Shown: positions 1 to 64,000 of the stretch, one piece after another
How positions within the stretch are numbered: the first letter of the stretch is position 1
Layout: the number at the start of each line of letters is the position of its first letter
Source: Pelomonas cellulosilytica
GTDB taxonomy: Bacteria > Pseudomonadota > Gammaproteobacteria > Burkholderiales > Burkholderiaceae_C
NCBI RefSeq assembly: GCF_021353265.1
Contig: NZ_JAJTWU010000002.1
Coordinates: 248,001-312,000 of the forward strand
DNA length: 64,000 bases
Direction of reading: 5' to 3'
The notes under the pieces: model-generated
Databases searched by the model: none
What the model saw: the letters and a program-made list of their open reading frames with translations, nothing else
Told to the model about the DNA's origin: nothing
Made by a program: the position numbers and the translations under genes

Positions 1-431
1 TTGTTGGCGGCGAAGGCGATGGTGCCGGTGTAGGCCAGGGCCCAGTGGCCGTCGGCGTCCCTGGCCCAGTCGGGCACCTGGGCCCAGGTCGTGGGCTTGT
101 AGGCCCGCGTGATGCCGCGGGCCTTGGCGATGGGGCCGAACTCGAAGCCGACGTCGCCGATGTCCACGCTGGCGTTGCTGCGCTCGGCTTCGATCTTGGC
201 GATTTCCTCGGCGCTGCTCATGTCCGTGTCGGTGTGGGCCAGGCCGTAGAGGCGCTGCAGGTCGGCCCAGGTGGCGCGCCAGTTGGCCCAGTCGTCGGGC
301 ATGCCGACGCTGGCGATGCGGCCCTCGGCGCGGGCGGCGGCCAGGAGGTCGGCGGGCTGGGCCAGCGCCAAAGGAGCGAGGCCGCCGGCGGCGAGGCCGG
401 CGAGGAGGTCTCGGCGGGTGAGTGTGCTCAT
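1..431 (-). CDS. ABC transporter periplasmic substrate-binding protein, partial
   Basis: This is the N-terminal 143 residues of an extracellular solute-binding protein; the rest lies beyond the left edge. The N-terminus carries a twin-arginine motif (RRDLLAG, Arg6-Arg7) followed by an alanine/leucine-rich stretch, so it is probably exported to the periplasm by Tat. The early mature part resembles iron/polyamine/2-aminoethylphosphonate-type binding proteins, but the ligand cannot be read from this fragment. Its ATG overlaps the stop of the PhoD-like gene (ATGA), so it is the third gene of a TonB receptor-phosphatase-binding protein operon. The missing transporter subunits presumably lie to the left. 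Confidence 0.75.
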   Translation of the reverse strand, partial: MSTLTRRDLLAGLAAGGLAPLALAQPADLLAAARAEGRIASVGMPDDWANWRATWADLQRLYGLAHTDTDMSSAEEIAKIEAERSNASVDIGDVGFEFGPIAKARGITRAYKPTTWAQVPDWARDADGHWALAYTGTIAFAAN

Positions 432-1570
432 ACCTTGCTGTTGAAGCGGAGTTGGTCCATGCTCAGGCGCTGCTGCAGGCGGGTCTTGCCCTTCACATCG
501 CGGATGCTGAGCTGCAGCGTCGGCGCCGGCGTGCTGAAGTCCATGTCGACGAGGCCGAAGTTGACACCGGCGTACACGGCTGACACGCGGCGGCTGTTGG
601 GCGTCGGGATGTCCCACACCTCGGTGAGGCCGCTGGAGGTGAGGTCCCACAGCGGGTAGCAGGCGGGCGTGTCCCAGCGCGACAGGTCGGCGTAGTGCAT
701 GTCGCCGCTGATGACGACGATGCCTTCGGCCCGCTTCTCGCGGATCAGGTCTACGAGGCGCTGGCGCTCCAGCGGGAAGTTGGCCCAGCCCTCCCAGCCC
801 GTGCCTTCGGCGGCGAGCTGCACGCTGGAGACGAGCAGGCGGACGTCGGCCGGCTCGGCCAGACGCTCGGCCAGCCAGGCCCATTGCGGCTCGCCCAGCA
901 GTGTGGCGGCGGGGTCGAGGTTGGGCTGGTACCAGCCCTTCATCGGCGCACCGCTCAGCTTGGCCTGGGTGACCATCGCGACATAACCCTCTTTTGGCGC
1001 GGGGTCGGCCACGAGGGGCGTGCGGTTGAAGCGCAGGTCCAGCATCAGAATCTGCACCGTGCGGCCGGCGCGCTCGATACAGTAGGCCTCGTAGATGCCG
1101 GGGCGCGTGCGGCGCGGGGAGCCGGCGGGCTCGCCCCATTCGTCGCAGAAGAGCTGCTGCGACAGCGCCTTCAGCGGGTAATCGCCGCCCACGTCGTCGT
1201 CGCCAAAGTCGTGGTCGTCCCAGATCGAGAGGTGGGGCGTGTCGCGGCGAAAGGACTGCAGCGCCTCGACGCGCCGGAACTCGGCGTAGCGCTGGTGCAG
1301 CGTGTCGGCGTCCTGCGCGTCGGCGTAAAGGTTGTCGCCGAGGAAGAGGAAGAGCTCCGGCCGCGCAGCCCGCACCGCAGCCCAGACGGGCTGCGGCTTG
1401 GACTGCTTGGCGCAGGACCCGAAGGCGATGCGCAGCTGCTGCGGGCTGGCGGGCGCGCCGAGCGCCAGCGGGCGTGAACCGGCGTTCGTGCCCGCCTGCG
1501 CGCCCACGCCCGCCGCCGCCAGCCCGGCCGCCAGCATCAGCTGGCGGCGGTCGAGCGACGGCGTGGCCAT
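428..1570 (-). CDS. PhoD-like alkaline phosphatase / phosphodiesterase
   Basis: A 380-residue metallophosphatase of the PhoD type, expected to hydrolyse phosphomono- or diesters outside the cytoplasm. The N-terminus has a Tat-like signal (DRRQLMLAAGLAAAGVGAQA). Metal-binding motifs are visible: FLGDNLY near residue 70, WDDHDFG near 110 and SGDMHYADLS near 295. I chose the ATG at 1570 because it overlaps the stop of the TonB receptor gene (ATGA); longer frames upstream lie inside that receptor. Co-transcription with a TonB receptor and a binding protein suggests scavenging of a phosphorylated nutrient, which is inference. Confidence 0.85.
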   Translation of the reverse strand: MATPSLDRRQLMLAAGLAAAGVGAQAGTNAGSRPLALGAPASPQQLRIAFGSCAKQSKPQPVWAAVRAARPELFLFLGDNLYADAQDADTLHQRYAEFRRVEALQSFRRDTPHLSIWDDHDFGDDDVGGDYPLKALSQQLFCDEWGEPAGSPRRTRPGIYEAYCIERAGRTVQILMLDLRFNRTPLVADPAPKEGYVAMVTQAKLSGAPMKGWYQPNLDPAATLLGEPQWAWLAERLAEPADVRLLVSSVQLAAEGTGWEGWANFPLERQRLVDLIREKRAEGIVVISGDMHYADLSRWDTPACYPLWDLTSSGLTEVWDIPTPNSRRVSAVYAGVNFGLVDMDFSTPAPTLQLSIRDVKGKTRLQQRLSMDQLRFNSKV

Positions 1571-3801
1571 CAGAGCTTGCCCGTCAGCGTCACGAAGAAC
1601 TGGCGCGGCGCACCGGCCAGCAGCGTCTGGCTGTCGCCGCTGTTGCCGAAGCCGTTGCTGCCAACCGTCGAGATGTACTTCTTGTTGGCCAGGTTGGTGA
1701 CGCCCAGCTGCACGCTGCCCTCGGACAGGAAGCCCAGCGACTTGGTGCGCAGCCCGCCGCTGACGTTCAACAGCGTGCGGCCGTTCACCGACGCGTCGTT
1801 GAGGTAGCTGTAGTAGCGCTTGGCCATGTAGTCGGCGCCGAGGTTGCCGAACCACTGGCCGTCGTCGTAGCTGAGGATGGACTTCAGCATCGTGTCCGGT
1901 GCATCCACCACGTGCTTGCCGGCGATGGCGATGGTCGTGGTCTTACCCTTGTCGTCCGTGTTGGTGACGTTGTCGCGGTAGGTCGAGTTGCTCAGGCTCA
2001 GGCTGTTGTACCAGCTCACGCCGGGCATCAGGCGCAGTGACAGCGCCGCCTCCAGGCCCTTCGTGCGAACGCCGCCGACGTTGCTCAGCACGGTGGGGTT
2101 GCCCTGGATGCCCGAGCCCTGTGTGACGCCGAGCAGGCGGTCCTTGAAATCGACGAAGTAGGCGGTGATGGCGGCCTCGTACAGCTTGGCGGACGTGCGC
2201 CAGCCAGCCTCGAAGTTGGTGGACGTCTCGGGGCGCAGCGAGCCCTTGATGGCGTCGAAGCCGACCTGCGTCGTCGCGAACGGCGTCGTGCCGGTGGCGG
2301 CGCCCTGATAGGCGCGCATGTTCTTGGAGACGCTGGTGAACAGCTCGTCACTGCGGGTGAGCTGGTAGTTCAGGCCGACCTGCGGCAGGAAGCTCTTCTT
2401 GGCCGTGATGCTGCCGACCGGGCCGCTGCCGACCTGACGGTCCGCATCGATCTTGGCCTGCAGCGACTTGAAGCCGGCGCCGAGCGTCAGCTGCTGGGTC
2501 AGCGCGATGGTGTCGGACAGCGAGAACTGGTCGGTCTTCGTGTGGAAGGTGTACTGCCAGGCGGTCTGGAACGGGTTGCTCGGGAAGCTGTAGACGTCGG
2601 GAATCGCGTTGGCGCTGACGGCATAGAAGCGGCGGGCCTGGTCGAAGTCGTTCTTCTCGTGCCAGTACGACACGCGCAGCTGGTGCATGCCGATCTCGTA
2701 GTCCAGGGTGGCGTTCAAGCCGTCGCGCTTGATGCCGTACTCGGTCGTGCGCAGCGCGATCGGCGTGCCGTCGGGCGACGCGGTGTACGGCGTGAACCAC
2801 AGGCCGCGGCCATCGTTCTTGTGGTGGTAGACAGTGGTCTTCAGGCTGAGCTTGTCGGCCAGCTTCGCATCCAGCGTCACGCCGGCCAGCGTGTCCTTGC
2901 GCAGGCCGGAGCCGGCGTAGTAGGCGTCGTCAGCGCTGGTCTCGCCGTGGGTCCAGACGCCCTTGGCCGACTGCAGCGCAGCGTTGAAGTCCGGGTAGTA
3001 GTTGTCCCAGTCGTAGCCCAGGCGCCCGATCATCTCCATCGACATGTCCTGGTAATCCACCTCGCGGCGGTGCGACGTGTTGACGAAGGCGGACAGGCGG
3101 TTCTCGCCGAAGTTCTTCACGTACTTCAGGTTGAACTGCTCCTGGCGCTGCTCGCCCTGGCCCTTCCACTTGTCGGCGTCCTGATGGGTGAAGCTGACGT
3201 AGACGGCGCCGAGGTCGGAAGTGCCGCTGTCGAGCCGCACGAAGGTGCGGCGGTTCTTGTCGCTGCCGAGCGTCTGCGAGGCGCGCAGGCCGAAGGCTTT
3301 GGCCGGGTCCGTGGAGAAGAACTGCAGCGTGCCGCCGAGGTTGCTGGACGACGGCGTGTCCAGCGCGCCGGTGCCCTGCGACAGGTCGGCGCGGGCGACG
3401 TTCTCGCTGCTGATGGCGCGGCTGATGTGCAGACCGTTGAGGTTGCCGTAGCTCATGTCGCCGAGCGGCACGCCGTCCAGCGTGAAGCCGAGCTGGTTCT
3501 GCGAGAAGGCGCGCACCGTGAAGCGGGTGGACCACTCGTAGTTGCCCAACGGATCGGCCGACTGGAAGTTGACGCCGGGCAGGCGCGACACGGTGGCCAG
3601 CGGGCTCAGGCCGGCGGCCGCAGCGGCCTCGAAGTCGGCCTGCGTCAGGCCCTGCACGGAGCGGATCTGGCCGCGCCCTTGCGTGACGGTGACGCGTTCC
3701 AACTCGGTCGGCGTGTCGGTGGCCTGGGCCTGGGCGGCAACGGAGAAGGCCAGACCCAGCAGGGCGGCCAGGGGAGTCAGTGCGTGAACTGCAGATCGCA
3801 T
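1570..3801 (-). CDS. TonB-dependent outer-membrane receptor
   Basis: A 743-residue TonB-dependent receptor that would move a ligand across the outer membrane using TonB energy. Residues 1-26 form a Sec signal peptide ending AAQAQ. A plug domain follows (an RLPGVNF region and LDGVPLGDMSYGNLNG), then a long beta-barrel ending in RQFFVTLTGKL. The ATG at 3801 is used because it begins the signal peptide; a GTG further upstream would add 30 uncharacteristic residues. It heads the operon with the phosphatase and the ABC binding protein. The substrate is unknown; the neighbours favour an organophosphate or a related compound. Confidence 0.9.
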   Translation of the reverse strand: MRSAVHALTPLAALLGLAFSVAAQAQATDTPTELERVTVTQGRGQIRSVQGLTQADFEAAAAAGLSPLATVSRLPGVNFQSADPLGNYEWSTRFTVRAFSQNQLGFTLDGVPLGDMSYGNLNGLHISRAISSENVARADLSQGTGALDTPSSSNLGGTLQFFSTDPAKAFGLRASQTLGSDKNRRTFVRLDSGTSDLGAVYVSFTHQDADKWKGQGEQRQEQFNLKYVKNFGENRLSAFVNTSHRREVDYQDMSMEMIGRLGYDWDNYYPDFNAALQSAKGVWTHGETSADDAYYAGSGLRKDTLAGVTLDAKLADKLSLKTTVYHHKNDGRGLWFTPYTASPDGTPIALRTTEYGIKRDGLNATLDYEIGMHQLRVSYWHEKNDFDQARRFYAVSANAIPDVYSFPSNPFQTAWQYTFHTKTDQFSLSDTIALTQQLTLGAGFKSLQAKIDADRQVGSGPVGSITAKKSFLPQVGLNYQLTRSDELFTSVSKNMRAYQGAATGTTPFATTQVGFDAIKGSLRPETSTNFEAGWRTSAKLYEAAITAYFVDFKDRLLGVTQGSGIQGNPTVLSNVGGVRTKGLEAALSLRLMPGVSWYNSLSLSNSTYRDNVTNTDDKGKTTTIAIAGKHVVDAPDTMLKSILSYDDGQWFGNLGADYMAKRYYSYLNDASVNGRTLLNVSGGLRTKSLGFLSEGSVQLGVTNLANKKYISTVGSNGFGNSGDSQTLLAGAPRQFFVTLTGKL

Positions 3802-3943
3802 GAAGTGGGGCGCGGTGCGCGTGAGGGCTGAGGAAGCGCCAGCCGCTCCGGGTTGTCCCGAGGTCGGTGGCGTGATGCGCCGCAATGTCACAAAAATCCA
3901 CGACAGTTCGACGACAAATCACTGTCTGCAGCCTGAGTTCCAC

Positions 3944-3974
3944 GAATTTCCACATCTACGCTCGAATTCACACA
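3944..3974. promoter_or_regulatory. Direct repeats in the receptor/DeoR divergent promoter region
   Basis: The 230-bp gap between the divergent TonB receptor and deoR-type genes contains two similar 11-mers, GAATTTCCACA at 3944 and GAATTCACACA at 3964, starting 20 bp apart. DeoR-family repressors often bind direct repeats spaced by about two helical turns, so these could be the operator of the adjacent regulator. No binding data are available and the match is short. Confidence 0.35.
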
Positions 3975-4031
3975 ATCGCCACGCGAGACTGGCCCACTCG
4001 GGCGGCCTTCTTGCCCTGATTCCGACTGCAC

Positions 4032-4808
4032 ATGTGGGTTGCCGAACGACACCGCCGCATCCTGGACCTGCTCCAGACGCACCACCGCCTGACGACCGAG
4101 CATTTCGCCGAAGCGCTGGGCGTGTCACGCGAGACCGTGCGACGCGACCTCATTGAGCTGGAGCGCTCGGGCCACCTGGCGCGCGTGCATGGAGGCGCTG
4201 TGCCTCCGGCCACGCCCGCGCCGGCGGTGCCGCCCGAGCCGGCCTACCTGGAACGCACCGGCCTGCATCAGCCGCAGAAGCGCGAGATCGCCCGGCTGGC
4301 GGCGGCGCTGGTGCAGCCGGGCCAGGCCTGCTTCCTCGACGCCGGTTCGACGACGCTGGCGCTGGCCGAGGAACTAGCGCGGCGCGAGGGGGCCATCGTC
4401 ATCACGAACTCGCTGGAGGCTGCGACGGCGCTGGCCCGCAACACCGCGCACGAGGTGCGGCTGCTGGGCGGACGGCTGGACTCCGATGTGCCGGCAACCT
4501 ACGGCGAGCAGACTGTGGCCGAGATCGGCCGGCTGCAGGTGGATTGGGCGCTGGTGTCGCCGGTCGGGTTCGACGCCGTCAATGGCGCGATGGATTACTT
4601 GTGGAACGAGGCGACCGTGGCGCGCGCGATGCTGTCGCGCGCGCGCCAGCGCGTCGTGCTGGCCGATGCGAGCAAGCTTGGCCAGGCCAGCCGCATCCAG
4701 ATCTGCCCGGCGGCCGAGGTGGACGTGCTGGTGACCGACGGTGGCGCCGATGCAGACGTGCTGGCAGCCCTGCGTGCGGCCGGCGTGACGCGGGTGCTGG
4801 TGCCCTGA
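4032..4808 (+). CDS. DeoR/GlpR-family transcriptional regulator
   Basis: A 258-residue DeoR-family regulator. The N-terminal winged helix-turn-helix spans about residues 5-55, with the recognition region ALGVSRETVRRDL and the family hallmark RVHGGAV. The C-terminal sugar-phosphate-sensing domain contains the phosphate-binding signature DAGSTTLALAEEL and the TNSLEAA segment. Such proteins usually repress carbon or phosphosugar genes and are released by a phosphorylated metabolite. It is divergent from the TonB receptor operon and convergent with the MFS gene 20 bp downstream, so control of both is plausible but inferred. Confidence 0.9.
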   Translation: MWVAERHRRILDLLQTHHRLTTEHFAEALGVSRETVRRDLIELERSGHLARVHGGAVPPATPAPAVPPEPAYLERTGLHQPQKREIARLAAALVQPGQACFLDAGSTTLALAEELARREGAIVITNSLEAATALARNTAHEVRLLGGRLDSDVPATYGEQTVAEIGRLQVDWALVSPVGFDAVNGAMDYLWNEATVARAMLSRARQRVVLADASKLGQASRIQICPAAEVDVLVTDGGADADVLAALRAAGVTRVLVP

Positions 4809-4827
4809 GCCGGTGTGACCCGGCGCC

Positions 4828-6144
4828 TCAGTGCCGCCCGGTTCCCACCGCGGCGGCGCCGTCCACCTTGCGCGGGAAAGGCGCGAACACCGCGCCCAGC
4901 ACCGACGGGATGGCTGCGACCATGACGATGATGAAGTAGGTCTTGTAGCCGACATGGTCGGCCAGCGGGCCGGAGATGTACTGCGTCGGCACCAGGGTCA
5001 GGTTCATGATCGAGTTGGCGAACGCGTAGTGCGTCATGTGGAACCGCCCCGGCGAGATCTGCTGCATCATGTACAGCATGTTGGCGACGAAGCCGAAGCT
5101 GTAGCCGAACTTCTCCACCGTCACCAGCGCCGCTACCGTCCAGAACGACAGCGTGTGGCCCGGGCCGGCCAGCTGCGACAGCACGACGAAGCACACGTGG
5201 GGAATGTTCAGGCACAGCGCCATGAACACGATGGTGCGGCGGTTCAGGCCGAACTTGGATAGGAACACGCCGCCCAGCAGGCCCGCCGACAGGCTCACCG
5301 CCGTGGCGATGGTGCCGTCGATGAGGCCCTTGTCCTTCAGCGACAGGCCCACGCCGCCGAGGTCGGGCGAGGCTTGCAGGAACAACGGGCCTTCGATGAG
5401 CAACAGACCCTCGGAGCTGCGGAACAGGAAGACGAACAGCAGCATGCCCCAGATGGCGTCCTTCTTGAAGAAGTCGACGATGGCTTCCCAGAAGTTGCGG
5501 AAGGCCAGGCCCACACTCTCCGGCCGCTCGCTGACGCTGCCCGTCGGCAGCATGAAGCGGTGATACACCGCCAGCAGCGCGAGCGTGGCCGCCGAGAAGC
5601 CCATCGCCCACTGCCAGGCTTCCGTGGCGCCGAGGTGGTGGTCTTCCTTCAGCGAGCCCGCCAGCCACACGACTGCGGCGGTGCCGAACAGGCGGCCCAC
5701 GTTCCAGAACACACCCTGCACGCCGATGTACTTGGCCTGGCCCTTCTCGTCGAGCGACGTGATGTAGATGCCGTCGACGCAGATGTCCTGGGTGGCCGAG
5801 GCGAAGGCCATCACCCACAGCACGGCGATCGTGATCTGGAAGTAGTTGGGCAGCGGCAGCGCCACCGCGATGCCGCACAGCAGCACCGCCATGATGACTT
5901 CCATCCACAGCACGAAGAACTTCTTCGTCTTGAACATGTCGAGGAAGGCGGCCCAGAACGGCTTGAGTGACCAGGCGATGCCGACGCTGGCGGTCGCCAT
6001 CGTGATCTCGCCGTCGGAGTGGCCCAGGTCCTTCAGCATGGTGCCGGCGACCCAGATCACCAACGCAAACGGGATACCTTCGGCGAGGTAGGACGACGGA
6101 ACCCAGGACCAGGGGTTGCGGATGCGAGTGGGGCTGGTGCTCAT
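4828..6144 (-). CDS. AmpG-like MFS transporter
   Basis: A 438-residue, roughly 12-helix inner-membrane carrier of the AmpG/acetyl-CoA-transporter branch of the major facilitator superfamily. The N-terminus (WSWVPSSYLAEGIPFALV) and the segment WVMAFASATQDICVDG align well with the second carrier at 8163-9485, so the two are paralogues. AmpG proteins import anhydromuropeptides, but this branch also carries other amino-sugar compounds, so the substrate is open. It stands alone and converges on the DeoR regulator. An AT-rich stretch just upstream of the ATG (about 6160-6170) contains a TATAAA-like sequence on the coding strand that may be its promoter. Confidence 0.8.
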   Translation of the reverse strand: MSTSPTRIRNPWSWVPSSYLAEGIPFALVIWVAGTMLKDLGHSDGEITMATASVGIAWSLKPFWAAFLDMFKTKKFFVLWMEVIMAVLLCGIAVALPLPNYFQITIAVLWVMAFASATQDICVDGIYITSLDEKGQAKYIGVQGVFWNVGRLFGTAAVVWLAGSLKEDHHLGATEAWQWAMGFSAATLALLAVYHRFMLPTGSVSERPESVGLAFRNFWEAIVDFFKKDAIWGMLLFVFLFRSSEGLLLIEGPLFLQASPDLGGVGLSLKDKGLIDGTIATAVSLSAGLLGGVFLSKFGLNRRTIVFMALCLNIPHVCFVVLSQLAGPGHTLSFWTVAALVTVEKFGYSFGFVANMLYMMQQISPGRFHMTHYAFANSIMNLTLVPTQYISGPLADHVGYKTYFIIVMVAAIPSVLGAVFAPFPRKVDGAAAVGTGRH

Positions 6145-6355
6145 TCGTGAAACCGGACGAAATTTTTATAGACCCGAAAGCGTTGGAGCGAGACGCGGCG
6201 CGGCCGGGGTGGACAGCGTTGTCATGTCTTTCATTCCGAGCGCCCCCGGGGTCGCAGCACCCGGCGCCTTGAGTGGCGCGGTGGCAAGCGTGCCGGCATG
6301 CTAGGTTTGAAACCCGCTGTTCCTCATCCAGGGTTACGCCAGTGCCGACTCGGCT

Positions 6356-6883
6356 TTACCTTGGGTACGGGGGCTGGTTCAGCGACGCCAGCACCGCGCG
6401 GATGAACGGCCCCTTGGCCTCGGTATAGGCCGCCTTGTCGTCGGCATGCTCCGCGGCGAGCTGGCGCTTGAGCTCGGCGTAGCGCGCGGCCAGCAGGTGG
6501 TCGGCGCGCAGCGCGTCGCGAAACGCCAGGTGTTCGCGCCAGAAGGTGCTGTCGTTGACGACGACATGCAGGTGCACCCGCAGGCGCGTGGTGTCGGCGT
6601 CGCGGGTGAAGTAGCGCCGCTCCGGGAGCTCGCGCTCATGCTCGGGCCGGTAGCGGTAGCCCAGCGCGGCGAGCGCGGCGTGGTGGGGGGCGACGTCCGA
6701 CAGCTGCGCCACGCCGAGCAGCACGTCCAGCACCGGCTTGGCACACAGCCCCGGCACGGCCGTGCTGCCGATGTGTTCGAGCGTGCCGGCATGGCTGCCG
6801 AACACGGTGCGCAGCGGTGCGGCAGCCGCTTCGAACTGCGCGGGCCAGTTGGCGTCGGCCGTGGCAAGCTGCACGCCAGTCAC
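6356..6883 (-). CDS. GrpB family protein (UPF0157, nucleotidyltransferase fold)
   Basis: A 175-residue GrpB-family protein. The signature HIGSTAVPGLCAKPVLDVLLG near residues 37-57 is the nucleotidyltransferase-type motif of this family, whose biochemical role is still poorly defined. The start is a GTG at 6883 that overlaps the stop of the DigH-like gene (GTGA), making it the last gene of the murQ operon. That strict coupling suggests a function related to muropeptide or amino-sugar recycling, but this is inference from context only. Confidence 0.8.
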   Translation of the reverse strand: MTGVQLATADANWPAQFEAAAAPLRTVFGSHAGTLEHIGSTAVPGLCAKPVLDVLLGVAQLSDVAPHHAALAALGYRYRPEHERELPERRYFTRDADTTRLRVHLHVVVNDSTFWREHLAFRDALRADHLLAARYAELKRQLAAEHADDKAAYTEAKGPFIRAVLASLNQPPYPR

Positions 6884-8166
6884 GGGCCTGGCGCTGTGTA
6901 GGGGCCCATCCGCAAGGCATCGGCAATGCCGCGGCGGTTCTGCGCCAGCGCGGCCAGGCTGAAGTGGATATGGCCGCTGCCCGGCGCCAGGCGCCGGATG
7001 CTGTCGATCTGGCCCAGGATCTCGTCGGGCTGCCAGCTCTGCGGCGTCGCGTCGATGCGGCTGGTGAACAGGCCCGGGTGGATGGGCCGGTCCAGCGGGT
7101 TCAGCGCCATCCAGGCCTGCAGCAGCACGTCGAAGGCCTGGGCGGCCTGCGCGCGGGGCCAGTAGAGCTGCGGCGCGAGATAGTCCAGCCAGCCTTCCTT
7201 CAGCCACAGCTCCACGTCGGCGTAGAGCTTGTCGTACTGGCTGAACCCGGTGATGCCCGGCGGCCGCAGCTCGGGCCGCGGCAGGCCGAAGGGGCTGATG
7301 CCCACGCGCGTGCCGGGGCGCACTTCGTGCACGGCGGCGTAGAGGCGTTGCACGAGGCGGTTGATGTTGTCGCGGCGCCAGTCGGCACGGGGCAACGCGC
7401 CGCCCGCGGCGAGGTACTTTTGCCACGTCGAGTCGTCGGGGAACTCGATGTCGTTCTTCGCCGCGTCCTGGATCGGGTAGGGGTAGAAGTAGTCGTCGAT
7501 GTGGATGCCATCCACCGCGTAGCGCGTCAGCAGGTCGCGCACGATGGTCAGCGTGTGCTCGGCCGCCAGCGGCTCGCCGGGGTCGATCCACAGCTGGTCG
7601 CCATAGCGCCGCACCCAGTCGGCATGCGTGCGGCTCAGGTGTGTGGCGGCGGGCGCGGACTTGGCGGTGCTGTGGCGTGCACGGCAGGGGTTGATCCACG
7701 CGTGCAGCTCCAGTCCGCGCAGCCGCGCCTCGGCCAGCCAAACGGCCAGCGGGTCGTAGCCCGGGTGGCGGCCCTGCGTGCCGGTCAGCACCTCGCTCCA
7801 GGGCTCCAGCGCGGACTCGTACAACGCGTCCGCCGCCGGCCGCACTTGCAGGATCAGTGCGTTCAGGCCAATGCGCTGCGCGGTGTCGCACAGCGCGCGG
7901 ATCTCAGCCTGCTGCGCGTCGGTAGACAGGCCCTTGCGGCTGGGCCAGTCGATGTTGGCGACGGTGGCAACCCAGGCGGCGCGCCATTCGCGGGGCGGCA
8001 ACGCGGGCGGCGTGAGCGCGGCAGGCGTGGAGGCCGCGGAAGCCGACGCGTCGGGCGGTGGCGGCGCGGCGTCGTGCGGAGTGGCCGGCATCGGTACGGG
8101 CGGCGTGCTGCCGCAGGCCGCCAGCAGCGGCGCGGTGGCCAGGCTGAGGAGGTCGCGGCGCTTCAT
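6880..8166 (-). CDS. digH: DigH/YddW-like glycosyl hydrolase lipoprotein (GHL10)
   Basis: A 428-residue lipoprotein. A basic N-terminus and lipobox place the acylated cysteine at residue 18 (LLAACGS), followed by a proline/alanine linker to about residue 55. The catalytic domain is of the GHL10 type (PREWRAAWVATVANIDWPS, then VDGIHIDDYFYPYP and LDYLAPQLYWPR). The E. coli relative DigH (YddW) cleaves denuded peptidoglycan glycan strands during envelope constriction. Its ATG overlaps the stop of the AmpG-like gene, so it is co-translated with murQ and the importer. It would release glycan pieces that the carrier and MurQ then recycle; the link is inferred. Confidence 0.82.
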   Translation of the reverse strand: MKRRDLLSLATAPLLAACGSTPPVPMPATPHDAAPPPPDASASAASTPAALTPPALPPREWRAAWVATVANIDWPSRKGLSTDAQQAEIRALCDTAQRIGLNALILQVRPAADALYESALEPWSEVLTGTQGRHPGYDPLAVWLAEARLRGLELHAWINPCRARHSTAKSAPAATHLSRTHADWVRRYGDQLWIDPGEPLAAEHTLTIVRDLLTRYAVDGIHIDDYFYPYPIQDAAKNDIEFPDDSTWQKYLAAGGALPRADWRRDNINRLVQRLYAAVHEVRPGTRVGISPFGLPRPELRPPGITGFSQYDKLYADVELWLKEGWLDYLAPQLYWPRAQAAQAFDVLLQAWMALNPLDRPIHPGLFTSRIDATPQSWQPDEILGQIDSIRRLAPGSGHIHFSLAALAQNRRGIADALRMGPYTAPGP

Positions 8167-9485
8167 GTCTCGGCGTTCTCCGTCTTCCGGCCGAAACCGT
8201 CGGGGATTTTGATGAGCGCCGCCATCGCCACGCTGGGCAGCGTGGCGAGCAGCACCCAGCCGAAGAAGGGCACGTAGCCCAGGTGGTCCTGCAGCCAGCC
8301 GCTCCACATGCCCGGAATCATCATGCCCAGCGCCATGAAGCCGGTGCAGATCGCGTAATGCGCCGTCTTGTGCTGGCCTTCGGCCACCAGGATCATGAAC
8401 ATCAGGTAAGCCGTGAAGCCGAGGCCGTAGCCGAACTGCTCCACCGCGAGCGCGCCGCTGATGACCCACAGACTGGTCGGGTGCGTCAGCGCCAGCGCCA
8501 GGAAGGCGACGTTGGGCAGGTGCATGGCGATGACCAGCGGCCACAGCGCGCGCTTCAGGCCCACTCGCGAGATCACCCAGCCGCCCACCAGCCCGCCCAG
8601 CGTCAGCGCGATGAGGCCCACCGTGCCGTAGGCGATGCCGACCGACTGCGTTGTCAGGCCCAGGCCGCCCTTGTCCGCCGGATCCAGCAAGAAGGGCGAC
8701 GCCAGCTTCAGCAGTTGCGCCTCCGGAAATCGGTATAGCAGCAGGAAGCCGAGGATGACCGCGATGCCCGGCTTGCGGAAGAAGCTTACGAACACGGCGA
8801 AGAAGTCCGCCACCAGACCGCGTGCGGCGGCCCGTCCGGGCCCGGCCGCGTCGCTTGCCGGCCGCGGCAGCGCGACGGCATGCCACAGCCCCAGCACGCC
8901 GAACAGCGCCGCCAGCCCCCAGAACACGCCGCTCCACGCGGTGATGACCGAGCCGCTGCGCTCGGCCCATTCGCCGGCCAGGTAGACAAGGGCGCCCTGG
9001 CCCGTGATGTTGGCCAGGCGGTAGAACGTCGAGCGCACGCCCACGAAGGCGGCCTGGCTGTGCTGGGGCAGCGCCAGCATGTAGAAGCCGTCGGCCGCGA
9101 TGTCGTGCGACGCCGAGGCGAAGGCCATCAGCCACAGCACGGCCAGCGACAGCTGGAAGGCGCGGTCCGTGGGCAGCGTCAGCGCCACGCCGGCGAGAGC
9201 CGCGCCTACGAAGAACTGCAGCACTGTCACCCAGCCTCGCTTCGTGCCGAACAGCTCGGCCAGTGGCGACCACAGCGGCTTGATGACCCAGGGCAGGTAG
9301 AGCCAGCTGGTGTAGAGCGCGATGTCGGTGTTGGAGATGCCCAGGTTCTTGTAGAGCACGACCGACAGCGACATCACCGTCACGTACGGCAGGCCCTGCG
9401 CGAAATACAGCGAGGGCACCCAGGCCCACGGGGATGTCTGCCCCTGGCCCGCCGGGGGGATAGGCCCTGCCATGGTGTTCGTCAT
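8163..9485 (-). CDS. ampG: AmpG-like muropeptide MFS transporter
   Basis: A 440-residue, roughly 12-helix MFS carrier of the AmpG type, with the motifs SLYFAQGLPYVTV at the first helix, FASASHDIAADGFY in the middle and VEQFGYGLGFTAYL late in the protein. AmpG takes GlcNAc-anhydroMurNAc peptides from the periplasm into the cytoplasm. The ATG at 9485 overlaps the murQ stop and its own stop overlaps the digH start, so import is coupled to MurNAc-6-phosphate breakdown. It is paralogous to the MFS gene at 4828-6144; genomic context makes this copy the better AmpG candidate. Confidence 0.82.
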   Translation of the reverse strand: MTNTMAGPIPPAGQGQTSPWAWVPSLYFAQGLPYVTVMSLSVVLYKNLGISNTDIALYTSWLYLPWVIKPLWSPLAELFGTKRGWVTVLQFFVGAALAGVALTLPTDRAFQLSLAVLWLMAFASASHDIAADGFYMLALPQHSQAAFVGVRSTFYRLANITGQGALVYLAGEWAERSGSVITAWSGVFWGLAALFGVLGLWHAVALPRPASDAAGPGRAAARGLVADFFAVFVSFFRKPGIAVILGFLLLYRFPEAQLLKLASPFLLDPADKGGLGLTTQSVGIAYGTVGLIALTLGGLVGGWVISRVGLKRALWPLVIAMHLPNVAFLALALTHPTSLWVISGALAVEQFGYGLGFTAYLMFMILVAEGQHKTAHYAICTGFMALGMMIPGMWSGWLQDHLGYVPFFGWVLLATLPSVAMAALIKIPDGFGRKTENAET

Positions 9486-10363
9486 GCCGACAGCGCGCGG
9501 CTCACGCTGCCATCGGCCGCGTCCAGCAGCGCACGCGCCTCGCCGGCCGGCATGCCGCGCTTGAGCATGACGAGGGCGGTCTTCACATGGTGGTCGCACT
9601 GCGCGAGCGCGGCTTGCGCGTCGGCCTCGCTGGCGCCGGAGGCGCGCACGGTCAGCGCCAGCGCCCGCTTCACGAGCTTGGCGTTGGTGGCCTTCAGGTC
9701 CACCATCAGGTTGCCGTAGACCTTGTGCAGCTTCACCATCAGCGACGACGAGAAGGTGTTCAGCGCGATCTTCTGTGCTGTGCCGGCTTTCAGCCGCGTG
9801 CTGCCCGAGATCACTTCGGGGCCTGTGTCCAGCACGATGCCGATGTCGGCCTGGCTGGCCACAGGCGCGCCGGGGTTGTTCGCGATTCCGATGGTCAGCG
9901 CGCCGGCCGCGCGCGCCGCTTCCATGGCGCCCAGCACATAGGGGGTGCCGCCCGAGGCGGCCAGCAGCAGCGCGACGTCGTTGGGGCCGGGCTTCAGCGC
10001 GGCGAGGTCGGCGCCGCCCTGGGCGCGGTCGTCCTCGGCGCCCTCGACGGCGACGAACATCGCGCCCGCACCGCCGGCGATGACGGCCATCGCCCGCTCG
10101 CGCGGCCAGGAGAACGTCGGGTAGAGCTCCACGCTGTCCAGTACGCCGAGGCGCCCGGACGTGCCGGCGCCGGCGTACAGCAGCCGGCCGCCCGCGCGGA
10201 TGCGCGGCAGCGCGGCGTCCACGGCGTCGGCGAGTTGCGGCGCCGCCGCCTTTACGGCGGCGATGGCAGCGGCCTGGTCGTCGATGAAGGCATCCAGAAG
10301 CGCCGGCGTGTCGTAGGTGTCGAGGTCGGGATGCCGCGTGCTCGGGGTTTCGGTGTTCAGCAT
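9482..10363 (-). CDS. murQ: N-acetylmuramic acid 6-phosphate etherase
   Basis: A 293-residue MurQ, near the usual family length. It cleaves the lactyl ether of MurNAc-6-phosphate to give GlcNAc-6-phosphate and D-lactate in cytoplasmic peptidoglycan recycling. The SIS domain begins with GAGTSGRLGVLD near residue 67, immediately followed by VELYPTF, which holds the conserved catalytic glutamate. The phosphate-sugar motif LKAGTAQKIALN is also present. It is the first gene of the murQ-ampG-digH-grpB operon. AnmK or MurK and NagZ, needed to supply the substrate, are not in the window. Confidence 0.93.
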   Translation of the reverse strand: MLNTETPSTRHPDLDTYDTPALLDAFIDDQAAAIAAVKAAAPQLADAVDAALPRIRAGGRLLYAGAGTSGRLGVLDSVELYPTFSWPRERAMAVIAGGAGAMFVAVEGAEDDRAQGGADLAALKPGPNDVALLLAASGGTPYVLGAMEAARAAGALTIGIANNPGAPVASQADIGIVLDTGPEVISGSTRLKAGTAQKIALNTFSSSLMVKLHKVYGNLMVDLKATNAKLVKRALALTVRASGASEADAQAALAQCDHHVKTALVMLKRGMPAGEARALLDAADGSVSRALSA

Positions 10364-10458
10364 GGGAAATGGGCGTTGGTCCGCTGGACTCTACCGGGCA
10401 TGACCAACGCCACGCATTGCCGCCGGCCCGCCGGGTCATCAGAATCCGTCGGCCGGCT

Positions 10459-10484
10459 GTAAGGAGCGGGGCACGACGCCCGAC
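10459..10484 (+). promoter_or_regulatory. Candidate ECF-sigma promoter of the bufferin operon
   Basis: Upstream of the precursor gene lies GTAAGG (10459-10464), exactly 16 bp, then CGAC (10481-10484). From memory, the ECF factor SigF of Caulobacter, which drives its own bufferin-type operons, uses a GTAACC-N16-CGAA promoter. The match is seven of the ten specified bases with identical spacing. Transcription would start near 10490, leaving a leader of about 85 nt before the ATG. No sigma or anti-sigma gene is present in the window. Confidence 0.45.
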
Positions 10485-10573
10485 GGACGCTGGCAAGTCG
10501 ATGCCGGGGCCTTCCAGGCTCGACCTGTGGTGAACCCGATCTCAACCACTCACTACCTTTTCTGGAGAGTCAC

Positions 10574-10831
10574 ATGAACGCTTCCTTCAAGTCGGGCCTC
10601 GGCATCGCCGCTGCGGCCGCCGCCCTGTTTGCCACCACCGCCATCCCGACGACCGCCGCCGCGGCCGACGGCATGGTCAAGTGCTCCGGCGTCAACAGCT
10701 GCAAGGGCACTTCCGAATGCAAGACGGCCACCAGCGGCTGCAAGGGCCAGAACGGCTGCAAGGGCCAGGGCTGGGTCAGCAAGAAGAGCGCCGAGGAGTG
10801 CACGAAGGCGGGCGGCAAGGTGGAGAAGTAA
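10574..10831 (+). CDS. bufA2: Bufferin-type RiPP precursor, six cysteines
   Basis: An 85-residue exported precursor peptide of the BufA2 type. Residues 1-31 form a Sec signal peptide ending in an alanine run. The mature part has six cysteines (37, 43, 49, 56, 62, 76) in the repeating pattern C-x5-C-KG-x3-C-x6-C-KGQN-x-C-KGQGW. In studied bufferins, selected cysteines are converted by the MNIO enzyme into thiazole- or thiooxazole-type copper ligands, and the exported peptide protects against copper. A good Shine-Dalgarno (GGAGAG) precedes the ATG. bufB and bufC follow on the same strand. Which cysteines are modified cannot be told from sequence. Confidence 0.88.
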   Translation: MNASFKSGLGIAAAAAALFATTAIPTTAAAADGMVKCSGVNSCKGTSECKTATSGCKGQNGCKGQGWVSKKSAEECTKAGGKVEK

Positions 10832-10867
10832 GACCACCAGCCCCCTTACAGGGGCGCCCTCAGCTGA

Positions 10868-10927
10868 CCGGCAAAGCCGGATCCGCGAGGGCTGCTGGAG
10901 GAGGCGCGACGCTGCAGGCGTCGCGCC
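10868..10927 (+). other. Stem-loops between bufferin precursor and maturase
   Basis: The 114-bp gap between precursor and maturase genes holds a 5-bp stem (CCGGC, loop AAA, GCCGG; 10868-10880) and a perfect 10-bp stem (GGCGCGACGC, loop TGCAG, GCGTCGCGCC; 10903-10927). A shorter CCCC/GGGG hairpin lies just upstream. No T-run follows, so this is not a classical intrinsic terminator. It sits 18 nt before the bufB ATG, which has no recognisable Shine-Dalgarno. It may protect the precursor mRNA 3' end or reduce maturase expression. Confidence 0.6.
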
Positions 10928-10945
10928 ATCACTGCCGAAACACCC

Positions 10946-11773
10946 ATGACATCGATCCAAGGCTTCGGCCTCGGTCTGCGCGTGGAGCATTACGCCGCCT
11001 TCGAGGCGGGTGTGGATGCTCAACGGCGGCCCGACTGGCTGGAGATCATTTCCGAGAACTACCTCGTGCCGGGCGGGCCACCGCTGGCGCACCTGGAGCG
11101 CATCCGGGCGGACTACCCGCTCGTCATGCATGGCGTGTCGCTGTCGGTCGCGGGGCCGCAGCCGCTGGACCTGGCCTACCTGCGCGAGCTCAGGGGCCTG
11201 GCCGACCGGTTGCAGCCGGGCTGGGTGTCCGACCACCTCTGCTGGAGCGCTGACGCGCACAGCCAGCTGCACGACCTGCTGCCCGTGCCGCTGACGCGTG
11301 CCGCGCTCGACCACGTCGGCAGCCGCATCGCGGAGGTGCAGGACGCGCTCGGCCGCCCGCTGGTGCTGGAGAACGTGTCCAGCTATGTGCGCTTCGCGGC
11401 CGACGAGATGACCGAGTGGGACTTCATCACCCAGCTGCTGAAGGCCACCGGTGCGGAGCTGCTGCTGGACGTCAACAATGTCTACGTGTCGAGCCGCAAC
11501 CACGGGTTCGACCCCATCGCCTACCTTGATGCCGTGCCCGCCGGACGCGTTCGGCAGATCCACCTCGCCGGCCACGAGGACCGCGGCGACATCGTCATCG
11601 ACACGCACGACCACCCGGTGCGCGACGAGGTCTGGGCGCTTTACCGGCATGCGGTACGGCGCCTGGGGACCGTGCCGACGATGATCGAGCGCGACGACCA
11701 CATCCCGCCGCTGGACGGCCTGCTGGCCGAGCTCGAGGTGGCCCGGCGGCTCGCTGCGGAGGCCGTGGCATGA
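10946..11773 (+). CDS. bufB: MNIO-family (DUF692) bufferin maturase
   Basis: A 275-residue TIM-barrel enzyme of the multinuclear non-heme iron oxidase family (DUF692, relatives of MbnB). It would use a mixed-valent iron cluster and oxygen to modify cysteines of the adjacent precursor in the cytoplasm before export. Conserved metal-ligand segments are visible in order: [52 protein letters not shown] and IERDDHIP. It follows the precursor after a structured gap and overlaps bufC by ATGA, as expected if BufB and BufC form a complex. Confidence 0.9.
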
Positions 11774-12546
11774 GCGTGACGGCGCAACAGCGTCAGCTTG
11801 CCGCGGCCATCCGCGACGGCGCCGAGGCCGACGGCCTGCTGGCCGGCGACTTCGCGCTCGGGTTGCAGGTCTACCGCCATGCCTACCGCGCCAGGCTGGC
11901 CGATGCGCTGGTCGACAACCACACCGTGCTGGCCCGCGCGCTGGGCGACGAGGCCTTCGATGCGCTGGCGCACGCGTACATCGCGACCCACCCAAGTCGG
12001 CATCCATCCATCCGCTGGTTCGGCCATGCGCTGGCCGACTTCATGGCCGATGCCGGCGACGACCTCGTGCCGCATGAAAGCCTCATCGATATCGCCCGCA
12101 TGGACTGGGCGCTGCGCGGTGCGTTCGACGCTGCCGACGCGCCGCTGTTGGCCCCCGAGAACCTTGCGGCGCTGAGCCCCGACGACTGGGCGGGCCTCCA
12201 GCTGCGTCTGCACCCGAGCGTGCAGCGCGTGGCGCTGGCCCATGCCGTCGAGCCGGCATGGCGGGTGTTGCGCGAGTGGGACCCCGACACGGGCGCCGAC
12301 CAGCCCGAGCTGCCGGAGCCACGGCCGCATGCTCACGTGCTGCTGGCCTGGCGCCAGGGGCTGGAGACGCGCTGGCGTTCGCTGGAGCCGCTGGAGGCGA
12401 CGCTGCTGGATGCGGTCGCGGCGGGCGAGACGTTCGCGCAGTTGTGCGAACGCGCCGCGGCCGTGCTGGGCGATGCCGACGCCGCGGCGGCGGCTGCCGT
12501 GGGCCTGCTGCAGCGCTGGCTGGCCGACGGCCTGCTTCAGCGCTGA
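11770..12546 (+). CDS. bufC: Bufferin-system partner protein (DUF2063)
   Basis: A 258-residue protein with an N-terminal DUF2063 domain ([11 protein letters not shown], then [16 protein letters not shown] and [22 protein letters not shown]). DUF2063 proteins are often annotated as putative DNA-binding, but in MNIO operons they act as the substrate-recognition partner of the oxidase. The C-terminal half is variable and mostly helical. Its ATG overlaps the bufB stop. Its end overlaps by 10 bp the 3' end of the convergent lipoprotein gene, so the operon ends here. Confidence 0.85.
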
Positions 12547-13406
12547 CCGTCGTAGGTCAGCGCATGCGTGGCCACCCGCGTCGGGCGCAGGAAGCCGTGC
12601 TGGTTCATCGTCGGCGCCACGGTGCCCGAGGCGCCTGAGTGTCGCCAGGCCACCGTCAGCTGGCAGCGTGACACCAGCGGCGTCGTGGCCACGTCCTTGT
12701 TGGCGCGCCGGCTCTCGGCGTTCAGGGCGTCGTCCACGCCCGAGGCAACCAGCCGGTAGCCGCCGGCGATGCTGTCTTCGCTGGCGTAGAACAGTGCCGC
12801 GCCATCGACCGCGAAACTGCTGTTGTCGGTGCGGCTGCAGCTGCCGGTGGCGGCGGGCGAGGTGTCTCGCATGGTCGACAGGGTCAGTCGCACCGGCAAG
12901 TCGGGCGAGGTGCGCGTCAACACCGCCATGCCTGTCGGCTGCAGCACCGTGAAGCGTGCCGGCATCGTCGCCTCGCTGACGTGGCGCACACCGGCCCGCG
13001 TGAACACGATGCGCACGACCGGCTGCGCACTCGTCGCGCGCAGCGTGGCCTTGTAGCGCATGCGGTTGCCGGACACGTCCGCCATGGCGACCTCGGCGCC
13101 GCCGTCCACGCTGGCGGTCAGGCTCTCGTTGGCGGCGGGCTGCACCGTCGTCAACAGGTTGGCCGACTTGCCGAGCGACCCCTCCACGACGACCTGCGCC
13201 TCGTCGTCCGTCTGCGTGACGGTGAATTGCGGGCTGATCTCGTCGACGTTGAGCGTGGAGGACTCCGTGCAGTTGGTGATGGCGCACGTCAGCCCCTGGG
13301 CCATGGCATCGGCGACGGGACTGAAGTCAGGCGCCACCCCGCCACAGGCGGAAAGCACGATGGCGGGCAGCAGCAGTGCCGGGGCGTGGCGGCATGGGGT
13401 CTTCAT
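12537..13406 (-). CDS. Hypothetical lipoprotein
   Basis: A 289-residue lipoprotein of unknown function. The N-terminus has a typical lipobox with Cys21 (VLSACGG). The rest is rich in beta-strand-forming, Thr/Val/Ser-rich sequence without a motif I recognise. It is convergent with bufC and their 3' ends overlap by 10 bp, so antisense interference is possible. I have no functional assignment. Confidence 0.7.
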   Translation of the reverse strand: MKTPCRHAPALLLPAIVLSACGGVAPDFSPVADAMAQGLTCAITNCTESSTLNVDEISPQFTVTQTDDEAQVVVEGSLGKSANLLTTVQPAANESLTASVDGGAEVAMADVSGNRMRYKATLRATSAQPVVRIVFTRAGVRHVSEATMPARFTVLQPTGMAVLTRTSPDLPVRLTLSTMRDTSPAATGSCSRTDNSSFAVDGAALFYASEDSIAGGYRLVASGVDDALNAESRRANKDVATTPLVSRCQLTVAWRHSGASGTVAPTMNQHGFLRPTRVATHALTYDGQR

Positions 13407-13510
13407 GAGTCCTCACCTGATGTGTTTTGATGCGGCCGCGATACTAGCCAGTCGCCGTGACGCCTCCGACCGTGCGCCGCGGCGTGAATCTTCACATCAA
13501 AGGAGTCGTC

Positions 13511-14056
13511 ATGTCGTTGCGTACTTTCGGGGCATCCCTGGCCGTGCTGGTTGCGTGGCTTGGCGCCGTTAGCTCGGCCCACGCGTCGCTGGCCGTCGGC
13601 GCCCCCGCGCCTGACTTCACGGCAGACGCCGCCGTCGGCGGCCAGCCGTTCAAGTTCCGCCTGGCGGACGCGCTGAAGAAGGGCCCGGTGGTGCTGTACT
13701 TCTACCCCAAGGCCTTCACGAGCGGCTGCACGGTCGAGGCTCACCAGTTCGCCGAGGCGACCGACAAGTTCAAGTCGTTCAACACGACGGTCATCGGTAT
13801 GTCCAACGACGACATCGACACGTTGAAGAAGTTCAGCGTCGAGGCCTGCCGCAACAAGTTCGCCGTGGCGGCGGACGCCAAGGGCAAGGTCATCAAGGAC
13901 TACGACGTGTCGTTGAAGATGGTGCCCGGCACGATGGCCGACCGCGTGTCTTATCTCATTGCGCCGGACGGCAAGGTCGCCGCCGTGCATGCGAGCATGG
14001 ACCCGGACGGCCACATCGACGCGATGCTGAAGGCTGCGGAGAAGCTGAAGAAGTGA
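13511..14056 (+). CDS. Exported peroxiredoxin (BCP/AhpC-TSA type)
   Basis: A 181-residue peroxiredoxin that reduces peroxides through cysteine chemistry. A Sec signal peptide (residues 1-26, ending SSAHA) sends it to the periplasm, which is unusual for BCP-type enzymes. The active-site motif YPKAFTSGC places Thr70 and the peroxidatic Cys73; Cys113 (VEACRNK) is a likely resolving cysteine. The ATG at 13511 is preceded by AAAGGAG, which decides the start over upstream in-frame codons. Its stop overlaps the GTG of the amidase gene, so the two are coupled. Confidence 0.88.
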   Translation: MSLRTFGASLAVLVAWLGAVSSAHASLAVGAPAPDFTADAAVGGQPFKFRLADALKKGPVVLYFYPKAFTSGCTVEAHQFAEATDKFKSFNTTVIGMSNDDIDTLKKFSVEACRNKFAVAADAKGKVIKDYDVSLKMVPGTMADRVSYLIAPDGKVAAVHASMDPDGHIDAMLKAAEKLKK

Positions 14057-15435
14057 TCGCGGGCCTCGACGCTGCGGAGCTGCTGGCGCTGTACCGTACC
14101 GGCGCGCTGTCGCCGGTGGAGGTCATGCGCGACGTGCTGGATCACGCCGCGTGTCGCGAAGGCGAGCTGCATGCGCTGTGCGCGATCGACGCTGAAGGCG
14201 CGCTCGCGGCTGCCCGGGACAGCGAAGCCCGCTGGCGTACCGGCGCCGCGCGGGCGCTGGATGGCGTGCCAGTCACGCTGAAAGAGAACATCGCTGTGCC
14301 TGGGGCCGCATCCCGAGCCGGCACGGCCGCGACGCCGGACGGCGCGCGCTTCGACTTCGAGGCGCCGCCCGCGGCGCGCTTGCGCGACGCCGGCGCCATC
14401 GCGTGGGCACGCACGACGATGCCGGACTACGGCATGCTGAGTTCGGGCCTGTCGAGCCTGTACGCCGAGCCGGCCCGCAACCCTTGGGACCCGGCACTGA
14501 CGCCCGGCGGATCGAGTGCCGGTGCCGCTGCGGCGGCTACTGCCGGCTACGGACCGCTGCACCTGGGCACCGACATCGGCGGCTCCATCCGCCTGCCGGC
14601 GGGCTGGTGCGGGCTGGTGGGCGTCAAGCCCAGCCACGGCCGCGTGCCGATCAAGCCGGGCTACGCCGGCCGCGTTGCCGGGCCGCTGACGCGCACGGTG
14701 GAAGACGCCGCGCTGATGCTGGCCGTGCTGGCCCAGCCCGATGCCCGCGACCCGACGCAGCTGCCGCCCGGCGAGGTGCTGCCCCGGCCGCTGGCGCTGC
14801 GCGGCTTGCGGCTGGGGCTGTTGATGGACGCCGGCTGGGGCGAGCCGGTGCAGTCAGAAGTCGACGCCGCGGTGGCCGCCGCCGCGCGTATCTTCGAGCA
14901 GGCCGGGGCCATCGTCGAGCCGCTGGCCCCGTTCACGACACGCGAGATGGCCGATGGCATCGACCGCTTCTGGCGCATGCGCTCGTGGTTGGACATTGCC
15001 GCATTGCCGGCCGATCGCCGCGCGAGGGTACTGCCCTACATCCTCGACTGGGTGGCACCGGCGGCCGGCTACGACGGCGCGACCGTCTTCCACGGCTATA
15101 GCCAGATGCAGGCGTTGCGCGAGGCGGCCAACGCGGCCTGCGAGCCATTCGATTTCGTGTTGTCGCCCGTGTCGCCGATGGCGGCCTACCCGGCGCATCT
15201 CGCCAGCCCGCTGCACGATCCGGCTCGGCCGTTCGAGCACATCGCCTTCACGCTGCCGTACAACATGAGCGAGCAGCCGGCGTTGGCCGTCAACGCGGGC
15301 TTCACGTCGGCTGGCCTGCCGATCGGCCTGCAGGTCATCGGCCGCCGCTTCGACGATGCCGGCGTGCTGGCGCTGGGCGCGGCGTGGGAGCAGTTGCGAC
15401 CGTCGCCGCGTCCCTGGCCCACCGTCCGTCCCTAA
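14053..15435 (+). CDS. Amidase signature family protein
   Basis: A 460-residue amidase-signature hydrolase that cleaves a carboxamide. The Ser-cisSer-Lys triad is visible: Lys77 in VTLKENI, the cis-serine in PGGSSAG (154/155) and the nucleophile Ser178 in GTDIGGSIRLP. The start is a GTG overlapping the stop of the peroxiredoxin gene. It has no signal peptide, so it is cytoplasmic. It is not GatA by context, since gatB and gatC are absent. The substrate is unknown. Confidence 0.88.
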   Translation: MIAGLDAAELLALYRTGALSPVEVMRDVLDHAACREGELHALCAIDAEGALAAARDSEARWRTGAARALDGVPVTLKENIAVPGAASRAGTAATPDGARFDFEAPPAARLRDAGAIAWARTTMPDYGMLSSGLSSLYAEPARNPWDPALTPGGSSAGAAAAATAGYGPLHLGTDIGGSIRLPAGWCGLVGVKPSHGRVPIKPGYAGRVAGPLTRTVEDAALMLAVLAQPDARDPTQLPPGEVLPRPLALRGLRLGLLMDAGWGEPVQSEVDAAVAAAARIFEQAGAIVEPLAPFTTREMADGIDRFWRMRSWLDIAALPADRRARVLPYILDWVAPAAGYDGATVFHGYSQMQALREAANAACEPFDFVLSPVSPMAAYPAHLASPLHDPARPFEHIAFTLPYNMSEQPALAVNAGFTSAGLPIGLQVIGRRFDDAGVLALGAAWEQLRPSPRPWPTVRP

Positions 15436-15492
15436 TCCGACGAGGCCGCTGGCTGCTGCCCGTGGCTAGACTCTCCGCGAGGAGGACGTTAG

Positions 15493-16287
15493 ATGCCGCA
15501 AGCGCTGTGGCCCGCTGCTTCAGCCCGCCTCGGCGGGTGCTGGATGAGCGCACTGGTGGCGTCAGGCCTGGGAACCCTATCCAGCCTCGTCGCGGCTCAG
15601 GCGCCACGCTTTGACTGCGCGCCTCTGCTGGCGAGCACGACTCAGCAGCCAGCCTACGGGCCGGTAGCCGGCGAGACGCGCTGCGAGGGCTTCTACGTCC
15701 GCAACGTCGCTGCGCCGTTCATCGAACTGCTGTCGCTGACCGATGCCGCGCCCGGCAGCTGGGGCGCCTCTCCAGCATTGAACTTGCGCGCCAGCCGCCG
15801 GCTCGACACGCAGCTGCTCATCCAGCCGCTGCGCTCCAACCCTCTGTACCGCGTGGATGCCCGGCTGTCCCGCGATGCCGCGCTGGCTTGGAATGGTGCC
15901 TCGATGCTGCAGGCCACAGGTCTGGCGCCCCGCGACCTGGGCTTCCTCGCGCGGGCCGGCGCCAGCGATCCGCCGCGCTTCGTGCCGGTATCCATGAAGC
16001 CCGCCGCCTCCCCGGGCAGTGCGACGGTATATGCGGTGCTGCGGCCGTCGGTGGCCGTGTCGTCGCTGACATGGCGTGGCTACCGTGTCGGCGCCGAACT
16101 GCCCGGAGACGGGTGGCGGCCGCTGGCCGGCGCGCCGCTGTTCGCGTGGGAGCGCATTGCGCTGCCCATCCCCCTGCCGGCCGACGGACAGGGGCTGCGT
16201 GTCGATGTGCGCGCGCTCGACGCCCAGGGGCGGCCGCTGCCGCTGCTGCAGTTCGCGGTGCTGGGCCTGGACGATGGCGCGCCTTGA
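15493..16287 (+). CDS. Exported protein of unknown function (first gene of a four-gene cassette)
   Basis: A 264-residue protein that I do not recognise. An AGGAGG Shine-Dalgarno precedes the ATG and a TAGACT -10-like sequence lies further upstream (about 15466-15471). The N-terminus contains a hydrophobic export signal ending near AAQA (about residue 36). The mature part appears beta-rich, with two cysteines early on (FDCAPLL and TRCEGF). It overlaps the next gene by 14 bp. The run of four genes to 18920 looks like one transcription unit acting at the envelope. Confidence 0.65.
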   Translation: MPQALWPAASARLGGCWMSALVASGLGTLSSLVAAQAPRFDCAPLLASTTQQPAYGPVAGETRCEGFYVRNVAAPFIELLSLTDAAPGSWGASPALNLRASRRLDTQLLIQPLRSNPLYRVDARLSRDAALAWNGASMLQATGLAPRDLGFLARAGASDPPRFVPVSMKPAASPGSATVYAVLRPSVAVSSLTWRGYRVGAELPGDGWRPLAGAPLFAWERIALPIPLPADGQGLRVDVRALDAQGRPLPLLQFAVLGLDDGAP

Positions 16288-17362
16288 ACCGGATGCGCTG
16301 CGCGCACGCCGCGATGCGCTGTCCGGCCAACTGCATCAGGGTTTGCTGGACGACGCACCACTGCCCGAGCTGCAGGCCCACCAGGCCCGTCTCAAGCTCC
16401 TCGACGAGCAGTTGGCCGCGCGCGACGCCGGCCGCGTGGGCCGACAGCGCCTGCAGCGCCAGGGCGTCGGCTTGCTGGCGGTGGGCGCGCTGGTGTCGCT
16501 GGCGGCCTGGGTGCCGGTGCGGCAGGTGCCGTTCTCGCTGGAGCTGGAGGCGGGTGCCGCCCAGCTGGTGCTGGCGCAGCCCGGCGTGCTGGACGGGCTG
16601 CCGCTGGCAGGTGGCGAGCTGCGGGCCGAGGGCTTCACCAGCGTCGAGTCGGGCGACGCGAAGCTGATGCAGCGCGCCCGGGCCGACGGTGCCAGCCCGC
16701 TGGCCCTACGGGCAGAGCGCCTGCAGCTGTCCCGCGTCAGTTTCGGCGCCGGCACCGTGCTGCATGTCGAAGCCGGCATGCCGGCCGTGCGGCTGGGCCT
16801 GGAAGGCGCGGCGCATGCAGTGGCGCTTGAGGTGGGCGGTGCGACGAGTAGCGGTTTCGGTGGCGAACCGGCGCAGCCGGGCGACTACCCGGTGGCCGAA
16901 TGGCTCAAGCTGGGCGGGAGCAAGGCGGCCACGTCGCTGTGGCTGCCACGCTCCGGCGACGGCACCTACCACTGGCGCGGGTTGCAGCCGGCAGCGCTGC
17001 GCTTCATCGAGCGCGAGGCGGCGCCGGACGGGCAGGTGAGGCTGGTGTCGGCACTGCTGCGCGGCACGCTGCGCCTGCCGGCCACCGAGCGCGAGCTAGC
17101 GCTTGCGGCTGGCAGCGGCCTGATGCTGGAGGGGCTGCAGGTTGAGCAGTGTGACCTGACGTTGGGCAGCACGGTGGGCCTGAAACTCAGCGGCTCGGCC
17201 CGGCAGATCGGCGTGCAAACCGGTGGCTTCGAACAGTCGCTGGTGCCCAGCTGGCTGGAGTACGCCGCTCACAACCACCGGCTGGGCCTGCTTTGGAGCG
17301 CGGCGGGCCTGCTGTGGGGCATTGGCACATGGTTGCGCAAGCAGTTCGGCGACGCGGCCTGA
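16274..17362 (+). CDS. Membrane-anchored protein of unknown function
   Basis: A 362-residue protein with no recognised domain. Residues 1-60 are a charged, probably helical cytoplasmic segment (ALRARRDALSGQL, LKLLDEQLAARD). A transmembrane helix lies at about 66-82 (VGLLAVGALVSLAAWV), then a large periplasmic region of beta character, then a second hydrophobic segment near the C-terminus (LGLLWSAAGLLWGIGTWL). The ATG at 16274 lies inside the previous gene's end; longer frames have no better start. Its end overlaps the start of the protease gene, so expression is coupled. Confidence 0.65.
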   Translation: MARLEPDALRARRDALSGQLHQGLLDDAPLPELQAHQARLKLLDEQLAARDAGRVGRQRLQRQGVGLLAVGALVSLAAWVPVRQVPFSLELEAGAAQLVLAQPGVLDGLPLAGGELRAEGFTSVESGDAKLMQRARADGASPLALRAERLQLSRVSFGAGTVLHVEAGMPAVRLGLEGAAHAVALEVGGATSSGFGGEPAQPGDYPVAEWLKLGGSKAATSLWLPRSGDGTYHWRGLQPAALRFIEREAAPDGQVRLVSALLRGTLRLPATERELALAAGSGLMLEGLQVEQCDLTLGSTVGLKLSGSARQIGVQTGGFEQSLVPSWLEYAAHNHRLGLLWSAAGLLWGIGTWLRKQFGDAA

Positions 17363-18489
17363 GCCGCCTGCTCGGGCAGGCCCTTGTGCTGGCATTGGTG
17401 CTGGCCGTGGCGCCGGTGCGTGCGGACACGACCTTCCTCACCGGCGAGGAGCTGGCCGAGCGGCTGCGGCGCAACCTCGTGTGGATCGCAGCGGAGGATG
17501 TTGACGAGCACGGCTTCGGGCTCGTCGTCGGGGCGGATGCGCAGCGGCTGTGGATCGTGACCGCCCGCCACGTCGTCGTGCGCCTGGGCATGCGCGGCAG
17601 CGGCGAACCCGAGCGTCCCAGCACGCGCATTCTGCTGCGGCTGTGCAGCGGCGGTGCCGACCTGATGGCCGAGCCATGGTCGGCCTGGGTTGCCGGCGAC
17701 GCGGACCTGGCGCTGTTGACTGCGCCGCGACCCGCCGGCTTCGAGCCCGAGACGCGTGCGCTGGCCGCGCAACTGGCACCGGTGGGCGAGCCGGCCTGGC
17801 TGTTGGGCAGCAACGACGAATGCGCTCTGGTGCCGGCGCGCGGCCTGGTGCGCGCCGGCGCGGAGGCGGGGCCCGACTTGCGCATCGACTTCGCCGGCGT
17901 GCGCGGTGGCAGCTCCGGCGGGCCGGTGCTTAGCGGCCGGGGCGTCATCGGTCTGATGAAGTCTGCCGAAGACCTGACGACGACGGTGCACGACATCGCC
18001 GACGTGCAGCGCCGCGTGCAGGCCACGGCTGGCGCGGTCTGGCAGCTGGCATCCGCCCAGAACCTGCCTCCAGGCGACCGCGAGGCCACGCGCGTGGACC
18101 TGGCTGAAACGCTGAACCAGTATCTGCTGGCGCTCAACAACGCCTGGATGCTGTTGCAGCAGCCCACCGTCGCGCGGGCCACGATGGACGACTTCGTCGG
18201 CCGCTATAACGTGGCGCTGCGGCGCTTCCTGCGGGTGCGCGAGTCGCACGACGGCGCGCTGGCCCGCCACTGGCCAGCGCCGGTACTGCCGGCCTGGCGC
18301 ACGCTGCGCGAGGGTTTGTGGGTGGTGCACCAGCACTTCTGGCGGCTGGATGCGCAGATGCGCGAGATCTACACCAACCAGGCGACCACACCGGTCGTGC
18401 GCGCCGACATGGCCGCGCTCGCGCCCGACCTTCAGCGCCTGGAGGCGGACATCCGCCAGTTCCTGCAACTGCTCGACAAGGAGCCCTGA
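17329..18489 (+). CDS. Exported trypsin-like serine protease
   Basis: A 386-residue protease. The N-terminal signal (basic residues, then ALVLALVLAVAPVRA) directs export. The S1-type triad is visible: His81 in VTARHVVV, Asp in GDADLALL (124 or 126) and Ser196 in GGSSGGPVL. The C-terminal 180 residues, after the protease core, are helical (LNQYLLALNNAWMLL, LQRLEADIRQFLQLL) and have no named domain; there is no PDZ, so it is not DegP-like. The start at 17329 is chosen because it begins the signal peptide. It overlaps the membrane protein gene upstream, and a lipoprotein gene follows 2 bp downstream. Confidence 0.75.
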   Translation: MVAQAVRRRGLSRLLGQALVLALVLAVAPVRADTTFLTGEELAERLRRNLVWIAAEDVDEHGFGLVVGADAQRLWIVTARHVVVRLGMRGSGEPERPSTRILLRLCSGGADLMAEPWSAWVAGDADLALLTAPRPAGFEPETRALAAQLAPVGEPAWLLGSNDECALVPARGLVRAGAEAGPDLRIDFAGVRGGSSGGPVLSGRGVIGLMKSAEDLTTTVHDIADVQRRVQATAGAVWQLASAQNLPPGDREATRVDLAETLNQYLLALNNAWMLLQQPTVARATMDDFVGRYNVALRRFLRVRESHDGALARHWPAPVLPAWRTLREGLWVVHQHFWRLDAQMREIYTNQATTPVVRADMAALAPDLQRLEADIRQFLQLLDKEP

Positions 18490-18491
18490 CC

Positions 18492-18920
18492 ATGCCCACG
18501 CTTCGCCCGGCCGCCGCCCTGCTCGCCACCGCCTTGGTCGCCTCCTGCGGCGGGGGCACAGAGGTGCTGATCATTCCGTTGTTCGAGTTCGGCTTCTCCG
18601 GCACGGCCGGGCCGGGCGGCGCGACGACGGTGCAGGTGTTCTTCAGCCCGGACACCCCGACCACTACGACCGGCAGCTTCGATGCCGTCAACATGAACAT
18701 CGATGCGCTCCCGCAGGTGCACTACACGGGCAGCTGGTCGGCCTGCAGCTTCCAGCTGAAGCTGGACCCCGCCAGCAGCGTCAAGGCGCCGATCGCAACC
18801 AACTACAACGGACGCTTCGTCGGCAACGATAGCATCGAGCTCACGCCCACCAGCGGCGCCGGGCTGCCGACGCTGACGCTCAAGCGCCAGAGCGCCAGCC
18901 AAAGGCAGATGGGCTGCTGA
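18492..18920 (+). CDS. Small lipoprotein of unknown function
   Basis: A 142-residue lipoprotein with lipobox Cys19 (LVASCGGG). The mature sequence is short, Thr/Ser/Gly-rich and probably beta-structured, with no domain that I recognise. It begins 2 bp after the protease stop, so it is the fourth member of the exported cassette. It could be a target or a regulator of the protease; that is speculation from position. Confidence 0.65.
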   Translation: MPTLRPAAALLATALVASCGGGTEVLIIPLFEFGFSGTAGPGGATTVQVFFSPDTPTTTTGSFDAVNMNIDALPQVHYTGSWSACSFQLKLDPASSVKAPIATNYNGRFVGNDSIELTPTSGAGLPTLTLKRQSASQRQMGC

Positions 18921-19003
18921 CGGCACAGGATGGGAGATTGCGCTGCGCGGTATCGGGCATCCGTCTTGCCGCGTCGAGTGACGACCAACATGGAGGCATG
19001 CAC

Positions 19004-19624
19004 ATGCTGACCCTGTACGGCACCTTGCGGTCCGGTTCGGCCGCCATAGAAGCCGCGCTCGCGCGCGCCGGCCTGGCCTACACGCCGGTGGACGCGGCGT
19101 CGTGGAACCCCGGGCCCGGGCTGGACGAATTGCGGCGCGTGAACCCGCTGGGCCAGATCCCGACGCTGGTGCTGGCCGACGGCACGGTGCTGACCGAGAG
19201 CGCGGCCATCCTCATCCACCTGGGGCTCACGCTGCCGCCCGGGCTGCTGCTGCCGGGCGACGCCCAGGCGCGCGCACGGGCGCTGCGCGGGCTGGTCTAC
19301 ATCCCTGCCAACTGCTATTCGGCCATCACTGTCATCGACTACCCGGAGCGCTTCTGCGAGCCCTGTGACGACGCGATGACGGAGCGCATCCGCGCCGGCA
19401 CGCGGCAGACTCTTCACCACCACTGGCGCGTGTTCGCCGACGAGTTCTGCGTGGGTTTCGACGCGGGCGCTCCCGGAAGCCTGGAGCTGCTGGCCACCGT
19501 CGTGTCGAAATGGTCGGGCACGCGGGCGATGCTTCAGGCAGACCGACCCGCGTTCCACGCCCAGTTGCTGCGCGTGGAGCAGCATCCTGAAGTGGCGGCG
19601 GTGTTCCGGCGCCATTGGGCCTGA
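19004..19624 (+). CDS. Glutathione S-transferase family protein
   Basis: A 206-residue GST-family protein. The N-terminal thioredoxin-fold domain starts MLTLYGTLRSGS and contains NPLGQIPTLVLADGTVLTESAAILIHL, the glutathione-binding strand-loop with the cis-proline and the Glu-Ser pair. A helical C-terminal domain follows. TGGAGG lies 7 nt before the ATG at 19004, better spacing than for the ATG six bases earlier. Its role, detoxification or maintenance, cannot be told. Confidence 0.85.
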   Translation: MLTLYGTLRSGSAAIEAALARAGLAYTPVDAASWNPGPGLDELRRVNPLGQIPTLVLADGTVLTESAAILIHLGLTLPPGLLLPGDAQARARALRGLVYIPANCYSAITVIDYPERFCEPCDDAMTERIRAGTRQTLHHHWRVFADEFCVGFDAGAPGSLELLATVVSKWSGTRAMLQADRPAFHAQLLRVEQHPEVAAVFRRHWA

Positions 19625-19702
19625 CAGGCGCAACCGGTCAGTTTTCAAGAAGCGCAGCCGTCATGGCCTGCATCCAATGGGCGCCTTCTCCAGGAGATGC
19701 CC

Positions 19703-19963
19703 ATGAACACGACCACGTCCGGTGCCGTGCACGCCCCTTCGTCCCGCCCCCGCACCGCACACTGGATGCGCCAGGGCCACCGTTGGCTGTCGCTTGTGTT
19801 CACGGCCGCCGTGCTGCTGAACTTTGCAGTCCGAGCAGTGCAGCCAGGTGAGCCCGCTGCATGGATCACCTATGCGCCGCTGCCGCCGCTGTTCCTGCAG
19901 CTGGTATCCGGGCTGTACCTGTTCGTGCAGCCCTACCTGCGCCGTCGCGTCGGCAGGCCCTAA
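19703..19963 (+). CDS. Small two-helix membrane protein
   Basis: An 86-residue hypothetical inner-membrane protein with two hydrophobic segments (WLSLVFTAAVLLNFAV and PPLFLQLVSGLYLFV) and a basic C-terminus. CAGGAG precedes the ATG at 19703 by a good distance; another ATG six bases earlier lies too close to it. Its stop overlaps that of the convergent ABC permease gene. No function is recognised. Confidence 0.6.
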   Translation: MNTTTSGAVHAPSSRPRTAHWMRQGHRWLSLVFTAAVLLNFAVRAVQPGEPAAWITYAPLPPLFLQLVSGLYLFVQPYLRRRVGRP

Positions 19964-21087
19964 TCCACCGTCTGGCGGTAGCGCAGCAGCGCCACGCCGC
20001 CGGCCACGGCGAGGAAGGCCAGCATGGGCCACAGCTCGGGCAGCAGCTCGGCCGCGCCGGAGCCCTTGAGCATGACGCCGCGCACGATGCGCAGGAAATG
20101 CGTCAGCGGCAGCACCTCGCCCAGGCGCTGCGCCCAGACCGGCATGCCGCGGAACGGGAACATGAAGCCGGACAGCAGCATGCTCGGCAGGAAGAAGAAA
20201 AACGTCAGCTGCAGCGCCTGCAGCTGGTTGCGTGCGAGCGTCGAGAACGTGAAACCCACGCCCAGGTTGGCCAGCATGAAGACGCCGATCATCGCCAGCA
20301 GCAGCGCGACGCTGCCGACCATCGGCACGCTGAAAAGCGCGAACGCAGCGCCGAGGATGACGCCGAGCTGCACGTAGCCCAGCACGACGTACGGCAGGAT
20401 CTTGCCAACCATCACCTCGATGGGCCGCACCGGCGTGGCCAGCAGGTTCTCCATCGTGCCGCGCTCGCGCTCGCGCGTCATGGCCAGCGAAGTCAGCATC
20501 ACCATCGTCATCGTCAGGATGGTGCCCACGAGGCCCGGCACGATGTTGTAGCGGCTCAGCCCCTCGGGGTTGTAGCGGCGCTGGATGCGCACCTCGAACG
20601 GCGGCGGTGCCGCCGCGCGCGAGGCCAGCGCACCGCGAAGGTCGCGGGCCAGCGCGGTCTGGTTGATCTGGCCGACGGCGGCCATCGCATTGCTGCCGGC
20701 GGACGGGTCGGTGGCGTCGGCCGCGATCAGCACCGCCGGCTTCTCGCCGCGCACGACGCGCGCGCCGAAGTCGTCCGGCACGACGACGAGGAATTGGATG
20801 TCACCGCGCTCCAGCAGCTTGTCGCCTTCGCGTTCCGACACTCCCGTGCGCACCACGCGGAAGTAGCCGCTGGTCTGCAGCGCGGCCACGAGGCTGCGCG
20901 CCATCGGGCTGGTGTCCTGGCTGACGATGGCGGTGGGCAGGCCCTTGGGGTCGGTGTTGATCGCGTAGCCGAACAGGATCAGCTGGATGATGGGCACGGC
21001 CACCGCCATCGCGAAGGTGAGCCGGTCGCGCAGCATCTGCTGCACTTCCTTGAGCGCGATGGCGAATGTGCGTGCCAGGGGCTGCAT
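19960..21087 (-). CDS. ABC-2 type transporter permease (YbhS/YbhR-like)
   Basis: A 375-residue permease of the ABC-2 drug-efflux type. An N-terminal helix (LTFAMAVAVPIIQLILFGYAI) is followed by a large periplasmic domain of about 140 residues. Five C-terminal helices include the family motif RERERGTMENLLATPVRP near residue 210. It would pair with the ATPase whose gene overlaps it by ATGA. The E. coli YbhGFSR system has two permeases; only one is present here, so it may act as a homodimer. Confidence 0.9.
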   Translation of the reverse strand: MQPLARTFAIALKEVQQMLRDRLTFAMAVAVPIIQLILFGYAINTDPKGLPTAIVSQDTSPMARSLVAALQTSGYFRVVRTGVSEREGDKLLERGDIQFLVVVPDDFGARVVRGEKPAVLIAADATDPSAGSNAMAAVGQINQTALARDLRGALASRAAAPPPFEVRIQRRYNPEGLSRYNIVPGLVGTILTMTMVMLTSLAMTRERERGTMENLLATPVRPIEVMVGKILPYVVLGYVQLGVILGAAFALFSVPMVGSVALLLAMIGVFMLANLGVGFTFSTLARNQLQALQLTFFFFLPSMLLSGFMFPFRGMPVWAQRLGEVLPLTHFLRIVRGVMLKGSGAAELLPELWPMLAFLAVAGGVALLRYRQTVD

Positions 21088-21833
21088 CAGCCGGCTTCCG
21101 CGAAGTTGTCCGTCGCCTGCCCGACGAGCTTGACGAACGCGTCCTCGAGGTCACGCGCACCCGCCTCCGCGACGATGGACGCCGCCGTGCCACGCGCCAG
21201 CACGCGGCCGTAGGCGATGTAGACCAGTTCGTCGCAGCGCTCGGCTTCGTCCATGTAGTGCGTGGAGACGAGCACGGTGATGCCCTCCTGGGCGAGGTCG
21301 TGGATCTGGTCCCAGAACTCGCGGCGGGCCTTGGGGTCGACGCCGGCGGTGGGTTCGTCCAGCAGCAGCAGGCGAGGCTTGTGCAGCAGGCAGGCGGCCA
21401 GCGCTAGGCGCTGCTTCCAGCCGCCGGAGAGCGAGCCGGCCAGCTGCTTCTCTCGCGTCTTCAGGCCCAGCCGTTCCAGCGCGGCATCCACGGCCTGGCG
21501 GCGGTCGGGCATCGAGAACAGCCGCGCGACGAAGTCCAGGTTCTCGCGGATAGAGAGGTCTTCGTAGAGGCCGAACTTCTGCGTCATGTAGCCCACTTGG
21601 CGCTTGACCTCGGACGCCTGGCGGCGGAAGTCCAGGCCGAGCACCTTGCCCTCGCCGCCGTCGGGTGTCAGCAGCCCGCACAGCATGCGCAGCGACGTCG
21701 TCTTGCCGCTGCCGTTGGGGCCGAGGAAACCGACGATGCGGCCGGCGGCGACCTGCATTTCGACGTTGTCGACGACCTTGCGTTGGCCGTACGACTTGGT
21801 CAGCCCCTGCACGTCTATGGCGAGCTCGGTCAT
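21087..21833 (-). CDS. ABC transporter ATP-binding protein (YbhF-like half)
   Basis: A 248-residue ABC ATPase. Walker A is GPNGSGKT at 38-45, the signature is LSGGWKQRL and Walker B is LLLLDEPTAGVDP, with the switch histidine in STHYMDEAE. It drives the permease encoded immediately downstream. E. coli YbhF is a fused double ATPase; this is a single domain, so it should dimerise. It overlaps both neighbours by ATGA within the tetR-mfp-ATPase-permease operon. Confidence 0.9.
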   Translation of the reverse strand: MTELAIDVQGLTKSYGQRKVVDNVEMQVAAGRIVGFLGPNGSGKTTSLRMLCGLLTPDGGEGKVLGLDFRRQASEVKRQVGYMTQKFGLYEDLSIRENLDFVARLFSMPDRRQAVDAALERLGLKTREKQLAGSLSGGWKQRLALAACLLHKPRLLLLDEPTAGVDPKARREFWDQIHDLAQEGITVLVSTHYMDEAERCDELVYIAYGRVLARGTAASIVAEAGARDLEDAFVKLVGQATDNFAEAG

Positions 21834-22780
21834 GGAGTCACGTCGAGCGGCTGGCCGGGATGCAGGCGTTCGGCGTCTTCTGCCTTCACCGGCCGCGCCT
21901 CGACGAGGAACACCAGCTTGTCGCGCTGCTGATTGGAGTAGATGACCGGCGGCGTGTACTCCGGGCCGCTGGCGATGAAGCTGATGCGAGCCGCAATGGC
22001 CACGCCGCAGCCATCGCAGTGCAGGGTGACCGGGGCGTCCAGCTTCAAGCCGCCTACCGCCGACTGCGGCACATAGAAGCGGGCCTTGCGGTGGGCCGGC
22101 GGCAACAACGCCAGCACCGGCTGGCCGGCGGCCACCCACTCGCCGGGGCGCAGGAATACGTCTTCCACGCGGGCGGTCATCGGGGCGGCCTGGCGCTTCT
22201 GCTCCACGCGCCATGCGGCCTGTGCGCGGCTGCTCTGGGCGGCCTCGGCCAGCGCCCGGGCGGCGGCGCGTTCGTCCTCGCGGGCGGGGAGGCGCCCCAC
22301 CTGCATGGCGGCGTCCAGCTCGGCGACGCGGGCGCGCGCCTGGGCCAGTGCGGTGGCGGCGTCATCCACGCGCGCGGGGGCTACAAAGCCCTGGGACAGC
22401 AGCTCCTGCTGGCGCTTGAGGTCCAGGCCGGCCAGGCGCTCTGCGGCGCGCGCCTGCTCCAGCTGCGCACGCGTGACGGCAAGCTCCGGCGTGCGGCGGC
22501 CCTTGTCCGTGTTCTCCGCCTGGGCCTGGGCACTCTGAGCGCGGGCGCGGGCCTCCGCGTCCGCAGCCAGCTCGGGCGTGGCGTCCAGCTCGAACAGCGC
22601 CTGGCCCGCCGTGACGGCTTCGCCCGAGCGCACGGCCAACGTCGTGAGCCGCCCGGCCACGGGCGGGGCGATGTAGACCAGTTCAGCCTCGGCGTAGCCC
22701 GTCCAGCCGGTGGACGGCTTCTCGCCGCAGGCGGCCAGCAGAGCCAGAAGCGCTAGCGCCAGGAGCAGGGGTGTTCTCAT
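21830..22780 (-). CDS. HlyD-family membrane-fusion lipoprotein (YbhG-like)
   Basis: A 316-residue periplasmic adaptor that links the ABC exporter to an outer-membrane channel. It has a lipobox (Cys18, LLAACGEK), a lipoyl half-motif (YIAPPVAGRLTTLAVRSGEAVTAGQALFEL), a long alanine/arginine-rich coiled coil (about residues 75-195) and a second lipoyl half and beta-barrel (MTARVEDVFLRPGEWV). Its gene lies between the TetR regulator and the ATPase, with a 4-bp overlap to the ATPase gene. Confidence 0.88.
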   Translation of the reverse strand: MRTPLLLALALLALLAACGEKPSTGWTGYAEAELVYIAPPVAGRLTTLAVRSGEAVTAGQALFELDATPELAADAEARARAQSAQAQAENTDKGRRTPELAVTRAQLEQARAAERLAGLDLKRQQELLSQGFVAPARVDDAATALAQARARVAELDAAMQVGRLPAREDERAAARALAEAAQSSRAQAAWRVEQKRQAAPMTARVEDVFLRPGEWVAAGQPVLALLPPAHRKARFYVPQSAVGGLKLDAPVTLHCDGCGVAIAARISFIASGPEYTPPVIYSNQQRDKLVFLVEARPVKAEDAERLHPGQPLDVTP

Positions 22781-22791
22781 TGGTTCTCCCG

Positions 22792-23421
22792 TCACGCACC
22801 GCTGGCCAGGCCGAGCAGCGCCCATTCGATGCGGCGCAGCAGCGCTTCGTCCGATAGCACGCCACCGTCCACCATCGCGCGCAGTGGCGCGGGCACGGCG
22901 TCGATGGACTGCATGGCGCCGACCAGCAGCAAGGGCGCCACCACGGCGCCCATCAGGAACGAGAAGCGCGTCAGCATCGGCTGCCGCGGCAGCCGTCCCT
23001 GCGCCTCGGCCTCTTGTAGAAGCGCCATCAGCACGCCCAGATGGCGTGGCGCGTTGGCCCGCAGGAAGTCCTGCGCCACCGCCTCGCCGGCCTGGGCATC
23101 GGCCCACACGCGCGTCAGCAGCGGCCGGTGCTCGCGCACGAAGCGGGCCAGGCCCATCAACGCGCTGGTCAGCCGCTCCATCACGTCGCCATCGCCCTGG
23201 CTGTTGAGCTGCAGCGCGCTGAACATGGCCTCATAGTGCTGCTGCAGCAGCGCGCGCAGGAAGGCGTCCTTGCTGCCGAAGTGGTAGTGCACCATCGCCG
23301 GGTTCACACCGGCCGCCTCGGCCACGCGGCGCACCGACAGGCCGGCGCAGCCGAGCTGGGGGTAGAGCTCGGCGCCGGCGGCGAGCAAGGCCTGGTCCTG
23401 ATCCTGGCTGGGGCGGGGCAT
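22792..23421 (-). CDS. TetR/AcrR-family repressor (CecR-like)
   Basis: A 209-residue TetR-family regulator. The N-terminal helix-turn-helix is LSVRRVAEAAGVNPAMVHYHFGSKDAFLRAL, and the C-terminal ligand domain resembles CecR (YbiH), which governs ybhGFSR in E. coli. The ATG at 23421 is chosen over an upstream start because the 22-bp palindrome 23430-23451 would otherwise be coding. It is the first gene of the efflux operon, 11 bp before the adaptor gene, and is expected to repress its own operon. Confidence 0.88.
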   Translation of the reverse strand: MPRPSQDQDQALLAAGAELYPQLGCAGLSVRRVAEAAGVNPAMVHYHFGSKDAFLRALLQQHYEAMFSALQLNSQGDGDVMERLTSALMGLARFVREHRPLLTRVWADAQAGEAVAQDFLRANAPRHLGVLMALLQEAEAQGRLPRQPMLTRFSFLMGAVVAPLLLVGAMQSIDAVPAPLRAMVDGGVLSDEALLRRIEWALLGLASGA

Positions 23422-23429
23422 GGGGGCGA

Positions 23430-23451
23430 TTATTGGTCGACCGACCAATAA
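23430..23451. promoter_or_regulatory. TetR-type operator, 22-bp perfect palindrome
   Basis: Half-sites TTATTGGTCG and CGACCAATAA are perfect reverse complements separated by 2 bp (AC). The site starts 9 bp upstream of the tetR-type ATG, in the divergent region shared with metX. Size and position are typical of an autoregulatory TetR operator. It also lies 14 bp upstream of the proposed metX -10 element, over the place where a -35 would be, so it might affect metX. Confidence 0.75.
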
Positions 23452-23464
23452 CAACAAGGCCCCC

Positions 23465-23470
23465 TAGAAT
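23465..23470 (+). promoter_or_regulatory. Proposed metX -10 element
   Basis: TAGAAT matches the sigma-70 -10 consensus at five of six positions. A start site about 7 nt downstream (near 23477) would put the 5' end of the mRNA directly at the first stem of the SAM-II aptamer. The -35 is not convincing (CGACCA at 17 bp spacing, inside the TetR palindrome). Confidence 0.5.
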
Positions 23471-23477
23471 CGCGTTC

Positions 23478-23530
23478 GAAGCGCCGATTTGTTCCGGATT
23501 GCGGGCGCTCTAGAAATCCCGCTAAACAGG
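23478..23530 (+). promoter_or_regulatory. SAM-II riboswitch upstream of metX
   Basis: The leader matches the SAM-II (SAM-alpha) aptamer architecture. P1 pairs GCGCC (23481-23485) with GGCGC (23504-23508). The loop carries the conserved GATTT (23486) and GGATTGC (23496-23502). A pseudoknot can form between GCGG (23501-23504) and CCGC (23519-23522), directly followed by the invariant GCTAAA (23521-23526). This class binds S-adenosylmethionine and switches off methionine-synthesis genes. It sits between a -10 element and a terminator-like hairpin ahead of metX, exactly the gene expected. SAM-II is best known from alphaproteobacteria. Confidence 0.82.
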
Positions 23531-23540
23531 ACGCTCGACA

Positions 23541-23560
23541 ACCGGCGTCCCGCCGGTTTT
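23541..23560 (+). terminator. Leader hairpin with T-run (expression platform)
   Basis: ACCGGCG, loop TCC and CGCCGGT form a perfect 7-bp GC-rich stem, with TTTTG beginning at the last stem base. It lies between the SAM-II aptamer and the metX Shine-Dalgarno (TGGAG, about 23569), so it can act as an attenuator when SAM is bound. The T-run is short, so efficiency is uncertain; translational control is the alternative. Confidence 0.6.
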
Positions 23561-23580
23561 GCTTTATCTGGAGTGAGGCC

Positions 23581-24750
23581 ATGACGGGCCGCAGCGTGGG
23601 CGATGTGACGCCCCAGAGCTTTCATTTCGACGAGCCGCTCCGCTTGCGCAGCGGCGCGAGCTTGGGCCCGTACGACCTGATGGTGGAGACCTACGGCCAG
23701 CTCAACGCCGAGCGCAGCAACGCGGTGCTGGTTTGCCATGCGCTCAACGCGAGCCACCACGTGGCGGGCACCTATGCGGGCCAGGCGAAGAGCGAGGGCT
23801 GGTGGGACAACCTCATCGGCCCGGGCAAGCCGCTGGACACGGACAGGTTCTTCGTCATCGGCATCAACAACCTGGGTTCGTGCTTCGGCTCCACCGGGCC
23901 GATGCATGCCAACCCGGCCACCGGCCGGGCCTGGGGAGCGGACTTTCCCGTCGTGACGGTGCAGGACTGGGTGGACAGCCAGGCTCGCGTCGTCGAGCGG
24001 CTGGGCATCCGCAAGCTCGCGGCCGTGCTTGGCGGCAGCCTGGGCGGCATGCAGGCGCTGGATTGGGCGCTGCGCTATCCCGAACGGCTGGACCACTGCA
24101 TCGCGATCGCGACGGCGCCGAATCTGTCGGCGCAGAACATCGCCTTCAACGAGGTCGCACGCCGCGCCATCGTGACCGACCCCGACTTCCACGGCGGCCA
24201 CTTCTACGCGCACGGCGTGGTGCCCAAGCGCGGCCTGCGCGTGGCGCGCATGATCGGCCACATCACCTACCTCAGCGACGACGTGATGGCCGAGAAGTTC
24301 GGCCGCGAGCTCAAGACCGGCGCGCTCGGCTACACGACGCAGGAGATCGAGTTCCAGATCGAGAGCTACCTGCGCTACCAGGGCGACAAGTTCAGCGACT
24401 ACTTCGACGCCAACACCTACCTGCTCATCACGCGCGCGCTGGACTACTTCGACCCCGCCTCTGAGCACGGCGGCGACCTGGCGAGCGCCTTTGCCACCGC
24501 GCGGGCGAAGTTCCTCGTGGCGAGCTTCACGACCGACTGGCGCTTCTCGCCGGCGCGTTCGCGCGAGATCGTCAAGGCGCTGCTCGACAACCGGCTGGAA
24601 GTGAGCTATGCCGAGATCGACGCGCCGCACGGCCACGACGCCTTCCTGCTCGACGACCCGCGCTACCACGGCGTGCTGGGTGCGTACTTCGAGCGCATCG
24701 CCGCCGGCCTTGCCAGGCCGGGCCTGCAGTTGAAGGGAGTGGCGGTATGA
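23581..24750 (+). CDS. metX: Homoserine O-acyltransferase (MetX)
   Basis: A 389-residue alpha/beta-hydrolase-fold acyltransferase for the first committed step of methionine synthesis, acylating homoserine with acetyl- or succinyl-CoA. The nucleophile Ser153 lies in GGSLGGMQ, the substrate-pocket segment is [12 protein letters not shown] near residue 98, and the histidine is in [12 protein letters not shown] near the C-terminus. Many betaproteobacterial MetX enzymes are succinyltransferases; sequence inspection cannot decide the donor here. It is controlled by the SAM-II leader and overlaps metW by ATGA. Confidence 0.93.
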
Positions 24751-25322
24751 GCTTCGACCCTGCAATTGCGGCCCTCGTGCCACCCGGTTCGCGCGTGCTG
24801 GACCTTGGCTGCGGCACTGGCGAGCTGCTGGCCCACCTCATCCAGCACAAGGGCTGCAGCGGCTACGGCGTGGAGCTCGACGACGCCAACCTGCTGGCCT
24901 GCGTAAAGCGCGGCGTCAACGTCATTCAGCGCAACTTGGAAGAGGGCTTGTCCATATTCGAGGACCAGAGCTTCGACGTCGTGCTGCAGCTGGAGACGCT
25001 GCAGAACCTGCGCAACTCCGAGCAGATGCTCAAGGAGACGGCGCGCGTCGGCAAGATCGGCATCGTCAGCTTCCCGAATTTCGCACACTGGCCCAACCGG
25101 CTGCAGGTGCTGATGGGCCGCATGCCCGTCACGCGGGCGCTGCCCTACGAGTGGTACGACACGCCCAACATCCGTGTCGGCACGTTCGCCGACTTCGGCG
25201 TGCTGGCGCGCAAGAACCGGCTCAAGATCCTCGACAGCTTCGGCCTGCAGGACGGCCGCGTCGTGCGCGCACGGCCCAACCTGATGGCCAGCGTCGCCGT
25301 GTTCAAGTTCGAGCGCGAGTAG
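24747..25322 (+). CDS. metW: Methionine biosynthesis protein MetW
   Basis: A 191-residue MetW with a class I methyltransferase-like fold; the SAM-binding loop is [15 protein letters not shown] near residue 16. MetW proteins are encoded with MetX in many proteobacteria and are needed for, or stimulate, homoserine acylation. The 4-bp overlap with metX supports a stoichiometric complex. Length and sequence ([29 protein letters not shown]) are typical for the family. Confidence 0.93.
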
Positions 25323-25368
25323 GCGGGCCGCGGCGCACGGCCTGTCCCGCGAAGGCGGCACGGCCGCG

Positions 25369-25397
25369 GCATCGCACGAGAACGCGCTTCCTACACT
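25369..25397 (+). promoter_or_regulatory. Proposed promoter of histidine kinase 1
   Basis: The 9-mer CCTACACTG (containing TACACT, 25392-25397) lies 6 nt before the kinase ATG. The same 9-mer with the same 6-nt spacing precedes the response-regulator ATG at 26733. About 17 bp upstream both have a related hexamer, GCATCG here and GCCTCG there. A -10 this close to the ATG would give a leaderless mRNA. Confidence 0.35.
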
Positions 25398-25404
25398 GGC
25401 CGGC

Positions 25405-26667
25405 ATGACGCCGATCGCAGCCGCCGAGACCTTCGCCGTGCCCGACCCGGCTCGGTTGCGTGAGCAGGTGACGCTCGACTCGCTGCGGCTGTTCCTCGCG
25501 CAACTGCGAGGCGCGATGCTCGGGCTGGCCGTCATCATCGCCGGCATGGTTGTCGCGTGGCGCGACTTCGCGCCGTTGAGCTGGCGGCTCGCGTGGGCAG
25601 GGGCAGCCGGTGCGTGCTGTCTGGCCCAGCTGTGGATCGGCTGGCGCCTGACCGGCCGGCCCGGCCTCGCCGAGCGCCTGCCACGTTGGCTGCCGGTGCT
25701 GCAGGCCTGCATCGTGTTCAGCAGCGCCGTGTGGGGCCTGGCGCCGCTGATGGTGTCGCAAGGCCCGGCGCCGGACCTGCCGCTGCTGCTGGCCTGCGGC
25801 TTCAACGCCGCCATCATGTTCGCTGGCGCCCAGGCGCCCGGCACGCCGCGGCTGCTGCTGGCGATGACGCTGCCGGGCGCGACGTTGTCGACGCTGGCCG
25901 TCGCACTGCATCCGGGCCACGGGCTGCAGGCACTGGGCTGCGGCGTGCTGTTCGCCTGCGTGGCCGCGCACGGCTACCGGCTGCAGCGCGCGCTGCAGGA
26001 GACGCAGGTCAACCGGCTCGCGGCCGACACACTGGCCGAGGCCCTGCGCGTGCAGCAGCAGCGCGTGCACGAGGCCGAGCGCGAACGCGCGCTGCTGATG
26101 GAACGTCAGCGGCTGATGCGCGATATCCACGATGGCGTCGGCTCCCACCTCATCATGCTGCTGCGGCTGGCCGAGAGCGGCGCGGACGGGCCGACGCTGG
26201 CCGAACTGCTGCGCGGCGCGATCGACGACCTGCGGTTGACGATCGACTCGCTGGAACCTCTGGAGCATGATCTCGCGACGCTGCTGGCCACGCTGCGTAC
26301 ACGTCTGGGCCACCGGCTGGAAGTGGCCGGTCTGAAGCTCGACTGGGCGATGGCCGACATGCCACCGCTGCCGTGGCTGGAGCCGGCGCAGGCGCTGCAG
26401 CTGCTGCGCCTTATCCAGGAAGCGATGACCAACGTCATCAAGCATGCGCGGGCGCGCACGCTGAGCCTTTCGGCCGCGCATGTGGGCGACGCGCTGGAGG
26501 TGGGCATCCGCGACGACGGCTGTGGCTTCGACACCGCGGCGCCGCGCGTGGGCCACGGTCTGCCCAGCATGCGGCAGCGCGCCCGGGCGCTGGGTGCCAC
26601 CCTGCAGTGGGACAGCACGCCCGGCGCCGGCACGTGCGTGACGCTGCGGCTGCCGCTGCACGTCTAG
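25405..26667 (+). CDS. Membrane sensor histidine kinase (HisKA_3 / NarX type)
   Basis: A 420-residue kinase. The N-terminal half has about five to six transmembrane helices (residues 35-190) with short loops and no named sensor domain. A coiled coil (200-235) leads to the HisKA_3 dimerisation domain with phospho-acceptor His242 in LMRDIHDGVGSHL. The HATPase follows (EAMTNVIKHA, DDGCGFD, GLPSMRQRARALG). Its partner is the LuxR-type regulator encoded next. The catalytic half is nearly duplicated in the kinase at 27391. Confidence 0.9.
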   Translation: MTPIAAAETFAVPDPARLREQVTLDSLRLFLAQLRGAMLGLAVIIAGMVVAWRDFAPLSWRLAWAGAAGACCLAQLWIGWRLTGRPGLAERLPRWLPVLQACIVFSSAVWGLAPLMVSQGPAPDLPLLLACGFNAAIMFAGAQAPGTPRLLLAMTLPGATLSTLAVALHPGHGLQALGCGVLFACVAAHGYRLQRALQETQVNRLAADTLAEALRVQQQRVHEAERERALLMERQRLMRDIHDGVGSHLIMLLRLAESGADGPTLAELLRGAIDDLRLTIDSLEPLEHDLATLLATLRTRLGHRLEVAGLKLDWAMADMPPLPWLEPAQALQLLRLIQEAMTNVIKHARARTLSLSAAHVGDALEVGIRDDGCGFDTAAPRVGHGLPSMRQRARALGATLQWDSTPGAGTCVTLRLPLHV

Positions 26668-26696
26668 CACCGTCCCGCAATCACGGCACGGGCGCA

Positions 26697-26725
26697 GCCT
26701 CGTGGGGGTGAGTGCTCCCTACACT
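26697..26725 (+). promoter_or_regulatory. Proposed promoter of the LuxR-type response regulator
   Basis: TACACT (26720-26725) within CCTACACTG stands 7 nt upstream of the regulator ATG, matching the arrangement in front of kinase 1. The -35 region hexamer GCCTCG (26697-26702) resembles GCATCG of the first copy. Shared position and sequence point to a common promoter type, possibly a trace of duplication. Confidence 0.35.
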
Positions 26726-26732
26726 GTGTGAC

Positions 26733-27398
26733 ATGAAGCTGCGCGTGCTGATCGTCGATGACGACCCCTCCGTGCTGCAGCCCTTCGCGGCGGCGGTTGA
26801 CGCCGCGCCGGACATGCAGGTCGTCGGCCAGGCCGGGACGCTGGCCGGCGGGCTGCACCTGTTGCGCAATACGCGGCCGGACGTGCTGCTCGTCGATCTG
26901 GGCCTGCCCGACGGCGATGGCACGACGCTGATCGCCGAGGCGGCGCGTGCGCTGCCCGACTGCGAGGCGATGGTCGTGACCGTCTTCGGTGACGAGTCCC
27001 ATGTGCTGGCCGCGATCGAGGCCGGCGCCACCGGCTATCTGCTGAAGGATGCGACGCCGGCCGAGATCGTCGAGCAGCTGCGCGTGCTGAAGGCCGGCGG
27101 CAGCCCGATCAGCGCCGTCATCGCGCGTCAGATGCTGCGGCGCTCGGCCGCCTGGGCGCAGGCCCAGCGCAACGCCGCAAGCACGACGACCGACAGCGAC
27201 ACGACGCTGTCGCCGCGCGAGCGCGAGGTGCTAGAGCTGTGCGCCAAGGGCTACAGCTACGAGGAGATCGCGCCGCTGTTGCAAGTGTCGCGCCACACCG
27301 TCACGACCTTCGTCAAGCGCATCTACCGCAAGCTGCAAGTGCATTCGCGCACCGAGGCGGTCTACGAGGCCCGGCGCATGGGCCTGCTGCGTGACTAG
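26733..27398 (+). CDS. LuxR/NarL-type response regulator
   Basis: A 221-residue response regulator. The receiver domain has the acidic pocket VDDDPS, the phospho-acceptor Asp55 in LLVDLGLPD, and Lys in LLKDATP. The C-terminal LuxR helix-turn-helix is LSPREREVLELCAKGYSYEEIAPLLQ and VSRHTVTTFVKRIYRKL. The ATG at 26733 gives a canonical receiver start (MKLRVLIVDDD). It lies between two kinases and overlaps the second by 8 bp, so both may phosphorylate it. Confidence 0.92.
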   Translation: MKLRVLIVDDDPSVLQPFAAAVDAAPDMQVVGQAGTLAGGLHLLRNTRPDVLLVDLGLPDGDGTTLIAEAARALPDCEAMVVTVFGDESHVLAAIEAGATGYLLKDATPAEIVEQLRVLKAGGSPISAVIARQMLRRSAAWAQAQRNAASTTTDSDTTLSPREREVLELCAKGYSYEEIAPLLQVSRHTVTTFVKRIYRKLQVHSRTEAVYEARRMGLLRD

Positions 27399-29292
27399 TC
27401 TGCATCGGGTGCATGGGGGGCCTGCCGGGGCGTGGCGCCCAGCGTGGCGATGGCTCGTCATGCTGCTGCTCTGCGCCGCCTCGGCCGCCTCGGCCGACGA
27501 CGCGTTCTCGACCCACTTCACACAGGCCGACCACCAGGTGCAGCCGGTCGATCAGGCCGGCCACGCGCGTGCGCCGCAGGATGGCCCCTGGCAGTCCATC
27601 TCGTTGCCGGACCAGCTCCGCCGTCCGGTGGACGACGGCGCTGACGGACAGGCGCCGCGCGCCATGCACTGGTACCGGCTGCGCTGGACCGTGCCCGCCG
27701 GGCTGGCCGCCGATGCGCCGCTGGTGGTCTACGCGCCGCGTGCGATCGGCTGGCCGGTGCAGCTGTGGCTGCTGGGGCCGTCGGGCTGGCAGCAGGTCTT
27801 CGACAACCAGGCCAGCGGCGCTGAGCAGTGGAACCGGCCGTTGCTGATGCGCCTGCCGCCCGGGCGGCGCGTGCCCGGCGAGGTGCTGACGCTGGCGGTG
27901 GGCCAGCCCAGCCGCGTCGGCGGCTTCTATGCGCTTTCCACGCTGTGGGTGGGGCCCGAGGACGAACTGCGCAACCGCTATGGCGTGCGGAGCGCGTTGC
28001 AGCAGACAGTGCCAGCCGCCATCACGCTGGCCATGCTGGGCATGGGGCTGCTGTCCTTCGTCGTCTGGCTGGGCCGCCGTGCGGAGCGCGCCTACCTCTA
28101 CTTCGCGCTGGCCGCCGCCTGCTGGGCGCTGCGCAACCTGCATCTGTTCATCAACCTGCCGGGCAACGAGACGGCATTCCTCTGGTTCTGGTGGATGACG
28201 GGGGCGTCGGTGTCGTGGGTGATGCTCGCCACCTACCTGTTTGCGTTCCGCTTCGACGCGCGCCGGCTGCCGCGGCTGGAGCGGGCGTTGGCGTGCTTCG
28301 TCGTGGGCGGCTCGGTGCTGACGTTGCCTCAGCTGCTGCCGCTGCCGCTGCTGGTGCAGCAAGGTATCAATCTCGTCGTGGCGGTGACGGTCACTGCGGC
28401 GTTGACGGTGTTGGCCGTGCGCGGCGGGCGGCGCGAGCTGCGCGTCATCGTCGCGGCGCTATGGCTGGGCCTGGCGCTGGCCGCGCACGATCTGCTGCTG
28501 GTGGGCGTGCTGATCGGGCCGGAGTCCATCTACCTGATGCCGTACGGCGCGCTGCTGATGATCTGCAGCTTCCTGTATGCCGCGTTGCGCCGCTTCACCG
28601 GGGCGGTCGAGCAGGCCGAGTCGGCCAGCCTCGTGCTGGCAGCGCGCCTGGCCGAGCGCGAGGCCGAGCTGGCGGCGCGGCACGAGCAGCTGCGCGCCGT
28701 CGAGCGCGAGCAGGCGCTGCTGCGCGAGCGCCAGCGGCTGATGCGCGACATGCACGATGGCGTCGGCTCCCACCTGATCGCGCTGCTGCGGCTGGCGGAG
28801 AGCGGCGTCGATGGCTCGGTGATGGCCGAGCTGCTGCGCAGCGCCATCGAGGACCTGCGGCTGACGATCGACTCGCTGGAACCGCTGGAGCACGACCTCG
28901 CAACGCTGCTGGCCACGCTGCGCACGCGCGTGGGCCACCGGCTGGAGATGGCCGGGCTGCGGCTGGAGTGGGCGATGGCCGACATGCCGCCGCTGCCGTG
29001 GCTGGAGCCGGCGCAGGCGCTGCAGGTGTTGCGGCTGATCCAGGAGGCGATGACCAACGTCATCAAGCATGCGGGGGCGCGCACGTTGAGCCTGTCGGCC
29101 CGTCAGGCGGGGGCGGTGCTGGAGGTCTGCGTGGCCGATGACGGCTGTGGGTTCGACGTGTCGCAGCCGGCACGCGGCCAAGGGCTGGCCAGCATGCGGC
29201 AGCGCGCGCGGGCGCTGGGTGCCGGGCTGGACATCGAGGCGTCGCCCGGCCGTGGCAGCCGCATCACCTTGCGGCTGCCGTTGCGCCCGTAG
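27391..29292 (+). CDS. 7TM-type sensor histidine kinase, paralogue of kinase 1
   Basis: A 633-residue kinase starting with GTG inside the regulator's end. A signal peptide (to about residue 35) precedes a periplasmic beta-sandwich of about 150 residues, followed by seven transmembrane helices (about 205-390), an arrangement like 7TMR-DISM sensors. A coiled coil and HisKA_3/HATPase module follow, with phospho-acceptor His455 (LMRDMHDGVGSHL). From there on it is close to identical to kinase 1 (shared LRLTIDSLEPLEHDLATLL and WLEPAQALQ). Different sensors thus share one catalytic module and probably one regulator. Confidence 0.9.
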   Translation: MTSLHRVHGGPAGAWRPAWRWLVMLLLCAASAASADDAFSTHFTQADHQVQPVDQAGHARAPQDGPWQSISLPDQLRRPVDDGADGQAPRAMHWYRLRWTVPAGLAADAPLVVYAPRAIGWPVQLWLLGPSGWQQVFDNQASGAEQWNRPLLMRLPPGRRVPGEVLTLAVGQPSRVGGFYALSTLWVGPEDELRNRYGVRSALQQTVPAAITLAMLGMGLLSFVVWLGRRAERAYLYFALAAACWALRNLHLFINLPGNETAFLWFWWMTGASVSWVMLATYLFAFRFDARRLPRLERALACFVVGGSVLTLPQLLPLPLLVQQGINLVVAVTVTAALTVLAVRGGRRELRVIVAALWLGLALAAHDLLLVGVLIGPESIYLMPYGALLMICSFLYAALRRFTGAVEQAESASLVLAARLAEREAELAARHEQLRAVEREQALLRERQRLMRDMHDGVGSHLIALLRLAESGVDGSVMAELLRSAIEDLRLTIDSLEPLEHDLATLLATLRTRVGHRLEMAGLRLEWAMADMPPLPWLEPAQALQVLRLIQEAMTNVIKHAGARTLSLSARQAGAVLEVCVADDGCGFDVSQPARGQGLASMRQRARALGAGLDIEASPGRGSRITLRLPLRP

Positions 29293-29297
29293 GCGGG

Positions 29298-29486
29298 TCA
29301 GGCGTTCTTGGCGGCCTTCTTCTTGGCGTGCTTCTTGTGCTTGGCCTTGGCGCCCTTCTTGGCACCGGTCTTGACCATCGCGCCCGAGCTGGCGTGGTGG
29401 GATTTGTGGTGCTGCGCCACGCGGGCCTCGGCCGCCGGAGCGGCAAGGGCGACGGCGAGAGCGGCGGCTGTGAGCAGGGTCTTCAT
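29298..29486 (-). CDS. Small exported Lys/His-rich basic protein
   Basis: A 62-residue protein. Residues 1-21 are a Sec signal peptide (LLTAAALAVALAAPAAEA). The mature 40 residues are almost all Lys, His, Ala and Gly (HHKSHHAS, then KKGAKAKHKKHAKKK), so strongly positive and possibly metal- or polyanion-binding. AGGAG precedes the ATG on the coding strand, supporting a real gene. It is convergent with the kinase gene, 5 bp from its stop. Function is unknown. Confidence 0.65.
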   Translation of the reverse strand: MKTLLTAAALAVALAAPAAEARVAQHHKSHHASSGAMVKTGAKKGAKAKHKKHAKKKAAKNA

Positions 29487-29606
29487 TGGCGGGGCTCCTG
29501 AGGTTGCCGACAGCGTAACTCAGCGCCGTGCCGCGTCGACGGTCGTGGCTGTCTGCCGGGTTGCACGGCGTCACGTGGCCACGGCGTTCCGGGACCCGAA
29601 AAGCGT

Positions 29607-31340
29607 TCAGCTGCCCTTGCGGACCATGAAGCCGTCGTCGGTGCGCTCGTCGTCTTTGAACACGCCTTCCCAGCGGTCGCCGGTGGGCCAGTGGAAAGTG
29701 CCGTGACCGTGCTTGAGGCCGCTGGCCCACGCGCCTTCATAGCGTTCGCCACTCTTCCACGCGTACTTGCCCTGGCCGTGGGCCTTGCCGTTGTCGAACT
29801 CGCCTTCGTAGACGTCGCCGCTCGGGAACACCATGCGGCCCTTGCCCTGGGGCAGGCCGGCGGCCAGCTGGCCTTCGTATTGATTGCCGTTGGCAAAGCG
29901 CATGCGGCCCTGCCCCTGCGGCTTGTCGTTGACCCACTCGCCGTCGTAGCGCTGCCCGCTCATCCACACATAGCTGCCCTTGCCATGCGGAAGGCCCTGG
30001 CGGATCTGGCCGGTGTAGACATCGCCCGACGCGTAGACGAGCCGGCCGTCGCCTTCGGGCTGGCCGTCCACCAGCGTGCCTTCGTACTGGTTGCCGTTGG
30101 CGAACGTCATCTGTCCGCGGCCGGTCACGCGGTCGTCGGTCCAGTCTCCCTTGTAGCGCTGGCCCGTGGCCCAGCGGATCTCGCCCACTCCCTGCCGGCG
30201 ACTGCGCGTCAGCGGGCCTTCATAGACGTCGCCGTTCTTCCACTCCACGCGGCCGGTGCCGCTGACGGTGTCGTCGTCCTCGCGGACGAACTGGCCGATG
30301 TAGCGGGTGTCGCCGGCCACGCGGTCGAAGAGCTTGGGTTCGGCTGCGGGCGGCGAGGCTGCAGCGCGGGGCAGGGCGGTGGCGGCGGGCGGCGGGGCTG
30401 CGACGGCGGGTGCGGCCGCCGGGGCTGCCGGCTTCCCAGGTGTTGGCGCGGCGGTGGCGGATTTGGGCGCCGCCACGGCCAGACCCTGAGCAGGCACATT
30501 GGGCGCTGCGCCCGGCCTGGCCGCCACCGGCGCGCCCGGCAGCGGTGTCGCGACCCATGGTGTGCCGCGCTCGCGGGCCAGCGCCTGCGCGTTGTTCAGC
30601 GCCAGCTCCTGTGCGCTGCCCTTGCACTGCGCGGCGGTGTCGCGCCACAGCGTCTCGCCGATCTGGCTCTGCGTCTGGCGTTCGGCCAGCGGCAGCGCGG
30701 CGCCGCCGTTGCGCAGCCTGGTAGAAAACTCCCGGGCGCGCTCGAAGGGGGGGGCGCAGAACTCGGCGTTGTGGCCATCGATGATGGACTGCTCCAGCCG
30801 GCGCTGGGCCGTCTGCTGCTGGCTGCCTGTGCACTGCTCCACGGCCAGGTCCCACATGCCCTCGGCCTTGCGGTAGAGGCTCGCCGCCTCGGCGAAGCGG
30901 CGGTCGCTGAAGGCGCCACGCGCCAGGTCCTGCAGCGCTGCGGCGTCGCGGTGCGCGCTTTCGCACTGGCTGCCGGCCTCCAACTTCTCGGCCAGCGTGT
31001 CGTGGGCCTTCTGGCTGTCGGCCAGGTTGCGCTGCGCACGTTCGCGCGCGCGGCCGTCGCAGGCGGCGATGGCCGCACCCCATTGCGCGATAGCCTCGGC
31101 ATAGAGCCTGACCTGGGCCTCGAGCGGCTGGTTCTGCGACTGAGCCGTGGCGGCCTTCAGGTCGGAGGTCAGCGCCCGGCTGGTCAGCTGGGCGCAGCTC
31201 GGTGGCGGCGGTGGCAGCACGCCCTCGGACGCCGACAGCGGCGGAGCGGAGGCGACGGGGGCGGGGGCCTCCGGCGTCTGCGACCACGCGGGCAGCGTGG
31301 CCAGCAGCAGGCCGCCCAGAAGGCTCTTGGCGCGCGTCAT
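29607..31340 (-). CDS. Exported MORN-repeat protein
   Basis: A 577-residue protein. A signal peptide (to about residue 21) is followed by a helical region with several cysteines (residues 45-270). A Pro/Ala-rich linker (about 275-350) leads to about ten MORN repeats of 23 residues (YEG or YKG then GxGxxxxxxG, for example VYEGPL, RYKGDW, QYEGTL, RYDGEW, RYEGAW). MORN repeats bind lipids or proteins, or act as rigid spacers. The ATG at 31340 overlaps the stop of the upstream lipoprotein gene, so the pair is co-expressed. No enzymatic domain is visible. Confidence 0.8.
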   Translation of the reverse strand: MTRAKSLLGGLLLATLPAWSQTPEAPAPVASAPPLSASEGVLPPPPPSCAQLTSRALTSDLKAATAQSQNQPLEAQVRLYAEAIAQWGAAIAACDGRARERAQRNLADSQKAHDTLAEKLEAGSQCESAHRDAAALQDLARGAFSDRRFAEAASLYRKAEGMWDLAVEQCTGSQQQTAQRRLEQSIIDGHNAEFCAPPFERAREFSTRLRNGGAALPLAERQTQSQIGETLWRDTAAQCKGSAQELALNNAQALARERGTPWVATPLPGAPVAARPGAAPNVPAQGLAVAAPKSATAAPTPGKPAAPAAAPAVAAPPPAATALPRAAASPPAAEPKLFDRVAGDTRYIGQFVREDDDTVSGTGRVEWKNGDVYEGPLTRSRRQGVGEIRWATGQRYKGDWTDDRVTGRGQMTFANGNQYEGTLVDGQPEGDGRLVYASGDVYTGQIRQGLPHGKGSYVWMSGQRYDGEWVNDKPQGQGRMRFANGNQYEGQLAAGLPQGKGRMVFPSGDVYEGEFDNGKAHGQGKYAWKSGERYEGAWASGLKHGHGTFHWPTGDRWEGVFKDDERTDDGFMVRKGS

Positions 31341-32671
31341 CGCTTGCGCGGGCCGGACTCGGCCGGCAGTTCCAGCATCGCGTCGACGAGGCCGCGCGAG
31401 AAGCGGCTGGCGCCCGGGTCGTCGGCGCTGTCGAATGAGAAGCTGGCCTGCGCCGAGGCCAGCGGCATCGCGCCGATCTCGGCCAGCAGCGACTCCGCCC
31501 GGAAGCCACCCAGGATGGCGGTAACCTCCGCGTCGAGGCCGCGCGCGGCGGCCACCTTGTTCAGCGCGGCCAGGCGGTCGGCGTCGAACAGCATTGCGTT
31601 CTGCGCCAGGCTGCGTTCGACGAGCTTCTGATGCAGAGTGAAGCCGGCCAGCGGCGGCGCGCCGAGCGCGGTCATGCGCGAGAAGGCCCACGCGTCGGCG
31701 TACTCAAAGGTGGTGGCGGCGATGCGCGAGATGCCCGACAGCGAGCCGCGGTTGGCCGCCGCCGCCTGCATGACGTTGACGACCTGCTGCCGGGTGAGCG
31801 ACTGTGCCGCGTCGGCCAGGCCCTCGCGGATTTTTTGCGCGGCGAGTGCGCGGCCCTGGTCGATGAGCTGCTGCTTGAGGATGTCGCTGGCGACGTTGGC
31901 CGCAGCGCTCTTGGCGGCGCTGATGGCCGCATCGGCGGCCAGCGCCGCCGCCTTCACGCCCGAGGCCAGCGTCGCGAGGTTGTAGAGCGTGCCGGCGATC
32001 TTGACCGTGTAGTGGTAGGCCTTCATGCGAGCGCCGCCTTCTTCCGACAGCCCCTGTGTCCACAGCACGAGCCACAGCGCCTCGTCCGGCGTGGGCTCGG
32101 CCTGGATGACCTCCAGCGGATGCAGGCTCAGCAGCCAGTGGTAGTCCTGCAGCCGCGGCGTGTTGGGTGGCGCAAAGCGCGTGTAGCCGCGGCAGACCTC
32201 GAAGGGCTTCACCTGCATTGGCTTGCCTGCGGCCGTGCCCACGGTGAAGGGCCGGCCGGCATCGCGGGCGTCGGCCAGCCATTCCAGCAATTGCTCGCCG
32301 TCGTCGCTGCTGCGACCGGCGACGTGGTTGATGCGCGTGCCCATCGGCAGCGGCGAATCGGCCGTCGTCGCGATGACGGTCAGCCGCTCGTCCACCTGCA
32401 GCGCGCGCGCCCAGGCGACGCGGTCGTCGGCGCTCCAGCCGGCGCTGGTGGCGACGGCGAAGGGCAGCTCCCACTGCTTGTCGCAGTCCTTGTCCTGCAG
32501 CGCGGCGCTGCGCGCGATGGCGGGGCGGATGAGCCGCTCGCCGGCGCCATAGGCCCGCATGCCGGCCAGCAGCTCCTCGTTGACGGCCCGGCCGTCGTCG
32601 ACCGTGAACTTGGGGCCGGCGGCGCAGCCCGTCAGCAGCGCAAGGAGAACGATCAGTAACAGTTTTCCCAT
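31337..32671 (-). CDS. Lipoprotein of unknown function, partner of the MORN protein
   Basis: A 444-residue lipoprotein with lipobox Cys16 (LLTGCAAG). Residues about 90-150 (PLPMGTRINHVAGRSSDDGEQLLEWL) look like a PDZ-type fold, which is tentative. The middle is alanine-rich and helical (AADAAISAAKSAAANVASDILK). No protease or metal motif is seen. It overlaps the MORN-repeat gene by ATGA, so the two probably act together in the periplasm. Confidence 0.65.
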   Translation of the reverse strand: MGKLLLIVLLALLTGCAAGPKFTVDDGRAVNEELLAGMRAYGAGERLIRPAIARSAALQDKDCDKQWELPFAVATSAGWSADDRVAWARALQVDERLTVIATTADSPLPMGTRINHVAGRSSDDGEQLLEWLADARDAGRPFTVGTAAGKPMQVKPFEVCRGYTRFAPPNTPRLQDYHWLLSLHPLEVIQAEPTPDEALWLVLWTQGLSEEGGARMKAYHYTVKIAGTLYNLATLASGVKAAALAADAAISAAKSAAANVASDILKQQLIDQGRALAAQKIREGLADAAQSLTRQQVVNVMQAAAANRGSLSGISRIAATTFEYADAWAFSRMTALGAPPLAGFTLHQKLVERSLAQNAMLFDADRLAALNKVAAARGLDAEVTAILGGFRAESLLAEIGAMPLASAQASFSFDSADDPGASRFSRGLVDAMLELPAESGPRKR

Positions 32672-32798
32672 GGCCGCGCAGCCTAAGCGGTCCCTGCCGC
32701 CGGCGCGGCCCGTAGTTCTACGTAAGCCCGTGAAGCAGGTCGCGGCGGCGGCCTAAACTGGCTGGCTCGGCGCCACAAGCGCCGCCAAGGAGCACTCC

Positions 32799-34274
32799 AT
32801 GAACGCACGAGACCCCCACCTGCCGCTACAAGCCGACGAGGCTGCCGAGCTGGGCCGCTTTGCCAGCGCGCTGTGGGACGACGAGATCGTCCCCGCGCTG
32901 ACCGACTACATCGCCATCCCGGCCAAGAGCCCGATGTTCGACGCCGACTGGGCGGCGCATGGCCACATCGAGAAGGTGCTGACGCAGGCCGCTGCCTGGG
33001 TGGAGAGCAAGAAGGTCGCGGGGCTCAAGCTTGAAGTCGTGCGCATTCCCGGCCGGACGCCGGTCATCTTCTTCGAGGTGCCGGCCACCAAGGCCGGCAG
33101 CGACGACACCATCCTGCTGTACGGTCACCTGGACAAGCAGCCCGAATTCAGCGGCTGGCGCAACGACCTCGGCCCCTGGACGCCCAAGTACGAGAACGGC
33201 CTGCTTTACGGCCGCGGCGGCGCGGACGATGGCTATGCGATCTATGCGTCGCTGACGGCCATCATGGCGCTGGACAAGCAGGGCATTCCGCGCCCGCGCT
33301 GCGTGGGTCTGATCGAGACCTGCGAGGAAAGCGGCAGCTTCGACCTGCCGGCCTACATCGACCTGCTGACGCCGCGGCTGGGCAATGTGTCGCTGGTCGT
33401 CTGCCTGGATTCCGGCGCCGGCAACTACGACCAGCTGTGGCTGACCACGTCGCTGCGCGGCATGGTCTCGGGCGTGCTGAAGGTGGAGGTGCTGACCGAG
33501 GGCATCCACAGCGGCGACGCGTCGGGCGGCGTGCCGTCAAGCTTCCGCATCCTGCGCCACGTGCTGGACCGGCTGGAGGACAGCGCCACCGGCCGGCTAC
33601 TGCCCGAGAGCTTCCACTGCGAGATCCCCGGTGCGCGGCTGGAGCAGGCGCGTGCAACCGCGGCCATCCTGAAGGACGAGGTCTACAAGCGCATGCCCTG
33701 GGCCTGCGGCGCGGACGGTGGCCCGGTGCTGCCGGTGACGACCGAGCCGGTCGAGGTGCTGCTGAACCGCACATGGCGGCCCACGCTGTCGGTCGTCGGC
33801 GCCGAGGGCTTCCCGGAGCTGAAGAACGCCGGCAACGTGCTGCGGCCCTACACCGCGTTCAAGCTCTCCCTGCGTCTGCCGCCGCTTGTGGACGGCAACG
33901 CCGCTGCGCTGCAGCTGAAGGCGCTGCTGGAAGACAACGCGCCTTACAACGCCAAGGTCACGTTCACGCCGGACGGCCGTGCCGGCGCGCTTGGTGCCAC
34001 CGGCTGGAATACGCCCGACCTCGCGCCCTGGTTGAGCCAGGCGCTGGAGTCCGCCAGCCAGACGCATTTCGGCGCGCCGGTCGGCTACATCGGTCAGGGG
34101 GGCACCATCCCGCTGATGGGCATGCTGCAGAAGGGCTTCCCCCAGGCGCAGATGATGGTCTGCGGCGTGCTGGGCCCCAAGAGCAACGCCCACGGTCCCA
34201 ACGAGTTCCTGCACGTGCCCTATGGCAAGCGGCTGACGGCTGCCGTCGCGCAGGTGATGGCCGCCCACCCCTGA
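32799..34274 (+). CDS. M20-family metallopeptidase (dipeptidase-like)
   Basis: A 491-residue M20 peptidase that hydrolyses dipeptides or acylated amino acids with two zinc ions. Metal and catalytic motifs are visible in order: YGHLDKQP near residue 107, RGGADDGY near 140, ETCEESGS near 170, CLDSGAG near 205 and HGPNEF near 468. The size and the lid-domain insertion fit the carnosinase/CNDP branch. AAGGAG precedes the ATG. It is monocistronic and convergent with the next gene, 4 bp away. Confidence 0.9.
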   Translation: MNARDPHLPLQADEAAELGRFASALWDDEIVPALTDYIAIPAKSPMFDADWAAHGHIEKVLTQAAAWVESKKVAGLKLEVVRIPGRTPVIFFEVPATKAGSDDTILLYGHLDKQPEFSGWRNDLGPWTPKYENGLLYGRGGADDGYAIYASLTAIMALDKQGIPRPRCVGLIETCEESGSFDLPAYIDLLTPRLGNVSLVVCLDSGAGNYDQLWLTTSLRGMVSGVLKVEVLTEGIHSGDASGGVPSSFRILRHVLDRLEDSATGRLLPESFHCEIPGARLEQARATAAILKDEVYKRMPWACGADGGPVLPVTTEPVEVLLNRTWRPTLSVVGAEGFPELKNAGNVLRPYTAFKLSLRLPPLVDGNAAALQLKALLEDNAPYNAKVTFTPDGRAGALGATGWNTPDLAPWLSQALESASQTHFGAPVGYIGQGGTIPLMGMLQKGFPQAQMMVCGVLGPKSNAHGPNEFLHVPYGKRLTAAVAQVMAAHP

Positions 34275-34278
34275 GCGG

Positions 34279-34794
34279 CTACCTCAGGCTGAAGCCCAGC
34301 TCGAAGAACGCCGGGAAGCGCGCCTCCATCGCGCGCTTCAGCGGGCCGAGCGCCACGTAGCGGCTGGCCGTCTTGACGATGTAGGCCAGCAGCCGGCGCT
34401 CTTCTGGGTGGCCCTGGCCCAGCTGCACGAGGTGCTGGCGCAGCGCGCTCCACTCCAGGCGGCGCCAGTACTCGCCGAAGTCCGCGGCCAGTTCGTCGTC
34501 CAACTGGTCGGCGGCGCGGCTGGCCTCCCAGTGGCGCACGGCCCAGTCGATCTCCTGCGCCTCGTCCCAGGACTGCCCGGGCGGGCGCAGCAGCGCCGCG
34601 ATGGCGTCGGTCACGCTGCCCTGGGGGGCGTCGGCGACGAGGCGTTGCAGCACCCCATCAAGGCCGGTGTCGGCGATGCGGCGCAGGCCGGCGGCCAGCG
34701 CCCCGGCATCGGGCGGCAGGCATTGGGGCGGGTGCTCGCGCAGCGCGGCACAGGCGGCGCGCAGGCGGTGGTCTTCGTCGCTGGAGCTGGTCAT
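34279..34794 (-). CDS. Hypothetical protein
   Basis: A 171-residue soluble protein without signal peptide or recognised domain. It is mostly helical and acidic, with a tryptophan-rich middle (WDEAQEIDWAVRHWEAS, EYWRRLEW). The ATG at 34794 gives the most ordinary N-terminus; a longer in-frame extension overlaps the lptD promoter region and is not supported. It is divergent from lptD, in the place where many relatives have an unrelated gene. Confidence 0.6.
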   Translation of the reverse strand: MTSSSDEDHRLRAACAALREHPPQCLPPDAGALAAGLRRIADTGLDGVLQRLVADAPQGSVTDAIAALLRPPGQSWDEAQEIDWAVRHWEASRAADQLDDELAADFGEYWRRLEWSALRQHLVQLGQGHPEERRLLAYIVKTASRYVALGPLKRAMEARFPAFFELGFSLR

Positions 34795-34875
34795 GGGCAA
34801 AGAGGCCTCGTGGATAATCGATTTTAAGAAGCCGGCCCCGGCAATCTTCCCTGTCTCGCGCCCCCCCTGCCGCCC

Positions 34876-37242
34876 GTGCCGCGCCTGTCCCGCCCACCCC
34901 ATCCCGCCCCGCTGCCCACCCTGATCGCCCTGGCCCTCTGCGCCTGGGGGCAGGCTTGGGCGCAACAGGCCGAGGAGGGGGTGCCGCTGCGGGGCAGCCG
35001 CACGCTCAGCACCGCGCCCAAGTCCGGCGCCAAGCCGGCGCTAGCCATCAGTGCCGCCAAGCTCGACGCCCAGGCGGACCAGCAGGCCGAGGCGCAGGGC
35101 GACGTGGAACTGCGCTACGGCGAACTGCTGCTGAACGCCGACCGGCTGCACTACCGCGTCGCCGATGACTTCGCCCGCGCAGAGGGCCATGTGCGCATCA
35201 GCCAGAACGGCAACGTCTTCACCGGCCCGCTGCTGCAGATGTATGTGAGCCGCTTCGAGGGCGAGTTCCTGACCCCGAACTTCTTTCTGAAGGCCACCGG
35301 CGGCGCGGGCAAGGCGCAGGTCGTGAAGTTCCAGGATAGCGAGCACCTGAGCGCCACCGACGCCAGCTACAGCAGCTGCCCCGCCGTCGAAAACGAGGAG
35401 CCGGCCTGGCAGATCACCGCCAAGCAGCTGCGCATGGACCTGGCCGCCAACGAGGGCCAGGCGGAGGGCGCGGTGTTGCGCTTCCTCGGTGTGCCGCTGC
35501 TGGCGGCGCCGTCGCTGAGCTTCCCGTTGAGCTCGGCGCGCAAGTCCGGCTGGCTGCCGCCCAACATCTTCCTGGACAACCGCAGCGGCCTCGAGCTGGG
35601 TGTGCCCTACTACTGGAACATCGCGCCGCAACGTGATGCCACCTTCACGCCCTTCGTCATGAGCAAGCGCGGCGTGGGGCTGGACAGCGAGTTCCGCTAC
35701 CTGGAGCCCGGCCACGCCGGCCGCGTCAACGTCGACCTGCTGCCCGGCGACCGCGTGTTCGGCCAGTCGCGCTGGAGCGTCAAGCTGAACAACGACGGCC
35801 ACTTCGGCGACTGGCGCTACCGGCTCAAGAGCGAGCGCGTCTCCGACGACGACTACTGGAAAGACTTGTCGCGCAGAGTCGAGAGCCAGACGCCGCGGCT
35901 GATGGCCACCGACCTGACGCTGAAGCGGCAAAAGGAGCTGTCCTGGGGCGTCATCGACACCTACGCGCGGCTGCAGCGCTGGCAGACGCTTCAGGGCACG
36001 GACGCGCTGGCCCAGTTCAATTCACCTTACCAGCGCAGCCCGCAGCTCGGCGTGCGCGTGACGACGGCAGCCGACGAGGCGGTGCTGGATAGCTTCCGTC
36101 CCTGGGGCCGCAAGGCGCGGCTGGAGGGCAGCCTGGAGCTGGAATACAACCGCTTCGACTTGCCCGGCTCGGCGCTGGCCGGCCAGGCGCCGGGCGGCCA
36201 GCGCGTGCATGCGCTGGGCCACGTGGCCGCGCCGCTGGGCGGCGAGGCGTGGTGGTTCATCCCGCGTCTGTCGTTCAACGCCGCGGCCTACGACCTGGAC
36301 CGCGCCGGCAGCGACGGCCGCACGCGCATGCACCGCGTGATCCCGACGTTCTCCATCGACCACGGCTGGGTCTTCGAGCGCGACACGCGGCTGTTCGGCC
36401 GCGACATGCGTCAGAGCCTCGAGCCGCGCGTGCTCTACGTGAACACACCGTTCCGGGACCAGGTCAACCTGCCCAACTTCGACTCGGAGAAGAAGGATCT
36501 CAACTTCGACTCGATCTATACCGACAACGAGTTTTCAGGTGTGGACCGCGTGTCGGACCTGCATGCCATCAGCGTCGGCGCGACGAGCCGCTGGGTCAGT
36601 GCGGCGCAGGGCGAGGAGATCCTGCGGCTGGGCGCCGTGCAGCGCTTCCTGTTCCGCGACCAGTTCGTCACGCCCGACGGCCAGCCGGTCACGCAGCGCT
36701 TCTCCGATCTGCTGCTGTCCGCGGCCGCGCACCTCGACGAGAAATGGTGGGCCGACAGCACGCTGGAGTTCAACCCCGAGACCAACCGCTCGGTGCGCTC
36801 GGTCGTCCGTGCACGCTACTCGCCGGGGCCGTTCAAGACCGTCAGCGTTGCCTACCGGCTGGCGCGGGGCCAGAGTGAGCAGGTGGAGCTGGCCTGGCAG
36901 TGGCCGCTGTACGGCCAGCCCATCCAGCAGCGCGGTGCCGACAGCAAGAGCTGCGGCGGCGCGTGGTACAGCGCCGGCCGCGTGCAGTATTCGATGCGCG
37001 ACAGGCGCCTGACTGACTCGGTCGCCGGCTTCGAGTACGACGCCGGCTGCTGGGTGCTGCGCTTCGGCCTGGAGCGGCTGTCCACGGGCCGTGCCGAGAC
37101 CAACACCCGCATGATGCTGCAGCTGGAGCTGGTGGGCCTGTCCCAGCTCGGGTCGAATGCGCTGAAGGTCTTGAAGGACAATGTGCCGGGTTACCGCAGG
37201 CTGAGCTCCGACCGCTCGCCGAGTTCAGACTTCCTACCATGA
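34876..37242 (+). CDS. lptD: LPS-assembly protein LptD
   Basis: A 788-residue outer-membrane protein that inserts lipopolysaccharide into the outer leaflet with LptE. A signal peptide (to about residue 29, ending AWAQ) is followed by the OstA/jellyroll domain (ISAAKLDAQADQQAEAQGDVELRYG) and the LptD C-terminal barrel (SGLELGVPYYWNIAPQRDATFTP). The start is a GTG. A GATAAT -10-like element at 34813-34818 may be the promoter. It overlaps surA by ATGA; lptE lies elsewhere in this window (49196-49684). Confidence 0.93.
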   Translation: MPRLSRPPHPAPLPTLIALALCAWGQAWAQQAEEGVPLRGSRTLSTAPKSGAKPALAISAAKLDAQADQQAEAQGDVELRYGELLLNADRLHYRVADDFARAEGHVRISQNGNVFTGPLLQMYVSRFEGEFLTPNFFLKATGGAGKAQVVKFQDSEHLSATDASYSSCPAVENEEPAWQITAKQLRMDLAANEGQAEGAVLRFLGVPLLAAPSLSFPLSSARKSGWLPPNIFLDNRSGLELGVPYYWNIAPQRDATFTPFVMSKRGVGLDSEFRYLEPGHAGRVNVDLLPGDRVFGQSRWSVKLNNDGHFGDWRYRLKSERVSDDDYWKDLSRRVESQTPRLMATDLTLKRQKELSWGVIDTYARLQRWQTLQGTDALAQFNSPYQRSPQLGVRVTTAADEAVLDSFRPWGRKARLEGSLELEYNRFDLPGSALAGQAPGGQRVHALGHVAAPLGGEAWWFIPRLSFNAAAYDLDRAGSDGRTRMHRVIPTFSIDHGWVFERDTRLFGRDMRQSLEPRVLYVNTPFRDQVNLPNFDSEKKDLNFDSIYTDNEFSGVDRVSDLHAISVGATSRWVSAAQGEEILRLGAVQRFLFRDQFVTPDGQPVTQRFSDLLLSAAAHLDEKWWADSTLEFNPETNRSVRSVVRARYSPGPFKTVSVAYRLARGQSEQVELAWQWPLYGQPIQQRGADSKSCGGAWYSAGRVQYSMRDRRLTDSVAGFEYDAGCWVLRFGLERLSTGRAETNTRMMLQLELVGLSQLGSNALKVLKDNVPGYRRLSSDRSPSSDFLP

Positions 37243-38549
37243 TCCATCGCCTTGCTCCCTCCCTTCTTGCCGTGACGCTGGCCCTGGCAGCCCTGTCTGC
37301 CTCGGCCCAGACGGCCACGCTGCAGCCGGGGGACTACATTGCCGCCGTCGTCAACCAGGACGTCGTCGCTGCCAGCGAGGTGATTCAGCGCACCGAACGG
37401 CTGCGTGCCGAGGCCCGCCAGAAGGGCGAGGTCATGCCGGAGACGGCGGGCCTGCGCAAGCAGGCGCTCGACGCCCTCATCGAGGACCGTGTCCTCGTGA
37501 CCTATGCGCGCGAGAACGGTCCGCGCATCGACGAGGCCGAACTGGACCGGGTGGTCGCGAACGTGGCGGCGCAGAACAAGCTGACGATGACCCAGCTGCG
37601 CGAGCGGCTCAAGCAGGACGGCACCGATTTCAAAAGCTTCCGAGAGAACCTGCGCGACCAGATGGCGACCGAGCGCGTGCGCGAGCGCGAAGTGCAGGGC
37701 CGCATCAAGGTGACCGATGCCGAGATCGATGCCTGGCTCGACAAGAAGCGCGCGGCGCTGGAGCAAGGCGGGCAGGTCAACCTGGCCCAGGTGCTGATCG
37801 CCGTGCCCGACGGCGCGCCGGAAGCCGTCGTCGCCGAGAAGCGTGCAGCGGCCGAGGCCGCGCTGGCGCGCGTGCAGGGCGGCGAGGATTTCGCCAAGGT
37901 CGCGCGCGAGGTCTCGGAAGACAGCAACAAGGCCCGGGGCGGCGAGATCGGCATGCGCCCGGCCGATCGGCTGCCCGATATCTTCGTCGCCGCCGTGCAA
38001 GGCCTGAAGAGTGGCCAGGTCGCGCCGCAGTTGCTGCGCAGCGGTGCCGGCTTCCACATCCTCAAGGTTGTCGAGCGCCAGGGCGCTGCATCGCTGTCGC
38101 AGACACAGCAGACCCACGCGCGCCACATCCTGCTGCGGCCCTCGGCCCAGCTGACGGCCGAGGTGGCGGGACGCCGACTGGCCGAAATGAAGCGCCAGAT
38201 CGAGAGCGGCCAGGCCAAGTTCGAGGATCTGGCCAAGGCTAATTCCGAGGACGGCAGCGCCGAGAACGGCGGCGACCTCGGCTGGATGGGCGCCGGTGCC
38301 TTTGTGCCGGAGTTCGAGGAAGCGATGAACGCGCTGGCCATCGGCAGCGTCTCGCAGCCGGTCGTGTCGCGCTTCGGCATCCACCTGATCCAGGTGCTGG
38401 AGCGCCGCACGGTCGAAATCGAGCCCAAGCAGCTGCGCGAGCAGGCCCGCGCGGCGCTGCGCGAGCAGAAGTACGACGAGGCCTACCAGGACTGGGTCAA
38501 GGAGCTGCGCGCCAAGGCCTTCGTCGAAGTCCGCGAGTGGCTGGAGTGA
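37239..38549 (+). CDS. surA: Periplasmic chaperone / peptidyl-prolyl isomerase SurA
   Basis: A 436-residue chaperone for outer-membrane proteins. A signal peptide (to about residue 23, SASAQ) is followed by the SurA N-terminal domain ([17 protein letters not shown]) and two parvulin domains (around 175-275, [11 protein letters not shown], and 285-390, HARHILLRP). The C-terminal helix completes the chaperone module. It is coupled to lptD, one of its main clients; rsmA follows after 34 bp. Confidence 0.93.
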
Positions 38550-38583
38550 GCCGCTGCACGCGCTCCGGCTCGGTTGCCGCGCC

Positions 38584-39354
38584 GTGAAGTCGCACATTCC
38601 GCGCAAGCGCTTCGGTCAGCATTTCCTGACCGATACGGCGCTCATCGAGGCCATCGTCGACCTGATCGACCCGCAGCCGGGCGACACCGTCGTCGAGATC
38701 GGCCCGGGCCTGGGCGCCATGACGCTGCCGCTGCTGGAGCGCCACAAGCCGCTGACCGTCATCGAGCTGGACCGCGACCTGGCCGCCCGGCTGCGCAAGC
38801 GCGACGACGTCGAGGTCATCGAGAGCGATGTGCTGAAGGTGAACTTCCGCGAGCTCAGCCAGGCCAAGGCCGCAAAGCTGCGTGTTGTCGGCAACCTGCC
38901 TTACAACATCTCCACGCCCATCCTGTTCCACCTGCTGGAAGCCGTGGACGTGGTGGTGGACCAGCACTTCATGCTGCAGAAGGAAGTCGTCGACCGCATG
39001 GCCGCCGGGCCGGGCGGCAAGGACTACGGTCGGCTGTCGGTGATGCTGCAGTGGCGCTATGACATCGAGTCCGTGCTGGACGTGCCGCCCGAGGCCTTCG
39101 ACCCGCCGCCGCGCGTGGACTCGGCCATCGTCCGCATGCAGCCTCTGCGCGAACCACCGGCGCTGGACGCCAAGCTGCTGGGTGAACTCGTCGCCAGTGC
39201 GTTCTCCCAGCGCCGCAAGCTGCTGCGCCACAGTCTTGGCCGTTGGCTCGCTGAACGTGGCTACGAAGGCCACTTCGACCTGCAGCGTCGCGCCGAGGAA
39301 GTGCCGGTCACCGAATTCGTCGCCCTCGCCCTGGAAATGAAGAAGCCCGCCTGA
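38584..39354 (+). CDS. rsmA: 16S rRNA dimethyladenosine transferase RsmA (KsgA)
   Basis: A 256-residue methyltransferase that dimethylates two adjacent adenines near the 3' end of 16S rRNA. It has the typical N-terminus [11 protein letters not shown], the SAM loop [11 protein letters not shown], the acidic [11 protein letters not shown] and the catalytic NLPYNIS (near residue 103). A GTG start is used. pdxA, often found between surA and rsmA, is absent here. The stop codon lies in the loop of the terminator-like hairpin. Confidence 0.93.
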
Positions 39355-39366
39355 AAGGCGGGCTTC
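39342..39366 (+). terminator. Hairpin at the end of rsmA
   Basis: GAAGCCCGCCT, loop GAA and AGGCGGGCTTC form a perfect 11-bp stem. The rsmA stop codon overlaps the loop. No T-run follows, so it may be a processing or 3'-protection structure rather than an intrinsic terminator. Confidence 0.6.
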
Positions 39367-39416
39367 GATGCCTCCAGCCGCTGCAGCGGAACCCGCTTCG
39401 CCGGGCCGCTAGCAGC

Positions 39417-39443
39417 GCCCCCTCGGGGGCCGGCGTCAGCCGG
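39417..39443. repeat. Twin GC-rich hairpins in intergenic region
   Basis: GCCCCC-TC-GGGGGC (39417-39430) is followed by CCGGC-GTCA-GCCGG (39430-39443). Hairpins of this kind recur in intergenic spaces of Burkholderiales and look like a short REP-type element. The surrounding 39367-39622 has no convincing gene: a short reading frame on the minus strand (39456-39644) and one on the plus strand have no recognisable family. Confidence 0.45.
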
Positions 39444-39587
39444 TGCGAGGACTTATCAAGCGGCGTTCAGCCACATGGACGTATCAAAGGCACTGCACAT
39501 CATCGGCATGTTCATGCCGAAGTTGGGGTTGCCAATCGTCGACTTCGCGCTCTTGGTCGGCTTTTCAATCACCGGGGCCACCTCAGC

Positions 39588-39624
39588 AGCCCGCTCCCAT
39601 GACCCGTTTTCTTGGGAGCGGGCT
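39588..39624. repeat. 12-bp perfect inverted repeat at the barstar 3' end
   Basis: AGCCCGCTCCCA (39588-39599) and TGGGAGCGGGCT (39613-39624) are reverse complements with a 13-nt loop. The right arm overlaps the barstar stop codon. It could terminate or protect the RNase-barstar transcript, or be the arm of a small mobile repeat that brought the pair in. There is no T-run. Confidence 0.5.
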
Positions 39625-40018
39625 ACTGAAAAGAATAGAAACACCGGAATGGCACCTTCCGGTCGGCCCAGTAGTCGGCCGTGTCGCGGAAGACGTCGAG
39701 CAACTGCTCGCGGGCCTCGCGGTCGAAGCGCACGTTGTCGGGCAACTGCTCCAACACGACGACGAAGCCCGGCTGGCTGCCGGCCTTGTGGACGAGGTCG
39801 GTCATGCAGTCATGCAGCGCGTCCAGGTTCTTGCCGAAATGTGCCGGGAACAGGAACGCCTGCGCGATGCCTTCGAGCACATCCTGCTTGGATTGCGCCT
39901 CGGACAGGTTGGCGTACAGGAAATGCTGGCCCGCTTCTTGGGCGGCCTGCATCAAGTCCTCGACCCGGTAGGCCCGTATGGCCTGCACGATATTGGGACG
40001 GACGGTCTGCAAAAGCAT
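39623..40018 (-). CDS. Barstar-family ribonuclease inhibitor
   Basis: A 131-residue barstar-type protein, longer than the roughly 90 residues of Bacillus barstar. The core fits the family: YRVEDLMQAAQEAG, then FPAHFGKNLDALHDCMTDL, the region that plugs the RNase active site, and SQPGFVVVLEQLP. It has no signal peptide, so it stays in the cytoplasm. A strong AAAGGAGG precedes the ATG. It lies 44 bp downstream of the exported RNase gene on the same strand and should neutralise that enzyme before secretion. Confidence 0.85.
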   Translation of the reverse strand: MLLQTVRPNIVQAIRAYRVEDLMQAAQEAGQHFLYANLSEAQSKQDVLEGIAQAFLFPAHFGKNLDALHDCMTDLVHKAGSQPGFVVVLEQLPDNVRFDREAREQLLDVFRDTADYWADRKVPFRCFYSFQ

Positions 40019-40062
40019 GGTCGCGTTCCTCCTTTCAAGTCACAAAACAGCTACCTCGCCTT

Positions 40063-40497
40063 TCACCGGGTCGCTTCGGCGCGGATGCGCTTGAAGCTGG
40101 CATAGTGATCGGCGGTGTAATAACAAACCTCGGGCGCGGTCGGCGGCGTGCCGCCGCAGATGAGGCGACGGGCGCCTCGGTCGCGCGCGCCAGGGGTTTT
40201 GACCGTGTATTCGCGATAGAAGCCGCGCACCTTGCGGGGCAGCAGGCGTTCTCGGTTACCAAACACCACGCCATCCTTGGCATACGGAAACGGCCCGCCG
40301 GCGAACACGAGGCGGTGAGTTTCCTGAGCCTGGACGGGCAGCTCGCTCAGCGAGATTTCGGCCAGAGCGGGCGTTGCGGAGGAGGACCTGTCGCCGACAG
40401 CTTCCTTGGCTTGCACGCTTCCGGCGAGGCCGGAAAGCAGCAAGGCGGTGGTGACCGCCGAGGCGCCGGAACGCGCCAGCCACGAGAGCAAAAACAC
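40063..40497 (-). CDS. Exported guanyl-specific ribonuclease (RNase Sa/barnase family)
   Basis: A 144-residue precursor. A Sec signal peptide covers about residues 1-30 (TALLLSGLAGSVQA). The catalytic domain follows the Streptomyces RNase Sa pattern: GPFPYAKDGVVFGNRERLLP, then YREYTVKTPGARDRGARR and DHYASF. The catalytic set is complete: Glu96, Arg107, Arg110/Arg111 and His131; Cys114 and Cys125 may pair. It cleaves RNA 3' of guanosine. The start is a GTG with weak Shine-Dalgarno support. Linked to barstar, it is probably a secreted toxin or scavenging enzyme. Confidence 0.87.
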   Translation of the reverse strand: MFLLSWLARSGASAVTTALLLSGLAGSVQAKEAVGDRSSSATPALAEISLSELPVQAQETHRLVFAGGPFPYAKDGVVFGNRERLLPRKVRGFYREYTVKTPGARDRGARRLICGGTPPTAPEVCYYTADHYASFKRIRAEATR

Positions 40498-40593
40498 GGG
40501 TTTACCCTGAACGGAAAACCGTAATGGTACCGAAGGCCCCCCAAAAGCTCAAGCCGGCCACCCGCCAAGTCGTCCGGGATTGAGCTTGGTGAG

Positions 40594-40621
40594 CAAGCAC
40601 TTACAAAAACATAAGTACTTG
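40594..40621. promoter_or_regulatory. Imperfect palindrome upstream of the RNase gene
   Basis: CAAGCACTTA (40594-40603) and TAAGTACTTG (40612-40621) match as an inverted repeat at nine of ten positions, with an A-rich 8-nt centre. A second pair, AAGCTCAA at 40545 and TTGAGCTT at 40580, lies between it and the gene. This stretch is more AT-rich than its surroundings and lies about 100 bp upstream of the RNase start, so it may hold its operator. It could also be the 3' flank of maeB. Confidence 0.35.
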
Positions 40622-40722
40622 TCGCGCAATGGTTTCAAGCTCCCGAGGGGCGGCTGCGAGACCCTGAAAACTTCTGTCAATTGGGGGAGACCGGACGCGG
40701 GTTGCCTCCAGACAGTTTTCGC

Positions 40723-43020
40723 TCAGCCGCGGGCGGCGTTGGCGTCGGCGACGGTCAGCGCCGTCATGTTGACGATGCGGCGCACGGTCGCCGAAGGCGT
40801 CAGGATGTGCACCGGCTTGGCAGCGCCCAGCAGCACCGGGCCGATGGCAATGCCGCCGCCGGCCGCTGTCTTCAGCAGGTTGTACGAGATGTTGGCCGCG
40901 TCGATGTTGGGCAGCACCAGCAGGTTGGCCTCGCCGCTCAGCGGGCTGTGCGGCATCAGCTGCTTGCGGTAGCCCGCGTCCAGCGCGGTGTCGCCGTGCA
41001 TCTCGCCGTCCACCTCCAGCCACGGCGCCAGTTGGTTCAATAGCGCCAGGGTGTCGCGCATCTTCACGGCCGACGGCTTGTCGCTGGTGCCGAAGTTGCT
41101 GTGCGACAGCAGCGCCGCCTTCGGGCTCAGGCCGAAGCGGCACATTTCCTGTGCGGCCATGATGGTGATCTCGGCCAGCTGCTCGGCGGTCGGGTCGTAA
41201 TTGACGTGGGTGTCGACCAGCATGACCTGGCGTCCGGGCAGGATCAGTCCGTTCATGCAGGCGTACGTCTTCACGCCGGCACGCTTGCCGATGACCTGGT
41301 CGATGTACTGCAGGTGCGTGGCGGTCGTGCCCCAGGTGCCGCACAACAGCCCGTCGACCTCTCCCTTGTGCAGCAGCATCGCGCTGATCAGCGTCAAGCG
41401 GCGGCGCATCTCGATCTTGGCGAGCTGCTGTGTGACGCCCTTGCGCTCCGTCATGCGCAGATAGGTCTGCCAGTAGTCGCGGTAGCGGTCGTCGTGCTCG
41501 ACGTTGACGACGTCGTAGTCACGGCCCTGCTGCAGTCGCAGGCCGAAGCGTTCCGCGCGCTCGGCAATGACGGCGGGCCGACCCACCAGCGTTGGTCGCG
41601 CCAGGCCCTCGTCGACGACGACCTGGGCCGCGCGCAGCACGCGCTCTTCCTCACCCTCGGCGTAGGCGACGCGCTTGTTGGGTGCGCGCTTGGCCGCTGT
41701 GAAGATGGGCTTCATCGTGTTGCCCGACGCGTAGACGAAGCTCTGCAGCTTCTCGCGGTAGGCGTCCCAGTCCGTGATCGGCCGGGTGGCGACGCCCGAG
41801 TCCATCGCGGCCTGGGCGACGGCCGGGGCGATGCGCATCATCAGCCGCGGGTCGAAGGGCTTGGGAATGAGGTACTCGGGGCCGAAGCTTAGCGTTGCGC
41901 CGACGTAGGCCGCGGCGACCACCTCGCTCAGCTCGGCCTGCGCCAGGTCGGCGATGGCGTGGACGGCGGCGATCTCCATCTCGACGTTGATCGTCGTTGC
42001 GCCCGAATCCAGCGCGCCGCGGAAGATGTAGGGGAAGCACAGGACGTTGTTGACCTGATTGGGGTAGTCCGTGCGGCCCGTGGCCATGATGGCGTCGCTG
42101 CGAACACTCTGCACTTCCTCCGGCAGGATCTCCGGCGTCGGGTTGGCCAGCGCGAAAATAAGCGGTCGCTCGGCCATCGTCGCGACCATGTCCGCCTTCA
42201 GCACGCCACCGGCCGACAGGCCCAGGAATACGTCGGCGCCCTTGATGACCTCGCGCAGGGAACGCGCCTCGGTCTTCTGCGCGTACTCGGCCTTGTCGGG
42301 GTCCATCAACTCGGTGCGGCCCTCGTAGACGACGCCGGCCAGGTCGGTCACGAAGATGTTCTCGCGCGGCAGGCCCAGCTTGACGAGCAGGCCGAGGCAG
42401 GCGAGCGCGGCAGCGCCTGCGCCCGACGTGACGAGCTTGACCTCCTTCACGCTCTTGCCGACGACCTTCAGCCCGTTCAGGAAGGCCGCGCCGACGACGA
42501 TGGCCGTGCCGTGCTGATCGTCGTGGAAGACGGGGATCTTCATGCGCTCGCGCAGCTTGCGCTCGACGTAGAAGCAGTCCGGCGCCTTGATGTCCTCGAG
42601 GTTGATGCCGCCGAAGGTCGGCTCCAGCGCCGCGATGCAGTCGACCAGCTTGTCGAGGTCGTTCTCGGCCACTTCGAGGTCGAAGACGTCGATGCCGGCG
42701 AACTTCTTGAACAGCACGCCCTTGCCTTCCATGACGGGCTTGGACGCCAGCGGGCCGATGTTGCCCAGGCCTAGCACGGCCGTGCCGTTGGACACGACGG
42801 CGACGAGGTTGCCGCGCGACGTGTAGCGGAACGCATTGGCCGGGTCGGCCACGATCTCTTCGCAGGCCGCCGCCACGCCGGGCGAGTAGGCCAGCGCCAG
42901 GTCGTGCTGGTTGACGAGCTGCTTGGTGGCGGCGATGGCGACCTTGCCGGGCGTCGGGAACTCGTGGTATTCGAGGGCCGCTTGGCGGAGCTGGGCGCGT
43001 TTTTCTTCTGGGCTGGGCAT
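40723..43020 (-). CDS. maeB: NADP-dependent malic enzyme with PTA domain (MaeB)
   Basis: A 765-residue multidomain malic enzyme that decarboxylates malate to pyruvate with NADP. The order is: malic N-terminal domain with Tyr/Lys region ([16 protein letters not shown], then [20 protein letters not shown]), the metal/NADP domain ([28 protein letters not shown]) to about residue 425, then a C-terminal phosphotransacetylase-like domain that acts as an acetyl-CoA sensor in MaeB. Length is standard. It is monocistronic and divergent from thiL. Confidence 0.93.
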
Positions 43021-43113
43021 GACGAGTTACAGCGAAGTACCGGCGGGGTCCGAATCATGCCACCGCAAGCTCGACCGCAGGCTGCGGCTATCCACACGGA
43101 GAGAATCGCGCCC

Positions 43114-44052
43114 ATGGGTGAATTCGATCTGATCCGGCGCTACTTCCAGCGCCCTGCCGGTGTCGGCGTGGAGGTGGGTGTCGGGGACGACTGCGCTGTC
43201 CTCGCGCCCACGCCCGGCGCGCGCTGGCTCGTGTCCAGCGACATGCTGGTGGAGGGCCGCCATTTCCTGTCTACCGTCGATCCGGCGCGGCTGGGCCACA
43301 AGGCGTTGGCCGTCAACCTCAGCGATCTGGCCGCCTGTGGCGCGACGCCGCGCGGCTTCACGCTCGCGCTGGCCTTGCCGCGCGTGGACGACGCGTGGCT
43401 GGCAGGCTTGTCACGCGGCCTGTTCGCGCTGGCTGACGCGCACGCTTGCCCGCTCGTCGGCGGCGACACGACGCAAGGGCCACTGAATCTATGCATCACC
43501 GTCTTCGGCGAGGCGCTGGCGGGCCAGGCTCTGCTGCGCAGCGGGGCGCGCGTGGGCGATGACATCTGGGTGTCGGGCCGGCTCGGCGACGCGCGGCTCG
43601 CGCTGGAGGTGTTCCGCGGCGCGGTGGCGCTGGCGGGTGACGGCTTCACGCAGGTGCGCGCCGCGATGGAATGTCCCACGCCGCGCGTCGCGCTGGGCCA
43701 GGCACTGCGCGGCATCGCGACAGCGGTCATCGACGTTTCCGACGGGCTGCTGGGCGACCTGGGCCACATCCTCGCCGCGTCCGGCGTCGGGGCGCGCATC
43801 GACGTGGATGCTCTGCCGCGCAGCGCCGTGCTGGCCGCACAGGCCGCCGGGCTGCAGCGCGTCTGCGTACTGGCCGGCGGCGACGACTACGAGCTGGTGT
43901 TCACCGCGCCGCCGCAGGCGCGGCTGCCCGACGTCGGCGTGCCGTTGACGCGCATCGGTTGCATCGAGGCCGAGCCGGGCCTGCGCGTCGTCGATGCGCA
44001 CGGGGCGGCGGTGGACCACGGCCTGCGGTCCTTCGACCATTTCGCGTCATGA
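43114..44052 (+). CDS. thiL: Thiamine-monophosphate kinase ThiL
   Basis: A 312-residue kinase that makes thiamine pyrophosphate from thiamine monophosphate and ATP. Family motifs are present: GEFDLIRRYF at the N-terminus, VGDDCAVL near 23, SSDMLVEGRHF near 41, LSDLAACGATP near 70, VGGDTTQG near 115 and DVSDGLLGDL near 210. The ATG at 43114 begins the canonical N-terminus; an upstream extension overlaps maeB. It overlaps pgpA by ATGA. Confidence 0.92.
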   Translation: MGEFDLIRRYFQRPAGVGVEVGVGDDCAVLAPTPGARWLVSSDMLVEGRHFLSTVDPARLGHKALAVNLSDLAACGATPRGFTLALALPRVDDAWLAGLSRGLFALADAHACPLVGGDTTQGPLNLCITVFGEALAGQALLRSGARVGDDIWVSGRLGDARLALEVFRGAVALAGDGFTQVRAAMECPTPRVALGQALRGIATAVIDVSDGLLGDLGHILAASGVGARIDVDALPRSAVLAAQAAGLQRVCVLAGGDDYELVFTAPPQARLPDVGVPLTRIGCIEAEPGLRVVDAHGAAVDHGLRSFDHFAS

Positions 44053-44576
44053 GCGCGGCGCCCATTCGGCCGACGCCGGCCTTCATGTGGCGCCATCCGG
44101 CGCGGTGGATCGCGCTGGGCTTTGGCAGCGGCCTGAGCCCGAAGGCTCCCGGCACCGTCGGCACGTTGTGGGCCTGGCTCGTGGGCTGGGTACTGCTGCC
44201 CTGGCTGACAGATGCGGGCTGGGCACTGCTGATTGGCGTTGGTACGCTCGTCGGCTGGTGGGCTTGCACGCGTTGCGCGCAGCACCTGAACACGCCCGAT
44301 CCGGGCGCCGTCGTATGGGACGAGGTGCTGGCCTTCTGGCTCATCCTGTGGCTCATCGCGCCGAGCGGTTTCGTCGGCCAGCTCGTCGCCTTCGGCCTGT
44401 TCCGCTTCTTCGACGCCGCTAAGCCCGGGCCCGTGGGCTGGGCGGACCGGCTGTTTAAGGCCGAGCGCGGTGCGCCCATCGGCTGGCGTCAGGGCCTGGG
44501 CATCCTCATCGACGATTTCGTGGCCGCCGGCTGTACGCTCGTCGCCATCGCGCTCTACCGCCACTTCTTCGGGTGA
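44049..44576 (+). CDS. pgpA: Phosphatidylglycerophosphatase A
   Basis: A 175-residue inner-membrane enzyme that dephosphorylates phosphatidylglycerophosphate to phosphatidylglycerol. The N-terminal motif FGSGLSPKAPGTVGTL is diagnostic, and VWDEVLAFWLIL, DAAKPGPVGWADR and GILIDDFVAA complete the active site. About three to four transmembrane helices are visible. The thiL-pgpA-cinA order is common in proteobacteria. Confidence 0.92.
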   Translation: MSAAPIRPTPAFMWRHPARWIALGFGSGLSPKAPGTVGTLWAWLVGWVLLPWLTDAGWALLIGVGTLVGWWACTRCAQHLNTPDPGAVVWDEVLAFWLILWLIAPSGFVGQLVAFGLFRFFDAAKPGPVGWADRLFKAERGAPIGWRQGLGILIDDFVAAGCTLVAIALYRHFFG

Positions 44577-44580
44577 TGCC

Positions 44581-45081
44581 ATGCCCAACAGCCAAGACGA
44601 CGCCGACTTGATCCAACGCATCGCCGTCGCGCTGATGCAGCGTCGCGAGCGCCTGGGCACCGCCGAGAGCTGCACCGGCGGGCTCATCGCCGCGGCGTGC
44701 ACCAGCGTCGCCGGCTCGAGCGACTGGTTCGAGCGCGGCGTCGTGACCTACAGCAACCAGGCCAAGACCGAGCTGCTGGGCGTGCGCGAGGACCTCATCG
44801 CGCTGCACGGTGCGGTCAGCGCCGAGGTGGCGGAGCACATGGCGCGCGGTCTGCTGGCGCGAGCGCCGGTCGATTGGGCGCTGTCGGTCACCGGCATCGC
44901 GGGCCCCGGCGGCGGCAGCGCGGAGAAGCCGGTGGGCACGGTGTGGCTGGCCCTGGTCCACGAGGACGGGCCGGCGCAGGTGTGGCGCGAGCAGTTCAGC
45001 GGCGACCGTCAGGCGGTCCGTGCGCAGACCGTGACGGTGGGGTTGATGGCGCTGTGCAATGCGCTGGACGCCGGACGCTGA
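44581..45081 (+). CDS. pncC: CinA C-terminal family protein (NMN amidohydrolase, PncC type)
   Basis: A 166-residue stand-alone CinA-C domain. Such proteins deamidate nicotinamide mononucleotide to nicotinate mononucleotide in pyridine-nucleotide recycling. The key motifs are GTAESCTGGLIAA near residue 25, VTYSNQAKTELLGV near 56, and TGIAGPGGGSAEKPVGTVW near 103. It starts 4 bp after pgpA. The presence of nadV elsewhere in the window (55416-56825), which makes NMN, gives it a plausible partner. Confidence 0.88.
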   Translation: MPNSQDDADLIQRIAVALMQRRERLGTAESCTGGLIAAACTSVAGSSDWFERGVVTYSNQAKTELLGVREDLIALHGAVSAEVAEHMARGLLARAPVDWALSVTGIAGPGGGSAEKPVGTVWLALVHEDGPAQVWREQFSGDRQAVRAQTVTVGLMALCNALDAGR

Positions 45082-45098
45082 ACTGCGGGCACCGCAGT
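45082..45098. terminator. Short hairpin between convergent pncC and EAL genes
   Basis: ACTGCGG, loop GCA and CCGCAGT form a perfect 7-bp stem that fills the gap between the two convergent stop codons. There is no clear T-run on either side, so its strength as a bidirectional terminator is uncertain. Confidence 0.5.
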
Positions 45099-47491
45099 CA
45101 CCCGAGCTTGGCCATGACGCTCTCGGCGGTGATGGTCGAGGGCTCCGGCGGCTGCCAGGCCCGGGCCCAGGCGATGAACTGCTCCTGCGGCATCGGCTTG
45201 CTGACGAAGTAGCCCTGGCCCTCGTCGCAGCCGAGCCGCGCGAGCACCGCCCAGGCCTTCAGCGTCTCCAGGCCTTCGGCCACGACGGTCAGGCCCAGGT
45301 TGTGAGCCAGCTCGATGGTGGAGCGCACGATGCGCGCGTCGTCCAGGTCGCGCTCCATGGCCATGATGAAGCTGCGGTCGATCTTCAACTCGTCCACCGG
45401 CAGCCGCTTCAGATAGGCCAGCGACGAATAGCCGGTGCCGAAGTCGTCGATGGACAGCTTCAGGCCCATCGCGTGCAGATGCTCCAGCGTGGACAGCGCC
45501 CGCTCCGGGTCGTCCATGATGGTGCTCTCGGTGATTTCCAGGCACAGCGATTCGGCCGGCACCTGCAGCGGTGAAAGCAGCGCCTCGATCTTGGCGGGCA
45601 GCTCCTGGTCCATCAGGTCGCGCGTGGACAGGTTCACCGACAGCCTCAGGTCCAACCCCGCCTCGCGCGCCTGCTGCGAGAAGCGCGCCGCGCCCGAAAG
45701 CATCCAGGCGCTCAGCAGACGGATGAACCCGGTCTGCTCGGCGAACGGGATGAACTGCATCGGCGGCACCAGCCCGCGCACCGGGTGCTCCCAGCGCACC
45801 AGCGCCTCGGCGCCGACGACACGCCCGCGGTGCAGGTCGATCTTGGGTTGCAGGTACAGGCGCAGCTCGTCGTTCTCGACGGCGCGGCGCAGCTCGGACA
45901 GCAGCGACAGCGACTCCTGGCTGCCCGCGTCCAGTTGCGGGTGGTAGATGAGGCTGCCGCACTGGCGCGCCTTGGCCGCGTACATGGCCAGCTCCGCGCG
46001 GCCCAGCAGCACGTTGACGTCCTGGCCATGCTCGGGGAAGAGGGCGATGCCGATGCCTGCGCCGATATCGATGGTCTCGTTGTCCAGCTGCAGCGGTTCC
46101 TCGAAATCCTTCAGGATGGCCAGAGCCGCCTCGCTGGCCAGCCGGCCGTCGGTATGTGCCAGCAGGATGGCGAACTCGTCGCCCGACAGCCGCGCCAGCA
46201 CCGCCTGCACCGGCTCGCATAGCGCCCGCAGCCGCTCGGCGACGGCCTGCAGCAACCGGTCGCCCACGTCCTGGCCCAGCACATCGTTGACGTGCTTGAA
46301 GCGGTCCAGGTCCAGCATCAGCACGGCGCCCGGCGCGGCACCGTGCGTCAAGTGGGCCTGCAACACCTCGGCGAAGCGGGCGCGGTTGGGCAGCAGCGTC
46401 AGCGGGTCGACGTAGGCCAGTTTGTTGACGAGGGCGTCCCGGCGGCGGATGCCTTCGCGCATGCTCTCCAGCGCCATCGCCAGCTTGTGCACTTCGTCCA
46501 GCCGCGATGTGGCTGTCACCGGCGTGTCGTAGTCGCCGGCCTCCAGCCGCCGGGCCGCGCCTGACAGCGCCGTGATCGGCCCGCCGATGCCGCGCGCGAT
46601 CAGCACGCTGACGAGGGCGAACACCGCCACGCCCAGCACAGTCAGGCCCAGCAGCGCCAGCTGCAGCTCGTGGTACGGGGCGAGCGCCACGTCCAGTGAA
46701 CGCATCAGCAACACGCCCAGCCGCGGTTCGCTGGCCAGCAGCGGCACGAAGCGCGTGCGCAGCCGCTCGCCGTCCAGCGCCACCACGCCGTCGGATGGCC
46801 CCTGCGGGCCGACGCGGTGCGGCAACGCGGCGGCGAGGCCGGCATCGACCGTGCCCACCAAGCCCAGCCACGGCTGACCGTGCGGCTGCAGCAGCACGAC
46901 GCCATCCAGTTCCGACAGTGCCTTCAGGTCGTCCAGCACCTCGCGGCCCAGCTCGAAGCCCATCAGCACCCAGCCCACCGGTGCCGGTGTGCGCACCTGC
47001 ACGGCGACGACCTGGTAGACATGGCGGTCCTGCACGACCAGCGCGGCGCCTTCCTGGCTGTCCACGAGCCGCTGTAGCGCCGCGCCAAACGCGTCGGCGC
47101 CGTCACGCGTCGCGGCCACGAGGTGCTGCTGCCTGTCGAAATAGGCCACGACCGAAGCCCCGATGCGCTCGCCTTGATTGGCCAGCGCGTCCTTGATCGT
47201 GTCGACTGTGCCCGCCTCGGCGAGCGACAGCCCGATCGTCGTGCGGAAGCCGTAGTCCTGGGCCAGCAGTTCGGCGGCATTGCGCAGCTTGCCGGCGCGC
47301 TGCTCCAGCAGCCGGTGCAGCACGCGCTCGCCGGTCTGCAGCTCGCTGGCCAGCGACGCCTCGGCGTTGTGCGTGATGCCGGTGTGGATGGCCGTGAAGC
47401 TGACGAGCTGCACACCCACTAGCAGCGCCAGGAACAGGCCCACGATGCGGCCCTGCAGCCGGTGCGGGTTCAGCCAGGCCGGCCAGCGCAT
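45098..47491 (-). CDS. Membrane GGDEF-EAL protein (cyclic-di-GMP turnover)
   Basis: A 797-residue inner-membrane signalling protein. An N-terminal helix (IVGLFLALLVGVQLVSF) precedes a periplasmic cache-like sensor of about 250 residues, then a second helix and a HAMP domain (about 285-345, ARRLEAGDYDTPV). The GGDEF domain carries the variant SGDEF (about residue 435), probably still compatible with catalysis. The EAL domain has an intact GAEALVRWEHP near 560, DDFGTGYSSL and the downstream metal sites. It likely degrades cyclic-di-GMP. It starts 7 bp after the cupredoxin-like gene. Confidence 0.9.
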   Translation of the reverse strand: MRWPAWLNPHRLQGRIVGLFLALLVGVQLVSFTAIHTGITHNAEASLASELQTGERVLHRLLEQRAGKLRNAAELLAQDYGFRTTIGLSLAEAGTVDTIKDALANQGERIGASVVAYFDRQQHLVAATRDGADAFGAALQRLVDSQEGAALVVQDRHVYQVVAVQVRTPAPVGWVLMGFELGREVLDDLKALSELDGVVLLQPHGQPWLGLVGTVDAGLAAALPHRVGPQGPSDGVVALDGERLRTRFVPLLASEPRLGVLLMRSLDVALAPYHELQLALLGLTVLGVAVFALVSVLIARGIGGPITALSGAARRLEAGDYDTPVTATSRLDEVHKLAMALESMREGIRRRDALVNKLAYVDPLTLLPNRARFAEVLQAHLTHGAAPGAVLMLDLDRFKHVNDVLGQDVGDRLLQAVAERLRALCEPVQAVLARLSGDEFAILLAHTDGRLASEAALAILKDFEEPLQLDNETIDIGAGIGIALFPEHGQDVNVLLGRAELAMYAAKARQCGSLIYHPQLDAGSQESLSLLSELRRAVENDELRLYLQPKIDLHRGRVVGAEALVRWEHPVRGLVPPMQFIPFAEQTGFIRLLSAWMLSGAARFSQQAREAGLDLRLSVNLSTRDLMDQELPAKIEALLSPLQVPAESLCLEITESTIMDDPERALSTLEHLHAMGLKLSIDDFGTGYSSLAYLKRLPVDELKIDRSFIMAMERDLDDARIVRSTIELAHNLGLTVVAEGLETLKAWAVLARLGCDEGQGYFVSKPMPQEQFIAWARAWQPPEPSTITAESVMAKLG

Positions 47492-47498
47492 ATTGCGG

Positions 47499-48086
47499 CT
47501 AGTCCGCGAGCGTCAGCACGACGCTGCCGCCGGCCGTGGGTACGTCCAGGCGCAGACTCTGCAGCGTGGACTGCTTCTGGCCGGCATGCCACGCCTTGGC
47601 GAGCTGCTCGCCGGGCGGCAGGTCGAACGTCGCCCGGCCGCTGGCGTCCGTGCGGGCGAAGACGGGGGTGTCGACGACGACGACATGGGCGCTCATGCGG
47701 TCATGGATGTTGCAGCCCAGCGTGGCGACGCCGGGCTTGTCGAAGACGATGGGCTCGGCCGGCGTGCCGGCATAGAGCTTGATATCGATGACCTTGATCG
47801 GCGAGATCGAGTAGACGTGATGCCGCACGGTGTCGAAGTTCGGGAAGCTGACCGCCGTCCCCGTCTGCACGATGAGCAGCTGCGGCGCGAACTGGCGGTC
47901 GCGCTGGCCCATCTCGGCCTTCGCGGTCGTTGTGCGGGCTGGTCGGCCCTTGACCTCCACCGCCACGGCCGCGTCGGCCAGCAGCTGGCCGTTCGGGCCG
48001 CGCAGCTCCACGGTGACGGGCACCGCGAAGGCCGCAATGGGCCCCAACGCTGCGGTCAGCGCAATGAAAAGGGAAGGGAAGGTCAT
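47499..48086 (-). CDS. Periplasmic cupredoxin-like protein (methylamine-utilization type)
   Basis: A 195-residue exported protein. A signal peptide (to about residue 21) is followed by a beta-sandwich domain. Possible type 1 copper ligands are visible: the first His in DTVRHHVYS, then Cys, His and Met in LGCNIHDRM, the usual cupredoxin spacing. The ATG at 48086 begins the signal peptide. It is directly upstream of the GGDEF-EAL gene (7 bp gap), so it may feed a redox or copper signal to that sensor; this is inference. Confidence 0.78.
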   Translation of the reverse strand: MTFPSLFIALTAALGPIAAFAVPVTVELRGPNGQLLADAAVAVEVKGRPARTTTAKAEMGQRDRQFAPQLLIVQTGTAVSFPNFDTVRHHVYSISPIKVIDIKLYAGTPAEPIVFDKPGVATLGCNIHDRMSAHVVVVDTPVFARTDASGRATFDLPPGEQLAKAWHAGQKQSTLQSLRLDVPTAGGSVVLTLAD

Positions 48087-48125
48087 GGCGGCACTGGCTC
48101 CGCCGCGACGATAGCCCAATCGGCC

Positions 48126-49196
48126 TCAGGCCACCGTCAGAACTGACCCGGTTTTGCCACTGGCCGCTTCGGCCAGCATCAGCGCCAGGCGGCGCAGCGC
48201 GGCCCATGGGTCGCTGGGCCAGTCTGGGTGGCGCAGACCCTTCACGAGCCCGTCGCACACCTGCGCGGCCTGCACCAGCGTGCCGGCCTGCGCACTGTCC
48301 AGCCGCGGCGCGATGCGCTCGATGAGCCGCTCCTTGGCGCCCCACACGCGTGCCTCGCGCATGGCCATCGGCAGCGGCCGACCGGCGTCCAGCGCGGCGC
48401 GCACGCGGGCTAGCGCCCGCGCGTCCTCGGCCAGGTTCCAGTGCACCAGTACGGCGGCCTCGCCCTCGGCCTCCAGACCGTCCAGCATGCGCAGGATGCG
48501 CGGCACGTGACCGGACAGCACCGCCTCGCTCAGCTTGAAGACGTCGAAGCGCGCCACGTCCAGCACGGCGGCCTCGATGTCCGCCAGCGTCAGCTCGCCA
48601 CGGGGGTGAAGCAGTGCGAGCTTCTGCAGCTCCTGGTGTGCGGCGAGCAGGTTGCCCTCCACTCGGTCGGCAAAAAAGGCCAGCGCCTTCTGGCCGTCTT
48701 CGCCCTCGGGTACGGACTGGCCTTGCGCCTTCAGCCGCTGCGCCAGCCATGCCGGCAGCAGGCGGCGCTCGACGGGCTCGACACGGATGGACACGCCGTT
48801 GCCGTCCAGCGCGGTGAACCAGGCGCTGGACAGCTGAGTCTTGTCCAGCCGTGGCAGCGTGACGAGGGTCAGCACGTCGTCCGGCGCCTGTTCGGCATAG
48901 CGCTGCAAGGCCTCGGAGCCGTCCTTGCCGGGCTTGCCGCTCGGGATGCGGATCTCGATGAACTGGCGCTCGGAGAACAGGCTCATCGCCTGCGCGGCTG
49001 CCAGCACCGGCGCCCAGTCGAAGTGGGCGCCGCTGACGGTGAAGATCTGCCGCTCGCCGAAGCCCTGGGTGCGCGCCGCGGCGCGGATGGCGTCGGCGGC
49101 CTCCTGCGCGAGCAGCGGCTCGTCGCCGTGGACCGTGTAGAGGCGGGCCAGGCCCTTGGCGAGATGGGCCGGCAGGCCCTCGGCACGCAGCTGCAT
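48126..49196 (-). CDS. holA: DNA polymerase III delta subunit
   Basis: A 356-residue clamp-loader subunit that opens the beta clamp. The N-terminal domain begins with LYTVHGDEPLLAQEAADAIR near residue 18, and the PRLDKTQLSSAWF and FFADRVEGNLLAAHQELQKLALL segments are typical of HolA. The ATG at 49196 overlaps the lptE stop. The leuS-lptE-holA order is conserved in proteobacteria. Confidence 0.92.
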   Translation of the reverse strand: MQLRAEGLPAHLAKGLARLYTVHGDEPLLAQEAADAIRAAARTQGFGERQIFTVSGAHFDWAPVLAAAQAMSLFSERQFIEIRIPSGKPGKDGSEALQRYAEQAPDDVLTLVTLPRLDKTQLSSAWFTALDGNGVSIRVEPVERRLLPAWLAQRLKAQGQSVPEGEDGQKALAFFADRVEGNLLAAHQELQKLALLHPRGELTLADIEAAVLDVARFDVFKLSEAVLSGHVPRILRMLDGLEAEGEAAVLVHWNLAEDARALARVRAALDAGRPLPMAMREARVWGAKERLIERIAPRLDSAQAGTLVQAAQVCDGLVKGLRHPDWPSDPWAALRRLALMLAEAASGKTGSVLTVA

Positions 49197-49684
49197 CAGC
49201 CCTGCAACCTGACAGCGGCTAGCCGGCGCATGACCTGCGCGATGGCGTCCGAGTGCATCGCGTTGTAGAGGTTGATGGCCTCCTGCTCCTTGGCCAGCGC
49301 GGCGGTTTCGGTGTAGTTCATGTCGCGCGCCAGGCGCAGCTCGACCTTGGGCACCAGCAACTCGCCGGAGGCTGTACGGATCAGGTAGTCGAAGCTCAGC
49401 CGCAACTGCCATTCACGCACCTGGCCCACGCTGGTGGATGCCACGACGCTGCGGTCCCGGTGCTCGTTGAGCACCTCCAGCACGACCTGCGCTCGGTTGG
49501 CGTCGTCGATCAACTGCACCGACGTGCGCTTGATTTGGCGCTTCAGGCCGGCGGCGAGCGGCGAGTCCGGCTCGAATCCTGTCAGCGCCAGCGTCTTGAA
49601 CGACAGCTCGGGCTCGCGGCGCAGCTCAAAGCCGCAGCCGGCGAGGGCGGCAGTGCCGAGCAGCAGCAGATGGCGGCGCTGCAT
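49196..49684 (-). CDS. lptE: LPS-assembly lipoprotein LptE
   Basis: A 162-residue outer-membrane lipoprotein that plugs the LptD barrel. The lipobox has Cys17 (AALAGCGF), followed by the family start GFELRREPELSFKTLALTG. The C-terminal LYNAMHSDAIAQVMRRLAAV helix is typical. It starts 6 bp after leuS and overlaps holA by ATGA. It is the partner of LptD at 34876-37242. Confidence 0.9.
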   Translation of the reverse strand: MQRRHLLLLGTAALAGCGFELRREPELSFKTLALTGFEPDSPLAAGLKRQIKRTSVQLIDDANRAQVVLEVLNEHRDRSVVASTSVGQVREWQLRLSFDYLIRTASGELLVPKVELRLARDMNYTETAALAKEQEAINLYNAMHSDAIAQVMRRLAAVRLQG

Positions 49685-49689
49685 CGCGG

Positions 49690-52320
49690 TCACACCACCA
49701 CGTTGACGAGGCGGCCGGGCACGATGACGACCTTCTTCGGCGCCTTGCCTTCGCTGAACTTCGCGAACTCGGGGTTGGCCAGTGCGGCCGCCTCGATGGC
49801 GGCCTTGTCGGCACCGGCCGGCACCTTGACCGAGCCTCGCAGCTTGCCGTTGACCTGCAGCATCAGCTCGATTTCGTCCTGCACCAGCGCGGCTTCGTCG
49901 ACCGTGGGCCAGGGCGCGTCGAGCAGGTCGCCCAGCTCGGCGGCCAGCCCCAAGTCCTGCCACAGCTGGTGGGCGATGTGGGGCGTAGCGGGGTAGAGCA
50001 CGCGCAGCAGCACCGAGAAGCCGTCGCGCACGGCGGCCGCCTGCCCCTCAGCCTTGAAGCCTTCCAGCGCGTTCAGCAGCTTCATCGCGCCGGAGACGAC
50101 GGTGTTGTACTGCATGCGCTCGTAGTCGTAGCTGACCTGCTTCAGCACGTTGTGCACTTCGCGGCGCAGTGCCTTGCCATCGCCGTTCAGCGCGGCGAAG
50201 TCATTGCCACCGGTCTTGATCGCATCGGCATTGCGCACGCCGAAGTTCCACACGCGCCTCAGGAAGCGGTGCGCACCCTCGACGGCCGCGTCGTTCCACT
50301 CCAGCGTCTGCTCAGGCGGCGACGCAAACATGACGAACAGGCGAGCCGTGTCGGCGCCGTACTGGTCGATGAGCGCCTGCGGGTCCACGCCGTTGTTCTT
50401 CGACTTGGACATGGTCGTCATCTCGTACTCGAGACGCGTGCCGTCCTTCTTCAACGTGGCGCCGGCGATGCCGCCCTTGTCGTCGTGGATGACGTCGATC
50501 TCGTGATCCCAGTAGTAATCCTTGCCGCCGCCCTCGGGCTTGTGGAAGAACGCACCCTTGAGCACCATGCCCTGCGTCAGCAGCTTCTCGAACGGCTCGG
50601 ACACCTCAACCAGCTTCAGGTCGCGCATGACCTTGGTCCAGAAACGCGCGTAGAGCAAGTGCAGGATGGCGTGCTCGATGCCGCCGATGTACTGGTTCAT
50701 CGGCATCCAGTACTTGGTGCCGGCGCCGACCATCGCGTCGTTGTTGGTCGGGTCGCAGTAGCGCATGAAGTACCAGGACGAATCCACGAAGGTGTCCATC
50801 GTGTCCGTCTCGCGCTTGGCCGGCTTGCCGCACTTCGGGCAGCCCACGTTCAGGAAGGCGGCGTGCTTGTTCAGCGGGTTGCCGCTGCCGTCGGGGATCA
50901 GGTCCTCGGGCAGCACAACGGGCAGGTCCTTCTCGGGCACCGGCACGACGCCGCAGTCATCGCAGTGGATGATGGGGATGGGCGTGCCCCAGTAGCGCTG
51001 GCGGCTGACGCCCCAGTCCCGCAGGCGCCAGGTGGTCTTCTTCTCGCCCAGGCCCTGGGCGGCCAGCAGTTCGGCGACCTTGTTGACGGCGTCCACATGG
51101 CCCAGGCCGTCCAGCACGCCAGAGTTGACGCACACACCACGCGACTTGTCGCCATACCACTCGGCCCAGGTGTCGGTCGAGAAAGTCTCGCCTTCCACGC
51201 CGACGACCTGCTTGATCTCGATGCCGTACTTCTTCGCAAACGCGAAGTCGCGCTCGTCATGCGCCGGCACGCCCATGACGGCGCCGTCGCCATAGCTCAT
51301 CAGCACATAGTTGCCGACCCACACCGGCACCTGCGCGCCGGTCAGCGGGTGCGTGACGAACAGGCCCGTGGGCACGCCCTTCTTGTCCTGCGTGGCCAAC
51401 TCGGCCTCGGTCGTGCCGCCGGCCTTGCATTCGTCGATGAACGCCGCCACTTCCGGCTTGTCCTTGGCCGCGATGGTGGCGAGCGGATGCTCCGGCGCTA
51501 CGGCGCAGAAGGTCACGCCCATGATGGTGTCGGCACGGGTCGTGAACACCCACAGCCGCCCGCCGCCGCCTTCGATGCTGTGCGGGAACGCGAAGCGCAC
51601 GCCCTGGCTCTTGCCAATCCAGTTCTCCTGCATCAGCCGCACGCGCTCGGGCCAGCCGCTGAGGTAGTTCGGGTCTTCAGGATTGGCGACGGCCGACAGC
51701 AGCTCTTCGGCGTACTGCGTGATCTTCAGGTAGTAGCCGGGGATCTCGCGCTTCTCGACCAGCGCGCCCGAGCGCCAGCCGCGGCCGTCGATGACCTGCT
51801 CGTTTGCCAGCACGGTCTGGTCGATCGGGTCCCAGTTGACGACCTGCGTGCGGCGTTCGGCGATGCCGGCCTCCAGCATCTTCAGGAACAGCCACTGGTT
51901 CCACTTGTAGTAGCTGGGCTGGCAGGTCGCGACTTCGCGGCTCCAGTCGATGGCCAGGCCCATGGCCTGCATCTGGCCCTTCATGTAGGCGATGTTGGAG
52001 TACGTCCACTGCGCGGGCGGCACCTTGCCCTTCATCGCGGCGTTCTCTGCCGGCAGGCCGAAGGCGTCCCAGCCCATGGGCATGAGGACGTTGTAGCCCT
52101 TCATGCGCAGCTGGCGGGCCAGCATGTCGTTGATCGTGTAGTTGCGCACATGCCCCATGTGCAGCTTGCCCGAGGGGTAGGGCAGCATGGAGCAGGCGTA
52201 GAAGTGCGGCTTGGAGGCGTCTTCCGTGACGCGGTAGGCGTCGCGCTCCGCCCAGTAGGCACGGGCGGCGGCTTCGATCTCGTTGGGCTTGTAGCTGGGC
52301 GCTTCGATGGGGGCGTTCAT
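49690..52320 (-). CDS. leuS: Leucyl-tRNA synthetase
   Basis: An 876-residue class Ia synthetase. The HIGH-type motif is [16 protein letters not shown] near residue 44 and the KMSKS-type motif is [14 protein letters not shown] near 625. The CP1 editing domain lies between them, with the zinc-type cysteines [13 protein letters not shown] and [19 protein letters not shown]. Length is typical. The ATG at 52320 gives [16 protein letters not shown], the usual start; longer frames overlap exbD. Confidence 0.95.
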
Positions 52321-52360
52321 GCCCCGAATTCTAGGTGCCGCCTTCGGCGCGACCTTTCGC

Positions 52361-52786
52361 TCAGGGCGCCGAGGCAGCGGCCTGCGCGACGAAGGCAATG
52401 CGGTTCAGACCGCCAGCCTGCACCCAGCCGATCAGCTCCGCCACCTGGCCGTAGGGCACGGCGCGGTCGGCGCGCAGCTGAACCTCCATCTGCGCATTGG
52501 CGCGGCCCAGTTCGGCGATGCGCTGCTGGAAGGCCTTGGGGTCCAGCTCCTCGTTGCCGAGGTGCAGCTTGCCGTCGGGCGTGATGGCGACGGCGATCGA
52601 CGTCGGCGCGTCGCTGGGCGTGGCGGCATCGCTCTTGGGCAGATCCAGGCGCAGCGACGCGGTCATCAGCGGTGCGGTGATCATGAAGATGACCAGCAGC
52701 ACCAGCATGACGTCGATCAGTGGCGTCATGTTGATGTCGCTCATCGGACGAGCGGCATCTGGGCGTTCGAGCCGACCGAAACTCAT
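52361..52786 (-). CDS. exbD: Biopolymer transport protein ExbD/TolR
   Basis: A 141-residue inner-membrane protein with one transmembrane helix carrying the essential aspartate ([17 protein letters not shown], Asp25) and a periplasmic domain. With ExbB it forms the proton channel that energises TonB or Tol. It lies downstream of exbB and upstream of leuS. No tonB gene is adjacent, so TolR-like or TonB-linked function cannot be separated. Confidence 0.88.
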
Positions 52787-52868
52787 GTTCGCTTCTCGCC
52801 CGGCGGGTACGCCAGGCTGTCCCCCGCGGGGGCGCGCGCCGGTTTGGGAGCGGCCCGGCGCTCGGCGC

Positions 52869-53513
52869 TCATTCGTTGTCCAGGAGTTCGCGCAGGTCGT
52901 GCGCGAAGCCTTCCAAGTCCGCCTCGCAGGCGGCGACCAGCTTGCCGAATACGTTGTAGGCCAGCACGGCTGGGATGGCCACTGCGAGGCCCGCGGCCGT
53001 CATGATCAGCGCCTCGCCGACCGGGCCGGAGATCTTCTCGATCGTGATGTTGCCGGCCGCCGAGATGCTGACGAGCGCGTGGTAGATGCCCCAGACGGTG
53101 CCGAACAGGCCCACGAAGGGCGCCGTCGCGCCGACCGAGGCGAGCAGCACCTGGCCGAACTGCAGCCTGGCGAGCACCGCGTGCAACGCGTCGCGCAGCC
53201 GGCGTGTCAGGCGGGATTCGCGCTTGCCGGCGGCATCCAGCGTCGCGGCACGCGTCTCGGCCCTGGCGGCATCAAGCAGCGGCAGCAGCAGTTGCTCAGT
53301 GTCGAAGCTCTGCAGTGCGCTGCGCCCCTCATCCAGGCCTGCTGCGGACCAGAAGGCGGGCACGGCGCGCACCAGCCCGCGGCGGGCACGGCGCAGCAGC
53401 CAGGTCTTCCAGAGGATCAGCGCCCAGCCGCTGACGGACATGGCCAGCAGCAGTAGCGCCACCGCCCGGCCGACGAGGTCGCTCTGCGCCCAGAAGTCCG
53501 CAAAGCCACCCAC
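52869..53513 (-). CDS. exbB: MotA/TolQ/ExbB proton-channel family protein
   Basis: A 214-residue protein with three transmembrane helices: one near the N-terminus (AVALLLLAMSVSGWALILW) and two in the C-terminal half (LLASVGATAPFVGLFGTVWGIYHAL and IMTAAGLAVAIPAVLAYNVF). The family motif TAPFVGLFGTVWG is clear. The start is a GTG. It forms the stator with the ExbD-type protein and probably powers the TonB receptor in this window, among others. Confidence 0.9.
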   Translation of the reverse strand: MGGFADFWAQSDLVGRAVALLLLAMSVSGWALILWKTWLLRRARRGLVRAVPAFWSAAGLDEGRSALQSFDTEQLLLPLLDAARAETRAATLDAAGKRESRLTRRLRDALHAVLARLQFGQVLLASVGATAPFVGLFGTVWGIYHALVSISAAGNITIEKISGPVGEALIMTAAGLAVAIPAVLAYNVFGKLVAACEADLEGFAHDLRELLDNE

Positions 53514-53552
53514 TTCAGCCCCTTGTCCGGCCCCGGGCGGGCAGGCGCTCCG

Positions 53553-54287
53553 TCATTTGGCAAAACCCAGCACGTCGTTCATGCCGAACAGGCCGGTCGA
53601 CCGGCCCGCCAGGAAGCGCGCCGCGCGCAGGCTGCCCTGGGCATAGATGCTGCGATTGCTGGCCTTGTGGCTGATCTCGATGCGCTCGCCAATGCCGGCG
53701 AACATGACGGTGTGGTCGCCGATGATGTCGCCGCCGCGCACGGTGGCGAAGCCGATGGTCGACGGGTCGCGCTGGCCGGTGACGCCCTCGCGGCCGTAGA
53801 CGGCGCAAGCCTTCAGGTCGCGTCCCAGCGCGTCGGCGACGACCTGGCCCATCTGCAGCGCGGTGCCGGAGGGGGCATCGACCTTCATGCGGTGGTGGGC
53901 CTCGACGATCTCAATGTCGAAGCCTTCGTTCATCGCGCGGGCCGCCAGGTCGAGCAGCTTGAGCACGACGTTGACACCCACGCTCATGTTCGGTGCGAAG
54001 ACGATGGCGGTGCGCTCGGCATGCCTGGCGATCTCGGCCTTCTGCGCCTCGTCGAAACCGGTGGTTCCGACGACGGCCTTGACGCCCAGCTCCGCGCAGA
54101 TGGCCAGGTGGCTCAGCGTCGCCTCCGGGCGGGTGAAGTCGATCATCACGTCGGCTCCGGCGAGCCCTGCGCGCACGTCATCGCCCTTGTCCAGCGCGAC
54201 GTGCAGTGCGCAGTCGTCAGAGGTCCGGACGGCCTCGATGAGCATCTTGCCCATGCGCCCGCTGGCGCCCATCACCGCAACCTTCAT
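53553..54287 (-). CDS. dapB: 4-hydroxy-tetrahydrodipicolinate reductase
   Basis: A 244-residue enzyme of the lysine/diaminopimelate pathway. The N-terminal Rossmann motif is [25 protein letters not shown] and [10 protein letters not shown] line the active site, and [16 protein letters not shown] holds the catalytic histidines and the SGTAL motif. The ATG at 54287 overlaps the bamE stop (ATGA); a GTG one codon upstream is less likely. It supplies DAP for peptidoglycan. Confidence 0.94.
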
Positions 54288-54856
54288 CACGAGCCGGCCC
54301 CAAGCTTGGCGTCCAGCGGCGGGTAGGTGCGGCCTGGCGCGGGGCCTTCGGCGGCCGCGGTGGGTGCTGCCTCGTCGCTCTTCTTGGGCGGCGGCAGCGC
54401 GGCGCGCTCGGCCTCACTCAGTTCCAGCTTGGGCTTCTTGCTGCCCGGCTTGAAGGTGTTGACGGAGGCGACGAAGTCGTTCTCGGTCGGCAGGTCGTCC
54501 GGCACCTCCAGCGACTGCAGACGCTCGCCGTCGAAGCGGGCGACGACCAGTCGCTGCTGGGCCGGCGCGCCCTGGCGGCGGATCGTGAAGACGTAATCCC
54601 AGCGCGCCTCGTGGAAGACGTCGGTCAGCAGCGGCGAGCCCAGCAGGTCTCGCACCTGGGCCTTGGGCATGCCGGGCTTGACGCGGGCCACCATTTCCTT
54701 GGTCAGCACGTTGCCCTGCACGACCTCCACGCGGTAGGGCGTGACCAGGCCCAGCACCTTGTCGCCGGTGACGGAGGGCAGCGAATCCCAGGTGGGGAGG
54801 TAGGAGCAACCGCCTAGCAGCGCAAGCAGCGGAAATGAGGCAAGCAAGGGACGCAT
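54287..54856 (-). CDS. bamE: Outer-membrane assembly lipoprotein BamE
   Basis: A 189-residue lipoprotein of the BAM complex. The lipobox has Cys17 (LLGGCSYL). The SmpA/OmlA fold is visible: [42 protein letters not shown], then WDYVFTIRR. The C-terminal 60 residues are Pro/Lys/Ala-rich and longer than in E. coli BamE. It is divergent from fur, an arrangement conserved in many betaproteobacteria. Confidence 0.92.
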
Positions 54857-54962
54857 GAGGCGGCTGGGCGGCTGACGAATGGGGCTGGAGAAACCAGCGG
54901 TAAGACCGGCTGGCTATGATCTGAAGATTCTAGCGGGGCCCTTCCAGGCCACCGTCCTCGCC

Positions 54963-55406
54963 ATGCCCAGCACTCCCGTCAAGAACCAGTCCAGCGACAT
55001 CAAGAACAGCGGCCTCAAGGCCACGCTGCCGCGCATCAAGATCCTGGAGATCTTCCAGCGTGCGGCCCAGCGCCACATGACCGCCGAAGATGTTTACAAG
55101 GCTTTGCTCGGCGAAGGCGCCGACATCGGGCTGGCGACCGTCTACCGCGTGTTGCAGCAGTTCGAGCAGGCCGGCCTGCTGAGCCGCAACCATTTCGAGA
55201 CCGGCAAGGCCGTCTACGAACTCAACGAGGGCCATCACCACGACCACCTCGTCTGCCTGAATTGCGGCAAGGTCGAGGAGTTCTACGACGCCGGCATCGA
55301 GGAGCGCCAGCACGCGATCACGCGGGAGCGTGGCTTCCAGCTGCAGGAGCACTCGCTGGCGTTGTACGCCACCTGCATCAAGGTCGACTGCCCCAACAAG
55401 GGCTGA
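54963..55406 (+). CDS. fur: Ferric uptake regulator Fur
   Basis: A 147-residue iron-responsive repressor. The winged helix (LKATLPRIKILEIFQ, then GLATVYRVLQQFEQAGLL) is followed by the metal-binding dimerisation domain with HHHDHLVCLNCGKVEEF, whose CxxC holds a structural zinc, and a late CIKVDC. The ATG at 54963 gives the usual betaproteobacterial start. A TATGAT -10-like element lies at 54915-54920. It is expected to control iron-uptake genes, including TonB receptors. Confidence 0.93.
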   Translation: MPSTPVKNQSSDIKNSGLKATLPRIKILEIFQRAAQRHMTAEDVYKALLGEGADIGLATVYRVLQQFEQAGLLSRNHFETGKAVYELNEGHHHDHLVCLNCGKVEEFYDAGIEERQHAITRERGFQLQEHSLALYATCIKVDCPNKG

Positions 55407-55421
55407 GAGGCCGGCTCAGCC
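55401..55421. terminator. Hairpin built from both stop codons of fur and nadV
   Basis: GGCTGAG (55401-55407), loop AGGCCGG and CTCAGCC (55415-55421) form a perfect 7-bp stem. It contains the fur stop (TGA) in its left arm and the nadV stop (TCA on the plus strand) in its right arm. It may act as a compact bidirectional terminator; T-runs are absent. Confidence 0.5.
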
Positions 55422-56825
55422 GCCCGTCACGCGGGCGCGGATGGCGGCGAAGCTGTCGTCCACCAGCAGTCTTCCGTCCTCGAAGACGGTCCGCATCACC
55501 TCGGTCGCGCCCTGGCTGCGTGCTTCCAGGTAGCCTGGAGCGTCCAGCCGCACCGTCGCGAACACGTCGCCGCGCCGCATCAGCGTCAGCCGCCCGGCCT
55601 TGCTGCGCTTGGCGGGATCGGTGACGGGGGCCTTGAAAACGTCGCGCCAGCGGCCGTCCACCTGCACGGCCGAGGCCTTCATGGCGAAGCCCATCGTGTC
55701 GCGGTTGACCTGCTGCAGCAGCGCGCCGCCCTGGCCGAAGGCCACGTTGTCGGCCGAGTAGCCGGCCGACTCCAGCGCGGCCAGGATGCTGCCGATGCTG
55801 GCGTGCGTGATGCCGTCGCCCTGGATGACGCGCACATGCCGCAGCACCTTGCAGCCCTTGACGTTCACGTCGCTACCGAAGCTGGCATCCAGCGCCTGCA
55901 CAGTGCGCAGCACGATGTTGGTCGGGTCGCCGCTGTCGGGACGGATGACGACGGTCGCGCCGCTCGCGATGACCTCGTCTCGCAGCGCGCCGCCCCACAG
56001 CCGGCTGACGGCGGCGTCCAGGTCGTACGAGTCCGACACCACCGCCAGCAGCGCGCCGGGCTTGCCGAACTGGCGCAGCATGTTGCGGTAGGCGGCCAGC
56101 TCGCCATCACGGCCCCAGGCGGTGATGGTGCTGTGTTCGGCCGCTGGGATGGAGAAGCCCGCCATCGGCTCGCCGTAATAGAGCCGCGCGCCGAGCAACG
56201 CGGTCATCGTGTCGGTTCCCTGGAAGTTCACGAGATGCGCCATGCCGCCCAGCATGGCCGACTCCATCGACGACACACCACGGGCGCCGAAGTCGTGCAG
56301 CTTGAAAGGCAGGCCGGCCGGGTCACCGGTGCGGGCCAGCGCGTCGCCGATAAGGCGGCGGGTCGCCAGGCCCTGCGAGGCCACGGTCGTCGGGTACCAG
56401 ACGCGCAGAAGCGCGGTCTCGACATAACTCGTCAGCCACCCGGAGGCCGGGTCGGTGTTCTCGACGGTGACGAGCGCATGGTTGACCGGCGCGACCGTGC
56501 CTTCCGGTACCGCCCGGATGCGCAGCGGCAGCCGGCCGCCGTGAGCCTGCACGATGTGCAGCCAGCCGTCGCGGTTGAACGGCACGCCGTGGGCGGCGCA
56601 GACCTCGCCGGCCAGCGCCAGGTCGTCGAGGGTCACCGGCCTGGTGAAGTACTCCTTCAGCAGCGCCTGAAGGCCGAAGAAGACCGTGTGCGACAGCGCG
56701 CCGCCACGGGCTTCGATGTAGCTGAAGACGTGGCGGGTGCCGGGCGGGTATTGCAGCCAGTGGCTGGTCTTGTAGCTGTCCGTGTTGAGGACGAGCAGCC
56801 GCGCGATGTCGCTGAAGGAGTTCAA
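55416..56825 (-). CDS. nadV: Nicotinamide phosphoribosyltransferase
   Basis: A 469-residue NAMPT/NadV enzyme that joins nicotinamide with PRPP to make NMN. It shows [19 protein letters not shown]-type N-terminal residues ([16 protein letters not shown]), DFGARGVSS near residue 185 and the substrate-pocket segment [17 protein letters not shown] near 225, in which the late aspartate selects nicotinamide. [11 protein letters not shown] and GDGITHASI bind PRPP. It overlaps hprK by 4 bp as the distal gene on the minus strand. No NrtR-type regulator is adjacent. Confidence 0.9.
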
Positions 56826-57778
56826 TCGATGGAGCCGCTGTCGATGGCCCGCTGGTGGCGCTCGACAAACTCCTTGTAGGTGTCGATGCCGCGTAGCTGG
56901 AGGATGGTGTTGCGCACGGCGGCTTCCACCAGCACGGCGAGGTTGCGGCCCGCGTCCACCGCGATGACGACCTTGCGCACTTGCATGCCCAGCACGTCTT
57001 CATGCAGCGGCTCGTAAGGCAGGCGCTCGAAGTCGCGCTCCATCGTCTCCTTGCGCACCAGGTGGACGATCAGCTTTAGGCGCATCTTGCGGCGTACGGC
57101 CGTCTCGCCAAAGATGGCCTTGATGTCCAGCAGGCCGATACCGCGCACTTCCAGCAGGTTCAGCAGCAGTTCGGGGCAGCGGCCCTCGATGGCGGTCTGC
57201 GCGATGCGGAAGAAGTCCACCGCGTCATCCGCAACAAGACCGTGGCCGCGCGAGATGAGTTCCAGGCCGAGTTCGCTCTTGCCCAGGCCCGATTCGCCGG
57301 TCAGCAGCACCCCGAGGCCCAGGATGTCCATGAACACGCCATGGCGCGTCGTGCGGTTGGCGAACAGCTGGGACAGGTAGCCGCGCACCAGGTCGATGAC
57401 GTGGCCGGCGGACTCCACCGTGCGGAATAGCGGGATCTCCGCCCGGTCGCACATGGCGATGAGGCGCGGTGGCGGCGTCGAGTCGTCGGCCACGATGATG
57501 ACCGGCGGCTCCAGCGTGACGATGCGGGATATGCGGCGGTCCTGGACGTCGATGCCTTCCTGGTTCAGGTAGGCGACCTCGCGTCGGCCGACGATCTGGA
57601 CGCGGTAGGGGTGGATGTAGTTCAGGTAGCCGACAAGGTCGGCCGCACTTTGCGCATCGCGCACGGCGGCTTCGTCGAAGCGACGTTCCGGATGGCCGTG
57701 GCCGGCGATCCACTCCCAACGGAGGGCTTCACGGTGCTCTTCGAAGAGCCGCTCGGCACTGATGGATGTCGGTTTCAA
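56822..57778 (-). CDS. hprK: HPr kinase/phosphorylase
   Basis: A 318-residue bifunctional enzyme that phosphorylates and dephosphorylates a serine of HPr. Walker A is GESGLGKS at 161-168, the preceding histidine is in [13 protein letters not shown], and the family signature [18 protein letters not shown] follows near 208. In betaproteobacteria it works with PtsN and other nitrogen-PTS parts rather than in classical carbon repression. It is 34 bp downstream of ptsN. Confidence 0.93.
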
Positions 57779-57812
57779 GTCGGGGGTTTACGCGAAGCGC
57801 CGATCTGGGGCG

Positions 57813-58283
57813 TCAGGCGACGGACTTCAGCGGCTCCCAGGCCGCGATGAGCTTGTAGAGCGTCGCAGCCTCGCCCTCCGTCTTGAGCTGCTCGCGAAGT
57901 TCTCGGTCCGACAGCATCTCGGCTATCTCGGATAGGATTTCGAGGTGACGCTGCGTGGCGGCCTCAGGGACGAGCAGAAAGATCAGCAGGCTGACCGGTT
58001 CGTCGTCCGGCGCGTCGAACGCGATCGGCTGCTGCAGTCGCAGCACGGCGGCCAGCGGGTTCTTCAAGCCCTTGACGCGGCCATGCGGAATGGCGACACC
58101 GTGGCCCAGTCCTGTCGAGCCGAGGCGCTCGCGGGCGAACAGGTTGTCAGTGACCAGCGCCCGCGCCATCTGGTGGTGGTTCTCGAACAGCAGGCCTGCG
58201 TGTTCGAAGGCGCGTTTCTTGCTGGACGCATCCACGGACACCAACACGTTGTCGGCGGGCAGGATGGCGGCGAGACGGTTCAT
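57813..58283 (-). CDS. ptsN: PTS IIA-like nitrogen regulatory protein PtsN
   Basis: A 156-residue EIIA-Ntr protein. The phosphorylatable histidine is His67 in GHGVAIPHGRV, followed by LAAVLRLQQPIAFDAPDDEPVSLLIFLLVPE. It takes phosphate from NPr/HPr and regulates potassium, nitrogen and stress responses. The ATG at 58283 gives the conserved start; a longer frame covers the intergenic region. The order hpf-ptsN-hprK is conserved. Confidence 0.93.
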   Translation of the reverse strand: MNRLAAILPADNVLVSVDASSKKRAFEHAGLLFENHHQMARALVTDNLFARERLGSTGLGHGVAIPHGRVKGLKNPLAAVLRLQQPIAFDAPDDEPVSLLIFLLVPEAATQRHLEILSEIAEMLSDRELREQLKTEGEAATLYKLIAAWEPLKSVA

Positions 58284-58485
58284 GGATGAGGGCTCAGCGT
58301 TGGGGGCGCTTGGTGAGCGCGGCCGCTGCCGGGCGGTTGGGTCAATCAGAGGGCGGATTATGAAACTCGCGGCCGCTTTGGGGGGATCGCGCGATCCTGC
58401 AGGCGTGCAAAACCGCTGTGAGGTCCCCCGAATGCGGGTTTTTGCGGCACTGCAGCAACAGCCGTTTTGGTCGCGTTGCGCATCG

Positions 58486-58515
58486 CAAAAAGACAAAGCG
58501 GCCCCGCGGGGCCGC
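58486..58515 (-). terminator. Intrinsic terminator of hpf
   Basis: A perfect 8-bp stem, GCGGCCCC and GGGGCCGC with a 2-nt centre (58498-58515), is followed on the minus strand by a T-rich tract (complement of CAAAAAGACAAA, 58486-58497). It begins 18 nt after the hpf stop, so hpf has a monocistronic transcript and ptsN needs its own promoter or read-through. Confidence 0.75.
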
Positions 58516-58533
58516 CTCAGATGAGCCACCCGT

Positions 58534-58875
58534 TCAGCGGGCGGGAACCTCCAGGCGCTTGGCCGAGGCGTGGTGATGGTCCTGGACCTTGTCCTTGTGG
58601 CGGCAGACCTGGCGATCGAGCTTGTCCATCAGCTGGTCGATGGCCGCGTAGAGGTCTTCATGGGACTGTTCCACGAAGATGTCGCGGCCCTTCACGTGCA
58701 AGGTCACTTCGGCGCGTTGTCGGCGTTCCTTTTCCTTTTGCTTTTCCACGGTCAGCAGGACGTTGATGTCAACGACCTGGTCGAAGTGGCGGGTCACACG
58801 ATCCAGCTTGGTGAGCACGTACTCACGCAAGGCCGGCGTGACTTCGAGGTGATGGCCACTGATCGTCAGATTCAT
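58534..58875 (-). CDS. hpf: Ribosome hibernation-promoting factor (short HPF/YfiA type)
   Basis: A 113-residue short-type hibernation factor that sits in the 30S decoding centre and helps form inactive ribosomes. It has [38 protein letters not shown] and the basic C-terminus [16 protein letters not shown] very good AAAGGAGG lies before the ATG at 58875. rpoN normally precedes it in this cluster but is not present in the window. Confidence 0.93.
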
Positions 58876-59278
58876 AGAGCCTCCTTTCAGAGGAAATGGA
58901 CGGAAAAAACAGAACCGGAAAACGAGGGAAGCAGGGGGAGGAGGAGGGGTCTTTCGGGTAGCGGAGTTGGGTGGGAGTGACGGAATCGACGAGTCCAGTT
59001 TGCGCGCGAAGCCGCGGCATGACAAGGGGATGACGGTGAGCTTTTGTCTTGGCTCAGGTCTCGTTTTTGCGCCTTCTTTCACGCCTTGCGCCGGTGCAAT
59101 AATCTTCGGCTATTCCCTGCTCGGAGAGCTTCTTGGACAGCGATCACCCTCGGTGACCGTCCACTCCCGCCGCGGCCCGCACAGCCGCGCCCGCCCGGAG
59201 TGAGACGGTTGCACTCAATCCCCTCACCCCGGACGACGCCAGCGTCGTTCCCTTCGCCAGCGCTGCTGGAGACGATGC
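58876..59278. other. Intergenic region between hpf and corA
   Basis: About 400 bp without a credible gene. It contains the hpf Shine-Dalgarno, a purine-rich tract near 58930-58955, and a small perfect hairpin ACGACG-CCAG-CGTCGT before corA (about 59233-59248). I see no rpoN fragment and no recognised riboswitch. Promoters for the two divergent genes must lie here, but no consensus pair stands out. Confidence 0.5.
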
Positions 59279-60268
59279 ATGCTGAATGTGTTCAAGCTGG
59301 ACAACGGACGCCTGAAGGGCGGGTTGTTCCAGGAAGAAATCGAGAGCGCCGAGGACCTGGCGCAGTCGCGGCCGATCTGGGTCGACCTGGAGAACCCCAG
59401 TGCCGAGGAGAAGGGCTGGATCCGTGACCGCTTCGGCCTGACGATCCCCGAGGACATCGTCGATGACGACCTCGAGGAGTCCGCGCGCTTCTACGAAGAG
59501 GACAACGGCGAGCTGCACATCCGTTCCGACTTCCTGATCGAGGGTGACGACACGCCCGACGGCCGGCCGGCGCGCAACGTGCGGGTGGCCTTTATCCTGT
59601 TCAACAACGTGCTGTTCTCCGTGCACGACGAGGATTTGCCGGTGTTCCGCCTGCTGCGCCTGCGGGCGCGCCGCATCCCGGCGTTGATTGAGGACGCCAA
59701 GGACGTGCTGCTCAAGCTCTACGACGCCGATGCCGAGTACTCGGCCGACGTGCTGGAGGGTATCTACGACAAGCTCGAAGCAGTCAGCGCCCGCGTGCTG
59801 AAGAGTGATGTGACCGACGCCGAGGCCGGCGAGGTGCTGTCGGCGATCGCCCGCGAGGAAGACTTGAACGGCCGCATCCGCCGCAACGTCATGGACACGC
59901 GCCGCGCGGTCAGCTTCATGATGCGCAGCCGCATGCTGAACGCCGAGCAGTTCGAGGAGTCGCGGCAGATCCTGCGCGACATCGACTCGCTCGACTCGCA
60001 TACGGCCTTCCTGTTCGACAAGATCAACTTCCTGATGGACGCCACCGTCGGCTTCATCAACATCAATCAGAACAAGATCATCAAGATCTTCTCGGTGGCC
60101 AGCGTCGCGCTGTTGCCGCCGACGCTGATCGCCTCCATCTACGGCATGAACTTCAAGAACATGCCCGAGCTGGACCAGGCCTGGGGCTACCCGTTCGCGT
60201 TGGGCCTGATGCTGGTGTCCGTGGCGGCACCCTTCATTTACTTCCGCCGCAAGGGCTGGTTGAAGTAA
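59279..60268 (+). CDS. corA: CorA-family magnesium/cobalt transporter
   Basis: A 329-residue CorA channel. A large cytoplasmic N-terminal domain (to about 265) with a long stalk helix precedes two transmembrane helices at the C-terminus. The selectivity motif is YGMNF near residue 287. The KIIKIFSVASVALLPPTLIASIYGMNF segment and the final basic FRRKGWLK are typical. GGAG precedes the ATG. It is monocistronic, with a hairpin terminator downstream. Confidence 0.93.
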   Translation: MLNVFKLDNGRLKGGLFQEEIESAEDLAQSRPIWVDLENPSAEEKGWIRDRFGLTIPEDIVDDDLEESARFYEEDNGELHIRSDFLIEGDDTPDGRPARNVRVAFILFNNVLFSVHDEDLPVFRLLRLRARRIPALIEDAKDVLLKLYDADAEYSADVLEGIYDKLEAVSARVLKSDVTDAEAGEVLSAIAREEDLNGRIRRNVMDTRRAVSFMMRSRMLNAEQFEESRQILRDIDSLDSHTAFLFDKINFLMDATVGFININQNKIIKIFSVASVALLPPTLIASIYGMNFKNMPELDQAWGYPFALGLMLVSVAAPFIYFRRKGWLK

Positions 60269-60688
60269 TCCGACCGCGCGCGAATAGAGAGGCCCGTGTC
60301 GCGATGACACGGGCCAGGCTGTAAAAGCGGTCGATGAACGCCCCGAAGCCAACGAGGGAGGGAGGAGGGAGGAGGAGAACGGCTTGCGGGGGATGCTGCG
60401 CCGACGGGCGAGGTTCAGCGACCGGAAGGCGGGCTCTGGGGGCGTGAAGGCGCCCACAGCTCGGGTTTTCACCATGTGTATCGCGCCGTGGCGCAGGCGG
60501 GGGCACCGTTACGCAGGGCTGTACCTGCTTTGGGTGACGATTGTTGATCCGCCTTGCGGCACCCTGCGGGCGAACCTGTTACGCACTATGAAGTTGCAAA
60601 CAGTCACGGTGTGCGTAATGCGGAGCCCAGGTAGTGCACCAGCACATGACATCAACTTTTAGAATCGCGCCTCTAACGAGGACCGACC
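60269..60688. other. Intergenic region between corA and the ferritin-like gene
   Basis: About 420 bp with no supported gene. It holds the corA terminator hairpin (60291-60315), a polypurine tract of GGA repeats (about 60352-60379), and near its right end TAGAAT (60660-60665), a good -10 match followed by CGCG as in the metX promoter. A Shine-Dalgarno GAGGA precedes the ATG at 60689. Confidence 0.5.
60291..60315 (+). terminator. Hairpin terminator of corA
   Basis: GGCCCGTGTC, loop GCGAT and GACACGGGCC form a perfect 10-bp stem 22 nt after the corA stop. No T-run follows, so termination may need Rho or the structure may only stabilise the mRNA. Confidence 0.6.
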
Positions 60689-61549
60689 ATGCTTTACCCT
60701 GAACTGTTCAAGCAACTCGAAGCCGTGCGCTGGAACATGGACAGCGACATTCCCTGGGACAAGTTCGACGCCAGCCTGCTGTCGGACGAACAGGCCCAGA
60801 CGATCAAGATGAACGCCATCACCGAGTGGGCAGCGCTGCCGGCCACCGAGATGTTCCTGCGCGACAACCGCGAGGACAGCGACTTCTCGGCCTTCATGAG
60901 CGTATGGTTCTTCGAGGAACAGAAACATAGCCTCGTGCTGATGGAATACCTGCGGCGCTTCCGCCCCGACCTCGTGCCGACCGAGGCCGAACTGCACGAG
61001 ATCCGTTTCGACTTCGACCCCGCGCCGGCGCTCGAGACGCTGATGCTGCATTTCTGCGGTGAGATCCGGTTGAACCACTGGTACCGCCGTGCCAGCGAGT
61101 GGCACACCGAACCCGTCATCAAGGCCATCTACGAGACGCTGGCCAAGGACGAGGCCCGCCATGGCGGCGCCTACCTGCGCTACATGAAGCGCGCGCTCGC
61201 CAAGTTCGGCGACGAGGCCCGTGCGGCCTTCGCCAAGGTCGGTGTGCTGATGGCCAGCGCCCGCCGCACGGCCCAGGCGCTGCATCCCACCAACCTGCAC
61301 GTGAACGAGAAGCTGTTCCCGCGCGACACCATCCAAAGCCGCCTGCCCAATCCGGAGTGGCTGGAGCACTGGCTGAGCCAGCAGATCCAGTTCGACGCCG
61401 TCTGGGAAACCCGCGTTGTCGAGCGCATCCTGCACAACATGAGCCTGCTGATGGACCGCAGCTTCGCGACCGTGCAGGAGCTCAACCGATTCCGCAAGGA
61501 AATGGCGGCGCGCCTGACGCCGCCGGCCGCCGGCCTGGCACCCGCCTGA
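60689..61549 (+). CDS. Di-iron ferritin-like protein (acyl-ACP desaturase-like)
   Basis: A 286-residue helical protein with two di-iron motifs of the E-x2-H kind: EEQKHS near residue 73 and DEARHG near 152, plus further carboxylates in ITEWAAL and GEIRLNHWY. This pattern fits the ferritin-like superfamily, near the soluble acyl-ACP desaturase type. The fold suggests oxygen-activating di-iron chemistry. The substrate is unknown, and it lacks typical ferritin length. It ends at a strong bidirectional terminator. Confidence 0.75.
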   Translation: MLYPELFKQLEAVRWNMDSDIPWDKFDASLLSDEQAQTIKMNAITEWAALPATEMFLRDNREDSDFSAFMSVWFFEEQKHSLVLMEYLRRFRPDLVPTEAELHEIRFDFDPAPALETLMLHFCGEIRLNHWYRRASEWHTEPVIKAIYETLAKDEARHGGAYLRYMKRALAKFGDEARAAFAKVGVLMASARRTAQALHPTNLHVNEKLFPRDTIQSRLPNPEWLEHWLSQQIQFDAVWETRVVERILHNMSLLMDRSFATVQELNRFRKEMAARLTPPAAGLAPA

Positions 61550-61565
61550 GCGTCGCATCGCACGC

Positions 61566-61599
61566 AACGACAAGAGGCCCCGCGGGGCCTCTTGTCGTT
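61566..61599. terminator. Bidirectional hairpin terminator
   Basis: A perfect 16-bp stem (61566-61581 against 61584-61599, GC centre) lies between the convergent ferritin-like and ABC permease genes. The outer arms are AACGACAAGAGG and CCTCTTGTCGTT, the inner part GGCCCC/GGGGCC. It is the longest hairpin that I noticed in the window and can serve both strands. Confidence 0.8.
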
Positions 61600-61614
61600 G
61601 GCGCTGTCCGTGGA

Positions 61615-62481
61615 TCAGCCGGCGCGTGCCCGCTTCATGACCACCAGCGCGAAACCCGCCGCGGCGACCGCCGCCCAGGCCAGGAACTGCAGCGAGGCCA
61701 GATCCGCCAGCGCCAAGCCGAAGTCCTGCAGCATCAGGCTACCGACCGGTCCGCCGGCTCGCAGCGCCTCGATCAGTTCGGCCGGGTTGTGGAACAGCGC
61801 ATGGTTGATGCGCGTGTTCACGTCCTGCAGAGCCTCCAGCGGCCAGTCAATGCCGTAGGCGCCATGCAGGACCGCCACCGCCACGCCCGCGCCCACCAGC
61901 ACCACCGGCACGCCCAGGCGCTTGAGCCACGCCGACGCGGCCATCAGCACGAGGATCAGCGGCGCCAGCCACAGCGTCAGCGGCAGCGTACCGGCAATCA
62001 GGCGCAGCATTAACGGCGCCCCGGCGCGGACGACCTCGCTCCACTGCACCGCTGTCGCCGCGCCCAGCCCTTGCGCGCTTGTCAGCACGCCGGCAGCTAC
62101 CGGCAGCGCGAACAGCGCCCCGATGACGGCACCGCCCAGCGGCGCCAGCCAGGCATGGGCCAGCACGGTCGCCGCCACGCTCTCGCTCGGGCGGCCCGGC
62201 AAGGACAGCCAGAACTCGATGGAGCGGTCCTGCGCGTCGCGCCGGGCCAACCCCGGCAACTGGAACAGGGCCACCAGCAGGCAGATGACGTAGACCACCG
62301 CGACGGTCGCCGCCGCAGCGGCCATTGCGACCAGTTCCGCCGGGGCGTTCGGTAGCCCCTGCACACCGCCGAATGGCAAGATGGCCAGGAAGATCAGCGG
62401 CGGTGCCAGCGCCGCGATGAGCCAGCCGCGCTTGTGCTGCATCCATTCGCGCAGCAGCAGGGTGGGGATGTGGGTGTTCAT
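61615..62481 (-). CDS. ABC transporter permease
   Basis: A 288-residue membrane protein with about six hydrophobic helices and an N-terminus typical of ABC-2 type permeases (TLLLREWMQHKRGWLIAALAPPLIF). It shows RRDAQDRSIEFWLSLPGRPSESV, a coupling-helix type segment. It is encoded downstream of a GntR/YtrA regulator and an ATPase, in the layout of small antibiotic- or cell-wall-stress exporters. The substrate is unknown. Confidence 0.8.
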   Translation of the reverse strand: MNTHIPTLLLREWMQHKRGWLIAALAPPLIFLAILPFGGVQGLPNAPAELVAMAAAAATVAVVYVICLLVALFQLPGLARRDAQDRSIEFWLSLPGRPSESVAATVLAHAWLAPLGGAVIGALFALPVAAGVLTSAQGLGAATAVQWSEVVRAGAPLMLRLIAGTLPLTLWLAPLILVLMAASAWLKRLGVPVVLVGAGVAVAVLHGAYGIDWPLEALQDVNTRINHALFHNPAELIEALRAGGPVGSLMLQDFGLALADLASLQFLAWAAVAAAGFALVVMKRARAG

Positions 62482-62497
62482 GGCGTCTCCTTGTCGT

Positions 62498-63363
<866 letters not shown>

Positions 63364-63367
<4 letters not shown>

Positions 63368-63717
63368 GTGGACTCCCAGTTCAGATCCTTGGCCGTCAGT
63401 CCCAGCCGCTTGAGCTTGGCACGCAGCGCGGGCCAGTCCTTCTGCAGGAATTGCGCGCGCTCCTGCCGCAGCAGTCGCTCCCGTGCGCCCGCCTTGACAT
63501 ACATGCCCATCCCGCGGCGGCTCTCGATGAGCCCGTGGTCAGCCAGCGCCTGCAGCGCACGCGTGACGGTCAGCGGGTTGATGACGTAGGTGCTGGCCAG
63601 TTGCCGCACCGACGGCAGGGCTTCGCCCTCCGGCGGGCTACCATCCAGCAACTGCACGGCCAGGCGGTCCGCAAGTTGCTGGTAAATCGGCGCCTGGTCT
63701 GTCCAGGTGGGAGTCAT
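63364..63717 (-). CDS. GntR-family regulator, YtrA subfamily
   Basis: A 117-residue short GntR regulator. The winged helix (APIYQQLADRLAVQLLDG, LPSVRQLASTYVINPLTVTRALQALADHGLIESRRGMGMYV) fills residues 9-75. The short helical tail is the hallmark of the YtrA subfamily, which usually regulates a neighbouring ABC transporter operon. It is the first gene of that operon and overlaps the ATPase gene. Confidence 0.9.
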
Positions 63718-63728
63718 GGGCGCTCCGG

Positions 63729-63778
63729 GGTGTGTTGGTGATGTAGCACACCATATCTGGGGAAGCAGGGCGGCCCAA
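63729..63778 (-). promoter_or_regulatory. Promoter and candidate operator of the YtrA-ABC operon
   Basis: On the minus strand, TTGGGC (63773-63778), a 17-bp spacer and TATGGT (63750-63755) form a moderate sigma-70 promoter. An inverted repeat GGTGTG (63729-63734) and CACACC (63747-63752) with a 12-bp gap overlaps the -10 element, a good site for autorepression by the GntR regulator. Confidence 0.5.
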
Positions 63779-63835
63779 GGCGGGTGCGACAGGCTGTTGA
63801 ATTTGCGGCATGAACGGTTTGCCGGGTCTCTGTCG

Positions 63836-63869
63836 GTTTGCGCTGAGTTTGGAATTGTTTGCGCTGAGT
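63836..63869 (+). repeat. Two 13-bp direct repeats, 21-bp period
   Basis: GTTTGCGCTGAGT occurs at 63836-63848 and again at 63857-63869, a period of 21 bp (two helical turns). The repeats lie about 55-90 bp upstream of the strong plus-strand promoter and about 60-90 bp from the minus-strand promoter, so they look like regulator-binding sites. Confidence 0.55.
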
Positions 63870-63922
63870 CTTGAAATCGACCCACCGGCAAGGTGGCGCA
63901 TGCCGACCACAGATATAGCGTG

Positions 63923-63951
63923 TTGACGTTGCGAAATGCACTGTCTATAGT
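63923..63951 (+). promoter_or_regulatory. Strong sigma-70 promoter for a gene beyond the right edge
   Basis: TTGACG (63923-63928), exactly 17 bp, then TATAGT (63946-63951): five of six matches in each hexamer. Transcription would begin near 63958. The leader has a perfect 7-bp hairpin (TTTTGCT and AGCAAAA, 63976-63996) directly against the Shine-Dalgarno AAAAGGAG that ends the window. The controlled gene is not visible. Confidence 0.8.
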
Positions 63952-64000
63952 GTCAAACTGGATGCAAATACAGCATTTTGCTTTTGGATAGCAAAAGGAG

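Follow-up and report, generated by a model that had tools for sequence, protein, structure and literature searches.

The window, that is, the whole stretch of 64,000 nucleotides that was analysed (C12:248001-312000 of a 6.35-Mb genome in 29 contigs), contains an operon that adds a member to the described BufA2 family of bufferins. The observation is real, had been named correctly in an earlier sequence-only reading and is mostly ordinary; the part worth following up is the shared ECF wiring. The explanation that best accounts for the data taken together, and which we consider highly probable, is a BufA2 bufferin operon of a Roseateles/Pelomonas-type bacterium in which BufBC would modify four Cys-Lys cysteines of a precursor that would then chelate copper in the periplasm, with ECF control exerted by a sigma factor encoded beside bufA1 and with hairpins that maybe favour the precursor mRNA. 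For the Burkholderiales family sampled, we regard it as fairly probable that the stand-alone bufA2 is wired in trans into a bufA1-centred ECF regulon, that this wiring has been switched between a TIGR02943 type (TGTAAG..CGAC) and a SigF-NrsF type (GTAACC..CGAA) with the promoter matching the type, and that a hairpin between the precursor and maturase genes may set their ratio as a second layer.

Identity of the operon and its products

The operon consists of the following genes:

10574..10831, plus strand: bufA2, encoding an 85-aa precursor with a Sec-type signal at about residues 1-31 (by eye) and a six-Cys core; match to NF050166
10946..11773, plus strand: bufB, encoding a 275-aa MNIO (DUF692) maturase; matches to PF05114, NF050167 and 3bww
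11770..12546, plus strand: bufC, encoding a 258-aa PME-type 1 partner with a DUF2063 domain; match to PF09836

All three open reading frames were found where the sequence-only reading had placed a bufA2-bufB-bufC operon (10574-12546), and an ATGA overlap joins the bufB stop and the bufC start. The profile search by which that reading had proposed to decide on the BufA2 subtype places the peptide inside the family, with 91.6 bits (E=2.7e-26) for the NCBIfam model Cu_RiPP_BufA2 (NF050166; cut-off 60). Similarly, BufB scored over the cut-off with both the NCBIfam model MNIO_BufB (NF050167; 363.7 bits, cut-off 310, E=5e-109) and Pfam PF05114 (357.2 bits, cut-off 25), in agreement with the MNIO (DUF692) enzyme that had been named, and its top sequence match in the PDB is the MNIO 3bww (E 1.1e-43). 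The proposed DUF2063 partner was borne out by a match of BufC to PF09836 (80.6 bits, cut-off 27.2), and the length of 258 aa lies within the 250-260 aa given for PME-type 1 partners, which have a C-terminal RRE domain in addition, in the accessible part of PMC12452194. The sole NCBIfam partner model matched by BufC was HvfC, with an alignment that spans residues 6-256 and a score under the cut-off (47.4 versus 142 bits). When sequence matches in the PDB were sought, none was obtained for BufC at E ≤ 0.1 or for the BufA2 profile A1 at E ≤ 1. The Sec signal of BufA2 was read by eye as an Ala-rich hydrophobic stretch, and no Cys is present upstream of Cys37, so that BufA2 has no lipobox.

As far as they are described in the accessible part of PMC12452194, the BufA2/Buf2 (Buf_6/12Cys) bufferins of NF050166 resemble the window in combining an exported six-Cys precursor with an MNIO and a DUF2063 partner in one operon, and no difference was found at the level of the proteins. 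In the main text of PMC12452194, neither the promoter nor the spacer features of the window are mentioned. The oxazolin system HvfABC of Haemophilus, in which the partner is needed for the active iron state (PMC13419390), has a similar MNIO/partner architecture, but it is unlike the window in its EGKCG-type repeats, and BufB, like BufC, stayed under the Hvf cut-offs (267.9 versus 360 bits for HvfB).

Convergent with bufC, a 289-aa protein is encoded at 12537-13406 (minus strand) for which no Pfam or NCBIfam match was found at E ≤ 1. A peroxiredoxin (AhpC-TSA) with an apparent signal peptide is encoded near the operon at 13457-14056 (plus strand).

Cysteine pattern of BufA2 and active site of BufB

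The precursor has cysteines at positions 37, 43, 49, 56, 62 and 76, as had been claimed from the letters alone. Their reported regularity holds for the first five and not for the sixth (spacing 5, 5, 6, 5, 13), and the reported 'KGQN repeats' had to be dropped, with KGQN present once and the recurring unit being Cys-Lys at 43, 49, 56 and 62; no Lys follows Cys37 or Cys76. Two overlapping sets of loci were used for comparison, 56 loci in genomes of the same taxonomic family and the best 80 matches in named genomes. From these, 135 BufA2 peptides were obtained (59 from the 56 same-family loci and 76 from the best 80 named loci, some genomes being shared), which represent 115 distinct cores. Six cysteines were present in 115 of 115 cores and are invariant in alignment A1 (12 sequences), and the spacing was 5-5-6-5-13 in 74 cores and 5-5-6-5-12 in 41. 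Lys followed Cys2, Cys3, Cys4 and Cys5 in 115, 108, 115 and 115 of the 115 cores, respectively, under a parsing pattern that required Lys after Cys2, Cys4 and Cys5 and rejected 0 of the 135 peptides, four named loci having been dropped earlier by a similar Lys-demanding pattern. After Cys1 and Cys6, Lys was found in 3 and 10 of the 115 cores.

BufB of the window carries ERDD at residues 248-251, where Asp250 matches the catalytic base and Asp251 the residue for Cys-Lys specificity, as given in the available text of PMC12668002. D250 is conserved in 51 of 51 aligned BufB sequences and ERDD in 45 of them, the other six having ERDA or ERDE, and the paralogous BufB1 of the same genome has EWDT in this place. 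The same available text describes a Cys-Lys precursor group and ties an Asp residue to Cys-Lys substrates (FonB-Asp249, BufB2-Asp251); in its model, BufB2-Asp251, next to the catalytic Asp, is in contact with the Lys of the substrate. The Cys-Lys captophorins of that paper (BufA2B2C2 model) have in common with the window the Cys-Lys motifs and an MNIO in which the catalytic Asp is followed by another Asp. In contrast, the chemically solved fontiphorin is there of the Lys-Cys (EGKCG) type, unlike the Cys-Lys type of the window, and FonBC is reported to have failed to process a Cys-Lys test substrate.

Because Lys follows the inner four cysteines across the family and seldom follows those corresponding to Cys37 and Cys76, residues Cys43, Cys49, Cys56 and Cys62 are likely thiooxazole sites, and the earlier proposal that some of the six cysteines are modified can be narrowed to these four. 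According to the accessible part of PMC12452194, the central cysteines of Buf1 are modified and the outer two are disulfide-bonded. Combined with the Cys-Lys pattern, this leads to the prediction that 43, 49, 56 and 62 would be modified and that 37 and 76 would be paired, a Cys37-Cys76 disulfide being the more likely arrangement by analogy to Buf1. For Buf2, the same part of PMC12452194 reports an equal mass loss per Cys and a similar band at 305 nm and does not identify the modifications, and the Cys-Lys pattern offers a sharp mass-spectrometry prediction for this subtype.

Structure of the spacer between bufA2 and bufB

The following structured features were recognised:

10836..10903, plus strand: structured intercistronic element composed of a short first hairpin and a three-tier hairpin; dispersed elsewhere in the genome
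10903..10927, plus strand: 11-pair hairpin GGCGCGACGCT-GCA-GGCGTCGCGCC with one G-U pair and no U-tract, between bufA2 and bufB
39369-39434, minus strand: second copy of the element (55.8 bits), by eye directly after a coding region

The region 10829-10948, which covers the 114-nt spacer, folds with -63.6 kcal/mol (z -5.31), and 0 of 200 shuffles were as stable. Strong folding was also found for 58 spacers from the best 80 named loci (median z -3.03; 46 of 58 below -2), as compared to 35 control spacers between co-directional ORFs (median z -0.47; 7 below -2; Mann-Whitney p 2.4e-9), the controls having been taken with a crude ORF caller and scored with 30 shuffles instead of the 40 used for the test spacers. 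These 58 spacers derive from 76 loci, 14 loci without a nearby MNIO start and 4 with a spacer of <40 nt being left out, and their starts were set by a crude start rule. A U-rich tail behind the hairpin was seen in 11 of 33 spacers of the same-family locus set. No terminator-like site was found when an intrinsic terminator was sought in 10350-12700, and a search of 9400-13500 against Rfam was negative at E ≤ 1.

The defined element was found in 13 of the 58 spacers; 12 of them come from the top 15 named rows (L135-L149), and the thirteenth is that of L154. Alignment A2 comprises 18 copies of the element (L102 was omitted for a register misfit; L093 and L139 had no pattern match). In its main helix (helix 2), 98.9% of the cells are paired, and 8 of 15 pairs have changed on both sides. 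None of 500 shuffles reaches the covariation score or the count of changed cells, but neither the doubly changed pairs (matched by 102 of 500 shuffles) nor the pair types (475 of 500) stand out. The short first helix is paired in 85.6% of the cells and shows no compensating change. The notion that the element is unique to the bufA2 operon was rejected on the basis of dispersed copies in the own genome, including the one at 39369-39434.

With at least 19 matches in the own genome at E ≤ 0.01 (150 of 10,501 candidates scored), the operon copy and the copy at 39369-39434 among them, it is quite conceivable, though somewhat less likely than not, that the spacer hairpins are mere dispersed REP-like repeats between bufA2 and bufB that play no role in the operon. 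Spacers fold strongly without the element too, however, given that many more of them lie below -2 than contain it, and the control spacers fold more weakly. These points speak against mere repeats. In the reading that we prefer, the hairpins may act on mRNA stability or by attenuation and, being located after bufA2, may hold the precursor mRNA above the maturase mRNA. Attenuators exist in other RiPP operons; a literature search for an attenuation role returned nothing on the point.

Predicted ECF-type promoter upstream of bufA2

Aligning the upstream regions of bufA2 genes exposed a tGTAAG..CGAC motif, which in the window marks a predicted promoter that begins 116 nt before the bufA2 ATG:

10458..10484, plus strand: predicted ECF-sigma-type promoter with -35 TGTAAG (10458-10463), 17 nt and -10 CGAC (10481-10484)

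In its strict form (TGTAAG-N14-18-CGAC), the motif was present within 350 bp upstream in 35 of the 56 same-family bufA2 loci, with a background of 2 matches per 735,392 bases (both strands). We defined class A as NGTAAG..CGAC (any first base) and class B as GTAACC..CGAA, the latter resembling the sequence GTAACC-N16-CGAA that the accessible part of PMC3511200 gives for Caulobacter sigF. By these definitions, 42 of the 56 loci belong to class A, 5 to class B and 9 to neither, and the 47 loci with A or B compare to a background of 8 matches in 735,392 bases. Among the best 80 named loci, 76 were parsed (L199, L202, L208 and L212 were left out). The strict motif was present in 33 of these, class B in 3 and a relaxed form in 17, and 23 had no form of it, with bufA2 starts set by a crude start rule by which L136 was scored 'none' with an upstream start chosen.

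In the four genus genomes searched (own, G030, G156 and G238), a class A element precedes both bufA2 and bufA1. More widely, bufA1 was found in 19 of 23 loci (none in L120, L123, L124 and L126), and 8 of the 19 parsed loci carry class A; by eye, the remaining ones often have TGTAAGAA..GAC, and one has TGTAAC..CGAA. Motif sites that by eye seemed to lie within sigma coding sequence were discounted. Genome-wide, the motif alone is unspecific, as TGTAAG..CGAC occurs at 10 sites of the own genome versus 32 for the reversed control; of these 10 sites, those at bufA1 and bufA2 are claimed, and L110 and L114 were inspected from the other 8. The site C23:228352 of the own genome was weighed as a third regulon member, and the 140-aa exported protein encoded downstream of it matched no family.

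A third variant, TGTAAG..GCGTC at -93 to -107, was noted in L163, L165, L168, L171, L173, L174, L175, L182 and L200, loci which among the best 80 named are labelled Propionivibrio, Accumulibacter or Rhodocyclaceae or are without assignment. In G238, a TGTAAGG..CGAC site is followed after 90 nt by the gene for an exported 135-aa protein with a Met-/Cys-rich segment (L227), which may likewise belong to the sigma regulon and have to do with metals. G030 (L219) and G156 (L229) each encode a similar exported protein, of 132 and 133 aa respectively, at a distance of 76 nt behind a class A site; a search of the own genome for proteins of the L219/L229 type, run with no positive control, returned no match.

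Proposed link between bufA2 and the sigma factor encoded beside bufA1

The own genome contains one BufA2 and two MNIO genes. The MNIO gene outside the bufA2 operon is part of a bufA1 operon on contig C26, which by family matches also encodes a PF10048 peptide and, by eye, partner and DoxX-like ORFs, and which is divergent from a gene for an ECF sigma factor and a small anti-sigma factor. This Buf1/BufA1 (DUF2282) system is like that of bufA2 in having an MNIO beside the precursor and the same promoter motif, and unlike it in that its PF10048 peptide is of another family and in that the sigma and anti-sigma genes are adjacent. The ECF gene beside bufA1 scored 291.6 bits with NF009173 and 229.5 bits with TIGR02943, and a TIGR02943 gene adjoins bufA1 in 4 of 4 genus genomes.

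In the same-family genomes, TIGR02943 is commoner where BufA2 is present (45 of 52 genomes versus 93 of the remaining 247), with matches in 36 of 40 class A genomes, in 2 of 5 class B genomes and in 7 of 7 genomes of neither class. NrsF was found in 5 of 5 class B genomes, which represent five genera, versus 1 of 40 class A genomes (Fisher p 4.9e-6), the association tests taking genomes as independent and ignoring kinship; G296, which lies below the cut-off and is not a BufA2 genome, is left out of the NrsF list.

It seems unlikely to us that a different sigma factor from that encoded beside bufA1 reads bufA2, or that bufA2 is read mainly from a housekeeping promoter, and that the motif is just a common ECF-type consensus. 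The promoter class tracks the presence of NrsF across five genera, bufA1 has the same element next to the sigma gene in all four genus genomes, and no sigma-70-like promoter was found in 10350-12700. What favours another sigma factor is that 4 of 40 class A genomes (G103, G116, G212 and G047) gave no TIGR02943 match; three of these have remote ECFs only (31-35% identity) and G116 has none at E ≤ 1e-10, and near the remote ECFs one GGTAAG..CGAC only was found. A second point in its favour comes from Cupriavidus metallidurans, in which gig expression rose, and did not fall, once the adjacent sigma gene rpoQ had been deleted (PMC10304878, available text), a rise that the authors explain by compensation while still assuming control by RpoQ. 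We consider it likely that bufA2 is controlled by a stress sigma factor whose gene lies at another place in the genome, which is a new and testable proposal.

In Caulobacter, the ECF sigma factor SigF controls two MNIO-DUF2063 operons of the bufferin type, one of them in trans; both are induced by copper and the sigF mutant is copper-sensitive, according to the accessible parts of PMC3511200 and PMC8224329. The likeness of this SigF-NrsF system to the window would lie in the wiring, whereas the candidate here is an ECF of the TIGR02943/PRK12520 type with an anti-sigma factor of family NF052368 and a different promoter consensus. The precedent is loose, since the available text of PMC3511200 names the peptide of the trans operon DUF2282 and since the BufA2 model matched 0 of 14 control genomes, Caulobacter vibrioides among them; the accessible part of PMC12452194 assigns a Buf2 to C. 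vibrioides. The latter source, as far as available, describes sigma genes in Buf1 but not in Buf2 clusters and no NrsF in Buf2 clusters, and thereby leaves the control of Buf2 open. A literature search whose reach did not extend to the original bufferin paper gave no prior statement of such wiring for BufA2 outside Caulobacter. If true, the conserved promoter and its sigma/anti-sigma link would provide a directly testable answer on Buf2 control, and bufferin regulons would become predictable from sequence.

In two genomes, G027 (L046) and G210 (L053), NrsF is encoded at most 1.5 kb from bufA2, which runs against the statement on Buf2 clusters in the available text of PMC12452194.

Proposed mode of action

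The ECF sigma factor from the bufA1 locus would direct transcription from the ECF promoter, and both bufferins would therefore be induced together by envelope metal stress. BufC would bind the unmodified precursor and activate BufB, a multi-iron oxidase that would convert Cys43, Cys49, Cys56 and Cys62 to 5-thiooxazoles, with a change of about -4 Da each. Sec export would carry the peptide to the periplasm, where Cys37 and Cys76 would probably pair and the heterocycles would chelate copper. For the window peptide, we infer copper buffering and cysteine modification from characterised relatives (PMC12452194 and PMC12668002).

A main job of the modified peptide other than with copper, such as with another soft metal or in oxidative or sulfur stress, under a sigma regulon that answers general envelope stress, is improbable in view of the copper sensitivity of the Caulobacter sigF mutant, even with the response of the SigF regulon to chromate and cadmium too (PMC3511200 and PMC8224329, accessible parts), the induction of gig operons by gold as well as copper (PMC10304878, available text), the MerC-Buf2 fusions reported in the accessible part of PMC12452194 and the three scanned operon neighbours, none of which is a copper protein and one of which is the peroxiredoxin.

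Distribution of BufA2 and variant loci

Of 299 genomes examined from the same taxonomic family, 52 have a BufA2 over the cut-off. Among the best 80 matches in named genomes, the top identities were 95% for a Burkholderiales MAG and 93% for Roseateles caseinilyticus; a Roseateles or Pelomonas label is found on 10 of the first 15 rows, and alpha-, gamma- and deltaproteobacterial records are present.

In 11 of the 56 same-family loci (L038, L040, L046, L047, L050, L052, L053, L054, L057, L062 and L066), the BufB and BufC matches lie within a single open frame of 1.7-1.9 kb, a sign that MNIO and partner may be naturally fused; activity is reported for an artificial HvfBC fusion (PMC13419390). Five further loci of this set (L064, L077, L079, L080 and L082) have bufA2 with no bufB or bufC match in the fetched flank, L077 being cut off by a contig end, and possibly represent orphan precursors. 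Tandem bufA2 genes were also observed, with three consecutive copies in L084 and two in L052, the latter near a bufA1-type gene.
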